A stretch of DNA of 53,584 nt, taken from NCBI GenBank assembly GCA_027310825.1, contig DAIDAC010000007.1, positions 1-53,584 on the forward strand, read 5' to 3'. Position numbers and translations under genes: made by a program. Source of the DNA: Candidatus Micrarchaeaceae archaeon. GTDB lineage: Archaea; Micrarchaeota; Micrarchaeia; Micrarchaeales; Micrarchaeaceae. The notes below the pieces were generated by a model. The model saw only the letters and a program-made list of their open reading frames with translations, was not told the origin of the DNA and searched no databases. Within the stretch, counting starts at the first letter, position 1. Each line of letters opens with the position of its first letter. Positions 1-53,584 of the stretch are shown here, in pieces.

Positions 1-8
1 CATAAAAT

Positions 9-1172
9 TTACTCTTCAATATCTTTAAACTTCGTCGTAACTATCGGCTTGAACGTCCTCCCCTCATAGTCCTTTATTCTTTCCTTTATCAATTTTAGTT
101 GATTCTTACTTACATCTATTTTCCTGTCATATTCATAGAAGACTAATCTTGTGCTTTGCTTTTCAGCAGCAGTTTTAGTCTTATTCAGAATCTTGTTTAT
201 CAGTCCTTTATCTTGTGCCTCATTTACTTTCTGCTCGCCTTCTTTCTTCATGCTTTCAAAGGCAGCAAGCTCATCTTCGGATTCTTGGAGCTTGTTCTTA
301 GCGATGTTCAGGTAGACATTGGCCTCCTTTATCGCTTGCCTATAAGTTTTTGATGTAGAAACTATGTCGTCTCTTTTGGACTTAACATTTTCAACAAGCT
401 TATCTACGGTCTTTTGTGCCTGAAGTTCAGGATATTGCTTTATGTATTCCATCATGTTGTTGAACCTAATCTCATCCACATCTGAATCCTTGAACTTCTG
501 TTTTATCTTCAAGCCCTTTACATTTCTGTTCTTCTGTGTCGTATCCCACATCTGTTTTTCATGGCTCGTATTCTTGTTTAGCAGATTCCCCAAGCTTGTT
601 AAAGACTCTGCCCATTCTTGATTATAGGTATCCACATTGTGTTCTTCTTCCGTAATCTCCATTGCTTGCCTATTGAATTTCTCAAAGCCCTCTTTTAGCT
701 TATCAGCAGTAGTATCGTAAGCTGCCCAACGCTTATCCAATTCCGTTTGTATTGTCTTCTTCCAATAGACTGGGTCTGTCCTTTTAAGCAGCCTGTCTAT
801 GAATCCAACACCGGGTTCCACGTAAGGTTTATAACCTTCATCTGAATTTTCTTTTTGGGCGGCCATATTTTCACCATTTGTAGTAACATTAGTTTTAATT
901 GAACTTTCATCAAAATAGGCGTTATAATATACAGTTCTTCCATCAATATGTTTTGTAAATCTGCCTAATTCCTTTGACACTACGATTTCTCTCCCATCAT
1001 ATCTTACAGTAACATGGGTATGTCCGACTGAAAACGAACCCGGGTATGATTTGTCTCCGATATGTATTATCACTCTCCCAGACATGTGCGAGTGATTTCT
1101 ATGGTTTCTACCATCATCGTTCCAACTTTGATATATGTTTTTGTATTTTGGATACCAACCAAATTGTGCCAT
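9..1172 (-). CDS. Hypothetical coiled-coil protein of left element
   Basis: I do not recognise this 387-residue protein. The first ~95 residues are rich in aromatic, His and Gly residues and look like a small beta domain (GRVIIHIGDKSYPG, VTVRYDGREIVVS). From about residue 130 to the end it is highly charged and rich in Lys, Glu and Gln, typical of long coiled coils. There is no signal peptide or membrane segment. It starts 9 bases after the stop of the 55-residue gene at 1182-1349, with GTGAT before the ATG, so the two form an operon. Its A+T-rich composition and position downstream of a tRNA-linked integrase suggest it is cargo of an integrated element. The stop lies at the very edge of the window. 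Confidence 0.8.
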   Translation of the reverse strand: MAQFGWYPKYKNIYQSWNDDGRNHRNHSHMSGRVIIHIGDKSYPGSFSVGHTHVTVRYDGREIVVSKELGRFTKHIDGRTVYYNAYFDESSIKTNVTTNGENMAAQKENSDEGYKPYVEPGVGFIDRLLKRTDPVYWKKTIQTELDKRWAAYDTTADKLKEGFEKFNRQAMEITEEEHNVDTYNQEWAESLTSLGNLLNKNTSHEKQMWDTTQKNRNVKGLKIKQKFKDSDVDEIRFNNMMEYIKQYPELQAQKTVDKLVENVKSKRDDIVSTSKTYRQAIKEANVYLNIAKNKLQESEDELAAFESMKKEGEQKVNEAQDKGLINKILNKTKTAAEKQSTRLVFYEYDRKIDVSKNQLKLIKERIKDYEGRTFKPIVTTKFKDIEE

Positions 1173-1181
1173 GCAATCACT

Positions 1182-1349
1182 TCACTTGAAATATTCCTTT
1201 TCTTGAACATTCTTAGGCTTAATTGAAACCTCAAAATATTGTATCATAGATTTTATTGCTTCTTGCTTCGTTTTAAGCCTTTTTGTCAGTTTGTAAACTT
1301 CAACAATCCTGTCTTCCTCTTCGGACAGGTCTATCTGAATCTTGACCAT
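1182..1349 (-). CDS. DUF2683-like small protein
   Basis: A 55-residue protein that opens MVKIQIDLSEEEDRIVEVYK and continues as a charged helix (RLKTKQEAIKSMIQYFE). The form, a short beta strand followed by helices with an EEDRIVEVYK core, resembles the archaeal DUF2683 family of small ribbon-helix-helix-like proteins often found on mobile elements. That assignment is from memory. It is preceded by AAGGT and by a TATA box (TTTATATA on this strand, about 1381-1391) some 35 bases upstream, and it is followed by the coiled-coil gene. A role in transcription control of the element is possible but unproven. Confidence 0.7.
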   Translation of the reverse strand: MVKIQIDLSEEEDRIVEVYKLTKRLKTKQEAIKSMIQYFEVSIKPKNVQEKEYFK

Positions 1350-1380
1350 AATAATACCTTGATATACTATGTATCATGCA

Positions 1381-1391
1381 AATATATAAAC
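1381..1391 (-). promoter_or_regulatory. TATA box of the 1182-1349 operon
   Basis: On the minus strand GGTTTATATATT lies about 35 bases before the ATG at 1349. This fits a TATA element with a short leader carrying AAGGT. Confidence 0.5.
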
Positions 1392-1433
1392 CTTTCTGTA
1401 AGGAAACCTGCAATCCTTAAAACCACCACTCTG

Positions 1434-1757
1434 AAAATCAATTTAGCTGCGCAAATTGATTTTCGAGGGGGTCGTCCCAACGGACTTTAAACTGCCAACG
1501 CAGTAGTCGGCTGATTTTGCGGGGGGGTCAAAATCAGCCTGTGGCGTCCATGAAACCTTCTTTGGAAAAAGAAGGTTTCGCCGAGCAACCCTCACGCCCA
1601 AAAGCGGGAGGGTTGCGAAGGCGTAGAGTTTCTCTACACGAATCTCTACATGAACGACTATAATATTAATGTGCAGTAGCACGAGGGAAAAATGACCTAT
1701 TTTGAGGGCTTACGAGGGAGATTTTCTCTACATGGAAAGCCTAAAGCATGTAGAGAA
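1434..1757. repeat. Array of consecutive hairpins beside the integrase
   Basis: This non-coding stretch holds inverted repeats one after another: 1434-1444 with 1453-1463 (11 bp); 1510-1518 with 1530-1538 (9 bp); 1552-1563 with 1568-1579 (12 bp, loop GGAA); 1585-1593 with 1608-1616 (9 bp); 1623-1628 with 1632-1637 (6 bp); and 1724-1734 with 1747-1757 (11 bp). The nonamer CTCTACATG occurs at 1644-1652 and 1726-1734, and inverted at 1747-1755 and 1766-1774. Short G runs sit between the first hairpins. No convincing gene is present. The array ends at the 3' end of the integrase, so a role in recombination, replication or multiple termination is possible. Confidence 0.75.
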
Positions 1758-1780
1758 CTTTGGGGCATGTAGAGAAACCA

Positions 1781-2548
1781 CTAGAACTGCTTGGAGAGCC
1801 TCGCTTTCAGGCCAGAAGCCCGCTCGACCGAAAAGGCTTCGTCCACGGCCTTGTAAAGCTCGTCTTTTCTGGTGTTTATGTAGGTCATGGTGGTGCTAGG
1901 GTCGCTATGCCTAGCGAACCTGCTGGAAAGCACCACATTACCATTGCTTTGGCGTGCGAAGCTGGTTATCGCATAGTGCCTCAGGCTATGCGTGGTGAGC
2001 CTATGCAGCCTTCTAGGTGTCCTTCCGTATGATTCCTCGCTCTGGTCGTAGACTTCGTCCAGCTTTGCCGCTCGGACATACTCCCTGAACACCTTGCGCA
2101 CATAGTTCTTCTCAAGGAATGGCTCGCCCCTGAGGCTATGCCCAAGCTCTGCGAAGAACACATAACCACCAGCCTGAGTGATCGCTTTTTCGTTCCTGTT
2201 TATGAATTCGACAGTCTGCCGAAAAAGCGGTACGGGAATGAGCATAGTATCTATTACGTGGGCTTTTTCCGTTTTCACGATTAGCTCACGTGTCTCGAAC
2301 TTGATGTCCTTAACGTTCACTTTGACAGCTTCGCCTATCCTAAGTCCAAGCTGCGCTTGATACCCAAACAGAAGGCGAAACTTGTCAGATTCTATAACTT
2401 TGAAGAAGGCCTGCACCTCCTGTTCCGTGAAGCCCTTATTCAGGCTTCCATACTTCGGAGGCGCATTGCCTCTGAATCTTCTCTTTTTGATTTGATAGAT
2501 TACGGACAAAACGTCCTTAATCTCATGGAAACTAAGCTGCGGAAGCAC
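1781..2548 (-). CDS. Tyrosine integrase, probable C-terminal (int-C type) fragment
   Basis: A tyrosine recombinase catalytic domain with R70 in GLRIGE, H187 and R190 in THSLRHY, H214 in ARHSDPS and Y223 in TTMTY, counting from the GTG at 2548. The 255 residues lack most of the usual N-terminal DNA-binding domain. The reading frame stays open upstream through the 3' half of tRNA-Glu, to a TAG at 2732-2734, and contains no ATG, GTG or TTG before this GTG. That is what is expected when an SSV-type integrase is split by integration, leaving the C-terminal part fused to the tRNA. An alternative is an old truncated integrase. The GTG start is only the first available codon and may not be used. Confidence 0.85.
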   Translation of the reverse strand: MLPQLSFHEIKDVLSVIYQIKKRRFRGNAPPKYGSLNKGFTEQEVQAFFKVIESDKFRLLFGYQAQLGLRIGEAVKVNVKDIKFETRELIVKTEKAHVIDTMLIPVPLFRQTVEFINRNEKAITQAGGYVFFAELGHSLRGEPFLEKNYVRKVFREYVRAAKLDEVYDQSEESYGRTPRRLHRLTTHSLRHYAITSFARQSNGNVVLSSRFARHSDPSTTMTYINTRKDELYKAVDEAFSVERASGLKARLSKQF

Positions 2549-2640
2549 CTCTTTAATGTGCTTCTTGAGTTTTTCGGGTTCGGTCTCCGTGATGGAACCG
2601 AACCGTGTTGCGTCAAATTTCTTTTGCTTAGCTTGCGAAC

Positions 2641-2699
2641 TGAACCCGAGTTTGTCGTCGAAAATCTGATTTGCTCCCTTCGGGATTTGAACCCGAGTT
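2641..2699. repeat. Direct repeat of the tRNA-Glu T-arm
   Basis: The 12-mer TGAACCCGAGTT lies in the tRNA T-arm at 2688-2699 and again at 2641-2652, 47 bases further into the integrase frame. It may be an attachment core or integrase-binding site, or a scar of an earlier integration. Confidence 0.6.
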
Positions 2700-2746
2700 A
2701 CGGGGTTGAAAGCCCCGTGTCCTTGGCCGAGCTAGACGAAGGGAGC
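2672..2746 (-). tRNA. tRNA-Glu(UUC)
   Basis: A 75-base cloverleaf on the minus strand. The acceptor stem pairs GCTCCCT with AGGGAGC, with discriminator A. The anticodon stem CGGGG/CCCCG closes the loop CTTTCAA, giving anticodon TTC. The T-arm is TCGGG-TTCAAAT-CCCGA. CCA is not encoded. A TATA-like TATTTATATG lies at about 2775-2785, the right distance upstream. The 3' end runs directly into an open integrase frame, marking this tRNA as the integration target. Confidence 0.95.
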
Positions 2747-2792
2747 CTGTAGATTAGTGCAACATCATTTTACATATAAATAGATATCTGAG

Positions 2793-3269
2793 CTATGCCC
2801 AGACATCGTTGAGCAGCATTATGCCATATGTGGCGTAGTTTATTATATCAAGAAGGGTATCTTCTACTTTTTCGTTGACTACCTTTGCGTCCTTGCCATG
2901 AAGGTTCTCGATTCTCACGAGCTTGTCGTTTATGCGCACTATGACTAGGACGACCCCATAGCTAAGCATGTTGTCCACGCCGTAATCGTGGTTCTTCTCG
3001 ACGCCGAGCTTGAACGCAGTGTCAAGAACAAAATCTTCATCCTTTTTCATCATCGACATTGCGAGAGCCCTCGCCCTCTTCATTGCCTTTATGCCTAGTT
3101 CTTTGTAATCACCATGATTCCACATTGTGTCGAAGACCAGGCGGAGTTCCTTCTGCATTTCCTTGCAGTGCTTAATCGTGTCTCCGTCAACGAACTTCTC
3201 GTCGTTCTTGTAGTCGTAGAGAAACTTGTGAAAATTGCCCGACCATTTGCCGAATTTATTGCCTGCCAT
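2793..3269 (-). CDS. DUF1599-type nucleotide modification associated protein
   Basis: A 158-residue protein. Residues ~100-155 carry the pattern LSYGVVLVIVRINDKLVRIENL followed by VEDTLLDIINYA, characteristic of nucleotide modification associated domain 1 (DUF1599). This domain is common in phages and near nucleotide-metabolism genes and has a MazG-like helical feel. The biochemical role is not settled. It is divergent from dcd, with the two starts about 70 bases apart, and together with dcd, the Dut-like gene and thyX forms a deoxynucleotide cluster. This suggests a role with modified or damaged dNTPs, by inference. Confidence 0.75.
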   Translation of the reverse strand: MAGNKFGKWSGNFHKFLYDYKNDEKFVDGDTIKHCKEMQKELRLVFDTMWNHGDYKELGIKAMKRARALAMSMMKKDEDFVLDTAFKLGVEKNHDYGVDNMLSYGVVLVIVRINDKLVRIENLHGKDAKVVNEKVEDTLLDIINYATYGIMLLNDVWA

Positions 3270-3337
3270 TGAATCCTATGATTATTGGAGAAAGTTTAAT
3301 AATAGTACGGGACAGAATTATTATACAGCGTGGTACA

Positions 3338-3916
3338 ATGATGCTTTCTGACAAGTCCATACGCGAATACATAAAGAGCGGACACATAAAGATAGACCCC
3401 TGCGACCTGGAGCAGCAGCTCGGCACGGTAGGCATGGACCTCAGGCTCAGCGGATCATTCAGACTATTCAAGACAACGCACAAGACATTCATAGACCTGA
3501 CAAAGGAGCATTTCGACACAGATACCGAGCTTATCGAAATTCCGATAGGCGAGCGCTTCATACTGCATCCTGGAGAATTCGTGTTGGGGATGACGATAGA
3601 AAACGTTGAACTTCCGACAAACATAGTAGGAAGGCTTGATGGAAGGTCAAGTTTGGGAAGAATCGGCATCATTGTCCACTCAACAGCTGGAAGAGTTGAT
3701 CCCGGTTGGAAAGGACGACTTACACTTGAAATTAGCAACATCGGAAAGCTGCCGATCGCAATCATCCCTGGAATGAAATTCTGCTACATAACATTCGAAG
3801 AGCTCACTACTCCTGTGGAAAAGGCTTACTCTGGAAAATACATAGGCAGCAAACTGCCTGGAGCTTCGAAGATTGACGAAGAAATGAAGAAATCCTTGGA
3901 GGGAGTAAAGGCCTAG
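3338..3916 (+). CDS. dcd: dCTP deaminase
   Basis: Converts dCTP to dUTP, or to dUMP in bifunctional archaeal forms, feeding dTMP synthesis. The 192-residue length from ATG 3338 (or 191 from 3341) matches the family. It begins MMLSDKSI, whereas the longer frame from 3269 adds a non-conserved leader. The conserved core HSTAGRVDPGWKGRLTLEIS is present, with the catalytic Glu in TLEISN, followed by PGMKFCYITFE. It converges on a paralogue at 3913-4482 with a four-base overlap of the 3' ends. Whether it is mono- or bifunctional cannot be told from sequence alone. Confidence 0.92.
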   Translation: MMLSDKSIREYIKSGHIKIDPCDLEQQLGTVGMDLRLSGSFRLFKTTHKTFIDLTKEHFDTDTELIEIPIGERFILHPGEFVLGMTIENVELPTNIVGRLDGRSSLGRIGIIVHSTAGRVDPGWKGRLTLEISNIGKLPIAIIPGMKFCYITFEELTTPVEKAYSGKYIGSKLPGASKIDEEMKKSLEGVKA

Positions 3917-4482
3917 ATCTGAGTTTCTTTTCCCCCAGTTGCTACTCTTCCGCCTTTCCATTGGCCTTCGTAGGCACGGGCAATCTCACCGACTACTTGG
4001 TGGAAGACTATGTTCGCGATCCTTGCCCCCAATTCAAGCCTGAATGGAACGTTGCTAAGGTTTGTAATTGCGAATGTCAGCTCGCCGGTGTAGCCAGGGT
4101 CTGTTTTTGTCGCCATTAGATAAAGACCGCATCGCTGGAGCGTGCTTCTCGGGTGGACATCTGCCATTAGGTAATAGGGTTCGCCTCCATCAATCGAAAC
4201 TTTGTTGCCAGGCAGGTTGATTTTTTCGATTGTCTTGACAAGAACGTAATCGTGGGGCTTGATAACTACCTCTTTATCCCCTTTCGCTATGCTGGCGATC
4301 AGATTTATGTCTGGGCTCTTTCTTTCTGTCTTGCCAAGGAATCCCTCTCCCTGCAAAACGTAGACCTCTCCTACCCTTATGTCGATTCCTACTCCTTCCG
4401 GATAAGACTCTCGTGCATCAAGGTTCTCCAACAATTTCATCTGCTCGCACAGTTCCAGCACTTTCTTTGACGATAATATCAT
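3913..4482 (-). CDS. dUTPase/dCTP deaminase-family paralogue lacking deaminase Glu
   Basis: A 189-residue member of the Dcd/Dut fold, with VGIDIRVGEVYVL near the N terminus, ADVHPRSTLQRCGLYL, and ATKTDPGYTGELTFAITNL. Where dCTP deaminases have LE(F/I)xN, this protein has FAITN, so the catalytic glutamate of deamination is replaced by Ala. The Asp of the TDPGY motif remains. It may therefore be a dUTPase, or a non-deaminating relative acting on dUTP or a modified nucleotide; that is inference. It lies 4 bases downstream of thyX on the same strand, which fits provision of dUMP to ThyX. Confidence 0.8.
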   Translation of the reverse strand: MILSSKKVLELCEQMKLLENLDARESYPEGVGIDIRVGEVYVLQGEGFLGKTERKSPDINLIASIAKGDKEVVIKPHDYVLVKTIEKINLPGNKVSIDGGEPYYLMADVHPRSTLQRCGLYLMATKTDPGYTGELTFAITNLSNVPFRLELGARIANIVFHQVVGEIARAYEGQWKGGRVATGGKETQI

Positions 4483-4486
4483 ACAA

Positions 4487-6097
4487 TCACTTTTGCGCCT
4501 CTTCCTTCGCCTTCAGCTTGGCCATCTTCTCGTCTATCTTCTTCTCGCTCTCCAGCCTTGCAAGCGCGTATTCGTTCATGTCAACGAACATATACTTTGT
4601 AAGTTCCGGATGGGTCTTCTCTATCTCCATCTTCATCTGCTGGGCTATCTTTCTGTAGTCAGGGTGGCCCTGCTTCTGGGATCGCAGCTCTGTGAGGTGG
4701 TGCATCTCCCGAAGGTTAAGCTTCATGTAGTAACGGCAGTGGTAAGCTCTTGGAACGACATACTGCGCCTCTAACGGCATTTCTGCTGCTACTTTTGTGA
4801 AGAGGGCTTTTGCCTCGTCCATGAGTTGGCGATATTCTTTTTCTACTCCTATTTCAGTCAACTCGCTTGGCATGTCGTAACCAAGGTTTGTAGTGAGAAG
4901 TTGTCGCTCCATTGTAAGCACTCTGTGCCTGTGCAGGTCGCGGAACATTCCGTAGTTTGAGCACACTTCGAACGTGTAGTAAAGATTTTCGAGAGCTCTT
5001 CCCGCTTTGTCGCGCCTGTTCTTCCTCTTCGAAAGGTAAGAGGCGACGAGAGCCTGCTTCTTTTCTTGCGGCATTGTCTTGACATATTCCTTCAGTTGCT
5101 GGAACGACGCGTGTGAATGTGGATAAAGCATTGCGGTGAGCACGTTGTCTTGTCCCTCTTTGTCATAGTCGACAAGCCTTACGTAGGAATCGGTGTTTGG
5201 AGTCATTGGAAGTTGCTGTGCCTTTGCGAATGCTTCCATGTCGCTCCTCCTTCCGACTATGTATTCTGATTCTGCTGCTCTCTTGACAAACGATGGGAGT
5301 ACTTTTGCAAGCTCTGTGTGGATGTCCTTCCCGACAAGCGCTGCTTCGGAAAGCCCGGACGAATAAAGCTTTGTTATCAGATACTCGAACGCTCTTCCGT
5401 TTCCGAATAGCCCGACGTTTGTCAGTCTTGAAGATGTGAACATGTTCTTTAGAAGATCGCATGCCTTTGCCCTGCATGCGCTGTCGAATGCTCTGTCTGT
5501 TGCAGTTGGGTCACGTGGAGTTACCTGCTTCACGTAATTCATTGCGATTGGTATCCAAGAAGAGTAGAGATCGAATATCTTGTCCATGAGCCTTTCGTAA
5601 TCGGCACCGTATCGTGACTCCATTATCTTTGGCTCTCGGTACCATAGATACTTTCCGTTGACCTTTTTGTCGAACAAAACATACCGCGCAGACTTTTCCA
5701 ACGGCGAGATGCCTATTCTTGAATCTGTAAGGTAGTCGCCAACAAGGCTTGATACCCCTTCGCATGCGATGTGTGTTCCCGCAAGCTCTGCTACTGAGTC
5801 GTCTCCATAGCCAACAAGCACTCTTTCGTAGAATTGATCCGCCTTTTCCTTAGCCAGCACAGATGTTGTAGCAGTCTGCTGTCCATCAAACGCAAAAATG
5901 TCCTTGTTTGAAATGAATTCGTCAAGAAGGAGTCGCCTTACGCTCTTGTCAGATCTGCTGTATCTTGAAAAGAGCGTTCCCATGATGACTTCTGGAAGGT
6001 CTTTTAGGACAAAAATGTTCTTGTCGAGATTGGTGAAATACGGAGCGATTATCTTAGTTTCGCTCTCGCTGAATTGTTCAGAAACAGCACCCTCCAT
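4487..6097 (-). CDS. thyX: FAD-dependent thymidylate synthase ThyX, double-length form
   Basis: Makes dTMP from dUMP using FAD and methylene-tetrahydrofolate. At 536 residues it is about twice the usual ThyX length. The C-terminal half has the signature HRHRVLTMERQLL (residues 389-401) and the late ELRSQKQGHPDYR element. The N-terminal half keeps a ThyX-like layout (GYGDDSVAELAGTH, ACEGVSSL, SARYVLFD at 137-143) but no RHR. It reads as a tandem duplication with one degenerate half. The last ~50 residues are a charged helix. The promoter CTTTTTATAG at about 6125-6135 and GTGATACC before the ATG support the start. The Dut-like gene follows 4 bases later. Confidence 0.88.
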   Translation of the reverse strand: MEGAVSEQFSESETKIIAPYFTNLDKNIFVLKDLPEVIMGTLFSRYSRSDKSVRRLLLDEFISNKDIFAFDGQQTATTSVLAKEKADQFYERVLVGYGDDSVAELAGTHIACEGVSSLVGDYLTDSRIGISPLEKSARYVLFDKKVNGKYLWYREPKIMESRYGADYERLMDKIFDLYSSWIPIAMNYVKQVTPRDPTATDRAFDSACRAKACDLLKNMFTSSRLTNVGLFGNGRAFEYLITKLYSSGLSEAALVGKDIHTELAKVLPSFVKRAAESEYIVGRRSDMEAFAKAQQLPMTPNTDSYVRLVDYDKEGQDNVLTAMLYPHSHASFQQLKEYVKTMPQEKKQALVASYLSKRKNRRDKAGRALENLYYTFEVCSNYGMFRDLHRHRVLTMERQLLTTNLGYDMPSELTEIGVEKEYRQLMDEAKALFTKVAAEMPLEAQYVVPRAYHCRYYMKLNLREMHHLTELRSQKQGHPDYRKIAQQMKMEIEKTHPELTKYMFVDMNEYALARLESEKKIDEKMAKLKAKEEAQK

Positions 6098-6239
6098 GGT
6101 ATCACGACATTACTCTGTCGCTTAACTATAAAAAGCTGCTTTGCTGTGATAGGGAATTAAGGAAAAGGGTTTATCAAAAAGCAATAAGCTATACTAGCAG
6201 TAAAGAGTCGAGATATTTACGTTTGCCTATTGCGATTTC

Positions 6240-6345
6240 CTTTCCGGTTCCTTGACGGTTTCGCTGGCCTTCTGCGAGAGAAGTGAGAAAAGCCGGGCGC
6301 CTCCGGTGGAATGATTATGTTCGGAGAAACACAGCCGCCCAGCCT
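6240..6345. other. Possible structured RNA in the thyX/methyltransferase gap
   Basis: The 270-base gap 6098-6371 has no gene. It contains nested complementary segments: GGGCG 6295-6299 with CGCCC 6336-6340, CTCCG 6301-6305 with CGGAG 6322-6326, and a small hairpin CTTCT/AGAAG at 6269-6283. It is more G+C-rich than its flanks, and a TATA-like GTTTATCA lies near 6168 on the plus strand. I could not match it to SRP RNA, RNase P RNA or C/D box RNA. It may be a small RNA or a terminator region. Confidence 0.25.
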
Positions 6346-6371
6346 ATAATATTATACTGCATTCCAGATAC

Positions 6372-7115
6372 TTAAGCCTTCTCCATAATCGCAAAGAACC
6401 TTCCGTCTTTCTTGAAGTTCGGGGAGTCAATGAACTTCGCTACTTTCCAGCCTGTGCCTTTGATTATTTCTTTTACTTCGCCTTTCGATGCGTAGAGCAG
6501 GTCGAACCATGGCGAACAGTATTGCAGGAACCTTATGCGCTGGCGGAGCTGGCCAGGCATCCTTCCCTTTTTAATGTTCGCTTTGTGGTATGCGAAGTGG
6601 ACCGGGTTTTCTGTGATATACGGATCCTTGCTTTCTGCTATGATCGTGCCCTCAGGCCTTGTTATTTTGTAGAACGATTTCAGTATCTTCTTTGCCTTGC
6701 TCCTGCTTTGCAGAAGAGCGAAGCCTATGCCGAAAAGGAGTATGTTGTCGAATCTCCCTTTGCCGAAGCTGACAACTTCTTCTATGCCCATGACCTTTGC
6801 TTTCTTCACTCCTCTTAGTCTGCTGACCTTTACCGCCAATGGCGAGGAGTCTATCGCAGTGACGTCTCTGCCCCTGCTTTGCAGGAATAATGCCACTCGC
6901 CCGGCGCCGCAGCCTATGTCCAGGCAGGTGCTGTCCTCTATGTGCTCTATTGCGATCTTCTCGTGCTTCTTCCAGTGCTTGTAATCCGAGAAATATTCGT
7001 GGGCGCCTACTATCGAAGCCACGAATCCGTCGTCTCTTTCGAATACCTCGAAGCTTGGTTTTCCGAGGTAGTGGTTCATTAGCTCATGCCCTTGCGGGTC
7101 GTCGTTTTTCGTCAT
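6372..7115 (-). CDS. Class I SAM-dependent methyltransferase
   Basis: A 247-residue class I methyltransferase. Motif I is CLDIGCGAGRVALFLQ, followed by DVTAIDSSPLAV with the acidic residue that binds the ribose of SAM, and later NILLFGIGFALL and RPEGTIIAESKDP. The substrate is unknown. I chose the ATG at 7115 because the TATA box CTATTTAAAG (about 7156-7166) predicts transcription from near 7137, after the upstream ATG at 7139. AGGT lies 9 bases before it. The same TATA region also faces the microprotein genes on the other strand, so the two units may be co-regulated. Modification of those peptides is a conceivable but unsupported role. Confidence 0.82.
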   Translation of the reverse strand: MTKNDDPQGHELMNHYLGKPSFEVFERDDGFVASIVGAHEYFSDYKHWKKHEKIAIEHIEDSTCLDIGCGAGRVALFLQSRGRDVTAIDSSPLAVKVSRLRGVKKAKVMGIEEVVSFGKGRFDNILLFGIGFALLQSRSKAKKILKSFYKITRPEGTIIAESKDPYITENPVHFAYHKANIKKGRMPGQLRQRIRFLQYCSPWFDLLYASKGEVKEIIKGTGWKVAKFIDSPNFKKDGRFFAIMEKA

Positions 7116-7153
7116 TAAAACATACCTAGTTAGACACATATCATAGCGAACGA

Positions 7154-7168
7154 AAGCTTTAAATAGGT
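7154..7168. promoter_or_regulatory. Shared divergent TATA region
   Basis: AAGCTTTAAATAGG reads as a TATA element in both directions. It is about 40-50 bases from the methyltransferase ATG (7115) on the left and 35-40 bases from the first microprotein ATG (7201) on the right. Confidence 0.5.
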
Positions 7169-7200
7169 GGCTTCAAAAGTGTACATTATAGAGTGAAATT

Positions 7201-7272
7201 ATGGACAGCTATGAAGCAGGGCTAAGCTATGAAGCTGATTCCAGCAATGACTCAGAAGGCACTCTGTATTGA
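7201..7272 (+). CDS. YEAD microprotein 1 (23 aa)
   Basis: The first of three tandem short frames. It encodes MDSYEAGLSYEAD followed by SSNDSEGTLY and TGA. It holds the YEA motif twice and ends in EGxxY like the next two. GTGAAATT precedes the ATG, and a TATA box lies at about 7156-7166. The peptide is acidic, with no membrane segment or known domain. Function is unknown. Confidence rests on three in-line copies sharing start context and both peptide ends. Confidence 0.6.
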   Translation: MDSYEAGLSYEADSSNDSEGTLY

Positions 7273-7288
7273 TGTTTAAGTGATACAA

Positions 7289-7354
7289 ATGAACAACTGT
7301 TATGAAGCAGACGATGCACCACAGCATACTGGTGGCGACGGCGCTACATATTGA
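7289..7354 (+). CDS. YEAD microprotein 2 (21 aa)
   Basis: Encodes MNNCYEADDAPQ followed by HTGGDGATY and TGA. Its start context TTTAAGTGATACAAATGAAC is nearly identical to that of the third copy, giving a GTGAT ribosome site 5 bases before ATG. It shares YEAD at residues 5-8 and the C-terminal (D/E)G(A/T)xY with its neighbours. It contains the only Cys of the set. Function is unknown. Confidence 0.62.
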   Translation: MNNCYEADDAPQHTGGDGATY

Positions 7355-7370
7355 TATTTAAGTGATAAAA

Positions 7371-7436
7371 ATGAACCAGGCATATGAAGCAGACTCAGGT
7401 AAGAAGCAAGAGGAGACAGAAGGCGCTGCGTATTAA
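7371..7436 (+). CDS. YEAD microprotein 3 (21 aa)
   Basis: Encodes MNQAYEADSGKKQEE followed by TEGAAY and TAA. YEAD and EGxxY are in the same places as in copies 1 and 2, while the middle differs completely. The linker from the stop of copy 2 (TATTGATATTTAAGTGATA) repeats the linker between copies 1 and 2. It stops one base before the end of the convergent Lrp-type regulator. Function is unknown. Confidence 0.62.
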   Translation: MNQAYEADSGKKQEETEGAAY

Positions 7437-7437
7437 T

Positions 7438-8961
7438 TCAAATCCTTTTTGGTACTGTCGGCGTTTGGTCTTCATAGTTTACTAACTCTTTTTGTTTAAT
7501 CTTCTTAAGTGAGACAAGAGCCGTGTACTGTCTAGAATAGCTGTTGTCGAAGCGTCTATAACATAGCGTTCCTACAAGTGTTTCTGTTATTATGAGATTT
7601 TCAAATAGTGTCCCGCTTACCGTCCTGTTCAATGTTTCTGTTGTGTTTTCCAATTCATTCTCGCGATAGATTGGTATAAACTGTACGCCACCAGAGTACC
7701 ACCCCACATTACCAGTAAGAACGTATTTGTTCGTTATTGGACCGTATTCGATCGCATCCAAACGTAATTTGTATAAATTGTCGTTCGTTTCTACTGCATT
7801 TACTGTTCGTGATAGAATTATTGCAGTATACTTTATCGGAGGGCTATCCAAGCTTATTGTAGGCCTAACCAACACTCCTCTTCGTTTTAATTCTAGATAA
7901 GAATATCTCGATGCATTACCTTTCCCCCAGCCAAATTCTTCGTCTATCTCTTTGAAATCCTCAGTGCTATTTCTGTTTAATTCACGTATCAATATGAATT
8001 CCCTTGCTCTAAGCTCTCTTTCCTTCAGCGAAGGTTTTCTTGCAACACGTGCCTTTTCGCCCCATGCTTCTACTATGACTTCTGCACGCAGAGGTTTATA
8101 TAAATCTTCGGTATTCTTCTTTTCTGGGAGAAACTTTTCACCACTTGGCCATGTCTTTTTTCTAAGGATATCTTCGATAAACTCTTCTCGTAGAGGCACA
8201 AAAGATTGAACTTGCCCAAACGGTGTAACGTCCCATTGTATACTATAACCTTTCAACTTCTCATTGATCTCGAAATTCCAAAGATCGTCAGCTATTTCCA
8301 GTGACTCTATGTCGTCAAGCCAATAGACAACCATATCGTATGTGCCTTTCAGCAGAGCTGCATATTGAATACGTGGCTCTTTTGTGACAATTTCTCTCAA
8401 CAACTCGGCAGATGGGCGTTTCTCCCCGAATTTTGCCATTATCATATAGGGACGGAAACCCAGTTTTCTTATGTCTACTTCTAGTATGTATCTCATTCCA
8501 TATTTCTCTTCGAAATGACGTATCTTGGTCAACACTGCGGAGCGTGTAAGGCCTGTCCTCTTGGCTATGAATGAAACCGGAGATCTAGCGTTCATGCTGA
8601 GTATTGTAAGGATCTGTTTGTCCGCTTCGGACAAATCTAATTCTCTTCTTAGCTGTTCATGAGAAGCGACATGTGGCTCCTGTGGAGGTGTGACCTGCCA
8701 CCCATGTGCTGTTGCAACTTGCAATGCCCTTTTCAGATTGTTTCCGACCCAACGTTCCGATTTTTTGATGAATGCGCCTCTGCCTGTTATCCTGCCAATA
8801 TATTCCTGTGTAGTTATTACCTTTTTGTTTGCCTTGTCCCACTCGCTGTGCGACTTATAAACATAGTAGTGGCCGTTCAGCTGTCTTAATACTAATGAGG
8901 CATCTGCCGTCTGCTTTACCTTGTCGAACGCCTTTGAAACTGCTTCGGGAAGTCCTTCCAT
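7438..8961 (-). CDS. Lrp/AsnC-type regulator with two HTH domains and unusual N terminus
   Basis: A 507-residue transcription regulator. Residues ~108-160 are an AsnC-type HTH (LSEADKQILTILSMNARSP, then FIAKRTGLTRSAVLTKI), followed by a RAM-like beta-alpha domain (QYAALLKGTYDMVVYW). A second HTH lies near 330-375. The N-terminal ~90 residues have HYYVYKSHSEWDKANKK and EYIGRITGRG, a pattern that reminds me of the N-terminal domain of IS1634/ISNCY-type transposases; this is tentative. The ATG at 8961 is preferred over the GTG at 8976 because the TATA box ATATTTAAATATC (about 8983-8993) predicts transcription from ~8963. A paralogue without the N-terminal part is at 33775-34800. The gene is noticeably A+T-rich. 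Confidence 0.8.
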   Translation of the reverse strand: MEGLPEAVSKAFDKVKQTADASLVLRQLNGHYYVYKSHSEWDKANKKVITTQEYIGRITGRGAFIKKSERWVGNNLKRALQVATAHGWQVTPPQEPHVASHEQLRRELDLSEADKQILTILSMNARSPVSFIAKRTGLTRSAVLTKIRHFEEKYGMRYILEVDIRKLGFRPYMIMAKFGEKRPSAELLREIVTKEPRIQYAALLKGTYDMVVYWLDDIESLEIADDLWNFEINEKLKGYSIQWDVTPFGQVQSFVPLREEFIEDILRKKTWPSGEKFLPEKKNTEDLYKPLRAEVIVEAWGEKARVARKPSLKERELRAREFILIRELNRNSTEDFKEIDEEFGWGKGNASRYSYLELKRRGVLVRPTISLDSPPIKYTAIILSRTVNAVETNDNLYKLRLDAIEYGPITNKYVLTGNVGWYSGGVQFIPIYRENELENTTETLNRTVSGTLFENLIITETLVGTLCYRRFDNSYSRQYTALVSLKKIKQKELVNYEDQTPTVPKRI

Positions 8962-9154
8962 ACTTATATTATACACACTATGATATTTAAATATTTCCTA
9001 AATACATAAATGTATAATTACTTCAGATATACACGTTATTATCTGCTTTTTCTAATCTTTATTTCTTATTTTAATATCAAAAATGCCAATAAATCAAAAA
9101 ACTCAGACTACCCTTAAATACTCTGCCGCCAATATATTTACTCAGGTGAATGGC

Positions 9155-9253
9155 ATGGTGTCAAGGGCTGAAAATATTTCTTCCACCCTTAATGGAAGAT
9201 TCATCCACATCAACGCTCCGCCATCCGTCACCGCTTATGATTTGGGTGTATAA
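9155..9253 (+). CDS. Small ORF, 32 aa, first gene of small-protein operon
   Basis: Encodes MVSRAENISSTLNGRF and then IHINAPPSVTAYDLGV, not recognised. The site GGTGA lies 5 bases before the ATG, ideal spacing, and TATA CTTAAATA at about 9114-9121 is ~25 bases before the expected start of transcription. The overlapping frame from ATG 9150 has GGTGA directly against it and is less likely to be used. The stop is one base before the next ATG (9255), suggesting translational coupling. Confidence 0.5.
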   Translation: MVSRAENISSTLNGRFIHINAPPSVTAYDLGV

Positions 9254-9254
9254 C

Positions 9255-9455
9255 ATGGGTCTGATGGAAGGAATAATGAGAGCAATAGGGGCAGTAGAGA
9301 GCGAGCCATCGTACAAATGCTGGATGTGCCCTGCGGAACACAGCGATGCAGCTGCATTCTTGATTCACATAAGAGGTTGCGACAAGGAGCAGAGATCAAG
9401 ACGTTCGGAAAGCGGTTTTGTCCTTGCGTTTCAGAAGACTGCGAACACGGTTTAG
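9255..9455 (+). CDS. Small protein with C2HC zinc-knuckle motif
   Basis: A 66-residue protein starting MGLMEGIMRAIGAVE. Residues ~22-42 hold C-x2-C-x12-H-x3-C (CWMCPAEHSD then FLIHIRGC), a likely small zinc finger, followed by a basic tail. The ATG at 9255 has GGTGTATAAC before it. It is the second gene of a run of four short genes (9155-9966). RNA or protein binding is the usual job of such fingers; nothing more specific can be said. Confidence 0.6.
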   Translation: MGLMEGIMRAIGAVESEPSYKCWMCPAEHSDAAAFLIHIRGCDKEQRSRRSESGFVLAFQKTANTV

Positions 9456-9472
9456 ATATTTAAGGTGGGTAG

Positions 9473-9763
9473 ATGGAAAAAGAAAACAACACGAAAACTA
9501 GCGGAGCGAAGAAGAAAGCAGCATTGCACAGGTTCTACTTCATAGAGCCGAGGCCGAATGCAGATGCTGAGAAGCTGGCCATGAGCCTGGTGGAGCTGCC
9601 GAATGTGCAGGAGGTGTATCTGACAGAAGGGGACTGCGGCTATATCGTCAAAGCCCGCTTCCATAACGAGAAGGAGCCGAAGGACCTGGTCCGGTACATC
9701 GCAAACAACATAAGCAGCAAGTTCGGGAAGGTGACGAGTTTCGTGCAGTACTCAAAAAGTTGA
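9473..9763 (+). CDS. Small RAM-like protein, copy A1 of duplicated operon
   Basis: A 96-residue protein with a Lys-rich start (TSGAKKKAALHRFYF) and a compact alpha-beta core: PNADAEKLAMSLVELPNV, EVYLTEGDCGYIVKARF, KEPKDLVRYIANNI and FGKVTSFVQY. The layout (strand, helix, strand with G-xxx-Y, strand, helix, strand) resembles the ligand-binding RAM domain of Lrp/AsnC proteins without the HTH. By eye about 75 of 86 core residues match the copy at 36502-36807. GGTGGGTAG precedes the ATG. It is followed by a companion gene that is also duplicated. It may bind a small molecule or pair with an Lrp regulator, by inference. Confidence 0.75.
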   Translation: MEKENNTKTSGAKKKAALHRFYFIEPRPNADAEKLAMSLVELPNVQEVYLTEGDCGYIVKARFHNEKEPKDLVRYIANNISSKFGKVTSFVQYSKS

Positions 9764-9768
9764 CGCTT

Positions 9769-9966
9769 ATGGCAGTCGTCGAAAGCCCGGCAATGTCGCT
9801 TCTTCCGCATGCATTTCTAAGGAGGGAGCCTCTGGTCACACCATCATCCGAGGCTGAGCCGGCTGCCGTAAGGACTGTTCTGGGGCCAAACGATCTGCTT
9901 ATCTTCAAGGTAAGAAGATTGAAGATGTGCGTTGATGGCACTGCTTTAGCACAGAATAAGAAATAG
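9769..9966 (+). CDS. Companion small protein, copy B1 of duplicated operon
   Basis: A 65-residue protein of unknown function. The core RREPLVTPSSEAEPAAVR and a following DLLIFKVRRLK recur in the partner at 36794-36976 (REEPLVTPS, SEPAAVRP, DCLIIKAHRLKK). The ATG at 9769 (MAVVESP) is chosen because it aligns with the MAAVKDI start of the second copy. It lies 5 bases after the stop of A1. In both loci the pair has the same order and spacing, so A and B probably act together. Confidence 0.65.
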   Translation: MAVVESPAMSLLPHAFLRREPLVTPSSEAEPAAVRTVLGPNDLLIFKVRRLKMCVDGTALAQNKK

Positions 9967-9992
9967 AAATAAAAAAGAAAAATTAAATTGAA

Positions 9993-10289
9993 TTAGCGTC
10001 TTGTTGCCAGGTCGTTGACCTCTGCGCTTGCGCCGCTTTCCGGAGCCTTCGTTGTCTGACCTATCTGAGATACAAGCACTACGTCTCCAATGTTCTTTAT
10101 GTTCTTGAAGAGTATGCTCTTCTGCTGGAGAGTCCTCTTGATCTCCTCTCTGTCGGAGCTCTTCCACTCTTCCATGAGCAATCTGCTGACTTCTCCCTTT
10201 TCGAGGTCGACGATCGCGTCGCGCACCTCTCCGAGGTATGATCCGCCGTCGCTGTATATGTCCATGCTGTATATGTCTGAAACCTTCAA
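9993..10289 (-). CDS. PRC-barrel domain protein
   Basis: A 98-residue protein whose first ~75 residues form a PRC-barrel: MKVSDIYSMDIYSDGG, YLGEVRDAIVDLEKGEVSRL and later ILFKNIKNIGDVVLVS. Archaeal single-domain PRC-barrel proteins are common and bind RNA or protein partners; some act in cell division (CdpB family). The tail is Ala/Ser-rich. It is divergent from the gene at 10422 and convergent with B1. Confidence 0.88.
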   Translation of the reverse strand: MKVSDIYSMDIYSDGGSYLGEVRDAIVDLEKGEVSRLLMEEWKSSDREEIKRTLQQKSILFKNIKNIGDVVLVSQIGQTTKAPESGASAEVNDLATRR

Positions 10290-10421
10290 CTAATCACCTG
10301 CTAACTCCTCATTATTCAGCTTTAAATACCTTGTGCGGCTGGGATTGTATCGCTGTATTGCGGAATTGAGCCAGAAAGCAATAAATACAGATTGGGACAG
10401 AGTCTCTATCAGGGTGAAAAT

Positions 10422-11150
10422 ATGGAAGCTTCATTGACGTTCGCGCCGTTGCCGGAAAGAGTCCGACAGCCCCATACGCATTATGTAGGGGCTACTGGCG
10501 ATAAAGGAGTAAGAATAATACAGTTCGACGGAGATGAAAGCGGCACAAAGCTGTATATAGGCCTAATGCAAACGCCGATAAAAGAATCTGGAAGAGAGAT
10601 GAGAGAAGCATACAGAACTAAATTCGATGGCGGCTCTTCCGGCATTATCACAGTTGAGGCGAAAGATGATGGTTCGTTGTCTGTAACTACTTCCGATAGA
10701 AAGGAAGGTAAGACTGTGCAGGAACCATTCACTGTCGAGTTTTTCTATTTCCACAGAAGCGCATTTGATGAAGCGCACAATACCGGAGTAAAATACAGAG
10801 TTGCAAGAATCAGAGTCTTCGACACGAACATCATAGTCTGCCGTGATCTTGTTGCAAACTTTGTGCTTGAGTTCGCAGTCGATGGTTGGGTAAGACATGT
10901 TGGACTAGGCGGATTCATAGATGAAGGCCCAAGACCTTTCCTTGGAAAAGGCGATCCCACTGCTGACTTGATAAGAGAGCACGATGATCAGCGCAATAGG
11001 GCGTTAGGAAAATTGCGCAAGGAAAAAGAAAGCACAGAAACCGTCAAGACAGTTGATGAAGCAGCAGCCGAAGCCTCTGTATGCACAGGTTTCACACAGG
11101 GTTCCAAGCCAGCAGTTGAACCAGAAAAGAGGCCAGTCCTGATGGACTAG
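10422..11150 (+). CDS. Hypothetical protein, 242 aa
   Basis: Not recognised. The N-terminal ~170 residues look beta-rich (YVGATGDKGVRIIQFDGDES, KLYIGLMQTPIKES, VEFFYFHRSAFDEAH) and could be a jelly-roll or lipocalin-like fold. The last ~70 residues are charged and probably disordered. There is no signal peptide. GGGTGA sits five bases before the ATG at 10422, and TATA AATAAATAC lies at about 10378-10386, so the earlier TTG at 10392 is rejected. Confidence 0.7.
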   Translation: MEASLTFAPLPERVRQPHTHYVGATGDKGVRIIQFDGDESGTKLYIGLMQTPIKESGREMREAYRTKFDGGSSGIITVEAKDDGSLSVTTSDRKEGKTVQEPFTVEFFYFHRSAFDEAHNTGVKYRVARIRVFDTNIIVCRDLVANFVLEFAVDGWVRHVGLGGFIDEGPRPFLGKGDPTADLIREHDDQRNRALGKLRKEKESTETVKTVDEAAAEASVCTGFTQGSKPAVEPEKRPVLMD

Positions 11151-11228
11151 TCAGAGAAACAAAACCTTAATATACCTGTCTTCATGTAATATAGAGGGGA
11201 TAAGTTACAACGTTAGTTAGTGATAATT

Positions 11229-11561
11229 ATGATAGGAAAGGAAGTAGAATCAGAGCAGCTCGTTACACTCAACGAGGCAAAAGAGATACTCGAAGAGCGC
11301 AAGAAGACAAAGGAGCTCAACTACGAGCAGCAGCTAGCCTACGAGCATGCAAAGAAATTTGCGAGCGGGCTTGAGAAGAAGAAGGAAGATGCACTTAGAG
11401 AAAAGCTGGTCGCTCTTGGGGTGAGCGAGAAGACAGCAATAAAGATAATCGACATACTTCCAGAGAGCGCAATACTGCTGAAGCAGATGCTTGTGCACGA
11501 GAGCTCTACATTCTCAGATGCAGACGCCGCAAAGATGCTTGAAGCAATAAAGGGCAAGTAA
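11229..11561 (+). CDS. rpoF: RNA polymerase subunit F (Rpb4-like)
   Basis: Partner of RpoE' in the stalk of archaeal RNA polymerase, here encoded apart at 27609-28205. It has 110 residues from the ATG at 11229, which has GTGAT four bases upstream. It is all-helical with the HRDC-like C-terminal part of the family (ILPESAILLKQMLVHES, AAKMLEAIKGK). It is followed by the DUF655 gene 22 bases later, the conserved archaeal order rpoF-DUF655. Confidence 0.9.
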   Translation: MIGKEVESEQLVTLNEAKEILEERKKTKELNYEQQLAYEHAKKFASGLEKKKEDALREKLVALGVSEKTAIKIIDILPESAILLKQMLVHESSTFSDADAAKMLEAIKGK

Positions 11562-11583
11562 AGGGTTTGGGATTGGTGAGAAT

Positions 11584-12183
11584 ATGCAGGGAGAGGAGAG
11601 ACGTGAGGAATACGCAGTAGTCTTGGACTACCTCCAGGCAGGCCGCGCTTCTTCAGGAAAATCCGAGCCCCTTGCACAGCTCATAGGAGAGGAATGGTTC
11701 ACGCTTCTTGAAGCGGTTCCGAAGCCAGGAGTGACTATGAAGGCAGGGGAACGTGTCTACATAGGAAAGGACGAACGTGACAAGGTATCGCTCATCAAGG
11801 CAAGGATCAGCTACAACGAGCTCACGCAAACCGGCAAGAACGAGCTTCCTGCGATAATCGCGCGCATAGTCAAGGAGAGAGAGGCGCATTTCGTGAACGT
11901 GTTCAACAGCGCAGGCCCGCTCAACATCAGAGAGCACTCGCTGGAACTGCTTCCAGGAATTGGAAAGAAGCACCTCGAGGCGATTTTGAAGGCGCGAGAG
12001 CAGAAGAAGTTCGAAAATTTTGCCGACATAAACGCACGCGTGTCGTTGATGCAGGACGCAGCGAAGCTGATTGCAGAAAGAGTGCTGGAGGAATTGCAGG
12101 GAACAGGAAGGTTCTACATGTTCACAAAGCCTTACGTGAAGAGAGAAGGAGGTTACGGCGGAGGCTATAGAGGAAATCGCTAA
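11584..12183 (+). CDS. DUF655 helix-hairpin-helix protein
   Basis: An archaeal DUF655 protein, 199 residues. The N-terminal half is an OB-like beta domain (EYAVVLDYLQAGR, ERVYIGKDERDKV). The C-terminal half holds a helix-hairpin-helix (LELLPGIGKKHLEAILKARE), a nucleic-acid binding module. The tail GGYGGGYRGNR is RGG-like. In archaea it follows rpoF and often precedes a KsgA-type rRNA dimethylase, which points to RNA or ribosome biology. Here ksgA is absent and a toxin-antitoxin remnant follows instead. Confidence 0.9.
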   Translation: MQGEERREEYAVVLDYLQAGRASSGKSEPLAQLIGEEWFTLLEAVPKPGVTMKAGERVYIGKDERDKVSLIKARISYNELTQTGKNELPAIIARIVKEREAHFVNVFNSAGPLNIREHSLELLPGIGKKHLEAILKAREQKKFENFADINARVSLMQDAAKLIAERVLEELQGTGRFYMFTKPYVKREGGYGGGYRGNR

Positions 12184-12226
12184 TTCTAAGCTCGGAAAGA
12201 TTTCACAGGTAGCGAATTTAATAGAT

Positions 12227-12240
12227 AAGTATTTATACTT
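12227..12240. promoter_or_regulatory. Palindrome in vapB promoter
   Basis: AAGTAT-TT-ATACTT overlaps a TATA-like element 30-43 bases before the antitoxin ATG. A related CTTAATATACTTAA follows at about 12247-12260. These could be operators for the antitoxin, as is usual in VapBC loci. Confidence 0.4.
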
Positions 12241-12269
12241 AAACTACTTAATATACTTAACGTGGTTGT

Positions 12270-12497
12270 ATGACAAATATGACGTTTGCGGTACCGGATG
12301 AGCTAATGAAACTCATGAAAAAGCATAGAGAGATAAAATGGAGCGAAGTCGCGAGGGAAGCCATCAGGGACAAGGCACAAAAACTGGAACTGATGGACAA
12401 GCTCGTTTCTAAGAGCAAACTTACTGAAAAGGATGCACTGGAGATTGGCAGAAAGATAAAGATAGGTATGGCAAAAAGGCATGGGCTAAAAGTTTGA
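12270..12497 (+). CDS. VapB-like antitoxin
   Basis: A 75-residue protein opening MTNMTFAVPDELMKLMKKHR and continuing with EIKWSEVAREAIRDKA, a ribbon-helix-helix pattern of the archaeal VapB type (TFAVPDEL strand, then two helices). The C-terminal part (KLTEKDALEIGRKIKIGMA) would wrap the toxin. It is followed 18 bases later by remnants of a PIN toxin. The antitoxin is intact while the toxin is not, so it may now act alone or neutralise another VapC. Confidence 0.82.
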   Translation: MTNMTFAVPDELMKLMKKHREIKWSEVAREAIRDKAQKLELMDKLVSKSKLTEKDALEIGRKIKIGMAKRHGLKV

Positions 12498-12515
12498 TTT
12501 AGTAAGGTAGGGGAA

Positions 12516-12744
12516 TTGATTCTTGTCGTAGACACAAATGTAGTAATATCTGCAGTGATAAAAGACAGCAACTCATCAGCTGAAGGAAGCAGAAGAGATA
12601 ATGAAAAATGATCTCAAAGATGCACCTTACGCGGCGTGCTACCTGGCACTAAATTGCGATTATATTTGGACTGCAGATACTGACTTTGATAATAAGAACC
12701 GTTTGAAAACGATAAGAACCGTAGATCTTCTTAAGTTTATATAA
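12516..12744 (+). pseudogene. VapC-like PIN toxin remnant
   Basis: Two pieces of a PIN ribonuclease in different frames. The first, from TTG 12516 with AGGGGAA before it, reads LILVVDTNVVISAVIKDSNSS with the first catalytic Asp, then runs into unrelated codons and TGA. The second piece, from about 12585, reads EAEEIMKNDLKDAPYAACYL and then DYIWTADTDF, with the late acidic residues, ending at 12744. About 50-60 central codons are missing and the frame is broken at the join, so no active toxin can be made. This is a deletion, not a single base error. Confidence 0.85.
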
Positions 12745-13032
12745 TCAGTTAGCCTTCTCCAGATGCCTTGCAGGGACAATCAATGTCCTGTACGCGCTCA
12801 TTATCTTTACCTTTACCACGTAGGCGGATCCCCTCTGCTCGAGGACAGTTCCTATCTTTCCTCTGTAACGCGGATGTGGAATGTCTCTGAAGTTCCCCTT
12901 TGGAACAACTGCCACTTGATCACCCACTTTGAAGCTCTTTATGAAAGTCCTCACGCTAAGCTGCGACGGCACGTGGTGCCTTGACAGGTGGCGTGTCTTT
13001 CCAACAAAAAGCCCGTGTGAACGCTTAGTCAT
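12745..13032 (-). CDS. rpl21e: 50S ribosomal protein L21e
   Basis: A 95-residue ribosomal protein with the family features TKRSHGLFVGKTRHLSRHH at the start, FKVGDQVAVVP (KOW-like), HPRYRGKIGTVLEQRGSAYV and a basic end. GTGAT lies three bases before the ATG. In many archaea L21e heads an operon with rpoF and DUF655. Here it faces away, convergent to the vapC remnant, which marks a rearrangement. It shares a TATA region with the divergent TBP-like gene. Confidence 0.95.
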   Translation of the reverse strand: MTKRSHGLFVGKTRHLSRHHVPSQLSVRTFIKSFKVGDQVAVVPKGNFRDIPHPRYRGKIGTVLEQRGSAYVVKVKIMSAYRTLIVPARHLEKAN

Positions 13033-13068
13033 CTAAATCACAAAACAAGCAGATGTATTCTATATCGA

Positions 13069-13081
13069 GCATTTATATACT
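13069..13081. promoter_or_regulatory. Shared TATA region of rpl21e and TBP-like gene
   Basis: CATTTATATAC reads as a TATA box on both strands, about 40 bases from each start codon (13032 on minus, 13121 on plus). Confidence 0.55.
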
Positions 13082-13120
13082 TTGCGTTCCCAAGCCTTTT
13101 GTAATCGTAAAGGTGCAAGC

Positions 13121-13450
13121 ATGGCATCACGCGGAGTAAGTCCTCCCCATAAAAGGGTACTTCTAAAACCGACTTATCACGTCGAGAATATTGTGGCCAG
13201 CACAGACCTGCAGCTAGATCTCGACCTCTATGGATTGGCAAAGATGAGCCACGACATAGACTACGAGCCAGAGCAGTTCCCTGGCGCGATATTCAAAGTG
13301 CACGACCCAAAGGCAGCGCTCCTCCTCTTTAAGAACGGAAAGATAATCTGCACAGGCACAAGGACGCCGACTGACGTCAGAAGGGCGGTCAACCTGGCCG
13401 TTGAGCTGATAAAGCGCTACAGGTCCACAGTGAAAAGAGCTTCGTCGTAA
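13121..13450 (+). CDS. Single-repeat TATA-binding protein (TBP-fold)
   Basis: Archaeal TBP consists of two ~90-residue repeats forming a saddle on the TATA box. This 109-residue protein has just one: VENIVASTDLQLDLDL, then YEPEQFPGAIFKVHDPKAAL, then LLFKNGKIICTGTRT and a C-terminal helix VRRAVNLAVELIKR. Sequence after the stop at 13450 does not continue the second repeat. The ATG at 13121 has AGGTG six bases upstream. It could bind DNA as a homodimer, act as a regulator of the normal TBP, or be the only TBP. Which holds depends on whether a full-length TBP exists elsewhere. Confidence 0.88.
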   Translation: MASRGVSPPHKRVLLKPTYHVENIVASTDLQLDLDLYGLAKMSHDIDYEPEQFPGAIFKVHDPKAALLLFKNGKIICTGTRTPTDVRRAVNLAVELIKRYRSTVKRASS

Positions 13451-13496
13451 ATCTGACGACAAAGAGGTATACGTTATTTGTCAAAGTACCGAAAGG

Positions 13497-13640
13497 TATT
13501 TATAGATATATACCTAAGCTAATAGCACGCAATTTTAGGGTGCGTAACACTTATTCTGTAACAACCCTATTCTCATCCACCCGGGGCGTATGGAAACATA
13601 CGCTCCAACCCTTTTAACAATGAGAGCTTATGCTAAAGGC
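13497..13640 (+). ncRNA. Candidate structured small RNA
   Basis: The gap 13451-13661 lies between converging genes. A TATA-like GGTATTTATAGATATATACC (13496-13515) precedes a stretch with three stems: TAGGGT 13536-13541 with ACCCTA 13564-13569; GCGTATG 13586-13592 with CATACGC 13597-13603 around a GAAA tetraloop; and TCTCAT 13571-13576 with ATGAGA 13620-13625 enclosing that hairpin. GAAA is a classic stable RNA tetraloop. No known RNA family was recognised and transcription is unproven. Confidence 0.4.
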
Positions 13641-13661
13641 CAAGGAACGGCGTATTCGTAA

Positions 13662-14579
13662 TTAAGGAGCAGTATAATAGTCGGACCAGGAATTCGTGAA
13701 TGTTATTCCACCTGCACCGCCAGCGAACTGCCCGTTTTGGTTGAACCCGCTGTAGTCATTGAGATCGCCGTTAAGGGGCCACCATCCAGTAAGGTTCTGC
13801 GGCCTGATAGGCGCCCCTCCAATCCCTTCCAAATATAGTGCATTCGCTTCTGAGGATGACATAGTAATGTTGTAAAGCTGTATGTTAGATATCTGCGTTC
13901 CGGCTGTTGCCAATTCGAGGCCTCCTGGCGGGTTGGCGCCTACCGAAGCAGTTGGGTAAACCATATTCAGCAGTGCATTGGAACCGCTGACCGATGTGCC
14001 AAAGTTACAAGTGAATGGAGTGCCACCATTCGGGTACACCGTAATCACATTGTAGTTGCTTACAGTAACTATGATGTTGACCCATTTGTTCTGCGGCATG
14101 GAGCCCTGGGCACAAGTCTGTGGGTTTATGTTCCAGTATTCGCCAAACGCCACGCAGTTGCTTCCACATCCGGTATTTATCGCAGCGTAGTCGAAGTTCT
14201 GGTTGCCTCCAATCCCGCCGTTATTATTGCCGTCATATATGTCGAATAACGTATCGCTGGTTGTTTGCGAGTAGAACCATAGGCTTATCGTGAAATTTAC
14301 GCCTGGTTTTTTAATATTAGTCATATAGAGTGCCTCATTCGTCGTTGCTGCAAACTTGGAAGCATATTTAGGAAGCTGTCCTTGACATTCACCAACTAAA
14401 GATGGACCAACTGTTGTCCTTTGCACTTCGCAGGCGCCTGCAGGAGATCCAGGCACGAAATTGCCACCGGAGAAAACGCCTATTTGATACAGAACCGCAA
14501 GTACAACAGCAATGATTAGAATGGCCCATCCGTATGTCATCAGGTATTCCATCGCGGACTGCGATCGTCGCCTTTGCAT
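13662..14579 (-). CDS. Class III signal peptide LamG-like surface protein 1
   Basis: A 305-residue pilin-like surface protein. It opens MQRRRSQSAMEYLMTYGW, where an archaeal prepilin peptidase would cut before QSAMEY, followed by a long hydrophobic helix that can assemble into a filament. The rest is a beta-rich LamG/concanavalin-like domain ending in the conserved block LEGIGGAPIRPQNLTGWWPL, then DYSG and YTAP. Such LamG domains bind sugars or glycans. It is one of six related genes in the window and lies downstream of the REC/GGDEF gene on the same strand. Confidence 0.87.
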   Translation of the reverse strand: MQRRRSQSAMEYLMTYGWAILIIAVVLAVLYQIGVFSGGNFVPGSPAGACEVQRTTVGPSLVGECQGQLPKYASKFAATTNEALYMTNIKKPGVNFTISLWFYSQTTSDTLFDIYDGNNNGGIGGNQNFDYAAINTGCGSNCVAFGEYWNINPQTCAQGSMPQNKWVNIIVTVSNYNVITVYPNGGTPFTCNFGTSVSGSNALLNMVYPTASVGANPPGGLELATAGTQISNIQLYNITMSSSEANALYLEGIGGAPIRPQNLTGWWPLNGDLNDYSGFNQNGQFAGGAGGITFTNSWSDYYTAP

Positions 14580-14604
14580 GGACTAATAGGGGTTGGCAAG
14601 CCAT

Positions 14605-15804
14605 TTATTCCTTTTCCTCCTTTGCCTTGCCTACCTGGATTCGCACTCCTGTTACGTCTCTCGTTATTGTTATGTCGAGGTCGTCCTTTCCGAATATCTT
14701 TTGAAGCTCGTCGTAGGTGTATGCGCCGATAGTGCTTGCTCCTGACACTCCTTTGCTCTTGAGGACTTCGTTCCTTCTCTGCTTTAGCTTTTCCTTTTCC
14801 GATTCTGTGAAAATGAGCGACAGCTTTGGAACCTCTTCGCTTTCGTATAGTGCATCAAGGTCGAGGTTTATCCTCTTGTAACCTGCATCTTGAAGTATGA
14901 ATTGTATTACTGCTGCAAACTCCGACTGCACATCCTTGACAAGGTTGTCGACGTTTTCCCTCGATCCGGCGACAACGAATTCGTCGCTGTTGAGGAATCC
15001 TGCAAAAGTGTTCGGCGACTTTACTATCCAGTCCTGCAGAAGCTGTGAGATGAGTCGCAGTATGACGACTGCCTGCTTTTCTCCGAAGCGCCTTGCATAG
15101 GTTCCAAGGTTGTCTACTCTTAGCGTTCCAATCGTGTATTTGTCTCCCTGCTTTATCGACTGCTCTATCTGTTTCGATATCCTCTCTTCGTCAGGAAGAT
15201 CTATCAGCGGGTCGAACCTCTTTCCCTTTTTCTTCAGGAAAATCGTGACAAGCCCCTTCAGCTCAGTCGGGTCGAACGGCTTCTTTATGTAATAATCGGC
15301 ACCGTATTGTATGCCCTTGAAACGGTTGCTTGTCGGGTCCATTGCGCTGACAAGGATCACCACTGTGTTCTTGAGCTCCGGATCCTTCTTGATTGTCTGG
15401 CATATGTCGAGTCCGTCTTTGTGCGGCAGCATGAGATCTAGTATCACCAGATCTGGGTGCTTCTCCCTTATCGCTCCGATCGCCTCTCCTCCGTCGTAGA
15501 TCTGAGTTACGTCGAAGCCTTTCCCAATCGATAGCATCATAAGTCTGTTGATGTTTTTGTCGTCTTCCACGACAAGCACCTTCCTTATCTCGTCTGCTCC
15601 CTGCAGTATATAATACGTAAGTATCCCGCCTGTGCTTCTCGAAGCGATGGTCTTATCCTGTTCAAGCGCAGAAAGCGAGTTCTTCAAATCAGGCTCAGGT
15701 ATCCCTCTGCTGAAGGCGATGTCGCTAAGCTCGTCGTACGACATCTGAACTCTGTCGTTCAAAATAGTGATTAAATCTTCTTTGACTGATGAACTAGCCG
15801 CCAT
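14605..15804 (-). CDS. Response regulator: winged helix, REC and GGDEF-like domain
   Basis: A 399-residue regulator. Residues 1-65 look like a winged helix. Residues ~73-195 are a receiver domain with E80-D81-D82, phospho-acceptor D123 in VILDLMLPHKDG and the late IKKPF Lys. Residues ~210-320 have a GGDEF-like fold (YTIGTLRVDNLGTYARRFG and FLNSDEFVV, where GG(D/E)EF is replaced by NSDEF), so diguanylate cyclase activity is unlikely. The ATG at 15804 has GGTGA five bases upstream. GGDEF domains are rare in archaea. It may pair with the kinase at 38185. Flanking LamG pilin genes hint at control of surface structures. Confidence 0.85.
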   Translation of the reverse strand: MAASSSVKEDLITILNDRVQMSYDELSDIAFSRGIPEPDLKNSLSALEQDKTIASRSTGGILTYYILQGADEIRKVLVVEDDKNINRLMMLSIGKGFDVTQIYDGGEAIGAIREKHPDLVILDLMLPHKDGLDICQTIKKDPELKNTVVILVSAMDPTSNRFKGIQYGADYYIKKPFDPTELKGLVTIFLKKKGKRFDPLIDLPDEERISKQIEQSIKQGDKYTIGTLRVDNLGTYARRFGEKQAVVILRLISQLLQDWIVKSPNTFAGFLNSDEFVVAGSRENVDNLVKDVQSEFAAVIQFILQDAGYKRINLDLDALYESEEVPKLSLIFTESEKEKLKQRRNEVLKSKGVSGASTIGAYTYDELQKIFGKDDLDITITRDVTGVRIQVGKAKEEKE

Positions 15805-15891
15805 GAAGGTCACCGATAAAAGAGTGTAGTAAAGGCTAATATGCCTTGCTGATTTGCTTTGAACCAGAGGTATAGGAAGTATTATGGGAAG

Positions 15892-16743
15892 TCAAGGGGC
15901 TGTGTATCCACTCTGCCACAAGCTGCTGAATCCTACTCCGCTTACTGCTCCGTTGTTATTGTTTCCGGAGTAGTCGTTGGCGTTGCCGTTGAGCGGCCAC
16001 CATCCTACAATGTAATTCGGATTTACCGGCGCTCCGCCTATTCCTTCTTGGTAGAGTGCAGTGACTTCTGCTGAAGAGAGCGTCGTGTTGTAAAGCTGAA
16101 CATTCGCTATATCGCCGACAAAAAGGTTTCCTCCTGTTGGATTAGCACCAATATAGAAAGAGCTCTGCGGTGTTGTTGCAGTTGTTGCTTGCGACGCAGA
16201 GGTTACGCTGCCACTGATTCCGAGGTAACCTATTTCTGCTACTCCGTTATACGCCTCAGCTACAAACTCCCATGTTCCAGGAACTGCGCCTCCGTTGCTG
16301 ACAAGAAGGTCTGAGCCAAAAGTTGTGACAAGAAACTGGCTTGTCGGCCTCACAAAAGGATAAAATGCGTTATATGTGCTCGATGCACCATAGCTTGCCA
16401 TTGCATATCCGCCGGTTGGCTGGCCTGTAAAATAGATCCAGCCAGTAAGCGTCCTTGATTGCGATCCTGTTGGTTCACTGCTGACAGACGTTACAGTCAC
16501 TTTTCCTGCTCCATTAAACGACGCGACGAACTTTGGCACAAGCCCTTGGCATTCTCCAACCAAAGATGAACCTGCGGAAGTCTTCTGCACTTCACACGAT
16601 CCGGCTGTTGCGGCGTTTCCGAAGTTACTTCCGTTAAAAACTCCTAACTGGAACAGAACTGCGAGCACAACTGCAATAATCAGAATCGCCCAGCCATACG
16701 TCATCAGGTATTCCATTGCCGATTGGGATTTTGTAGCGCGCAT
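15892..16743 (-). CDS. Class III signal peptide LamG-like surface protein 2
   Basis: 283 residues. It opens MRATKSQSAMEYLMTYGW with a class III pilin signal, then a hydrophobic helix and a LamG-like domain. The C-terminal block is QEGIGGAPVNPNYIVGWWPL, then DYSGNNNNG and a terminal YTAP. This copy has V-N-P-N instead of I-R-P-Q in the block. The N-terminal Cys pair region (GSCEVQKTSAGSSLVGECQG) is shared by all members and could form a disulfide. It lies between S3Ae and the response regulator. Confidence 0.87.
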   Translation of the reverse strand: MRATKSQSAMEYLMTYGWAILIIAVVLAVLFQLGVFNGSNFGNAATAGSCEVQKTSAGSSLVGECQGLVPKFVASFNGAGKVTVTSVSSEPTGSQSRTLTGWIYFTGQPTGGYAMASYGASSTYNAFYPFVRPTSQFLVTTFGSDLLVSNGGAVPGTWEFVAEAYNGVAEIGYLGISGSVTSASQATTATTPQSSFYIGANPTGGNLFVGDIANVQLYNTTLSSAEVTALYQEGIGGAPVNPNYIVGWWPLNGNANDYSGNNNNGAVSGVGFSSLWQSGYTAP

Positions 16744-16774
16744 GCTAGAAGATAAATGTAAAACCTTTTAACGA

Positions 16775-17347
16775 TTACGCAGCTTCGACCTCTAGCTTTC
16801 GCACTTCGACTTTGTTGAGGTCAGTTATGTGGTTGAGCTTTGATCCCATCTCTGCCTGGAACTTCCCTTCTGTCACTGCAGTTATGAGCGCGTCGAGATC
16901 ATTTTCTGTGCAGTACGCCTTTGTGAACTGCGTCATCTCTCGCCTTATCCCCACGATCTTCGTTGCAGCTGTGCGCTGCTTTGTTACAACAATAAGCTTA
17001 ACTATAACCGGCCTTCCGTCCTTTGTTTTTGCGTTGACAACTCCTGTCGAAACGCTTCTGTACCTTCGGACGAACGATCTTATGTAGCTCGGAACAAGCT
17101 CGAGCCTGACAATCCTTGTCTGCGCAGCTTCGCCCTTCGCTTCAGTGACTTTTAGAACAACATTCGTGTAAGCGTGTGAGGGATTCTTTGTCAATTGGTC
17201 AAGGCTTACGATGATGTTTCTGCCGACTGCCGCTTCTTCGTCGTTGGCAGGCATCTCGCCTATGCTGACGTCTTTGAAAACCGGCGGAGCATGCACATTA
17301 AACCATTGCTTTGCCTTCCACTTTTCTACTCCTTTTGGTTGTGCCAT
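16775..17347 (-). CDS. rps3ae: 30S ribosomal protein S3Ae
   Basis: 190 residues with the S3Ae (eS1) pattern: KWKAKQWFNVHAPPVF near the start, IVRLELVPSYIRSFVRRYRS in the middle and IVGIRREMTQFTKAYC later. It is a component of the small-subunit platform. It follows the S15 gene after 12 bases on the same strand, a common archaeal pairing. Confidence 0.95.
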   Translation of the reverse strand: MAQPKGVEKWKAKQWFNVHAPPVFKDVSIGEMPANDEEAAVGRNIIVSLDQLTKNPSHAYTNVVLKVTEAKGEAAQTRIVRLELVPSYIRSFVRRYRSVSTGVVNAKTKDGRPVIVKLIVVTKQRTAATKIVGIRREMTQFTKAYCTENDLDALITAVTEGKFQAEMGSKLNHITDLNKVEVRKLEVEAA

Positions 17348-17359
17348 GCTCTAACCTAA

Positions 17360-17821
17360 TTAAGCCTTGCCCTTGATTATCAGTTCTGCCTGCTTTGGAT
17401 CGTACTTCCAATGTTCTGGAAGCTTTCCTTCCCTAACGTAATACTTTGTAAGCCTCCATATCTTTGATTCTACCCTTCGAAGCCTCATGACATTGTGCTT
17501 GTCCTGCTTGTTCCTGTCCAGGTGGTTGTGCATTCCTACTGCAGTCTTCATGAGGTTCATAAGATCCGATGGAATATCTCCGGACAGCTTGTGCTCGTCG
17601 AGGATTTCGACAAGTCTCTTGCCAGTATACTGTCGCACGTACGGAACCTTGTGCTCTCTCTTGAGCTTCTCTCCGATCTGAGCCGGCCCCATGCCTTGCT
17701 TCGCGTATTTTACAATAAGCTCGACAACCTGTTCTTTTGTGACCTCTGCTCCTTCCGGAATCTTTCCGAGTTCCACTACAGGTTTTCTCGACTTCGCTTT
17801 TCCATGCTTCTTCGAATGCAT
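17360..17821 (-). CDS. rps15: 30S ribosomal protein S15
   Basis: 153 residues, the long archaeal/eukaryal S15 (uS15) form with an N-terminal extension (MHSKKHGKAKSRKPV). Family signatures are GMGPAQIGEKLKREHKVPYV and the core MKTAVGMHNHLDRNKQDKHN followed by RLRRVESKIWRLTKYY. It lies between valS and rps3ae in one operon-like run. Confidence 0.95.
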   Translation of the reverse strand: MHSKKHGKAKSRKPVVELGKIPEGAEVTKEQVVELIVKYAKQGMGPAQIGEKLKREHKVPYVRQYTGKRLVEILDEHKLSGDIPSDLMNLMKTAVGMHNHLDRNKQDKHNVMRLRRVESKIWRLTKYYVREGKLPEHWKYDPKQAELIIKGKA

Positions 17822-17851
17822 TCTTGCTATATGAACACCTAGTGTTCGGAA

Positions 17852-20281
17852 TTAGGCCTGTATGCTTACAGAGAATTCCTTTCCTTTCTTTATCGAGACC
17901 TTAGACGCCTTGCAGATCGACTTTATCTCGTCTGAGGCAGCCTCGACAGCGCTAATATATGTATCAGGAACATTTATAAGTATTGATGTTATCTCCTTGT
18001 TAAGTGCGATTCTGGCCTGTGCCTTCTGCTTCCTTATATCCCCGATTATCTGGTTGAGCGCGATGCCAACGCTGTCGTAGTCGATTTCGATGTTGCTTCT
18101 CTGTATTACTCCGTTTATTACATAATCGGCAGGGTGCGGCCTCTCTGTGAATACTGGAAACTTCTGTTCGAATATGCTTCCTTTGTTGAACATCGAGTTG
18201 AGTTCTTCGCTGACAAACGGAATAACCGGGGCGAAAAGCTTCAGAGAAGTGTCGAGAACGTACTTGAGCGTGAAAAGCGCTGCTCCTTTGCTCTTTGCGC
18301 CCTTTTTGTCAGTGGAGTATACTCTGTGCTTGACATTTTCTATGTAGTAATCGGCGAATTCGTGCCAATAGAAGTTTATCGCCTTGTTCATTGCCTCGAA
18401 GAACGTGAATGAATCGTAAGCTTCTGTCATCTCACTGACTAGAACGTTCAGCCTATTGAGGATCCATATGTCGAAAACATTGAAGTCTTTGTGCGGCTCT
18501 TTCTTTGGAATCTCTCCCTGGGCAAGCGCAGTCTTTACGAAGTTTGCCGTGTTGAAAAGTTTTACTATGAAGCCCTTTGCATATTCTATGTCGTTGTATG
18601 TGAATGGCCGGTCCTTTCCTATTGCCCCGCCGATTGCCGCCCAAAGCCGCAGTGCGTCAGATGAATATCCTTTTGCAAACACTTCGTCTGGAGTGATTAC
18701 GTTGCCCCAGCTTCTGTGCATCATTCGCCCGTCAGGAGCAAGTATCATGCTGTGGACCAGCGCTTCCTCCCACGCTTTTTTGCCAGTGAGCGCCCAGACT
18801 CTGAACAGTGTGTAGAACGCCCATGTCCTGATTATGTCGACTCCTTGGAACCGTAGAGCGTTTGGCATGAACCTTTCCCAGTCTTTCTTTTCTGGCCATC
18901 CTGCAATTACAAGAGGAGTTATCGATGAATCGATCCAGACGTCGCAGGTCGCTTTCTCGCCGACAACTTTGCCTCCGCACTTGGGGCACTTTGACTTTGG
19001 AGATTGGTCTCTTGCGGGGTCGACAGGGAGCTTTTTCTTGTCTGGAGCTATTATCTCGTTGCACTTTTCGCAGTACCAGAAAGGAATCGGAGTTCCGAAG
19101 ACTCTGTTCCTCGATATGGTCCAATCCCAGCCAAGGCCGTCAGCCCAGTCGATCATCCTCTGCTTTGTGAACTCCGGCGACCACTTTACTTCGTTTGCCA
19201 GTTCCTTTATCTTCTTGATGTGCTCCTTTGTCTTGATGAACCACTGCATAGAAGAAAGAAGCTCGACTGGAGTCTCGCATCTGTCGTGAATTCTTATTGT
19301 GTGCTTGAGCTTTTCCTGCTTGATAAGCGCTCCTGATGCCTTCAGCTTCTCGACCGCCTGCTCCTTCGCCTTTTTGATGTGCACGCCTGTCAGGTCTCCG
19401 GCATTAAGCAGCATTCCTTTCTCGTCCATCGCAGGGATCAGCTTGAGCTTGTGGGCATAATACATTTCTACGTCTGCCTTGTCGCCGAATGTGCATACCA
19501 TCTCTGCACCAGTGCCGAATTCCTGGTCGACTTTCTCATCGCCGATTATTTCTACAAGTTTGTCATTGATTGGAACCTTCGCCTTTGCTCCGATCATCTT
19601 TGTGTAGCGCTTGTCGGAAGGATTGACTGCTATCGCAACGCATACATGCATCAGCTCCGGCCTTGTCGTTGCTATCGTGATCTTTTTCTTTGCAGACGGA
19701 ACAGCGAACTCGACATGGTTTATTGTCGTCTCTTCTTCTCGGTCGTTTATCTCTGCGTGGGCGATCGCCGACCCGCAGTTCCAGCAGAATTCTACAGGGT
19801 GGCTTTCTCTGTACACGAACCCTTTTTCAAACATCATCAGAAGCGATAGCTGAACCTTTGCCCAATACTCAGGGCTTGCAGTTCTGTATTCGTATCTTTC
19901 ATCAAACGTGAATCCCAAGCCTCGCATCTGTTCCTTCATCTTCGCTGCGTTTTCGTGAGAGAGCTCTGCGCACTTCTTGTAGAATTCCTCTCTCGGAAGA
20001 TTCTTGCCAAACTTTTTCTCTACCGCCTTTTCTGTAGGGAAACCCTGCATGTCCCAGCCTTGCGGAAACAACACATTGTAACCTTTCATGTGCTTGTATC
20101 TTGCTATGACATCCATCAGAGAATAGAGAGCTGTGCCCATAGACATCGATCCGCTTGTGAACGGCGGCGGCGAGTCGATCACATATAGCTGAGAATCCTT
20201 GTCCTTCTCATCGAACTGAAACAGCTTCTGCTCCTTCCAGTAAGCAATCCACTTCTTCTCTATCTCTTTTGAATCGTACAT
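17852..20281 (-). CDS. valS: Valyl-tRNA synthetase with altered HIGH and KMSKS motifs
   Basis: An 809-residue class I synthetase of archaeal ValS type: PTEKAVEKKFG after the Rossmann start, editing domain TTRPELMHVCVAIAVNP, a zinc ribbon CEKC...CPKCGG, WIDSSITPL, and a C-terminal anticodon-binding helical domain. Two hallmark motifs are unusual. The HIGH position reads SMGT (PPPFTSGSMSMGTAL) and the KMSKS position reads MMHRS (GRMMHRSWGN). These residues normally stabilise ATP during activation. It may be a divergent lineage form, or a second ValS. No frameshift or truncation is seen, so the gene is under selection. Confidence 0.88.
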   Translation of the reverse strand: MYDSKEIEKKWIAYWKEQKLFQFDEKDKDSQLYVIDSPPPFTSGSMSMGTALYSLMDVIARYKHMKGYNVLFPQGWDMQGFPTEKAVEKKFGKNLPREEFYKKCAELSHENAAKMKEQMRGLGFTFDERYEYRTASPEYWAKVQLSLLMMFEKGFVYRESHPVEFCWNCGSAIAHAEINDREEETTINHVEFAVPSAKKKITIATTRPELMHVCVAIAVNPSDKRYTKMIGAKAKVPINDKLVEIIGDEKVDQEFGTGAEMVCTFGDKADVEMYYAHKLKLIPAMDEKGMLLNAGDLTGVHIKKAKEQAVEKLKASGALIKQEKLKHTIRIHDRCETPVELLSSMQWFIKTKEHIKKIKELANEVKWSPEFTKQRMIDWADGLGWDWTISRNRVFGTPIPFWYCEKCNEIIAPDKKKLPVDPARDQSPKSKCPKCGGKVVGEKATCDVWIDSSITPLVIAGWPEKKDWERFMPNALRFQGVDIIRTWAFYTLFRVWALTGKKAWEEALVHSMILAPDGRMMHRSWGNVITPDEVFAKGYSSDALRLWAAIGGAIGKDRPFTYNDIEYAKGFIVKLFNTANFVKTALAQGEIPKKEPHKDFNVFDIWILNRLNVLVSEMTEAYDSFTFFEAMNKAINFYWHEFADYYIENVKHRVYSTDKKGAKSKGAALFTLKYVLDTSLKLFAPVIPFVSEELNSMFNKGSIFEQKFPVFTERPHPADYVINGVIQRSNIEIDYDSVGIALNQIIGDIRKQKAQARIALNKEITSILINVPDTYISAVEAASDEIKSICKASKVSIKKGKEFSVSIQA

Positions 20282-20334
20282 CTAGCCACTAGAAAACATA
20301 ACAAAAAAAGAAAAATAAAAATAAACTGATGATA

Positions 20335-20655
20335 TCAGGCTACGATCTCCCCGTTTGCCGATCTCGCCTTTACCTCTGTGACGCGCACCTTGCAGGTCTG
20401 GCCCTGCTGGCCTCCCTTTACGAAGATCACAAAGCCGTCCTTCTTTGCTATGCCGTCTCCCCTAGAGCCGACCGCTTCGATAGTCACTTCGATTTCGTCG
20501 CCGGCCTTTACTGGCTTTGGCAGGAAATAGTTTGGCTTTATGTGCATGCCTCCCTCGCGCCCTCCGCGTCCGCCGCCTCTTCCTCCCCTTCTTTCTCCTC
20601 TCTCTTCGCCTCCCATCGGAGCTCCTTGCCCTTCGTCCATTCCTTCTTCGTCCAT
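20335..20655 (-). CDS. RGG-rich TRAM domain protein
   Basis: 106 residues. The N-terminal ~36 are acidic, then full of RG/RGG repeats (GERRGGRGGGRGGREGG), which bind RNA. Residues ~45-106 are a TRAM beta-barrel: KPVKAGDEIEVTIEAVGSRG, GIAKKDGFVIFVKGG, and CKVRVTEVKARSANGEIV. Stand-alone TRAM proteins in archaea act as RNA chaperones resembling cold-shock proteins. The addition of an RGG arm is a common DPANN variant as far as I recall. It lies between valS and a hypothetical gene. Confidence 0.88.
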   Translation of the reverse strand: MDEEGMDEGQGAPMGGEERGERRGGRGGGRGGREGGMHIKPNYFLPKPVKAGDEIEVTIEAVGSRGDGIAKKDGFVIFVKGGQQGQTCKVRVTEVKARSANGEIVA

Positions 20656-20740
20656 TCAATTCACTTTCTTGCTTTCTTTGCTGGTAGAATTAGCGATTTA
20701 CGCCTTTACTACTTTGCAGTAGAATATTTGCTATTCGGAT

Positions 20741-21151
20741 TTATAAGCCTTGTCTTCTGCGGTTTGCAATGCTCTGATTCACCTTTGCAAGAAGCAGTTC
20801 TGTGCCGCTGATAAAATTGGTGACCTCTGTTTCTCCGGCCTTTATTCTGATGTTCACTATTTCTATCTCTCTGTCTGTTCTTGCAACTTCTGCGGTCTCG
20901 TTCTGAGCCAGCATCCGCGCCCTGTGCTCTCCGAAGGTCGCGACCTTCTGTGTGTATTCTTTGACTGTCTTGAGTATTCCTTCTGCGCTGACGATTCCTG
21001 CTTCTGATTTTGCAAGGACAAAGTGTATGGGATCGCCTCTGGCTTTTGCTTCCGAGATTGCGCTGCGCAAGTCGGTGCACACAGTCTCGAATCTTGCTTC
21101 TAACGGAGTCTTTGCTCCTGTTTCCGGAGCCTGTGGAACGTTTACCATCAT
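20741..21151 (-). CDS. Hypothetical helical protein, 136 aa
   Basis: Not recognised. It is predicted to be almost all helical (TPLEARFETVCTDLRSAISE, RARMLAQNETAEVARTDRE) with a basic C-terminal end SIANRRRQGL. No membrane segment is seen. A second frame on the same strand (20709-21155) overlaps it completely. I prefer this frame because its composition is that of a normal soluble protein, while the other is extremely rich in Arg and Ser. Confidence 0.65.
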   Translation of the reverse strand: MMVNVPQAPETGAKTPLEARFETVCTDLRSAISEAKARGDPIHFVLAKSEAGIVSAEGILKTVKEYTQKVATFGEHRARMLAQNETAEVARTDREIEIVNIRIKAGETEVTNFISGTELLLAKVNQSIANRRRQGL

Positions 21152-21262
21152 TCATTCACCCATTGCATTATTTTTTGCAGGTATTTATTCTTTTTCCTGA
21201 TGTTCGGAAACTTATATAGCTAGCATTATAAACCCGAAATTGGAAATGTTATTTGAGAGTAG

Positions 21263-21658
21263 ATGAAACTGAATAAGCTTACGAAAGAGGAGGAACTGGT
21301 CATCGTCTACAAAGGAACGGAAGCTCCGTTTACTGGCGAGTACGAAAAGAACTTCGAGCCAGGAACATATGTGTGCAGAAGGTGCGGAGCAAAGCTTTAC
21401 CGGTCAGAGGACAAATTTGACGCTCACTGCGGATGGCCTGCGTTCGACGATGAGATAGCGGGTGCGGTGAAAAGAGTTAAGCCGGATATGATGCACTCGT
21501 TTCTTGGAGCAACCTACGAATTGCATTGCGCAAGATGCGATGCGTATCTCGGACACGTGTTCATGGGAGAGCATCTTACAAAAAAGAATGTGAGGCACTG
21601 CGTCAACTCGATTTCGATGAAGTTCATACCAAAGAAGGATGAAAAGGATGGCAAATGA
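21263..21658 (+). CDS. msrB: Peptide methionine-R-sulfoxide reductase
   Basis: Reduces methionine-R-sulfoxide in proteins. It has 131 residues with the zinc Cys pairs C38-C41 (CRRCGA) and C89-C92 (CARCDA), HCGWPAF, and the nucleophile C113 in RHCVNSISM. It overlaps the start of msrA by 11 bases, forming a repair operon. TATA-like CTTATATAGC and ATTATAAACC lie 25-55 bases upstream. Confidence 0.95.
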
Positions 21659-22174
21659 AGTTATAGTGTTCGGCGGAGGCTGTTTCTGGTGCACAGAGGC
21701 AGTGTTCAAGCTGTTTAAAGGCATAGTTAGCACAACGCAGGCTACGCAGGAGGAACGATGGACAATCCTAGCTATGAAGACGTCTGCAACGGCGGAACCG
21801 GTCACGCCGAAGTGCTAAAGATAGAATACAATCCGAAGGAGATAAGGCTTGTCGACCTTCTAAGAGCGTTTGTCGAAATGCACGATCCGACATCGAAAGA
21901 CCGGCAGGGCGCAGACATCGGGTCGCAGTACAGATCGATAATACTTTACACAGAACCTGCACAGAAGGAGGCAATCGAAGACTTCTTGAAGAAGGCGCAG
22001 AAGAGCTTCGACAAGCCGATTGTCACGCAAGTGAGAAAACTCGACAAGTTCTGGACTGCAGAAGAATACCACAAGGATTATTACAGCAAGAATCCGCTCC
22101 AGCCTTACTGCTTATTCGTAACAAGACCAAAAGTGGAAAAGATAAAGAAGGAGTTCAAGGAACTTCTTAAATGA
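21648..22174 (+). pseudogene. msrA: Peptide methionine-S-sulfoxide reductase with frameshift
   Basis: MsrA reduces methionine-S-sulfoxide. From ATG 21648 the protein starts [20 protein letters not shown] with the catalytic Cys in GCFWC. Near 21735 the frame shifts: expected [16 protein letters not shown] is split, with STTQATQEE in the first frame and [15 protein letters not shown] in the next. Adding one C in ACAACGCAGG would restore it. The second part continues normally (GGTGHAEVL...DIGSQYRS...) to 22174. A one-base deletion may be a sequencing error or a real inactivation; the intact flanking codons favour a recent event. Confidence 0.85.
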
Positions 22175-22184
22175 TCGTGATTCG

Positions 22185-22445
22185 ATGCCGCACAAAAGCC
22201 AAGATGACATAGCGCGTGACCTGGAAATTGCAAAGGCAAAGGTCAAAGTAGGAGGAACCTATTCCCATTACAAAAATCCAAAACACCTCGTCAAGGTAAT
22301 CGCGCTTGGAACGCAGGAAGCGACCGACAAGCCGTGTGTGATATACCAAGAGATAGAAGGAGGAAGGCACATTTTCGTTAGGGACCTTGACATCTGGCTG
22401 GAATATCCCGTAAAAGGAATGCCGCGGTTCAAGCTCATTGAATAA
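22185..22445 (+). CDS. DUF1653 family protein
   Basis: An 86-residue protein whose core GGTYSHYKNPKHLVKVIAL, CVIYQEIEGGRHIFVRDLD and final GMPRFKLIE follows the DUF1653 pattern (G-x-Y-xHYK-G, VVY, wvRp, pRF). The function of the family is unknown. It starts 10 bases after msrA and probably belongs to the same transcript. Its stop is only a few bases from the 3' end of tRNA-Lys on the opposite strand. Confidence 0.8.
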   Translation: MPHKSQDDIARDLEIAKAKVKVGGTYSHYKNPKHLVKVIALGTQEATDKPCVIYQEIEGGRHIFVRDLDIWLEYPVKGMPRFKLIE

Positions 22446-22446
22446 G

Positions 22447-22521
22447 CGGGCCCGGAGGGATTTGAACCCTCGACCTACTGGTTAAGAGCCAGCCGCTCTG
22501 GCCAAGCTGAGCTACGGACCC
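22447..22521 (-). tRNA. tRNA-Lys(CUU)
   Basis: A 75-base cloverleaf. The acceptor pairs GGGTCCG with CGGGCCC (one G-T pair), discriminator G. The anticodon stem GCTGG/CCAGT closes loop CTCTTAA, giving CTT. The T-arm is GAGGG-TTCAAAT-CCCTC. CCA is not encoded. It is intact, with no integrase nearby. Confidence 0.95.
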
Positions 22522-22555
22522 AAAATGAGCAGTAGTAGTTCTAAATAATAGTTAT

Positions 22556-23392
22556 TTAAGCTTTCATCGGCCACGGGTTTGCCCTTGTGTTCGCTATTGC
22601 GTCTGCAAAAGTGAATGGAGTGCCGACGTTAAGCCATACATCGTGCTCAAGTATCAATCCGTAGACAACTTTCCCGTCTTCAATCATCTTTTGAATTCCT
22701 CCAGTAAGCTCTATCTCTCCCCTTTGGCTTGGAGGATGCCTTCTTATTGCATCGAATACGTCCGAAGAGAATAGGTACACTGCAGATATTGCAAGATTCG
22801 ATTTCGGATTCTCCTTTGGCTTTTCCTCTGCGCCCTTTATCACCATTACTTGCCTTCCTTCTATCTGGCCGTCAGGTTCCGCTTCCACTATTCCGAATTT
22901 GCTCGGATCGTCTACCTTTCTCAGGAGTAGAACGGCATCTGCTTTCTTCTCTTTGAAAAGTTTTGACATGAGTTCGTATCCTTCTCGAGACACTACATCA
23001 TCAGCATGTATGAAAACAGGTTTGCCGTCGGCAAATTCCTCTCCGGCAAGCACTGCGTCGCCGAATCCCTTGAACCCTGTGCGGATTGCAAAACTGATAG
23101 AAATGGTGTTCCATCTCAACAGATTTTCTCTTTCTCCGAGCCAGCGGCCCTTTACCAGATAAGCTCTTATCTTGTCCCTCTGGTTTTCGTCTGCACAGAC
23201 AATGCAGAATTCGGTTGCGCCAGCGCGGTTCAGCTGCTCGATGATGCAATCAAGTATAGGAACGAGCTTTGTGTCCTTGAAATCCTTGCTCCCTTCCATT
23301 TTGCCTACTAGCGGCATTAGCGCCTTTGGTGTTGCATAAGACGCTGGCCTGGTTCTTGTTGCTTGTCCTGCCGAGGTTATTACTGCTTTCAT
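22556..23392 (-). CDS. Sugar-phosphate nucleotidyltransferase
   Basis: 278 residues with the Rossmann nucleotidyltransferase start MKAVITSAGQATRTRPASYA followed by TPKALMPLVGK, the metal-binding PVFIHADDVV, SKFGIVEAEPDG and the late EIELTGGIQKMIEDG and DVWLNVGTPFTF. It resembles UTP-glucose-1-phosphate uridylyltransferase and dTDP-glucose synthase. The usual G-G-x-G-T-R loop is changed to AGQATRTR. It likely supplies NDP-sugars for surface glycans; the exact sugar and nucleotide cannot be told. Confidence 0.85.
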   Translation of the reverse strand: MKAVITSAGQATRTRPASYATPKALMPLVGKMEGSKDFKDTKLVPILDCIIEQLNRAGATEFCIVCADENQRDKIRAYLVKGRWLGERENLLRWNTISISFAIRTGFKGFGDAVLAGEEFADGKPVFIHADDVVSREGYELMSKLFKEKKADAVLLLRKVDDPSKFGIVEAEPDGQIEGRQVMVIKGAEEKPKENPKSNLAISAVYLFSSDVFDAIRRHPPSQRGEIELTGGIQKMIEDGKVVYGLILEHDVWLNVGTPFTFADAIANTRANPWPMKA

Positions 23393-23439
23393 CGAAACAC
23401 TGTTGGAACTCTATTCTATATAATATTAATAGCTGTCGT

Positions 23440-24561
23440 TTACTTCTTCATTGCCTTGAGCACTGCGCCTTTTACCTTCTGTGACTTGGAGGTGTCGCAG
23501 GCGACAAGAAGCTTCTTTCTGGTGCCGAGGACTGTCATAAGCGTCTCGACAAGCGGTGATATTTCGGTCAGCTTGCCGACATAATCTCCGGCTTTGTTGA
23601 CAACGTCTATGTTGTCTGTCGACCCTCTGAACTTGATCATCTCAATTACGTAATCATTCTTCTTGACCCCTGTTTTTTCTACCTCACGTGCTATTGCTTC
23701 GGTGTCAACGTCATCGACATAGTCGTAATACACCCTCTTGTAAAGGCTGCGTTCCCTGAGCCGCTTCGCAAGCTCTCGCGATTCCTTTACTGAATGCAGC
23801 CTGTGCATCATCTCTTCGTCGTCAAGAGTGGTCAGTTCGTTTGGCTCAAGGTTTCCAGAGTCGACAGCGGATTCTACTGCCTTCTCGTACATGCTCTTTG
23901 CTATTCTGCACGCGTGATGGTTGTAAACAGATGCAAACATGGAGTATCTGGCTACTAGAATCGACTCTGCTGATTGGACACCGCTTTCATAGATTGCAGG
24001 TTTTCCTTTGTATATCGTGAGCCTTGTTCGAACCCTTTGGTAATCAATTATTCCGTATGCAACTCCCGTGTAGTGCGAATCTCTCATCAAATAGTCAAGC
24101 CTGTCCGAGCCCAACGCTCCGGTAACAACGATCCCGTTTCCAACACCGTTGAAATAACCGAGAAGTTTCTTTATCGGAACGCCGTTTTCTGTGAGCACAT
24201 CGTTGAGTGGTCCTTTCTTTATCAGCTCTTCTCCCAGTTTTTCGTGTGTAGTCTTCAGATAGCGTGCAAGAAGACCGTCGGAAAGATGCGAGAACGCGCA
24301 GTGGCCCACGTCGTGAAGAAGGCCGGCGTACTCGAGAACCTCATCATCTTTGCCAAACATGCTGCGGGCGAGCTCTCTCGTTATCTGCATTGTTCCAAGC
24401 GAGTGTTCGAATCTTGTGTGGTTTGCTCCAGGGTAGACCAGATTGTCCAGCCCGAGCTGCTTTACATAACGGAGCTTCTGCATTGGCTGGCTTTCTATTA
24501 TTTTCAGCTCGATGTCTGTCGGCTCTATGTCACCGACAACTGCGTCTCTTATGTGTATCAT
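23440..24561 (-). CDS. HD-domain phosphohydrolase (SAMHD1-like)
   Basis: 373 residues. The HD motif is complete: H48/H53 in NHTRFEHSLGTM, H83-D84 in AGLLHDVGHCAFSH, and the late Asp in LGSDRLDYLMRD. The order matches archaeal relatives of SAMHD1 and dGTPase that hydrolyse dNTPs or other phosphoesters. The start overlaps the stop of the VKOR gene (ATGA), so cDPGS-like, VKOR and HD form one operon. The substrate is unknown. Confidence 0.87.
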   Translation of the reverse strand: MIHIRDAVVGDIEPTDIELKIIESQPMQKLRYVKQLGLDNLVYPGANHTRFEHSLGTMQITRELARSMFGKDDEVLEYAGLLHDVGHCAFSHLSDGLLARYLKTTHEKLGEELIKKGPLNDVLTENGVPIKKLLGYFNGVGNGIVVTGALGSDRLDYLMRDSHYTGVAYGIIDYQRVRTRLTIYKGKPAIYESGVQSAESILVARYSMFASVYNHHACRIAKSMYEKAVESAVDSGNLEPNELTTLDDEEMMHRLHSVKESRELAKRLRERSLYKRVYYDYVDDVDTEAIAREVEKTGVKKNDYVIEMIKFRGSTDNIDVVNKAGDYVGKLTEISPLVETLMTVLGTRKKLLVACDTSKSQKVKGAVLKAMKK

Positions 24562-24953
24562 GCGTTCGCCTTTGGCTTTGTGAAGTTTGCGATGTATATC
24601 AGTATTATGATGATCACGTCAAGCGATGAGCAGTATATGCATATCTTTCCAAGAAGCGACATCGCACCAACAGAGTAGAGAACTGCAGCAGCCCCGGCCA
24701 CGCTCCAGAGAAATGCATACGTGTCATTCTTCTTTATCATGTATGGAGCGAGAATGAACAAGACGACTGCCAAAACAGAAGTCGGAATCCCGAATATGCT
24801 CGAGTAGGAGCTTGTGATGACAGATTCGCAGTTGATGAGGCCGCCTTCAGGGCAGGCGAGCACGCTTGAGTCGTATTTCGATATCGTCAGATAAATCGAG
24901 ATCACTATGCCAAGCACGGCCAGTGCATAGATTATCTTATCTTTCTTTTCCAA
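24558..24953 (-). CDS. Vitamin K epoxide reductase family membrane protein
   Basis: A 131-residue four-helix membrane protein of the VKOR family, which re-oxidises disulfide-forming partners using quinones. It has C34 and C42 (LACPEGGLINCESV) on the loop, SSYSSIFGIPTSVLAV, and the active CxxC C105-C108 (KICIYCSS). No thioredoxin domain is fused, so a separate DsbA-like partner would be needed. It starts five bases after the cDPGS-like gene ends. Confidence 0.9.
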   Translation of the reverse strand: MEKKDKIIYALAVLGIVISIYLTISKYDSSVLACPEGGLINCESVITSSYSSIFGIPTSVLAVVLFILAPYMIKKNDTYAFLWSVAGAAAVLYSVGAMSLLGKICIYCSSLDVIIIILIYIANFTKPKANA

Positions 24954-24957
24954 AGAA

Positions 24958-26289
24958 TCACTTTTTCTTCTTCGCTTTTGCGGCGAACCGCTTTATCACA
25001 TTGTCGAAGCCTGCTCCGATCGGCTGCAGGTCATAGTAGACCTGCGCGATCGGCTTGTTCGAGTTAAGTATTTTTCTTAGATCTGTTGGCGTCGCAGATA
25101 TCACCGAATCGCAGTCTGCCAGGTTTATTGTGGCTTCGAGGTCTTTTATCTGTTTCGTGCTATAGCCCATTGCAGGGAGCTCGCCGCCGAGCTTTGGATA
25201 CCTTTTGTATGTTTCCTTTATCGTGCCGACAGCGTACTTCTTTGCGTCGACAGTCTCCGCAGCTTTGTATTGACGTGCAGCGATTGTTCCTGCACCGTAT
25301 GCCATCTGCCCATGAGTTATCGATGGCCCATCTTCAACAATCAGCACTCTCTTGTTCGTTATCAGTTTCGGACTATCCGACCGGACTACAGAATCTGCTT
25401 TGAACATCTTTGCACTTGGATTTATCATTGCAAGATCTTCTGTCACTTTTTCGACTTGCTCGCCTGTCGCAGAGTTTATCTTGTTTATCAGAAGAACGTC
25501 AGCCATTCTTGCGACAGTCGAACCGGGATAATACGACAGTTCGTTGCCTGCGCGCAGTGGATCTGCAATAGTCACAAGAAGATCCGGTTTTATGAAAGGT
25601 GCATCGTTGTTTCCGCCATCCCATATGATGACGTCGGCTTCTTTCTCTGCTGCTCTTAGTATTTTCTCGTAATCTACTCCGGAATAAAGTATGAATCCGT
25701 TCTTGATGTGCGGTTCGTAGTCCTCTCGCTCTTCGATTGTGCATTTGTACTTGTCCAGGTCTTTCAATGTGGTGTAGCGCTCTACTATTTCGTCTTTGAG
25801 CACTCCGTACGGCATAGGATGCCGTATTATCACGACCCTTAGGCCGAGCTTCCTCAGCATTGTGGAAACGTATCGCGTAGTCTGTGTTTTTCCAGAGCCG
25901 GTTCTGACTGCACATATCGCAATTACTGGTTTGGTGGACTTCAGCATCATCTGTGAAGGGGCAACCATCGAGAATCCTGCTCCCGAGGCATTGACTATGC
26001 TCGCCTTTGTCATCACATCCTGGAAGCTCAGGTCGCTGTATGCAAGCACACATGCCGCAGGCTTAAATTTCTTTATCAGGGCCGGGAGCTCTGATTCGTC
26101 ATAAGACTTTATTCCTTTTGGATATAGTTTTCCTGTTAACTCTTTAGGATAAACTCTTCCGGTGAGAAAAGGTATCTGTGCAGTTGTGAAAGCGACAACT
26201 TCGTATTCGGGATTGTCTCTGAATATCATGTTAAAAAGGTGGTAGTCTCTTCCGGCCGCTCCCAAAATAATTACTCTCTGCTTCGACAT
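24958..26289 (-). CDS. Cyclic 2,3-diphosphoglycerate synthetase-like GTPase
   Basis: 443 residues. An N-terminal Rossmann-like part (RVIILGAAGRDYHLFNMIFR) is followed by a P-loop AICAVRTGSGKTQTTRY, then IRHPMPYGVL, DVIIWDGGNND and DVLLINKINSA. This combination is that of cyclic 2,3-diphosphoglycerate synthetase and the larger predicted-GTPase family around it. In methanogens cDPG is a thermoprotective solute; most homologues elsewhere are of uncertain role. The C-terminal KAKKKK tail is basic. It heads the operon with VKOR and HD. Confidence 0.8.
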   Translation of the reverse strand: MSKQRVIILGAAGRDYHLFNMIFRDNPEYEVVAFTTAQIPFLTGRVYPKELTGKLYPKGIKSYDESELPALIKKFKPAACVLAYSDLSFQDVMTKASIVNASGAGFSMVAPSQMMLKSTKPVIAICAVRTGSGKTQTTRYVSTMLRKLGLRVVIIRHPMPYGVLKDEIVERYTTLKDLDKYKCTIEEREDYEPHIKNGFILYSGVDYEKILRAAEKEADVIIWDGGNNDAPFIKPDLLVTIADPLRAGNELSYYPGSTVARMADVLLINKINSATGEQVEKVTEDLAMINPSAKMFKADSVVRSDSPKLITNKRVLIVEDGPSITHGQMAYGAGTIAARQYKAAETVDAKKYAVGTIKETYKRYPKLGGELPAMGYSTKQIKDLEATINLADCDSVISATPTDLRKILNSNKPIAQVYYDLQPIGAGFDNVIKRFAAKAKKKK

Positions 26290-26300
26290 GAATAAGCTAT
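26288..26300 (+). promoter_or_regulatory. TATA box of LamG surface gene 3
   Basis: GCTATATAAAG lies about 25-35 bases before the ATG at 26324, giving a nearly leaderless transcript. Confidence 0.5.
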
Positions 26301-26323
26301 ATAAAGTTAGACTTTAATAATCG

Positions 26324-27196
26324 ATGGATACGATGAAGTCACAGTCGGCAATGGAATACCTGATGACATACGGATGGGCGATTCTGATCATTGCAGTTGT
26401 GCTTGCGGTTCTGTTTCAACTCGGAGTCTTTTCAGGAGGAAACTTCGCGCCGAAGGCGCAGGCAGGCTCGTGCGAAGTTCAGAAGACTTCTGTCGGTTCT
26501 TCTTTGGTAGGAGAATGCCAGGGGCAGCTTCCTCAGTATATTGGTCAGTTCAACGGACAGAACAGTTATGTTCAGTTGCCGTCTTCGGCTTTTCCATCAG
26601 GTGAAACGCTCTGCAACATCACATTGACTGCATGGTCTTACGACCTAAGCGTGCCTGGCAGCTGGGGAGGAGTAGTATCTGCAGGTGCCTGCAACGGTGA
26701 GAATTGCATCGACATTATATATCGCAACGATAACGTAATACGCTTTGAACAACAGGGAAATTTACCGGGAGGGTATGATGCATTCACAACTGGCCCATAC
26801 CAAAACAAATGGGCATTCTCCGCCCTCACCATAAGCAATGGAATCAGCGAAGCCGATTATGTGAATGGTGGCGTAGTTGGAACGAGTTCTACAACTATAG
26901 GTTGCGTAACATTTCCCGCATCTACAGCTGACGACAACATAGGTGCCTATGCAGGCCATCTTAATGGATACATAAGTAATGTGCAGATGTACAACACATC
27001 GTTGTCGTCCGCAGAAGTGAACGCACTCTACGCCGAAGGCATAGGAGGCGCTCCGATACGCCCGCAGAACATTTTAGGATGGTGGCCGCTTAACGGCAAC
27101 GGCAACGATTACTCTGGGAACAATTACAATGGGCAGATAAACGGCGCATCATTCTCCAGTTCATGGCAAAGCTCGACAGGCTACACCGCACCTTAG
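26324..27196 (+). CDS. Class III signal peptide LamG-like surface protein 3
   Basis: 290 residues: MDTMKSQSAMEYLMTYGW signal, hydrophobic filament helix, then a LamG-like domain with the conserved Cys pair (GSCEVQ...GECQGQ) and final block AEGIGGAPIRPQNILGWWPL, DYSGNNYNG and GYTAP. It stands apart from the other copies, next to a PIN-RpoE'-Spt4 operon that begins 7 bases after its stop. It probably sits on the cell surface, in a pilus or S-layer-associated filament. Confidence 0.87.
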   Translation: MDTMKSQSAMEYLMTYGWAILIIAVVLAVLFQLGVFSGGNFAPKAQAGSCEVQKTSVGSSLVGECQGQLPQYIGQFNGQNSYVQLPSSAFPSGETLCNITLTAWSYDLSVPGSWGGVVSAGACNGENCIDIIYRNDNVIRFEQQGNLPGGYDAFTTGPYQNKWAFSALTISNGISEADYVNGGVVGTSSTTIGCVTFPASTADDNIGAYAGHLNGYISNVQMYNTSLSSAEVNALYAEGIGGAPIRPQNILGWWPLNGNGNDYSGNNYNGQINGASFSSSWQSSTGYTAP

Positions 27197-27203
27197 TGAT
27201 ACG

Positions 27204-27578
27204 ATGGCAAAAGCAGTAATAATAGACACAAGCTCGATTGTCTTCGGCTTCGAGAACGGCAAGGACGCCTTCGGAGTGGCGAAGCAAGGCATAGCCGGAG
27301 CAATGATACTCATTTCGCAGGGGGTTCTCCGTGAACTGGCAAGAATAGCGCAGAACAAGGGCAAAAAGGGCATTGCGGCGAAGACCGCATTAGCAGCAAT
27401 AAAGCATAAAAACCTTAAAGTCGATAATGATAATACATACGTAGATTCGTGGATATTGCTAAAAGCCGGCGAATATCCGCACAGTGTGGTAATTACCAAC
27501 GATACCGCACTATATAAAAAGCTTGAGTCCGCTAATATAACGTGTCTCAAGCTCACCAAGGAGGGCTTGCTAAAGTAA
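27204..27578 (+). CDS. PIN domain protein (Fcf1-like type)
   Basis: 124 residues of the stand-alone PIN type: AVIIDTSSIVFGFENG with the first Asp, a helical middle with GVLRELARIA, YVDSWILLKAGEYPHSVVIT with a second acidic site, and NDTALYKKL. Archaeal PIN proteins encoded before rpoE' and spt4 are thought to act in RNA processing rather than as toxins. No antitoxin is adjacent. The GTGAT site before the ATG overlaps the end of the preceding gene. Confidence 0.82.
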   Translation: MAKAVIIDTSSIVFGFENGKDAFGVAKQGIAGAMILISQGVLRELARIAQNKGKKGIAAKTALAAIKHKNLKVDNDNTYVDSWILLKAGEYPHSVVITNDTALYKKLESANITCLKLTKEGLLK

Positions 27579-27608
27579 TTCTTTTTGTGATATTCAAGAA
27601 GTGATAGA

Positions 27609-28205
27609 TTGTACAAAATATACACTGTAAGCGACACATTCAAGTTGCCTCCGGAGCATTTCGCGGACAACCTTGAAGAGGTAGCGGCTAGCGTGCTCCA
27701 GAGAAAGTACGAGGGAACAATTGACAAAGAATTGGGAGTGGCGGTTGCAGTATTCAACATAAAGGACATAAGCGACGGAGTGATATTTCCGGGAGATCCG
27801 GCTACGCACCACAGCGTGAAGTTCGACATTCTCACATTCATGCCTACTGTAGAAGAAGTGGTAGCAGGAGAGGTTTCAGAGCTCGTTGAGTTCGGAGCGT
27901 TCGTAAGAATAGGGCCTATGGAAGGGCTTGTCCACGTTTCACAGATTGCAAACGACTTCCTGTCGTTCGACAAGAAGATACCTGCATTCGCAAGCAAGAA
28001 GACAGGAAAGAACCTGAAGAAGGGGGACGCAGTCTTCGCAAAAATATCGACTGTGAGCATGAAGAAGACAGTGAAGGATTCAAAGATTGCACTTACAATG
28101 AAGCCAGAAGGGCTAGGCAAACCCGAGTGGATAAGCGCAGCCTCAAAGGCAGCAAGGAAGACAAGCGGCGCAAGCGGAACAGGAAAGTCGAGAACAAGAA
28201 GATGA
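27609..28205 (+). CDS. rpoE1: RNA polymerase subunit E' (Rpb7-like)
   Basis: 198 residues with the Rpb7 N-terminal tip (MYKIYTVSDTFKLPPEHF, VLQRKYEGTIDKELGVAVAV) and an S1 RNA-binding domain (VVAGEVSELVEFGAFVRIG, EGLVHVSQI). It forms the polymerase stalk with RpoF. The start is a TTG at 27609 behind GTGATAGA. The C-terminal tail is basic and rich in Ser, Lys and Arg. It is followed at once by spt4. Confidence 0.93.
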   Translation: MYKIYTVSDTFKLPPEHFADNLEEVAASVLQRKYEGTIDKELGVAVAVFNIKDISDGVIFPGDPATHHSVKFDILTFMPTVEEVVAGEVSELVEFGAFVRIGPMEGLVHVSQIANDFLSFDKKIPAFASKKTGKNLKKGDAVFAKISTVSMKKTVKDSKIALTMKPEGLGKPEWISAASKAARKTSGASGTGKSRTRR

Positions 28206-28209
28206 TATC

Positions 28210-28401
28210 ATGGAAGGAAGAGTATGCAAAGAATGCAGAATAATCATAACGCACGGGGAGAAGTGCCCATTGTGCGGAGGAACAAACCTGACGAACAAGT
28301 GGAGCAGCTATGTGATACTTCTCAACGCAGAAAAATCAGATATAGCCAAGAAGCTGAACCTCAAGGTCAACAGCACATTCGCGTTGAACATCAAGGCTTA
28401 G
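28210..28401 (+). CDS. spt4: Transcription elongation factor Spt4 (RpoE'')
   Basis: 63 residues with a zinc ribbon: CKECRIIITHGEKCPLCGG (four Cys) and the family end LTNKWSSYVILLNAEKS, IAKKLNL. Spt4 pairs with Spt5 to keep RNA polymerase processive. It starts four bases after rpoE1 in the usual archaeal order. Confidence 0.95.
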   Translation: MEGRVCKECRIIITHGEKCPLCGGTNLTNKWSSYVILLNAEKSDIAKKLNLKVNSTFALNIKA

Positions 28402-28421
28402 AGAGAAGAGAAGAGTGTAGT

Positions 28422-28856
28422 TTACTTTTCATTAATTATCTTCTTTGCCTTCTTTACGACATCTGCAGCGAATTTTGTAGCTTCGTCCATATACTCCTCG
28501 GTTATCGTGTCGTCTTCATCTTCGTAGATGATCAAGTTCCTGCTTTTTCTCAGTGTGTGCAATGCGGAGTTATCTACATCAATCACGTTAGATAAATATT
28601 CCATTATTGCAAAGTGGTGACCCAATTTGCTTGTAGGCATAAATCCGTTTTTCGCCATTATTGCCATACCTGCCTCCAATATCGAATCGTATGTTTTCTC
28701 TAAAGCAGTATCAAGATCGAGGCCAGTAAGTTTACTAGCCAATGCAAGCCATTTCTCTGCTTTCTTTAGTCTCTTTACAGCGCTCTCTTTGCTAGGAACT
28801 ACCTTTTTAATCAGGTCTTTTTCTAGCATCTCGTCTAAATTCATTTTCACTACCAA
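28422..28856 (-). CDS. HEPN-domain toxin candidate
   Basis: 144 residues, helical, of the HEPN type: AEKWLALASKLTGLDLDTAL, TYDSILEAGMAIMAKNGF and LRKSRNLIIYEDEDD. The last holds RN-x3-Y where many HEPN RNases have RN-x3-H, so catalysis may differ. It overlaps the 3' end of the MNT gene by about 50 bases (or less if it starts at the ATG at 28844), giving the MNT-HEPN two-gene layout. The pair is probably a toxin-antitoxin or defence unit. The region is A+T-rich. Confidence 0.78.
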   Translation of the reverse strand: MVVKMNLDEMLEKDLIKKVVPSKESAVKRLKKAEKWLALASKLTGLDLDTALEKTYDSILEAGMAIMAKNGFMPTSKLGHHFAIMEYLSNVIDVDNSALHTLRKSRNLIIYEDEDDTITEEYMDEATKFAADVVKKAKKIINEK

Positions 28857-29412
28857 TTACCATTATAACCTGTTTATTTATTAAATCAGACAGGAAACCG
28901 CTTTTCTCCTTTGCTCTTCTTTGAAGTTGGCTTTCGTTCCATACTATGAAATTCACTTCTCTGCCTGTTTTTTCCTCGACTTGCTTAAACTGCTTTGAAA
29001 GTTCAAGGACTTTTACTTTCCCTATAATCAGAACATCGATATCGCTTTCTGGGGTCTCTTCCCCATTCGCAAACGAACCAAATATCATGCAGAATTTTAT
29101 GGCCTTGTTGCTTGAGAGTTGGTTGTAGATTAGATCCTTCAGCCCTGATGTTTTTATGATTATTTCTTTAAGCTCCTTGAAGTATGGGATGCCGCTGTTG
29201 ATGCCTACAAATTTCATCCTGCCTATTTTTTCGACTTTCACTATTCCGAGGATTTCTAGGTTGTCCACCTCTTTAAGAAGTGCACTGTGCGTTATGCTTA
29301 ATCTTCTCGATAGATCCCTTATATGAAACCGTTTCGACTCGTTCATGAAAAGTTCCGTAAGGAGAGCTGTTCTTGTGCTTGAGCCAAATAATCGGTCTAT
29401 TAAATAGTCCAT
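28807..29412 (-). CDS. HTH-fused minimal nucleotidyltransferase (MNT antitoxin)
   Basis: 201 residues from the ATG at 29412. The N-terminal ~70 residues are a winged helix (LTELFMNESKRFHIRDLSRR, ITHSALLKEVDNLEILG). Residues ~100-140 carry the nucleotidyltransferase motif FGSFANGEETPESDIDVLII (GS, then DID). MNT enzymes neutralise HEPN toxins by AMPylation. The start at 29412 is chosen because the TATA box TATAAATATT (about 29435-29445) predicts transcription from ~29415. The perfect inverted repeat 29412-29434 lies between the two and is a likely target of its own winged helix. Confidence 0.85.
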   Translation of the reverse strand: MDYLIDRLFGSSTRTALLTELFMNESKRFHIRDLSRRLSITHSALLKEVDNLEILGIVKVEKIGRMKFVGINSGIPYFKELKEIIIKTSGLKDLIYNQLSSNKAIKFCMIFGSFANGEETPESDIDVLIIGKVKVLELSKQFKQVEEKTGREVNFIVWNESQLQRRAKEKSGFLSDLINKQVIMVIGSENEFRRDARKRPD

Positions 29413-29434
29413 ATGGTCTATTATAGAGACCATA
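29412..29434. promoter_or_regulatory. Operator candidate of the MNT-HEPN operon
   Basis: A perfect inverted repeat TATGGTCT-7 bases-AGACCATA. It reaches from the TATA box to the start codon, so a bound protein would block transcription. Autoregulation by the HTH-MNT protein is the simplest reading. Confidence 0.65.
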
Positions 29435-29471
29435 AATATTTATAGCTTCGCTTTCTAGAGGCGATTAAATG

Positions 29472-29816
29472 TTACTTCACAGCTTTGTTTATCCAGTCGA
29501 GGTAGCTGTGTGATCCCGATATCTTGATTGTGGTTATTTGCGGGAGGTCATAGTTGTGGTTGCCGAGTATTTCCTTCTCGACCCATTTGTAAACTGAGCG
29601 CTTAGTCTTTATGACGAGCATGTACTCCTTTGAATGCTCTATCTTTCCTTTCCACCAGTATGTGCTTTCAACAGGGCCAAGAACCTGCGCACACGCGGCG
29701 AGCTTTTTCTTTACCAGAATCAGAGCTATCTTATCCAGAACCTCTTTCTTGTCGCTTGTTGTGATAACTTCTATGTTAGTTATGCACTCACTTTTTCTCT
29801 TCTTTCTTTTCTTCAT
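29472..29816 (-). CDS. cutA: CutA1-like divalent cation tolerance protein
   Basis: 114 residues with the CutA fold signatures KKKLAACAQVLGPVESTYWW, WKGKIEHSKEYMLVIKTK and NHNYDLPQITTIKISG, a trimeric protein linked to metal tolerance. The first ~13 residues are a basic extension (MKKRKKRKSECI) that arises because the start lies within the end of the FKBP gene, overlapping by 29 bases. No other start codon is available in frame. Confidence 0.92.
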   Translation of the reverse strand: MKKRKKRKSECITNIEVITTSDKKEVLDKIALILVKKKLAACAQVLGPVESTYWWKGKIEHSKEYMLVIKTKRSVYKWVEKEILGNHNYDLPQITTIKISGSHSYLDWINKAVK

Positions 29817-30483
29817 TTATGTATTCTTCCTTAATCTCAATCTTCTTTATGTTCTTGAGATTTGAGAATACAGAAGCTATGAAGCCGGCTTTTCCTACAA
29901 AGTAGTCTGCGTTCTTCGCAACAGAGTTGTTGAACATTATTTCGACCTTGTCCGCAGACGCAGTGACTGAAGACGGGGTGATGCCATTGCTCTTTCCAAG
30001 CGCCTCGACCTTTTCCTTGTCTGACGTGAGCTGTCTCACCACCTTCACATCGTAAACGACATCTCTTCCAGCATATGGGTGGTTTGCATCGACGACTACT
30101 CTTCCTGAGTTGACGCTCTTTACTATCGCTGTCATGTTGTCCAGATTGACCTGCATCCCTGGATAAGGTTCGATTTCCCTCTGGCGGAACTCTGACATCG
30201 GCATTACTCTGACAAGATCTTCGTATCTTTCGCCGAACGCGTCTTCTGGCTTGAATGTGAAGCTCTTCGCCTCTCCTGCCTTCAGATTCCTGAGCTCACG
30301 GTCGAGCCCTTTTAGCACTCCTGGCGCTCCAATCACTACAACGACTGGGCCGTACTGCATCTTTTCATTGAGTATCCCTGCCTCTTTCGCCCTTTTCTGG
30401 TCAGTGGTGGCAAGAACCTTCTTGTCCTCTGCATCTGATACTGTGTACTCTATCTCTAGAAAATCTCCTTCCTTGAAAGCCAT
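29788..30483 (-). CDS. FKBP-type peptidyl-prolyl isomerase (SlyD-like)
   Basis: 231 residues from the ATG at 30483 (MAFKEGDFLEIEYTVSD). The FKBP domain (residues ~1-75 and 130-150) is interrupted by the insert-in-flap domain (EDAFGERYEDLVRVMPMSEF, ANHPYAGRDVVYDVKV), typical of archaeal SlyD-like chaperones. About 80 extra residues follow as a C-terminal domain ending in a Lys/Glu tail. AGGTAATTAC precedes the ATG. It is co-transcribed with cutA. Confidence 0.92.
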   Translation of the reverse strand: MAFKEGDFLEIEYTVSDAEDKKVLATTDQKRAKEAGILNEKMQYGPVVVVIGAPGVLKGLDRELRNLKAGEAKSFTFKPEDAFGERYEDLVRVMPMSEFRQREIEPYPGMQVNLDNMTAIVKSVNSGRVVVDANHPYAGRDVVYDVKVVRQLTSDKEKVEALGKSNGITPSSVTASADKVEIMFNNSVAKNADYFVGKAGFIASVFSNLKNIKKIEIKEEYINEEKKEEKK

Positions 30484-30588
30484 GTAATTACCTGCTGAAA
30501 AACAGCGATACAAGAAGTATTAATCAAATAGCTATAAAAATGCTTTCAAGGCAATAATATCTACTGCCTAATTTTCACAGGTGAGTAT

Positions 30589-31191
30589 CTGGACGAAAAG
30601 AGCAAGAAGAAATGGCTGTTATTCATAGGAACGCTTTTCGCGGCGATTACGCTGCTGACTGCGTTCGGAGCGTTTAGCAACAACAACGTTGGCGGAGCAT
30701 CGACTACGACAGTTTCGCAGAACATACAGACATACGCAGTGTTCGGATCGACGAACGCGACAGTTGCCGGCTACGGAAGCAGTGCTACCGTAAACTTCGC
30801 TGCGAACAGCGCAGCAGGCACAATCGCAGGCAATGTTCTTAACAAACTTGAACAGAATGGCTCGGTGTCCAGCTTTGTAAGCACTAACACAAGCTACGAG
30901 GTGCTTCTTGCGAACATGAGCGCATATGCGCTCCAGAGTCTGCTCTACAACAGAACCGGATCAAACACGCTAATAAGCGTCAATGCAAGCTCGCTTGTAA
31001 AGCTTCCGAAGGCGGTATTCTTCAAGTATGCGTCATCGACAGTTCCAGTGTATCCGCCGAACATCAATTACACGATAACTGTTATGCCAATCCCGAAGAT
31101 GGGAGCGGTGATCCCAGTCTCAGTGCAAGCATTGATAACAAACAACGGCACAGTATACAACGGCCAGATCAGGATTAAACCGGTGGCATGA
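30589..31191 (+). CDS. Membrane-anchored surface protein, apparent CTG start
   Basis: About 200 residues: a basic start (DEKSKKKW), one hydrophobic segment (LLFIGTLFAAITLLTAFGAF) and a Ser/Thr/Asn-rich external part with many NxT/S sites (STNATVAG, VSTNTSYE). The function is unknown. The frame from the GTG at 30739 lacks the membrane anchor. Upstream the frame is open to a CTG at 30589 that sits four bases after GGTGA and ~50 bases after TATA GCTATAAAAA, so CTG is the likely start. The stop overlaps the gltX start (ATGATG). Confidence 0.72.
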   Translation: MDEKSKKKWLLFIGTLFAAITLLTAFGAFSNNNVGGASTTTVSQNIQTYAVFGSTNATVAGYGSSATVNFAANSAAGTIAGNVLNKLEQNGSVSSFVSTNTSYEVLLANMSAYALQSLLYNRTGSNTLISVNASSLVKLPKAVFFKYASSTVPVYPPNINYTITVMPIPKMGAVIPVSVQALITNNGTVYNGQIRIKPVA

Positions 31192-32903
31192 TGCCGATAG
31201 ACGAGAAGACAAAAGCGCTGGTTAGAAAGTTCGCAATAAAGAATGCTATCGACTACGGAAAGGCGGACATCGGCAGCGTTTTGGGAAAAGTTATCCCACA
31301 GTCAAAGGGCATTCCTATTCCTGACTTGAAAAAGGAGGTCGAAGCAGTAATCAAGGAAGTAAACAAGATGAAGAAAGATGCTCTTGAGAAAGAGTACAAG
31401 CCTTTCGAAAAAGAGTTCGAGAAGAAAGCCGAAGAGACTGCGGAGAAGACAGCGAAACCGAATCTCGAGATAGAAGGTGCAGTCGACGGCAAAGTGGCGA
31501 CGCGGTTCCCTCCTGAGCCGAGCGGATACATGCACGTAGGCCACGTAAAGCAGGCATTGATAAGCGCTGAACTTTCAAGGATCTACAAAGGCAAGCTCTT
31601 CCTTTTCTTTGATGATACCAACCCTGAGAAAGCAAAACAGGAGTTCGTAGACTCTATGAAAGTAGATTTGGCTTGGCTAGGGCTGAAGTTCGATAAAGAA
31701 TATTATTCAAGCGACTTCGTTGAGAAGGTGTACGATTACGCAAGGCAGCTCATCGAAAAGAAGAAAGCGTACGTCTGCATGTGCAGCCGGGACGACATGA
31801 AAGATAAGAGGTTCAACGGCATCGAGTGCAGCCACCGATCCCAGCCAGTAAAGGAGAACCTCAAGCTTTTCAACGACATGGTTAGCGGCAAGTACAAGGA
31901 AGGCGAGGCAGTCGTCAGGTGGACAGGAGACATGAAGGCGCAGAATACGATCCTTAGGGATCCTGTGCTGCTGAGAATAGTAGACACACCGCACTACAAA
32001 ACTGGCACGAAGTACAAAGTGTGGCCTGCATACGACTTCAATACCCCGATAATGGATTCTATCAACGATGTCACGGATGTTGTAAGGAGCAAGGAGTATG
32101 AGCTGCACGATGAACTTGGCATGCAGATATTGAAGGCGTTGGGGCTACGAATCCCGAGATACCATCTTGAGGCCAGGCTAAATATAGTCGGCAATATAGT
32201 TCAGAAACGCGATATCAGGAAACTGGTGGAAGAAGGAAAACTTTCCGGCTGGGATGATCCGCGGCTAATGACGATAATGTCGCTCAGGAGGAGAGGGATT
32301 GCGCCAGAAGCGATAAGGAACTTCATATTGAGGCTGGGAATGACCAAGACCGACAGTTCGGTGCCCTTGGATATGTTGTTAGCGGAGAACAAGAAGGTAA
32401 TTGACCCGATTGCAAAGCACATGTTTTTCGTCGCAGATCCAGTAAAATTAGTTGTGAATGGAGCAGAAAAAGAGAAGACCGAGATTAGACTGCATCCGAC
32501 AAATGACTTCGGAATGAGAAAATATGAAATCGGTGACACGTTCTACATAAGCAAAGAGGATTCTGCAGCTCTCAAGAATGGGGATTCGATAAGGTTGAAG
32601 GATCTGATTGACATAAAGATAACGAAAAAGGGAAAAACGATTGAAGCAGAGAAGGGAGAGGGCGGAAAAAAGGTTATACAGTGGGTTTCCGAGAGTAATT
32701 ATGTCAAATGCACAGTTCTTGTCCCGCTTCCGATAGTTGACGACAAGGACAACTTTAATCCCAATAGCCTCGAAACAGTATCCGGCTATGTGGAAAGCTA
32801 CGCAGAAAAACTGAAGGAGCATGAAATAGTGCAGTTCGAGAGGTTCGGCTACTGCATACTCGACGACAAAAAGAAGATGCGGTTCATTTTCATTTCCAAG
32901 TAG
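31188..32903 (+). CDS. gltX: Glutamyl-tRNA synthetase (archaeal type)
   Basis: 571 residues, charging tRNA-Glu and, in archaea, often tRNA-Gln for later amidation. The N-terminal ~100 residues are the helical archaeal extension. The HIGH region is FPPEPSGYMHVGHVKQAL, followed by FFDDTNPEKAK, and the KMSKS equivalent is IVGNIVQKRDIRKL (VQKRD). Beta-barrel anticodon domains follow. Its stop is directly next to that of the convergent zinc-ribbon gene. Confidence 0.95.
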   Translation: MMPIDEKTKALVRKFAIKNAIDYGKADIGSVLGKVIPQSKGIPIPDLKKEVEAVIKEVNKMKKDALEKEYKPFEKEFEKKAEETAEKTAKPNLEIEGAVDGKVATRFPPEPSGYMHVGHVKQALISAELSRIYKGKLFLFFDDTNPEKAKQEFVDSMKVDLAWLGLKFDKEYYSSDFVEKVYDYARQLIEKKKAYVCMCSRDDMKDKRFNGIECSHRSQPVKENLKLFNDMVSGKYKEGEAVVRWTGDMKAQNTILRDPVLLRIVDTPHYKTGTKYKVWPAYDFNTPIMDSINDVTDVVRSKEYELHDELGMQILKALGLRIPRYHLEARLNIVGNIVQKRDIRKLVEEGKLSGWDDPRLMTIMSLRRRGIAPEAIRNFILRLGMTKTDSSVPLDMLLAENKKVIDPIAKHMFFVADPVKLVVNGAEKEKTEIRLHPTNDFGMRKYEIGDTFYISKEDSAALKNGDSIRLKDLIDIKITKKGKTIEAEKGEGGKKVIQWVSESNYVKCTVLVPLPIVDDKDNFNPNSLETVSGYVESYAEKLKEHEIVQFERFGYCILDDKKKMRFIFISK

Positions 32904-33752
32904 TCAAGCAACCTGCATCGCGTTAGTTATCTCTTTCTCGAGGGCCTTGACGCTGCTGTTCGGGATGTATCCGGAAAGCTTGGTTATAAACACCTTTGCG
33001 TCTTCGAGTCTTTTTGCCCTGACCAGCGACCACGTCAAGTAGTAGAATGCGTTGATCGGCGAGAAAACTTTCTTTATCTGGCTGTCTGCAGTAGTTGCAG
33101 TTGCCGTGGCATCGCCGAGCTCTGCGGCAAGCGCCATCTGCTGATACTCTTGAAGAGGTTTGCTGTACATCGCGGTCATTTCGCTCGCCCTCTTTGCAGT
33201 CTTGAGGTTTTTCAGCTTGAGGTTTGACATGAAATAGGCATGGAGCACGAACGGATCCTTGTTTCCGTTCCTGAATGCGATCTCGCACGCAACTGCAGTC
33301 TTGCTCAGAATCATCTTTGCCCTTGAATCAAGAGTTCCGGAAAGTTCTCTGTGCAGCGCATTCTCTTCCATGAAGCCAGGCCTATCGTATCTTATCGACG
33401 CGACTTCGTAGTTTGAATACTGAATGATAAGCTGCGCGTATCTGTAATGGAATCCGGGTTCGTCGTTGCTGTCTAGTATTTTTTCGTATTCTGCAAGCGC
33501 CGAATCAAAGTCGCTCTCTGATAAGTAGTCATTAACGAGGTTCAAGGACTTCACAAGTTCCGCATCTCTCAGCTTTATCGCAAGTATGCTCGCATAGTTG
33601 GCGTTCTCACAGTATGCACACACCCACGTGTCTCCGAGCGCGACGTTCTCATTGCCGCAGTATTGGCACATTACTCTGCCTCCAGCTGCTATCTTGTTAA
33701 GAAGGTTTGTGTATGCTTTTGCGTCTATTCTTGGAAAGGTCACAATCATCAA
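32904..33752 (-). CDS. Zinc-ribbon and TPR-like helical protein
   Basis: 282 residues. Residues ~29-50 form a zinc ribbon (CQYCGNENVALGDTWVCAYC). The rest is helical and repeat-like (VNDYLSESDFDSALAEYEKI, TWSLVRAKRLEDAKVFITKL), resembling TPR repeats that bind protein partners. There is no membrane segment. The function is unknown; an adaptor role is suggested by the architecture only. Confidence 0.75.
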   Translation of the reverse strand: MMIVTFPRIDAKAYTNLLNKIAAGGRVMCQYCGNENVALGDTWVCAYCENANYASILAIKLRDAELVKSLNLVNDYLSESDFDSALAEYEKILDSNDEPGFHYRYAQLIIQYSNYEVASIRYDRPGFMEENALHRELSGTLDSRAKMILSKTAVACEIAFRNGNKDPFVLHAYFMSNLKLKNLKTAKRASEMTAMYSKPLQEYQQMALAAELGDATATATTADSQIKKVFSPINAFYYLTWSLVRAKRLEDAKVFITKLSGYIPNSSVKALEKEITNAMQVA

Positions 33753-33774
33753 TGTGAATTGCTCAATAAATATC

Positions 33775-34800
33775 TTACGTCGGTTCTTTCTGACGTGTCC
33801 AAGTTATCGGCAAGTAGTTTGACTTTATGTCCAAATTTCTCAAAGGCAATAATCCCTTCACGACCTTTGTGATTCTGACGTACTTTATGTCAATATTATC
33901 TTTAGCGAAGATCTGTTTGTGCATCTTTGGAACCATTTCAATTGCATCTTCTTCGTTATAAAATAACGAAAACCCGAATGACCTAAAGCTTCCGCTTGTT
34001 GGCGCAACTATCTGGAATGTTGTTAAAAGAGGTAACCCATTAGAATCGGCTTCTTTGTATCGTTTACGTAGTACAAGCATTCTTTCATTTATCCCGACGT
34101 TAAATCGGTAGTTGCTGAAATGCATTATCAGATAACTTTGCGGGGGCTTCTGAACAGCTATAGTAAACCGCTTGATTATTCCGCTTTCTTTTAATTTTAA
34201 CAGGCGGTATCTAACAGTCCCTTTGCCACGGCCGACAGCTTTTGATATTTCGCTTATGGACATCCTAGAATTCTGGTTTAGAAGGAGTAGAATTTTCTTA
34301 TCGTTTTCGCTTATCTTTGTTGATTTGTTAATTTCGTTTACAAAACTGTTATTTAATGGCCAAAATCCAAATTGAGCAACAGTATATTCAGATGGTCTAA
34401 AAATGGGTCGATATTTTGAAAGTTCTGCGGCTATGTAAGTTTCCCACTTTATGTAACTTACAGGATCCCCAGCTCGAACATAGACGAATAGGTCAAAAGC
34501 GCCTTTTGTGATATAAACTTCTTGGGCGTAATCATCGTTCTTGAAAAAATCGTATAGCACTTCCGCTGGAGGTTTGATCAAGAATTTCATCACGACTATG
34601 TGCCTTTCTGAACCACCCAATCTGCTTTCGTCTATTTCGAGCGTGTATTTTATGTCTAATTTTTCTTCTAGGACCTTTATGTTCTTCATTACTGTGACTC
34701 TGGAGCATTTGGCAAGCTTGGCGAGTTGAGTTACTGAAGCTCGTGAGTCTGTGCTAAGCGCCCTTAAGATTAATTTCTCAGTAGCAGTAAAGAATTCCAT
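33775..34800 (-). CDS. Lrp/AsnC-type regulator with two HTH domains
   Basis: 341 residues from the ATG at 34800 (MEFFTATEKL). HTH one: ILRALSTDSRASVTQLAKLA, SRVTVMKNIKVLEEK. Then a RAM-like domain (YAQEVYITKGAFDLFVYVRA). HTH two: ILLLLNQNSRMSISEISKAV, GTVRYRLLKLKESGI, and a second RAM-like part. It shares this plan with the 507-residue protein at 7438-8961. TTATAAAC at about 34822-34829 is its TATA box; the ATG at 34890 would lie upstream of transcription. It is divergent from the EamA transporter, which it probably controls. Confidence 0.82.
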   Translation of the reverse strand: MEFFTATEKLILRALSTDSRASVTQLAKLAKCSRVTVMKNIKVLEEKLDIKYTLEIDESRLGGSERHIVVMKFLIKPPAEVLYDFFKNDDYAQEVYITKGAFDLFVYVRAGDPVSYIKWETYIAAELSKYRPIFRPSEYTVAQFGFWPLNNSFVNEINKSTKISENDKKILLLLNQNSRMSISEISKAVGRGKGTVRYRLLKLKESGIIKRFTIAVQKPPQSYLIMHFSNYRFNVGINERMLVLRKRYKEADSNGLPLLTTFQIVAPTSGSFRSFGFSLFYNEEDAIEMVPKMHKQIFAKDNIDIKYVRITKVVKGLLPLRNLDIKSNYLPITWTRQKEPT

Positions 34801-34875
34801 GGATTGTATTGAAAGGGAGAGTTTATAACATTTACATTTAATCAAAGAACTGCAAACAAAATTTACTTTATGTAT

Positions 34876-34885
34876 ATGGCTTATA
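34876..34885 (+). promoter_or_regulatory. TATA box of the EamA gene
   Basis: GCTTATAAAC is about 26 bases before the ATG at 34911, predicting a leaderless mRNA. The mirror element GTTTATAAC at ~34821-34829 serves the divergent regulator. Confidence 0.5.
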
Positions 34886-34910
34886 AACACCTAAACTACA
34901 GTATAAGTGT

Positions 34911-36152
34911 ATGGCACTAAAGGCAGAGCAGAAGGGAGGCATCGCGTTGACGATAGCCTTGCTTGAGCTGTCGCTTCTTCCTGTTTTACTTGGAGTGGCC
35001 GGGACCAGCATAGGGGGAGTGCAGCTTTTGTTCTATGTCTTTCTTTTGTCATCGCTAGTTTCTGTGCCGATAAGCTTCATTTACGATAAAGAAGGGCTTA
35101 AATCTTTGCTTAGTTCTAAAAAGAGCATAGCCATAGTTATTGCCGCAGGTTTATTCAATAATGCTATATCTCAACTCCTTCTAACGGCCGGAACAATAGG
35201 CACAAACCCAAGCGTCGCCGGAATCATATTCAGGGGATGGGTTCTGATGTCCATATTACTTATGCCATTTGTGCTTAAAATCAAAGTAACCAAAGCACAG
35301 ATTGCGGCTGCGTTAGTAGGTTTTGCGGGGGTTTATCTTGTCGTTTCTGGAGGCAGCCTCTTATCGTTAAATCTACAGCAATTACCATATATTGGTTTAT
35401 TGCTCGGTTGTGCACTTTCTGCTACAATCTCAGCACTGCTCATAAAGAAATACACATTCAGCATGACCGCATCTGTGGCGGTGTTTAATGTTTCCTCGTT
35501 TGCGTTTATTGGTGCTCTGGCATTTATGTTTAAGATCGCCATACCAACAGCACTTTCGTTGCAGACGCTGTCTATAATAGCATTCTTAGGAGTAGTTACT
35601 TACGGAATTGGCACAACACTTTATTTCAACGCGTATAAAACCTTGAATCCTATTTTTGTAGGAAATGCTACACTCGCAGTCCCATTTATCACCATACTAC
35701 TAGCAGCGTTGATTGTGGGAACTCCGATAAAAGCATATTACATAGGTGCAACTTTACTCATAGCAGGAGCAGTTATAGTTCAACAGAAATTGTCGAAATC
35801 AACACCGGAACATATAGCACATAACAAAAAACTACAGATATTCGATATTACAAGTGCGTTTGTTAACAACAGGCACTTCTTAGAACAGATAAGAGCAGAT
35901 AATAGAGCACTTGCAATAAAACTGGATACACAAACTATAAAACCACACAGAGAACTGCTGCATGCGCTAAAAGATCATTATCTTTTCACAAATGATAATC
36001 CCCACCGTGATGTTAACAGAGATGAACTCGACTTTATCAACGATACACTAGCACCAAAAGAGAATGAAAGGGTTTTGATAGGTATCGGAAATGTAAATAG
36101 CATTGAACTTTTTTTCAATAAGATTGCCGAGTCTACTGACGTCACTAACTAA
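34911..36152 (+). CDS. EamA/DMT-family transporter with soluble C-terminal extension
   Basis: 413 residues. Residues ~8-300 give about ten hydrophobic helices in two EamA halves (IALTIALLELSLLPVLLG ... GATLLIAGAVIVQQKL), typical of drug/metabolite exporters. The last ~110 residues are hydrophilic (FDITSAFVNNRHFLEQIRAD, LLHALKDHYLFTNDN, LIGIGNVNSIELFFNKI), not part of the usual family length of about 300, and may be a regulatory domain. It is A+T-rich relative to neighbours, as is the divergent regulator, suggesting they arrived together. Confidence 0.85.
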   Translation: MALKAEQKGGIALTIALLELSLLPVLLGVAGTSIGGVQLLFYVFLLSSLVSVPISFIYDKEGLKSLLSSKKSIAIVIAAGLFNNAISQLLLTAGTIGTNPSVAGIIFRGWVLMSILLMPFVLKIKVTKAQIAAALVGFAGVYLVVSGGSLLSLNLQQLPYIGLLLGCALSATISALLIKKYTFSMTASVAVFNVSSFAFIGALAFMFKIAIPTALSLQTLSIIAFLGVVTYGIGTTLYFNAYKTLNPIFVGNATLAVPFITILLAALIVGTPIKAYYIGATLLIAGAVIVQQKLSKSTPEHIAHNKKLQIFDITSAFVNNRHFLEQIRADNRALAIKLDTQTIKPHRELLHALKDHYLFTNDNPHRDVNRDELDFINDTLAPKENERVLIGIGNVNSIELFFNKIAESTDVTN

Positions 36153-36203
36153 TACCACTTTACAAAAGATTAAAAATAAGCAAACAAAATTGTCCATAAA
36201 ACA

Positions 36204-36321
36204 GGCTATTTATATCCCAAAATTCACAAATCTATACAGGTGGAATTGGGTGGATAAGGTGGGGAAAACCAGTCAGAAGATAGTCACTCAACACCCAAAG
36301 GCAACTATCTACAAAGTATAT
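36204..36321 (+). other. Leader region with hairpin and two TATA-like boxes
   Basis: The gap 36153-36373 carries CTATTTATATCC at ~36204-36215, a G-rich stretch, the inverted repeat AGATAGT 36278-36284 / ACTATCT 36304-36310 and AAAGTATATG at ~36313-36322. It precedes the second small-protein operon and could hold its regulation. Confidence 0.35.
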
Positions 36322-36373
36322 GTTGCATTTTTCTTCAAGCCCGTCCAATCCCCTCCACACCCAAAGTGAGATC

Positions 36374-36484
36374 ATGGATTTTATAAACTGGGAACCGACT
36401 CCGAACCAGGACTTCTTTCTTCAACAGCTTTCAATAGTCACGATTATCTTTGCAGTAGTGTATTTTGCACTCGTGATGCTGTAA
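36374..36484 (+). CDS. Single-pass membrane microprotein, 36 aa
   Basis: Encodes MDFINWEPTPNQDFFLQQL, then a hydrophobic helix IVTIIFAVVYFALVML up to the stop. GTGAG lies 3 bases before the ATG. It is the first gene of the operon with A2 and B2, 17 bases upstream of A2. The N-terminal part is aromatic and acidic. It may anchor the partner proteins at the membrane; that is inference from gene order. Confidence 0.6.
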   Translation: MDFINWEPTPNQDFFLQQLSIVTIIFAVVYFALVML

Positions 36485-36501
36485 GATAATAAGGTGGATG
36501 T

Positions 36502-36807
36502 ATGGATAGTCAAAACAACAAGAGCAGCGGAGCAAAGAAAAGAGCGGCACTTCACAGGTTCTACTTTATAGAACCACGGCCGAACGCCGACGCTGAGAAA
36601 TTGGCATTGTGTTTAATCGAACTCCCAAATGTGCAAGAAGTCTACATTACAGAAGGAGACTGCGGATATATCGTCAAAGCAAGATTCATGAACGAGAAAG
36701 AGCCGAAGGACATTGTCAGGTACATATCAAACAATATCAATCAGAAATTCGGCAAAGTCACTAGCTTCGTACAATACACAAAAGGTGACGCTCATGGCAG
36801 CCGTTAA
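36502..36807 (+). CDS. Small RAM-like protein, copy A2 of duplicated operon
   Basis: 101 residues, nearly the same as A1 at 9473-9763 (SGAKKRAALHRFYFIEPRPN, VYITEGDCGYIVKARF, KFGKVTSFVQYTK). It runs a few residues longer (GDAHGSR) because its stop lies 14 bases inside the B2 gene, whereas in A1 the frame ends before B1. GGTGG precedes the start. DNA identity is much lower than protein identity, so the copies are old and under protein-level selection. Confidence 0.78.
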   Translation: MDSQNNKSSGAKKRAALHRFYFIEPRPNADAEKLALCLIELPNVQEVYITEGDCGYIVKARFMNEKEPKDIVRYISNNINQKFGKVTSFVQYTKGDAHGSR

Positions 36808-36976
36808 AGATATTGGAGTCTCCTTTCTTGTTCAATATCTGAGAGAGGAACCTCTGGTCACACCATCGCATCAGCAGTCCGAACCGGCTGCCGTGAGGCC
36901 CATCATCAAGCCTCACGACTGTCTTATAATAAAGGCGCATAGATTGAAGAAAAGTCTTCTGAAAGGCATGCCGTAG
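36794..36976 (+). CDS. Companion small protein, copy B2 of duplicated operon
   Basis: 60 residues from the ATG at 36794 (MAAVKDIGVSFLVQYL). The core REEPLVTPSHQQSEPAAVRP and the end DCLIIKAHRLKK match B1. GGTGACGCTC precedes the ATG and lies inside A2, so translation is coupled. The function is unknown. It ends three bases before the stop of the convergent fibrillarin gene. Confidence 0.65.
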   Translation: MAAVKDIGVSFLVQYLREEPLVTPSHQQSEPAAVRPIIKPHDCLIIKAHRLKKSLLKGMP

Positions 36977-36978
36977 TG

Positions 36979-37638
36979 CTACTTCTTCTTCAGCACGACG
37001 AAAAGGTGCAGACTATCGTAAGGCTCAAGGCTGAGCTTCTCCAGAATCTCGAAAGTGCTTTCTAGTTTTGCCAATTCCTCTTTGTAGACTTCCTTCGGGG
37101 GCTTGGCCATGTCTACGCTCTGCGACTTTATCACGAAGTAGGCGTACCCTCCCTTCTTCAAAAACTTCGAGTTCTCCTTTAGTATCATGGCCTGCTCCTT
37201 CGCAGCTACATCTTGATAGATTATGTCGCACTGCTCGACCGTGTCGGCGTAGTTTTCAGGATATCGCGCATCAGCAAGAATCGGCAGCATGTTTTTTCTT
37301 GCGTGGCAAAGAGTTACGAAGTCTCTCATGCTGCGCTCGGATATCTCAACTCCGTAAAGCCTTCCCTTTTCGCCGATTATGTCGCTGATGTGGCTCGGGG
37401 TCGTTCCAGACGCGACCCCCAGATAGAGAACCGCATCTTCGCTTTTTATTTTGAAGTCGTTGAGCCCGTTCATGATCGCTGCTGAAAGCTTGCTCCTGTA
37501 TGGAGTCCACAGCCTGTACTCCACGTTCTTCTCAACAATGAGCTTTTCGCCGTAGACGGTCTTCCCTTTCACCATGTTCTTTGTGGCTAGCTTTCCGTCT
37601 ACTGTGTACACTCCTGGAAATAAAGATTTGGCGCTCAT
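36979..37638 (-). CDS. flpA: Fibrillarin-like rRNA 2'-O-methyltransferase
   Basis: 219 residues from ATG 37638 (MSAKSLFPGVYTVDGKLAT). It is the catalytic subunit of C/D box RNPs: VLYLGVASGTTPSHISDIIG is motif I of the methyltransferase, followed by YGVEISERSMRDFV, IIYQDVAAKEQ and GGYAYFVIKSQSVD with the catalytic Lys. The TATA box GGTATAAAAG at ~37667-37676 places transcription after the ATG at 37659, so the shorter start is used. The usual neighbour nop5 is not here. Confidence 0.94.
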   Translation of the reverse strand: MSAKSLFPGVYTVDGKLATKNMVKGKTVYGEKLIVEKNVEYRLWTPYRSKLSAAIMNGLNDFKIKSEDAVLYLGVASGTTPSHISDIIGEKGRLYGVEISERSMRDFVTLCHARKNMLPILADARYPENYADTVEQCDIIYQDVAAKEQAMILKENSKFLKKGGYAYFVIKSQSVDMAKPPKEVYKEELAKLESTFEILEKLSLEPYDSLHLFVVLKKK

Positions 37639-37683
37639 GCTCTCGAAATGCTTTCCCAATACGGACTTTTATACCTTGCTTTC

Positions 37684-38085
37684 TCAGACGCTAGCCTTAG
37701 CATATTCCAGAAGCCTTCTTACAGCGTCGTGCATAGATACAGTTCTCGTGTACTCCATGCGCTCTGCATTGTGCGTCGCCTCGAGATCGTCGGCCTCAAG
37801 AAGATTCTCCTCTTCTGCAAGTTCCGCAGTCTCATCAGGCAGCTCCACCAGTTCGCTGTAGATAGATTCTGGAAGCTTGGTCTGACCGGCCAGGTATTCC
37901 ACGGATGCATTCCTTGGAGGCTCTCTTCTTTTGCTGCTCATGTAGAGGGCCCTCAAGACTTTTTCCGTGGCGTTTCTGTACAGCATCGACGCTGTCATGT
38001 ATTCGCGCGTCTCCTTGTACTTCCTAGCCAATTCAAAGTCCGCATAGGCCTTCTTGACCAGTTCCAACCCTTTTCTCATTTCCAT
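37684..38085 (-). CDS. HEPN-like helical protein
   Basis: 133 residues, helical. LELVKKAYADFELARKY, YMTASMLYRNATEKVLRALY and the following helix resemble HEPN domains, but a clear R-x4-6-H is not seen and no nucleotidyltransferase is adjacent. The acidic stretch DETAELAEEENLLEADDLEA is unusual. The ATG at 38085 is favoured by the TATA box CTATATAAAC (about 38110-38119). It may be a solitary HEPN domain used as a binding module. Confidence 0.65.
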   Translation of the reverse strand: MEMRKGLELVKKAYADFELARKYKETREYMTASMLYRNATEKVLRALYMSSKRREPPRNASVEYLAGQTKLPESIYSELVELPDETAELAEEENLLEADDLEATHNAERMEYTRTVSMHDAVRRLLEYAKASV

Positions 38086-38184
38086 CCACACTCTAACGTT
38101 GCAACACACGTTTATATAGCTTGCCTGTTATTTTGTAACTATTAGTCACACTTCATCATTTGACGAAGATGCTGGCGTGATTTT

Positions 38185-40497
38185 ATGGCGCAGGAACTCA
38201 CGACCAACAGATTGCTTCTCGACATAATACCGATAGCAACCAGCACAATCAGCGAAGAAGAGCTCATCAACAGATTCACTAGTTCTGTCTCATCCATCTA
38301 TGGAGTTGAGAAAGTCTTCATAAGCGACATGAAGAAAAAAGAGGAGATGGAGAACGCACTCGAGGGCTACATAAGAAACACGAAGAAGCCGATCATCGAC
38401 AACCAGCTCAGCGAGTATTCTACGTTCGCAGAGTTCATCGGCTACAGGAACAACGGATACCACAGCTGTGCCGTAATCCCGCTTGTCGCCGACGGAAAAG
38501 TTTTTTCGCTTCTGCAGATGCTCTCCGTCAAGGAGAACAAGTTTTCTGAAGAAATAGTAAGCAACGTAACGTTCGGTGCATCGTTCCTTGCCTTTGTCCT
38601 GATGTACAAAGGAGAGCTGGGCCGCAGCGTAAGGCTTGCGACCTATTTCGATGCCGCTTTCAACAATCCCATTCCGCAGTTCGTTGTCTCTGAAGATGGA
38701 ACGATCATAAAGGTGAACAAAGCTGCGATGAAGAGCTTCGAGGTAATCGGAGCGGACAGGCGAAAGATCAACGATATACTTTCCATGGACTTCAAGTCAT
38801 TGATGACTACAGCTAATGGAACATTCGCGAACGTGTCGATAGAACAAAACAAAAACCAGAAAGTCTACGCAATCGCAGCAAGCAGGATAAACGACAAGCT
38901 TCTTCACGTAGCTGCGCAGGACATGACAGAGCAGCTCACATACGTAGCTGTGAGCGAGACGTTCTCTCTCGGCAACGATGTCTGCAGCGTTGCGACAGAC
39001 GGCGCACTCATGATAACTAATGTTTCCGCTAACGCAGAACGCATGCTAGGCTATGCAAGATCAATGCTTTCCAACGGAAATCTCATCGACTTCGTTGCGA
39101 AGGGCGAGCAGAAGGATTTCAAGTCTGTTCTCGACAGGATCGAGAAGAAAGGCGGCCACGCCAGCGGAAGCGTGACTTTGGATGTGAGCGGGCTCGGCCA
39201 GAGATACTTCCACTTCACCGCAAGAAGGTTCATAAACGGCTATCTGATTGTTCTCGTCAAGGCAGACCTTGAAAAATACATAGACAACACAAGAAAAGAT
39301 CTTGAGGACTTCATAAGCAACAGCTCTGACGGCCTTCTTGGAATAGACGGCATGGGCTACATCCGCGACTGCAACGTCGCTGCAGAGGTGATAACAGGTT
39401 ACAGAAAAGAGGAGCTGATAGGGCGAGAGGTAAAATCACTCTACGTTGAGCAGGATCTCCTCGACCGAGACATAAAATATGTGAGGAACGGCAGCAAGGT
39501 CGACAACACTTCAATAACAATAACTGGAAAGAACGCAGAACAGGTTCCTGCTATCCACTCAGTAAGGCTTTTCAACGGCGGGCCAGACGAAACCGGAGTG
39601 GAGTTCATAATAATACTGAAGGAGCTGGCAACAAAGAGGAAGCTCAGCGACATGGAGCAGATGCTGAAGAAGCAAGAGAGATTGCTCGGCGACAAAGAAG
39701 CAGAAGGGCAGCTAAAGTCGCAGTTCATCTACAACATATCGCACGAACTCAAGACTCCGCTCACCAACATAAAAGGTTATTCGAAGCTGCTCTACGACGG
39801 CGACTACGGAAAACTCAACGACGAGCAAAAAGATTACATAAAGACCACTCTTGACGAGGCAGACAGGCTCATGCTAATCATACAGCAGATACTTGACGCT
39901 GCAAAACTCGACTCGAAGAAGGTGAAGCTGGAGTTCAAGGATGTTGACCTAAAGAACATGGTGAACAACCCGAGCATAAAGGCGCTAGAGGAATCTGCGC
40001 TAGGAAAAGGACTCAAGTTCGAATGGAAAGTCGACTACGACATCCCCGAAAAGATTTCTGCGGATCCGAACAGGCTTATACAGATATTTGTCAACCTGAT
40101 CGGCAATGCAATCAAGTTTACTGAGAAAGGATCGATAACGGTCCACATATCGAGGCTCAACAAGAAGAGTGCGAAGAGCATCGTGTGCAAGGTTATCGAC
40201 ACCGGAATAGGAATAAACGACGAAGACAAGAAAAGAATAGGGAAGAGGAAGTTCTACCAAGCAGTTGGGATGAAAAAGGATCTCACGCAGCAACCAGGGG
40301 CAGGGACAGGGCTCGGCCTTTCCATAACAAGAGAGCTGATCGGTCTCCACGGTGGAAAACTGAGTGTCGATTCGAAGCTTGGCGAAGGCAGCACATTCTG
40401 GTTCAATCTGCCTACTTCCCAGAAGCCAAAGAAAAAGGAGCAACAGCAGCAAGATGACAAAAAGTCTGCGCCGGCCTCTGCTGCAGGCTTGCAATAA
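38185..40497 (+). CDS. Sensor histidine kinase (GAF/PAS/HisKA/HATPase)
   Basis: 770 residues, soluble. The first ~160 residues are GAF-like, then PAS-like regions at about 160-255, 260-370 and 380-490 (ISNSSDGLLGIDGMGYIRDC). The HisKA phospho-acceptor is H520 in NISHELKTPLTNIKGYSKLL. The ATPase has the N box NRLIQIFVNLIGNAIKFTEK, G1 DTGIGI and G2 GAGTGLGLSI. There is no transmembrane segment, so it senses internal signals. The tail is rich in Lys and Gln. GTGAT precedes the ATG. No regulator is adjacent; the REC protein at 14605-15804 is a candidate partner. Confidence 0.92.
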   Translation: MAQELTTNRLLLDIIPIATSTISEEELINRFTSSVSSIYGVEKVFISDMKKKEEMENALEGYIRNTKKPIIDNQLSEYSTFAEFIGYRNNGYHSCAVIPLVADGKVFSLLQMLSVKENKFSEEIVSNVTFGASFLAFVLMYKGELGRSVRLATYFDAAFNNPIPQFVVSEDGTIIKVNKAAMKSFEVIGADRRKINDILSMDFKSLMTTANGTFANVSIEQNKNQKVYAIAASRINDKLLHVAAQDMTEQLTYVAVSETFSLGNDVCSVATDGALMITNVSANAERMLGYARSMLSNGNLIDFVAKGEQKDFKSVLDRIEKKGGHASGSVTLDVSGLGQRYFHFTARRFINGYLIVLVKADLEKYIDNTRKDLEDFISNSSDGLLGIDGMGYIRDCNVAAEVITGYRKEELIGREVKSLYVEQDLLDRDIKYVRNGSKVDNTSITITGKNAEQVPAIHSVRLFNGGPDETGVEFIIILKELATKRKLSDMEQMLKKQERLLGDKEAEGQLKSQFIYNISHELKTPLTNIKGYSKLLYDGDYGKLNDEQKDYIKTTLDEADRLMLIIQQILDAAKLDSKKVKLEFKDVDLKNMVNNPSIKALEESALGKGLKFEWKVDYDIPEKISADPNRLIQIFVNLIGNAIKFTEKGSITVHISRLNKKSAKSIVCKVIDTGIGINDEDKKRIGKRKFYQAVGMKKDLTQQPGAGTGLGLSITRELIGLHGGKLSVDSKLGEGSTFWFNLPTSQKPKKKEQQQQDDKKSAPASAAGLQ

Positions 40498-40534
40498 TCA
40501 ATAATCAGTAATAAAATAAAAATAAGAAGCGGGA

Positions 40535-41623
40535 TCAGCAGGACTTTCCTTCTGCCTTCAATGTGTAGCACTGCGTTCCTGTTATCCATATTCCGCATGC
40601 GTTGCCTATTCCTGAAGCCGATACGTATCCATTCTTGAGCTGCGTTACGTTCTCTCCTGAGAATATTCCTGTTGCCGTGAGCTGCTGGCTCGTTATAACC
40701 TTTGAGTAGCTGTTGATGTTGATGACAAGTGCAGTAGTCGTGAACGTAGATGTCTTAGCCACTGTCGCGTATGTGGCAGTCCATGCAGTAGCGGATGAGT
40801 TCGTGAGCGCGAATGTCATCTGATACGGAAGAAGTGCGCTGATGTTCTCGTAGGTGTCTGTCACTGCAGTGGTGTTTGCGAGGTGACCGAATCTGTTGAT
40901 GAATGTTGTATTGTACAGAGAAGCAGTGCAGTTCTTGACGCTTGCATATAGGTTGGTGTAGTTCACCATTGCAGGGTAGTATTCGCTCTCCTTTGTGACA
41001 TTAAGCGCGTTGTTGTACTGCTGGCTGTATTGCGTTATTGTAGTTGTCGGGCCTGCTGTTGTCGACGACGATGATGTAGAGCTTCCGGTTGTTGTGGTAG
41101 AGGTCGTAGTCTGCTGGCTTGAGTTTGACAGCTGCAGTGAAGGCACGACAAGCGTTATCCTTGATGAAGATGGAGATATCGCATACGATAATGGGAGCGG
41201 GCTTATGGCAACCGATGCGCCGCTCTTGCCTGTTGCAAGAAGCCTGAGCTGCATGTTTGCGTATGTTCCTGCGCCGTTGACATTGGTGTCATTGTCGAGA
41301 TAAAGTGTAACGTACATCGTAGGGTTTATGAAATATGGAAGCCTTGTGACCGAGACGACTGCTGTCGGCGAGCTCGAAGACACGAAGTTTATCGTGTATT
41401 GGCTTCCCCCTAAGTAGAACAGGCTTGTCTTCGCGGTTACGTTGAGCGTTGTCGGCCCAGTGATATTTACGCTGGATAGAGAACCGAGAACCCACGTGGC
41501 CACAAAATACACTATTATCAGAGCTACGATTACCGCTATGATAGTCAGCCAGGGTATTCCATGCTTCGCCATAGGCCTAGCTGCTGGCGTAGGGCGCCTC
41601 TGCTGATATTGTGGTGGTACCAT
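40535..41623 (-). CDS. Membrane-anchored Ser/Thr-rich surface protein
   Basis: 362 residues from ATG 41623 (MVPPQYQQRRPTPAARPMAK). After a cytoplasmic basic segment, WLTIIAVIVALIIVYFVATW crosses the membrane. The outside part is beta-like, then a low-complexity Ser/Thr linker (TTTSTTTTGSSTSSSSTTAG), likely glycosylated, and a second domain ending with three Cys. The TATA box ATATTTAAGG at ~41648-41657 rejects the upstream start at 41725. The function is unknown; a surface or adhesion role is likely. Confidence 0.78.
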   Translation of the reverse strand: MVPPQYQQRRPTPAARPMAKHGIPWLTIIAVIVALIIVYFVATWVLGSLSSVNITGPTTLNVTAKTSLFYLGGSQYTINFVSSSSPTAVVSVTRLPYFINPTMYVTLYLDNDTNVNGAGTYANMQLRLLATGKSGASVAISPLPLSYAISPSSSRITLVVPSLQLSNSSQQTTTSTTTTGSSTSSSSTTAGPTTTITQYSQQYNNALNVTKESEYYPAMVNYTNLYASVKNCTASLYNTTFINRFGHLANTTAVTDTYENISALLPYQMTFALTNSSATAWTATYATVAKTSTFTTTALVININSYSKVITSQQLTATGIFSGENVTQLKNGYVSASGIGNACGIWITGTQCYTLKAEGKSC

Positions 41624-41723
41624 CGTTAGCACTTCTCTAACAAGCCTTAAATATCTTTCTTGGTGTTTTGGCGTTGGAAGCATCGGGCTTTTATAGATTG
41701 CCTTGCATCTTTTCCTGACACCC

Positions 41724-42596
41724 ATGACATTTCGTCACAGACAGAGGAAGCAGCAAAGTGCGATGGAGTATCTCATGACATACGGGTGGGCGATTCTGAT
41801 TATTGCAGTTGTCCTTGGTGTGCTATTCCAACTTGGAGTTTTTGGCGGAAGTAACTTCGGCAACACCGCAACTGCAGGTTCGTGCCAGGTGCAGAAAACT
41901 TCCGCAGGTTCGTCATTGGTTGGAGAATGCCAAGGACTTGTACCAAAATTCGTCGTCCAATTCAATGGGCAGTGTTGCTCAAGCTATATCTCAGCTACTC
42001 CGACCGCCACAGTCACAAGCTTTACAGTAAGTGGATGGGTATATTTTTCACAACCATTGGCTACATGGGGCACATTCTTCGAGACGAATGCCTTTGATTT
42101 CGAAAAATATGGCTCTGGGGCATACGGCGCTGGAGATAATGGGATTGTATTAAGATGGCACGACACTACTCTTCTCACCAACTCCATAGTGCCCCAAAAT
42201 ACGTGGGTGTTTATTGTGGCGACTAGAAGCGGTAGCATCGGAACCCTGTATGTCAACGGGCAATCCCTTGCTTCTGGAAGCGTGAACTCATTGTCAATAC
42301 CACTAAGCAGCGGGATCCGAATAGGTTCAGCCGGGTTGTCTGGCGTAGGTGGACAGGATCCATGGCCAGGATCGATAGCCGACGTCCAAATATACAACGC
42401 CTCGCTTTCAGCAAGTGAAGTATTGGCACTTTATCAAGAAGGCATAGGCGGCGCTCCGATACGACCCCAGAACATTACTGCATGGTGGCCGCTCAACGGC
42501 AACATCAACGACTATAGCGGAAACAACAACAACGGTGCAATAGCTGGCGGCACTTCATGGGTCTCATCATGGCAGAACGGGTATACTGCACCCTAA
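41724..42596 (+). CDS. Class III signal peptide LamG-like surface protein 4
   Basis: 290 residues: MTFRHRQRKQQSAMEYLMTY signal, filament helix, and LamG-like domain with TVSGWVYFSQPL, WVFIVATRSGSIGTLYVNGQ, then QEGIGGAPIRPQNITAWWPL and YTAP. The TATA box CTTTTATAG at ~41689-41697 puts transcription just before the ATG at 41724. Its promoter is back to back with that of the Ser/Thr-rich surface protein, so both may be regulated together. Confidence 0.87.
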   Translation: MTFRHRQRKQQSAMEYLMTYGWAILIIAVVLGVLFQLGVFGGSNFGNTATAGSCQVQKTSAGSSLVGECQGLVPKFVVQFNGQCCSSYISATPTATVTSFTVSGWVYFSQPLATWGTFFETNAFDFEKYGSGAYGAGDNGIVLRWHDTTLLTNSIVPQNTWVFIVATRSGSIGTLYVNGQSLASGSVNSLSIPLSSGIRIGSAGLSGVGGQDPWPGSIADVQIYNASLSASEVLALYQEGIGGAPIRPQNITAWWPLNGNINDYSGNNNNGAIAGGTSWVSSWQNGYTAP

Positions 42597-42621
42597 TATA
42601 CGATTTTTAAATACAGACGCG

Positions 42622-42828
42622 CTACCTCTGCATGTAGTTTTCTAACTCTCTCCTAAACTGGGCCACATCCATATTGAGTTTTCTTAACAACACTCCAAGA
42701 AATACATCAGAATCATTTTCCCTGATCGCCCTGTTCAATTCGATTACTTCTCTTCCAGTGAATCCTCCGTATCTCTTTCCGCAAAGGACAATCGATTTGT
42801 CTGCTGTTTCTGTTTTTGAAGCCCCCAT
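42622..42828 (-). CDS. Small hypothetical protein, 68 aa
   Basis: 68 residues from the ATG at 42828, which overlaps the stop of the SMR-like gene (TGATG). Sequence: MGASKTETADKSIVLCGKRY, GGFTGREVIELNRAIREND and a helical end. Not recognised; soluble. Coupling to the two membrane genes upstream suggests a regulatory or accessory role, by position only. Confidence 0.65.
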   Translation of the reverse strand: MGASKTETADKSIVLCGKRYGGFTGREVIELNRAIRENDSDVFLGVLLRKLNMDVAQFRRELENYMQR

Positions 42829-43169
42829 CAACTCAACCCTATCAGTGCAACTCCTACGAAAATTATTCCTACGCCTATCCATCGCACTACAGGAACGTTT
42901 TCCATCAGCACGAAGTTTGCGAATACGACTGCAAAGATGTAGCTAAGCCCTCCTATCCCGTATGCCCAGCTCAGGTGCACCCTGCTAAGCACAAACAGAT
43001 ATATCAAAGTCGAGAGCACGTATGCGGCCAAGCCTATCCCCACCCAAAATACCAGCGTAGATATCGCTGCCGTGCTGTTCAATCCATACTTGAATAAGAG
43101 CTGCCCTGACGCTGCCAGCAGTGTCGATACGAAAAGGAATCCAAGGTTCTCTATTCGTTCGTTCGCCAT
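42828..43169 (-). CDS. SMR/EamA-like four-helix membrane protein, subunit 2
   Basis: 113 residues with four hydrophobic helices (LGFLFVSTLLAASGQLLFKY, VFWVGIGLAAYVLSTLIYLF, AYGIGGLSYIFAVVFANF, WIGVGIIFVGVALIGL). This is the size and pattern of small multidrug-resistance type or half-EamA transporters, which work as dimers. It begins four bases after the related gene at 43174-43530, so a heterodimer is likely. The substrate is unknown. Confidence 0.8.
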   Translation of the reverse strand: MANERIENLGFLFVSTLLAASGQLLFKYGLNSTAAISTLVFWVGIGLAAYVLSTLIYLFVLSRVHLSWAYGIGGLSYIFAVVFANFVLMENVPVVRWIGVGIIFVGVALIGLS

Positions 43170-43173
43170 GCAA

Positions 43174-43530
43174 TCACAATGTCGTCGCTATCACTACTAT
43201 GCCTACGAATATCGCCAAAACGCCGGCAATCCTTGTCCAGGACAGCTTTTCCTTTAGGTAGAAGTGCGACAGCAGCGTTATGAAGATGAATGTGCTCGCG
43301 AATGTCGGATAAACAACAGAGAGCGGAGCTGCCGAGAGTGCGTAAAGGTAGACCGCAAGCGAAACCACGTATACAATTATGCCTGCCATTACATTCCTGT
43401 TGGACAGCACGCGCAGGACTTCGCGCTTCCTTGCAAGCTTGCTTGTCAGCCCTCTTTTGTACAGAAGCTGGGCCGCCGAGGCTATCAGCGCAGCAACAAG
43501 TGTTAAAAAGATAACTAAGTATATATTCAG
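43174..43530 (-). CDS. SMR/EamA-like four-helix membrane protein, subunit 1, apparent CTG start
   Basis: 118 residues if started at CTG 43530 (NIYLVIFLTLVAALIASAAQ, LLYKRG). The GTG at 43410 would cut off this first helix, which matches the start of its partner (STLLAASGQLLFKYG). GTGAT is three bases before the CTG, and no ATG, GTG or TTG exists in frame in between. The remaining helices are AGIIVYVVSLAVYLYALS, VVYPTFASTFIFITLLSHF and IAGVLAIFVGIVVIA. It probably pairs with the downstream protein. Confidence 0.7.
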   Translation of the reverse strand: MNIYLVIFLTLVAALIASAAQLLYKRGLTSKLARKREVLRVLSNRNVMAGIIVYVVSLAVYLYALSAAPLSVVYPTFASTFIFITLLSHFYLKEKLSWTRIAGVLAIFVGIVVIATTL

Positions 43531-43547
43531 TAAATCACGGTTGTATT

Positions 43548-43784
43548 ATGGTAACTCAACGAATTGACATTTTATTGTCGTTAGCTGTAATAGTCCTATC
43601 GGTATTGGCTATAGTCGTTTATATAATTTCTGGTGCGGGCGCAGTCTTCTACGCTCTTTTCATAGTCACCGCTGTTGTAATGCTCTACACCTGGTACCAG
43701 ATAGGCCGCATGCAGCATCCGACTCCTACAAGGGCACCGCTCTCAAAAGAGGCATCAAGGAAAAGATCTCGCAAGAAGAGATAA
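43548..43784 (+). CDS. Small two-helix membrane protein
   Basis: 78 residues: IDILLSLAVIVLSVLAIVVY and AVFYALFIVTAVVMLYTWY are hydrophobic helices, followed by a Pro/Arg/Lys-rich tail ending RKRSRKKR. The TATA box GTATATATTC at ~43519-43528 is ~25 bases before the ATG, predicting a leaderless message. It lies 12 bases upstream of topA. The function is unknown. Confidence 0.75.
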   Translation: MVTQRIDILLSLAVIVLSVLAIVVYIISGAGAVFYALFIVTAVVMLYTWYQIGRMQHPTPTRAPLSKEASRKRSRKKR

Positions 43785-43796
43785 TCACTGGTAAAA

Positions 43797-45992
43797 ATGG
43801 ACACACTGATCATCGCAGAAAAGCCTAGTGTTGCAAATAGGATAGCAGAGGCGCTTGGCCACGGAACAGAAAAAAGGAAGAAGGGCGAAGATTCTGTCAG
43901 CTACTATGAAATAACAACAAAAGACGGAACTACATACGTTGCGGCTGCGGTCGGCCACCTTTTCACGATAAAACAAACGGTCAGCGAGAGGGGATATCCT
44001 GTTCTCGACATAACATGGGCTCCGTCCCACGAAGTTGGAAAGAAGTCTGAGCACACAAAGGCGTATCTTGACACTCTTGCAGAGATAGGGAAGAAATGCA
44101 AACATTTCATCAACGCATGCGACTTCGACATTGAAGGAACGGTAATCGGCACCAATATAATAAAGTACATCAACAAAGGAACCTTCGGCAACTCTCAAAG
44201 AATGAAGTTCTCGACCACAACGACAGAAGACCTTCAGGAATCATATTCGCATCTTATGCCGCTCGACCTCAACAACTTTCATGCGGGAGAAGCTAGGCAC
44301 ATGCTCGACTGGCTGTGGGGGATAAACCTCAGCAGAGCGCTGACCCAGGCAGTCCACGGATCAAGCATGAGGGAAATGCTAAGCATAGGACGAGTGCAAG
44401 GTCCATCATTGGGGATACTGGCGAAGCGAGAGATAGAAATACTGAAATTCGTACCAGAGCCGTTCTGGAGAATCGCAGCCACTATCAAAGAAATAGAATT
44501 CATGAACAATCGGGGAGATATCTTCGAGAAAGAGGTCGCGGCAAAAGCCCACCAGGCAACAGTGTCACACAAATCGAGCGCAACTGTGCTTGATGTCGAA
44601 GTCAGAGAACAGCTGTCGGAACCTTATCCTCCATTCGATCTCACATCGTTGCAACTAGAGGCGAGCAGAGCGCTTCACCTAGATCCATCAGTAACTTTGT
44701 CGATAGCGCAATCGCTTTACGAAAAAGGGTACACGTCGTATCCGAGAACATCGTCGCAGAAGCTGCCCCCTACACTTGGGCTCCCAAAGATAATCGCAGC
44801 GTTGGGGAAGAATCCGACTTACAAAGAGCTTGCGTACGAGCTTGTTGCAAAGAAGGCCTTCAAGCCAAAGGAGGGGCCAAAGACAGACGAAGCGCACCCT
44901 GCAATATTCCCAACTGGAGAAATGCCAACGTCGCTTAGCCTGCAAGAAGGAAAGCTCTACGACATGATAGTAAGAAGATTCCTATCGTGCTTCGCAGAAC
45001 CTGCAACAGTTGGACGAACAAAGGTGATTGTCGACATAGGCGGAGAGCAGTATGTTGCGTCAGGCTCGCAGATCCTGAAGCCAGGATGGCTGCTTTACTA
45101 CACATACGCGAAAATCGACGAGAAGATGCTTCCTGAGTTCAAGAAAGGTTCGAAAGTTTCTGTGACAAACATTGAATTGAGAGACCTCCAGACACAACCA
45201 CCGAAAAGATACACCAAAGCCGGACTTATTTCAGAGCTGGAAAAGAGGGATCTCGGAACAAAGGCGACAAGAGCGCAGATCATCGACACTCTTTTCAAGA
45301 GAAGATATCTCGAAGGAACAAGCATAATGGTTACAAAGTTCGGGATGAGCGTTTACGAGACGCTGGCGAACAACGCAAGCATGATAGTCGAAGAAGAAAC
45401 AACGAAGAAGCTCGAAGAAGACATGGAAAAGATATCAAAGGGAACCATGAAAGAGGAGGAAGTAATCGCAGAAGGCAAGACCATGCTGGTCGATGCGCTG
45501 AAGCAGTTCGATAAGAACAAGGAAAAGATCGCAGAAGTGATGAGGAAGGGATTGCGAGAGAGCAGCGTACTTGGAAAGTGCCCAACAGACGGAGGCGATC
45601 TAGTCGTCAGAAGGTCAAAGGTGGGAAAGCAGTTCGCAGCATGCGCAAACTATCCGAAGTGCACACAGACATACTCGCTCCCGCAAATGGCGCTTATCAT
45701 ACCGACAGGGAAGACATGCGAACACTGCCGTACTCCATTCGTCAAGGTAATAAGAAAGGGAAGGCGCCCATTCGAAATGGACCTTGACCCGAAGTGCATA
45801 ACAAAGAAGGACTGGAAGGGCTACGAAGGTCCGCAAGAGGCGCCTGTTGTGCAGAAGGCTTCTGAGATTCCTATGGCTCCCGTAGCCGCAGCTAAGCCAG
45901 AGAAGAAAACAAAAACGGTAAAAGTTGCAAAGAAGAAAGCTGCTCCGAAGAAGCCGAAGAAGCCAAAAGTGGATGGTGGTATTGTTGTCTGA
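43797..45992 (+). CDS. topA: DNA topoisomerase I (type IA)
   Basis: 731 residues. The Toprim domain starts MDTLIIAEKPSVANRIAEAL with FINACDFDIEGT. The catalytic Y315 lies in YTSYPRTSSQ. The C-terminal part has zinc fingers (CPTDGG...CANYPKC and CEHC) and a Lys/Ala/Pro tail (KKKAAPKKPKKPK) for DNA binding. The enzyme relaxes negative supercoils. Its 3' end overlaps the start of the methyltransferase gene. Confidence 0.94.
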   Translation: MDTLIIAEKPSVANRIAEALGHGTEKRKKGEDSVSYYEITTKDGTTYVAAAVGHLFTIKQTVSERGYPVLDITWAPSHEVGKKSEHTKAYLDTLAEIGKKCKHFINACDFDIEGTVIGTNIIKYINKGTFGNSQRMKFSTTTTEDLQESYSHLMPLDLNNFHAGEARHMLDWLWGINLSRALTQAVHGSSMREMLSIGRVQGPSLGILAKREIEILKFVPEPFWRIAATIKEIEFMNNRGDIFEKEVAAKAHQATVSHKSSATVLDVEVREQLSEPYPPFDLTSLQLEASRALHLDPSVTLSIAQSLYEKGYTSYPRTSSQKLPPTLGLPKIIAALGKNPTYKELAYELVAKKAFKPKEGPKTDEAHPAIFPTGEMPTSLSLQEGKLYDMIVRRFLSCFAEPATVGRTKVIVDIGGEQYVASGSQILKPGWLLYYTYAKIDEKMLPEFKKGSKVSVTNIELRDLQTQPPKRYTKAGLISELEKRDLGTKATRAQIIDTLFKRRYLEGTSIMVTKFGMSVYETLANNASMIVEEETTKKLEEDMEKISKGTMKEEEVIAEGKTMLVDALKQFDKNKEKIAEVMRKGLRESSVLGKCPTDGGDLVVRRSKVGKQFAACANYPKCTQTYSLPQMALIIPTGKTCEHCRTPFVKVIRKGRRPFEMDLDPKCITKKDWKGYEGPQEAPVVQKASEIPMAPVAAAKPEKKTKTVKVAKKKAAPKKPKKPKVDGGIVV

Positions 45993-46560
45993 CTATCTTG
46001 TTCCGCAGTCGTTCAGAAAGCTGAAGCGGGGACCGCAGGTTATACTTCCGAAGGACATAGGCATGATAATGGCATACACAGGTGTAAACCGCAACAGCGT
46101 ATGCGTCGATGCAGGCACCGGAAGCGGATGGCTTGCAGTTGCACTCGCAAGAGTGGCGAAACAGGTAACCAGCTACGACACGAGAGAGGACTTCATCAAG
46201 ATCGCCGAGAAGAACAAAGCAATGGAGCAGCTCGACAACCTCACGCTCAAGATCGGGGACGTGACAAAGAAGATTGACGAAGAAGCTGTCGACATAGTAA
46301 CTCTCGACCTTCCTGACTCGGACAAAGCCCTCAAGAACGCAAAGAAGTCTCTGAAAGAGAACGGCTACGTTGTGGGTTATCTTCCACACACGGAACAAGT
46401 GAGAAAGTTCGTTGAGACGTTAGAAAAGCTGAAGTTTGCAGACGTCCTAACAATCGAAATAATAGTCCGCGACATGCTAGTTCGAGAACAGGGCACTCGC
46501 CCTTCTACAAAAGGAGTCTGGCACACTGGCTATCTTGTTTTTGCGCAAAAGAAAGAATAA
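45973..46560 (+). CDS. tRNA (adenine-N1)-methyltransferase-like, TrmI type
   Basis: About 195 residues. It begins SDYLVPQSFRKLKRGPQVIL, PKDIGMIMAYTG, followed by motif I VCVDAGTGSGWLAVALARVA and TSYDTREDFIKIAEKN, IVTLDLPDSDKAL and the late GTRPSTKGVWHTGYLVFAQK. This order is that of archaeal TrmI, which makes m1A57/58 in tRNA T-loops. The start overlaps the end of topA; ATG 45973 is chosen, though TTG 45982 is possible. It is short compared with TrmI (about 250), lacking most of the N-terminal barrel. Confidence 0.82.
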   Translation: MVVLLSDYLVPQSFRKLKRGPQVILPKDIGMIMAYTGVNRNSVCVDAGTGSGWLAVALARVAKQVTSYDTREDFIKIAEKNKAMEQLDNLTLKIGDVTKKIDEEAVDIVTLDLPDSDKALKNAKKSLKENGYVVGYLPHTEQVRKFVETLEKLKFADVLTIEIIVRDMLVREQGTRPSTKGVWHTGYLVFAQKKE

Positions 46561-46584
46561 AAGCCTAACTACTTATCTTATTTC

Positions 46585-47445
46585 ATGCATACCTTCCGAC
46601 TGCAGTCAGCAATGGAATAATTGATGACCTATGGTTGGGCCATTCTAATCATTGCTGTTGTACTTGCGGTTCTGTTTCAACTCGGAGTTTTCTCCGGAGG
46701 AAACCTGACGCCAGGCGCGACTGCTGGTTCCTGTCAGGTGCAGAAAACCGCAGCAGGCTCTTCTCTGGCTGGGGAATGCCAGGGGCAGCTCCCCGAATAC
46801 GTCGGACAGTTCAATGGGCAGAACGGTTACGTAAGCGCAACACAGAGCATACCAGCCAAATCGTCGCTTACCGTTACAGCGTGGATATACCTGACAAGCG
46901 TACCTGGAAACAATGCAGGCATAGTAGGGTTGAAGCCTGCAGGGACATGCGGCGCCATATCGATATTCCCTAATGGCAACTGCCACATACAGGTATGTTT
47001 GGATACCGACGCAGGTAATGGCTACGCCAACGACGGTACAGTTTGCATTGCTGCCAATACTTGGTATTTCGTTGTCGGCATCACCAACCAGACCCAACAT
47101 CAGTTCGGGTTATACATCAATGGCGCAAGCCAATTCACCACTGCGCCATTTACCGGCAATACGATAGCCGCTACACAAATCTACATAGGACAATTCCCTG
47201 CCCAGGGGGCATTCTTCCCAGGCAACTTGGCCAATATCCAAGTATATAACACGACGCTTTCATCGAGTGAGATCCTTGCGCTATACCAGGAGGGTATTGG
47301 AGGCGCACCCATCAGGCCGCAGAACCTTGTTGCGTGGTATCCCCTCAACGGAAACGAAAATGACTACTCTGGAAACAACAACAATGGCCAGATAAGTGGT
47401 GCATCATTCTCAAGCTCCTGGCAGAGCAGCTACAAAGCTCCGTGA
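46585..47445 (+). pseudogene. Class III signal peptide LamG-like surface protein 5, in-frame stop
   Basis: The gene starts at ATG 46585 (MHTFRLQSAME) but the next codon, Tyr in all relatives, is TAA (46618-46620). After it the frame continues intact for 274 codons (LMTYGWAILIIAV ... QEGIGGAPIRPQNLVAWYPL ... YKAP). Translation could restart at TTG 46621 or ATG 46624, but the product would lack the QSAMEY processing site. The rest shows no decay, so the stop is recent, a sequence error, or a switch. Its stop overlaps the start of the next copy. Confidence 0.85.
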
Positions 47446-48389
47446 TGTCTATGGTGAAATCACAAAGCGCAATGGAATACCTGATGACGTATGGTTGGGC
47501 GATATTGATCATTGCAGTTGTACTCGGCATTCTATTCCAGCTCGGAGTGTTCTCTGGAGGGAACTTTGCGCCAAAGGCGCAGGCGGGGTCATGCCAGGTG
47601 CAGAAAAGTGCAGCAGGTGTTTCTCTGGAAGGGCAGTGCAACGGCATGCTGCCCGAGTTTGTTTTGGCGACCAACAACAGAGCAGTCGAAGGCATCACAA
47701 TCCCATATCCGACATTCAATTTTTCAGAGAGCGTATGGTATCTTGATGAAAACGGAGGAAGCTATACAGGCTGCGGCCCTCCGGCTTTCTGCTCCACCCC
47801 GGTCACTGATATTTATAACGCGCTGCTGAGCGGAGGAGTCGGATCCAGCCAAAACTTCGATTTCGGCGCTATGGGTGCAAATGAGGGGAATTCGGTGACC
47901 TTCGGGATATACTGGCCGACTAATGCGTACCAGTGCAACACCGCCACTGGGAGCATGACGCCGGGAAGGTGGAACAACGTGATCGCCACTGTCCAGAACT
48001 ACAATGTCATAGACATATACATAAACGGAGTCGTATCGATCCAGTGCGCAAGTGGCGTTGTAGTTACAACGCTGGGTTCGAACATGCTGGCTCCGGCCGC
48101 AGCGATCGGCAGCAACCCTCCAGGAGGAGACGAGATAACAGGCAACTTGGAGGTTTCAAACCTGCAGATATACAATACTACGCTCTCTGCTGCGGAGGCG
48201 CTGGCGCTCTATCAGGAAGGAATAGGCGGCGCTCCGATACGTCCGCAAAACATAGCCGGTTGGTGGCCGCTCAATGGCAACATCAACGACTATAGCGGGA
48301 ACAACAATAATGGCCAGGTTGGCACTGGTACAGGCGGCGGCACTGCCACATTCACCAGCTCATGGACTGGCAGTTACACCGCACCGTGA
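47445..48389 (+). CDS. Class III signal peptide LamG-like surface protein 6
   Basis: 314 residues: MSMVKSQSAMEYLMTYGW signal, filament helix, then a LamG-like domain resembling copy 1 (SQNFDFGAMGANEGNSVTFG, VIATVQNYNVIDIYINGVV) and the final block QEGIGGAPIRPQNIAGWWPL, DYSGNNNNGQ, YTAP. It has extra Cys residues (TGCGPPAFCST). The ATG at 47445 overlaps the previous stop (TGATG), so the two genes are coupled in an operon. Confidence 0.87.
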   Translation: MSMVKSQSAMEYLMTYGWAILIIAVVLGILFQLGVFSGGNFAPKAQAGSCQVQKSAAGVSLEGQCNGMLPEFVLATNNRAVEGITIPYPTFNFSESVWYLDENGGSYTGCGPPAFCSTPVTDIYNALLSGGVGSSQNFDFGAMGANEGNSVTFGIYWPTNAYQCNTATGSMTPGRWNNVIATVQNYNVIDIYINGVVSIQCASGVVVTTLGSNMLAPAAAIGSNPPGGDEITGNLEVSNLQIYNTTLSAAEALALYQEGIGGAPIRPQNIAGWWPLNGNINDYSGNNNNGQVGTGTGGGTATFTSSWTGSYTAP

Positions 48390-48433
48390 CCTCATATCTT
48401 TTTATTGATTGATTTACAAGCGTAAGTGGTTTC

Positions 48434-48994
48434 ATGAGGCTTAGCATAGAGAAACGTGACGGAAAATCACAAATCGCAGTAGACTTCATGGTTTCCTACG
48501 GCATAGCAATACTTATCGTAGCAGTCGCGGTCTATGTAGTCCTTCGCGTGGGAATCTTCGGGGGGAACCTGACTCCTTACACCTGCAACCCATCGCCATC
48601 GTTCGCGTGCGTCGATGCAGTTCTATCGCACAACGGACTTCTCAATCTGGTCATATCGCAGGCAACAGGCGCGCAGATGGACATAACAGGAGCCGCATGC
48701 GCCACAAGCCCGTCCACAACAAACGACCTTCCGGCTTATGGAAACATCGGAGTGCAGAGCAACTCGGTGGCTCCGACTTATTATGTGAACAGCCAGATGA
48801 ACCCGGGCCTTGTCATTTACAGCGACACTTCTGCGCTCATCACGATAAACTGCTATGGCACTTATGGGATTGCTTCGTCAAACCTCGGCTCAACGATGAT
48901 AGGCTATGTATGGATAAACTACACGACCAACAGCCTTCCTTCAAGTTATCACGCCGTGCAGCACATTGTCAGCTTCTCTGTCAAGTCGTCATAA
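48434..48994 (+). CDS. Pilin-like protein with variant class III signal
   Basis: 186 residues. MRLSIEKRDGKSQIAVDFMV has the same KSQ cut site and acidic residue but lacks the MEYLMTYGW block; the helix GIAILIVAVAVYVVLRVGIF follows. The outside part has paired Cys (YTCNPSPSFACVD, GAACAT) and is beta-rich, without the LamG end block. It could be a minor pilin of the same filaments as the LamG proteins just upstream. Confidence 0.75.
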   Translation: MRLSIEKRDGKSQIAVDFMVSYGIAILIVAVAVYVVLRVGIFGGNLTPYTCNPSPSFACVDAVLSHNGLLNLVISQATGAQMDITGAACATSPSTTNDLPAYGNIGVQSNSVAPTYYVNSQMNPGLVIYSDTSALITINCYGTYGIASSNLGSTMIGYVWINYTTNSLPSSYHAVQHIVSFSVKSS

Positions 48995-49045
48995 CAAAGC
49001 ATTATAAAAGTTCGTTGCGCAATTAGAATCCATAATGGTGTGATA

Positions 49046-49876
49046 TTGAAATCCTTCCTTATTTCTGCAATGCTACTGCTCGCAGTCACCTCTATTGCGT
49101 GCGCGAGCTCTGTCAACATGCAGGAGCCGTACAACACAACGATTTACAACAACGGCAGCGTCTACATCGGAAAGGTAGGGCCTGGGCAAAGCTTCTACAT
49201 AACCATATCTGCAGTGACGACAAATGCAAGCGGAACGGTCTTCGAGCGGGGATGGAACGAACTTCTTGTCACAGGAGCGCCTCCAGGATGGCTTGGAGTC
49301 AACTCATCGCTGTACAATTCATACTCATCTGTAAAGATAACACCGCCTGCAAGCGCTAGCAATGGAACCTATCAATTAAACCTCAGCGCAGTCAACATAG
49401 GCAACTATTCGAAGCTCGGCAGCGTGAAGTTCAAGGCTTTCGTCAACGTCACTCCTAACGTGTTTGTCCTCCAGGTGACCCCGACAAACGTTACAACTGG
49501 CCCAGGGCAGCCTGCGAGCGTATATGTGACCATCAACAACACCGGAGTTTCAGACAGCCCATTCTATATACAGGCGCAGGGGCTTCCTGCATGGAACCTG
49601 AGCAAGGAAGTCATAGCTCCTCACGGCACTCAAGAAGTTTTCTCGTATCCGATATTCGAGAATGAGCCTGGAGTCTACAGCGCAAAGTTCAATGTGACCT
49701 CTGCTGCAAGCCCATTGGTCTTCAAGCGAAGCGCAGTCACGCTTACGGTGCAGGCTTCTGTCCTAGGCGACTACAAAGCATTGGGTCAGGGAGCTGTCGG
49801 ATTCCCGATCATATATGAACCTGCTTACGCACTTATGAACCTGATTGGAAAGCTGCTCGGACGTCTTGGAATCTGA
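49046..49876 (+). CDS. Secreted or surface beta-sandwich protein
   Basis: 276 residues. A signal peptide KSFLISAMLLLAVTSIACAS is followed by a beta-rich region with many NxS/T sites (PYNTTIYNNGSVYIG) and an Ig-like/NEW3-type domain near residues 140-235 (VTPTNVTTGPGQPASVYVTI, NNTGVSDSPFYIQAQGLP), ending in a weakly hydrophobic segment (LMNLIGKLLGRLGI). The start is TTG 49046 with GGTG five bases before, or GTG 49040. It follows the pilin genes and probably belongs to the same surface system. Confidence 0.75.
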   Translation: MKSFLISAMLLLAVTSIACASSVNMQEPYNTTIYNNGSVYIGKVGPGQSFYITISAVTTNASGTVFERGWNELLVTGAPPGWLGVNSSLYNSYSSVKITPPASASNGTYQLNLSAVNIGNYSKLGSVKFKAFVNVTPNVFVLQVTPTNVTTGPGQPASVYVTINNTGVSDSPFYIQAQGLPAWNLSKEVIAPHGTQEVFSYPIFENEPGVYSAKFNVTSAASPLVFKRSAVTLTVQASVLGDYKALGQGAVGFPIIYEPAYALMNLIGKLLGRLGI

Positions 49877-49900
49877 TCTTATTGTTATTGGAATGATGCA

Positions 49901-50605
49901 ATGAAGAAATCGGCGAAGAAAGAGAAGGACAAGCCGAAAAAGGCATCCGCTTATTTCCTTGAATTGAAGTCGATAAACGAACTCGCGAGGAATGTCTCGA
50001 CATTCGGAGAAGGTGTGAGACCCCTCTACGCAGTGAAGCAGGGGAAAAACTTCAGGATAATGAGCCCTAGCATAAAGGTCGGCGACGCAAGGCTTGTGCT
50101 CTACGTAGATTCGAACGTTTGCAAGAACTTCCTGATTTACAGACCAGGAACGACTTCAGAAAAGGAGACTCTGGAGTTCAAGGATACAATCCTCGCGGCT
50201 GCTCCGGGCCAGGACATACAGAATATTCCAGTAATAGAATTCGTAGACAATCCCTTTGACGAAGCGAAAGAGAAGCCGAAGGTTATGTGCCTCAGGGTCA
50301 AGGATTGCGCCTCTGTTGTCAAGGGAATACTGACAAGGTCTATGGAAAGCGGACACATCGGAAAGGTCTACTGCTTCGGAAGCAAAGCAGAGCATTACAT
50401 CGGATCATTCACAATGATGGACGATGAAGACGACACTAAGATGTTCTGCTATGCAAAGATGGATTCGAAGGACACTTGCAGCTTCTTCAGATACAACTAC
50501 AACACGGACAAAGTGGAAGCGACGAACTCATTCGGCGAACATTCATATATCTATGTGAGGATAATTAACCTTGCTTCGGTACCTTCATTCTTCAAGCCCG
50601 ATTAG
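49901..50605 (+). CDS. Hypothetical protein ending inside tRNA-Asn
   Basis: 234 residues, soluble, with a Lys-rich start (MKKSAKKEKDKPKKASAYF). The body appears alpha-beta (VGDARLVLYVDSNVCKNFLI, VMCLRVKDCASVVKGIL, SHIYVRII-like end). Not recognised. Its last codons overlap the tRNA: the stop TAG is positions 8-10 of tRNA-Asn, a ten-base overlap on the same strand. Processing of the tRNA would cut the mRNA end. Confidence 0.75.
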   Translation: MKKSAKKEKDKPKKASAYFLELKSINELARNVSTFGEGVRPLYAVKQGKNFRIMSPSIKVGDARLVLYVDSNVCKNFLIYRPGTTSEKETLEFKDTILAAAPGQDIQNIPVIEFVDNPFDEAKEKPKVMCLRVKDCASVVKGILTRSMESGHIGKVYCFGSKAEHYIGSFTMMDDEDDTKMFCYAKMDSKDTCSFFRYNYNTDKVEATNSFGEHSYIYVRIINLASVPSFFKPD

Positions 50606-50667
50606 CTCAGTGGTAGAGCGATTGGCTGTTAACCAATAGGTCGCAGGTTCAATCCCTGCATCGGGCG
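50596..50667 (+). tRNA. tRNA-Asn(GUU)
   Basis: A 72-base cloverleaf. The acceptor pairs GCCCGAT with ATCGGGC, discriminator G. The anticodon stem ATTGG/CCAAT closes CTGTTAA, giving GTT. The T-arm is GCAGG-TTCAATC-CCTGC. CCA is not encoded. Its 5' end is shared with the upstream coding gene, and an integrase follows 75 bases downstream, marking it as an integration site. Confidence 0.96.
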
Positions 50668-50702
50668 TTAAATCATTTCGAGGAAGCAAGGTTCAATCCC
50701 TG
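50645..50702. repeat. Direct repeat of the tRNA-Asn T-arm
   Basis: AGGTTCAATCCCTG occurs in the tRNA at 50645-50658 and again at 50689-50702, 44 bases later, just before the integrase promoter. It may be an attachment core duplicate, integrase-binding site or scar of an earlier insertion. Confidence 0.7.
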
Positions 50703-50717
50703 ACCACATAGTTATAA

Positions 50718-50740
50718 ATACTTTAAGGAAAGTAAAGTAT
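50718..50740. promoter_or_regulatory. Operator candidate of integrase 2
   Basis: A perfect inverted repeat ATACTTTA-7 bases-TAAAGTAT between the TATA box GTTATAAATA (50711-50720) and the ATG at 50742. A bound repressor would block transcription. It has the same 8-7-8 geometry as the MNT operator. Confidence 0.6.
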
Positions 50741-50741
50741 C

Positions 50742-51974
50742 ATGGATATTTTGCAGGCGCAGGGAGTTTTGGAGCGCATGTGGACTAAAATAGAGTCTAA
50801 TTCTAAGTATTTGCAGGTAAACAAGAAACACGTAGAGGACTACATAGAGCATCAGAAAGCAAAAGGGGCTGACCTGAAGACGATACACAAGCACCTCTAT
50901 GCGATAGGATTCCTGCTGGATGCGATAGGAAGCAAGATGGACCTCAAGAAGGCGACGAAGAAGGACATCGAAAAGGTGGTGGCGATGTCTGAAGTGGCAA
51001 AGAGGGAAGACGGGACTGAATACAGCGAGGAACACAGAGTAAGGACAAGGACGATAATCAAGGCCTTCTACAAGCACCTCCTGGGCAATGACCTCTTTTA
51101 CCCGGAGCAGGTATCATGGATAAAGACGGTGTTAAAGATGAGTGCTAGAGTGCTGCCGGAGGACATTCTAACCGAGGAAGAGGTAAAGAGCATGCTGAGC
51201 GCGGCACAGAATCTGAGGGACAAGGCACTCATCGCGATATTGTTCGACTCAGGTATCAGGATGGGCGAGCTGTTCAGCCTCCGGATGAAGGACGTGGATC
51301 TGGAAAGCAACCCAGCCCATATCACAGTGAAAGGGAAGACCGGAGCAAGGCAGATTCCAATAATGTTCAGCGTACCATACATGGCACAGTACATAAACCT
51401 GGTAAAGGACAGGAAACCGGAAGATTCCATGTGGAAGGGAATGGGAGTATGGGTCAACAAGGACAAGAAACTCGAATATGCAGCAGTAAGGAAGGCGTTG
51501 CAGACGGCCGCGAGGAAAGCCGGGCTGAAAAAGAGGGTTTACCCACATCTTTTCAGGCACAGCAGGGCATCTAATTACGCGAATAAGCTCACAGAACAGC
51601 AGCTCAAGGCGTTCTTTGGCTGGACCGGAGATAGTCATATGGCCAGTACTTACGTGCATCTATCTGGAAGGGATATAGACAACGCAGTCCTTCAGGCAAA
51701 CGGAATGAAACCGCTAGAAGCCACAGCTCAGCCGAAATTGACCGTAAGAACATGTGGAAGATGCCAATTCGCGAATACACTCGATTCGAAATATTGTAAC
51801 AGGTGTGGTACACCGCTTGACATAGAGCAAGCAATAAAAGTTCAGGAAGCGGAGACAAAGCTGAAGGAGTACATGATAGAGGCATTGAGAGACCCTACGC
51901 TCGTGGAAGATGTAATTCATGAATACTTGGTGCAACAGAGGCAAAAAAGTAAACGCCTAACCTATAAGCGATGA
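50742..51974 (+). CDS. Tyrosine integrase with C-terminal zinc ribbon
   Basis: 410 residues and complete. Residues ~1-120 are the helical core-binding domain. The catalytic residues are R173 (GIRMGELFSL), H269 and R272 (PHLFRHSR), W294 in the place of the second His (FFGWTGDS) and Y304 (STYVHLS). Residues 338-355 form a zinc ribbon (CGRCQFANTLDSKYCNRCG), followed by a helical tail. This architecture occurs in archaeal integrases. It sits 75 bases after tRNA-Asn in the same direction and has its own promoter and operator, so it is probably active. Confidence 0.93.
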   Translation: MDILQAQGVLERMWTKIESNSKYLQVNKKHVEDYIEHQKAKGADLKTIHKHLYAIGFLLDAIGSKMDLKKATKKDIEKVVAMSEVAKREDGTEYSEEHRVRTRTIIKAFYKHLLGNDLFYPEQVSWIKTVLKMSARVLPEDILTEEEVKSMLSAAQNLRDKALIAILFDSGIRMGELFSLRMKDVDLESNPAHITVKGKTGARQIPIMFSVPYMAQYINLVKDRKPEDSMWKGMGVWVNKDKKLEYAAVRKALQTAARKAGLKKRVYPHLFRHSRASNYANKLTEQQLKAFFGWTGDSHMASTYVHLSGRDIDNAVLQANGMKPLEATAQPKLTVRTCGRCQFANTLDSKYCNRCGTPLDIEQAIKVQEAETKLKEYMIEALRDPTLVEDVIHEYLVQQRQKSKRLTYKR

Positions 51975-52030
51975 TACTAAAAAGTTAATAAACAGTGAAA
52001 AACAGGCTGCACCTGGTCAGATGTCATGAA

Positions 52031-52280
52031 ATCTGCTTCGAACCCCTCCTTCGAAGGTTTGTGGCGCGCGCCCTCTTTTAACGACGGAAGAGGGTGTACG
52101 AAGAAGTGGCAGAGGAGGGGGATATAGTGCGAAGAGTATCTCAAAGAGTCTTAGATTGATATTCGAACCTCCCTCCCGAAGCTTTTTCTTGATTTCCAGT
52201 TTTTGACGAGAAAAATAAGGGTTCGAAGAAAAGTAATGGTGAGTATATAGAGTGCGAAGTAAATCTGCCATTTAATTGAT
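52031..52280. repeat. Two tandem 125-bp non-coding repeats
   Basis: The 348-base gap after the integrase holds two diverged copies of one unit. TTCGAACC starts at 52037 and 52162; GTGCGAAG at 52127 and 52252; both pairs are 125 bases apart. Each unit runs TTCGAACC, CGAAG, a hairpin region, CGAAGAA, ATATAG, GTGCGAAG, ATCT. In unit 1 the hairpin is CCCTCT/AGAGGG around 52069-52093, and a GGCGCGCGCC palindrome lies before it. No gene is convincing here. The repeats may be an origin, a recombination site or paired RNAs. Confidence 0.6.
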
Positions 52281-52322
52281 GAGCCAAAGGACTTTATAAT
52301 TGATTTGCTAGATTTTTAATCA

Positions 52323-53584
52323 ATGGACGGAAACGACTTAAGGAAAAGGATAATAGCTCAAAAAAGACAAAAGGTATTGGAGATCGTCTACCTGGTTTGC
52401 CAGAAAGAGGGTATCAAGGAACCCAAAGTTAATTTTAATGGTTGTCCACAAGAGAAACAAGATCAACTTGCGCATTATCACCCGACGGAGAACAAAATCT
52501 GTATCTCAACAGCACAACTTTACAAATTAAAAAGCATGACGTCCGTAGAAAACACAACTTACCATGAATTGGCGCATATGTTCGAGCAAAATCATGGACC
52601 GAAGTTTAAGCAAACTAAAATTAAGCTAAAATCTGAGGTTTGGAGGCCTCCGCGCGGTGTAGTTTTCATCAGTAAAGAGGTGCAGCAACAGTTAGCAGAA
52701 CAAAGGGCAAAATTAGGGAGAGCCGTACCAGAAAAAGTCAAAATAGATAAAACACGTTGTAATTACCATCTTTGCAGGAAAAAAACCAAACTGACTCAAT
52801 GCAAATATTGCAAAAACTACTTCTGTAAAGAGCACATCCAGCCAATTGTGCCAGGTGGTGTAGATATTGGTTATGATCAAGAGGGTGACAATTACCATCC
52901 CTGTCCAGAGTATGTAGATTTTGTGAAGGAACAGAAGGACAAGCAAATCAAAGAATTAGATGCTGCATGGAAGAAATCGAAAGTCGCAAGAGACGAAGTC
53001 AAAATTAAAGATAGAAGAGTGAACTACCAGAGTTTTGATGATAGCCCAGAAGCGGAAAAAAGACGTCTTGTTGCAGAGCTTGATGAAACTAAAGCTCCGG
53101 CAGCTCGCAAACATATTATAGAGGAAATCGGCAGGCTAGATATTCCGGAGAAACCACAAGAGCAAAGAGCAGTCCCACACTATCAACCTCAGGAAATCAA
53201 TAACATGGAAGCAATAAGGGAAAAACTAGGTATAGATATTTCCGATAAGTCACATATCAAAAAGAAAACGGGAAAGGACTTTAAGCTTTGGTCTCCAATG
53301 GGTTTTAGTGAGAAAGTGAAAAAATGGTTTTCTGACGCGTATCATGCCAAGTATACAAAAGGGTATGCACCAACTTCTAGAAGCTATGCTTTCTCATCAT
53401 CTTCGGGAGGTAGCCGCACTAGAAGGCTTGAATTGCCAATTAAGGCGCTTCTAATCGCTATTGCAGTTACCGTACTTACTTTGCCACAACTAAATCTTAT
53501 CATGTACGGAACTATTAGTTTAACGCTCAAAATTTTTACTTCAGTACTATTATTTACTAATTTCCTAATAGCTACTATTTTGAT
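52323..53584 (+). CDS. Membrane zinc metallopeptidase with AN1-like finger (partial at window end)
   Basis: At least 420 residues, open at the end of the window. Residues ~60-105 are a SprT-like zinc peptidase core with HELAH (TTYHELAHMFEQNHGPKF). Residues ~142-180 have an AN1-type finger (CNYHLCRKKTKLTQCKYC, FCKEHIQP). A charged linker and a Ser-rich stretch follow, then hydrophobic segments (ALLIAIAVTVLTLPQLNLIM, SVLLFTNFLIATI). The TATA box CTTTATAATT (~52291-52300) is ~25 bases before the ATG. It is A+T-rich cargo of the tRNA-Asn element. The target protein is unknown. Confidence 0.8.
   Translation, partial: MDGNDLRKRIIAQKRQKVLEIVYLVCQKEGIKEPKVNFNGCPQEKQDQLAHYHPTENKICISTAQLYKLKSMTSVENTTYHELAHMFEQNHGPKFKQTKIKLKSEVWRPPRGVVFISKEVQQQLAEQRAKLGRAVPEKVKIDKTRCNYHLCRKKTKLTQCKYCKNYFCKEHIQPIVPGGVDIGYDQEGDNYHPCPEYVDFVKEQKDKQIKELDAAWKKSKVARDEVKIKDRRVNYQSFDDSPEAEKRRLVAELDETKAPAARKHIIEEIGRLDIPEKPQEQRAVPHYQPQEINNMEAIREKLGIDISDKSHIKKKTGKDFKLWSPMGFSEKVKKWFSDAYHAKYTKGYAPTSRSYAFSSSSGGSRTRRLELPIKALLIAIAVTVLTLPQLNLIMYGTISLTLKIFTSVLLFTNFLIATIL

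Follow-up and report, generated by a model that had tools for sequence, protein, structure and literature searches.

A likely three-gene operon of orphan tandem microproteins with near-identical ends and divergent middles in a Micrarchaeaceae archaeon

Genes of 21 to 23 codons are of a size that escapes annotation. Precursors of the PqqA/mycofactocin type are about 23 amino acids long and carry Glu/Asp-x3-Tyr near the C terminus, and in tandem precursor cassettes of the cyanobactin type diversified cores lie between constant recognition ends. The locus described here consists of three tandem short frames within a window of 53,584 nucleotides (the whole stretch of DNA that was analysed, contig C13 of a 975-kb MAG). 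Relatives of its Thy1 gene in the named collection all come from 'Candidatus Micrarchaeota'. The locus shares with the PqqA/mycofactocin type the length of about 23 amino acids and the Glu/Asp-x3-Tyr near the C terminus, but differs in that no radical-SAM maturase or PqqD is adjacent, the Tyr is the last residue and the sequences match no family. With cyanobactin-type cassettes it has in common constant, recognition-like ends, conservation at the nucleotide level and a variable core; here, however, each unit is a gene of its own and not a cassette within a shared open reading frame, no protease or cyclase lies nearby and the core is hydrophilic. Finally, it resembles taxonomically restricted archaeal microproteins such as those of the Haloferax volcanii small-protein set (PMC10716476), whose genes are likewise very short and translated and in many cases have no known function. 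The peptides of this locus differ in being 21–23 amino acids long, in lacking zinc-finger C(P)xCG motifs and in occurring as a tandem of three paralogues that keep their ends and diverge in the middle.

A first-pass annotation had described three consecutive frames of 23, 21 and 21 codons with YEAD and EGxxY-type ends, a divergently transcribed methyltransferase and a convergent Lrp-type regulator, and all of these are located as claimed:

6372–7139, minus strand: class I SAM-dependent methyltransferase, divergent (Methyltransf_11, E=1.1e-10)
7201–7272, plus strand: microprotein 1, MDSYEAGLSYEADSSNDSEGTLY, 23 codons, codon score 0.097 per codon
7289–7354, plus strand: microprotein 2, MNNCYEADDAPQHTGGDGATY, 21 codons, codon score 0.122 per codon
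7371–7436, plus strand: microprotein 3, MNQAYEADSGKKQEETEGAAY, 21 codons, codon score 0.31 per codon
7438–8976, minus strand: HTH_AsnC-containing protein of 512 amino acids, convergent

The region with the three plus-strand frames fits exactly into the gap that the divergent and convergent genes leave, and ends just short of the latter; the methyltransferase itself probably starts at a downstream ATG, at 7115. As successive frames are each shifted by one frame, they do not constitute a single read-through gene. The tandem pattern occurs in none of 100 dinucleotide shuffles of the window (0/100). Microprotein 1 differs from the simple scheme in holding two YEA motifs, YEAG and YEAD.

Codon and signal statistics were calibrated on 284 kb and 220 long open reading frames of the same genome. 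GTGA, the core of the archaeal Shine-Dalgarno sequence GGTGATC, peaks sharply at position -8 of start codons (24/220 genes), with another 6/220 at -9, so that 13.6% of long genes carry it at one of these two positions versus 0.54% for background. All three microproteins have GTGA at this genome-typical spacing (-8, -9 and -9, respectively), and a TATA box (TTTAWA) is found about 43 nt 5' of the first ATG, inside the TTTAWA peak of the genome (-50 to -30). The predicted signals are:

7160–7167, plus strand: predicted promoter, TATA box TTTAAATA with an A/G-rich BRE-like stretch (CGAAAGC) 5' of the box
7193–7196, plus strand: Shine-Dalgarno core GTGA of microprotein 1 at -8, the genome-wide peak spacing
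7280–7284, plus strand: Shine-Dalgarno GTGAT of microprotein 2 (GTGA at -9), within the 16-nt linker 7273–7288
7362–7366, plus strand: Shine-Dalgarno GTGAT of microprotein 3 (GTGA at -9), within the 16-nt linker 7355–7370
7446–7450 (approximate), plus strand: TTTTT run, a weak candidate for an archaeal U-run terminator

For comparison, TTTTT occurs within 40 nt downstream of 8.3% of genes and in 4.2% of background windows in the genome. The start context thought to be shared by all three frames, TTTAAGTGATA..AAATGAAC, is confined to copies 2 and 3; in its place copy 1 has GAGTGAAATTATGGAC, with the same GTGA core. Similarly, the linkers are indeed near-identical (14/16 positions), but they measure 16 nt from stop to ATG rather than 28; the YEAD codons are what lies 28 nt from the stop.

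All three frames have gene-like codon usage, scoring 0.10, 0.12 and 0.31 per codon where genes average 0.20; the minus-strand frames that overlap them on the same DNA have negative scores (-0.18 to -0.34). Among random triplets of spurious frames the summed score of the three has P = 4e-5, a value in which copies 2 and 3 are not independent since they share sequence, and singly each frame is only moderately unusual, being matched by 2–9% of spurious in-gene frames. The RNA of the region folds no better than its shuffles (z = +0.9), and no Rfam family matches it at E up to 1. Based on the GTGA placement, the codon usage, the TATA box and the lack of a competing RNA structure or Rfam family, the three frames are probably real, translated genes.

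The first-pass annotation had also drawn attention to conserved ends around a variable middle, a description that nucleotide comparison of the copies bears out:

7255–7312, plus strand: repeat block copy A, from the tail of 1 through the linker to the head of 2, 46/58 identical to copy B
7337–7394, plus strand: repeat block copy B, from the tail of 2 through the linker to the head of 3, 46/58 identical to copy A
7313–7336, plus strand: variable middle of microprotein 2, 6/24 identical to the middle of microprotein 3
7395–7418, plus strand: variable middle of microprotein 3, 6/24 identical to the middle of microprotein 2

The tail-linker-head block thus extends over 58 nt at 79% identity, and 24-nt repeats are present in three copies, while between peptides 2 and 3 the identity of the middle is at the random level; this partition would have a probability of 1.8e-8 if divergence were uniform. 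None of the eight conserved sense codons besides Met differs synonymously (P = 0.001, assuming independent codon draws). Because the conserved codons lack synonymous change and copies 2 and 3 are not independent, the ends are seen to be conserved at the level of DNA, which could reflect plain recent duplication and is by itself no proof of selection on the protein. The overall pattern is consistent with ends that were recently duplicated or converted and a middle that was replaced or changed fast. In these sequences, the only apparent sign of protein-level selection is the second YEAD of peptide 1, whose A and D are kept despite two synonymous changes (GCT GAT versus GCA GAC). No further copies of the linker exist in the genome within two mismatches.

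We know of no described family with these features from any of the collections searched, in agreement with the first-pass annotation, and the tandem relatives for which it had proposed to search related genomes were not found. A DNA search of 40 relatives returned only the genome itself, and the peptide pattern had no relative among 85 family genomes and 301 phylum genomes (300 others), given search patterns that fix TAT for the first Tyr of YEA and that strongly recoded relatives could escape. The tandem pattern had zero matches in genome_contigs, a contig set of 85,000 species, and six in viral contigs, none of which was a microprotein pair, which is nothing beyond chance. Pattern matches elsewhere in family genomes were all single and chance-like, and the sole other match in the phylum (genome G046) was a single copy with an in-frame stop and was discarded. 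Two YEAD-like sites in the same genome were likewise set aside, the one on contig C9 lying within a longer reading frame and the one on contig C2 yielding no tandem frames when inspected. A scan of all examined loci for short frames in tandem whose ends are alike recovered only this locus and one pair inside the genes of a viral contig. As far as the searched collections go, the peptides would form an orphan family.

In a sister genome (G002, Thy1 84% identical), the segment corresponding to 6134–9955 is missing and the PRC-barrel gene directly follows Thy1, although absence of the insert is not proved there because a run of N sits exactly at the site. This N gap (contig C42, L112, about 1460–1565) has the same short sequence, TAATGATAAAAAGA, on both flanks. 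In the relatives L147 and L148 (Thy1 65–68% identical), Thy1, DCD and PRC are retained with other genes in between, placing the operon in a variable spot; the peptides were likewise not found in the available DNA of L145 and L146. By gene order, the locus appears to be an insert specific to this lineage, placed between Thy1 and PRC genes that are conserved.

Several other features of the window were observed. A 252-aa protein without a Pfam match (10392–11150) constitutes a second lineage-specific insert and is missing in G002 between the PRC and Rpb4 genes. Two convergent dCTP deaminase-like genes that overlap by 4 nt (3269–3916 and 3913–4482) adjoin the long Thy1-domain protein (536 aa), an arrangement retained in L147 and L148. 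Near the contig end, a tyrosine recombinase of the Phage_integrase family (1781–2548, E=6.7e-13) adjoins a tRNA-Glu gene (2672–2746); tRNA genes are typical integration sites.

Presence in one species only, conservation at the DNA level with zero synonymous change and a variable insert flanked by conserved genes are all compatible with non-functional proto-genes, that is, recently duplicated DNA that is by chance open and translated and has no selected product. We regard this explanation as unlikely, since three separate, correctly spaced Shine-Dalgarno sites and gene-like codon usage speak against it, and near-identical ends next to random-level middles are not expected for duplicated DNA that is drifting.

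The suggestion that the peptides are secreted, signalling or modified gained no positive support. Adjacent to the peptides there is no maturase, protease or exporter, and no transporter was found among the scanned neighbours. Peptides 1–3 have no hydrophobic signal or leader. The genome encodes only two radical-SAM proteins, on contigs C8 and C11, both away from the locus, and no PqqD/RRE domain; none of the three peptides has an NCBIfam match at E up to 1, a search in which such short queries have little power.

The methyltransferase is a member of a broad family of class I enzymes, is 37–49% identical to copies in four other family genomes, where it has unrelated neighbours, and is about 36% identical to copies on Streptomyces plasmids. 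Wherever the flank of an orthologue is readable, no such peptides lie beside it; the orthologue in G048 is at a contig end. In G064 (L069, 5590–7618), the orthologue adjoins a radical-SAM protein whose tail is rich in Cys and looks SPASM-like by eye. The HTH_AsnC protein, a member of a large family of paralogues in Micrarchaeota, is not specific to the peptides, because it has 8 matches in its own genome and relatives in 52/60 family genomes; a further genome, G004, contains 16. Its N-terminal region resembles, by eye only, the N terminus of a transposase. Literature searches on the closest solved methyltransferases and on small proteins of Micrarchaeota returned no papers. Both genes are neighbours of the peptides, and a system shared with them would be putative.

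These observations bear on whether the peptides could be RiPP- or pheromone-type precursors, with ends recognised by a processing enzyme, the middle as a diversified core and the divergent methyltransferase as a possible tailoring enzyme. Several precursor families do consist of short multi-copy genes in which the nucleotide sequence is conserved at the ends and diversified in the core. In addition, the (E/D)-x3-Y tail resembles the Glu-x3-Tyr of PqqA, a SAM methyltransferase is divergent from the peptides, and its orthologue in G064 stands next to the radical-SAM protein. Nevertheless, the lack of adjacent maturation, protease and transport genes, the remote position of both radical-SAM proteins, the lack of PqqD/RRE and of a hydrophobic leader, and the peptide-free flanks of the methyltransferase orthologues lead us to consider precursors unlikely, slightly more so than proto-genes. 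Still less credible is a non-coding element with incidental frames, be it a small RNA or a series of operator sites at which the neighbouring regulator would bind: the repeats do recur about 82 nt apart beside a gene for a DNA-binding protein and a divergent promoter, but most of their length falls far beyond the TATA box on its downstream side, a place in which they would serve no other gene, and codon usage, Shine-Dalgarno placement, shuffle-level RNA structure, the lack of an Rfam match and the absence of other genomic linker copies within two mismatches all argue against it.

We favour a real, translated, orphan three-gene microprotein operon as the likely explanation, and the operon is probably young. 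The three microproteins would be expressed from their own promoter with one Shine-Dalgarno site per gene, and would have originated by local duplication, after which heads, tails and linkers stayed near-identical and the middles diverged. With a pI of about 4 and GRAVY values of -0.9 to -1.5, peptides 1–3 are acidic and very hydrophilic and so are probably soluble and unstructured when alone. Their constant ends would most simply be docking or recognition motifs. As a tentative proposal, and one that we hold with much less confidence than the operon itself, the soluble, acidic peptides may act inside the cell, where the two constant ends, (M..)YEAD at the head and (E/D)GxxY at the tail, would dock on a partner and the middle would serve as spacer or payload.

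Many DPANN archaea are thought to dwell on hosts, and few of their interaction factors are known. A bolder reading, which we think improbable, is that the locus represents a new kind of DPANN tandem micropeptide system, in which head and tail would act as handles and the middle would be under diversifying selection for cell-cell communication or conflict, for example between host and symbiont. For now this is one orphan locus; if the operon is real, its tri-cistronic set of 21–23-residue peptides would offer a compact test case for the origin and diversification of new peptide genes.
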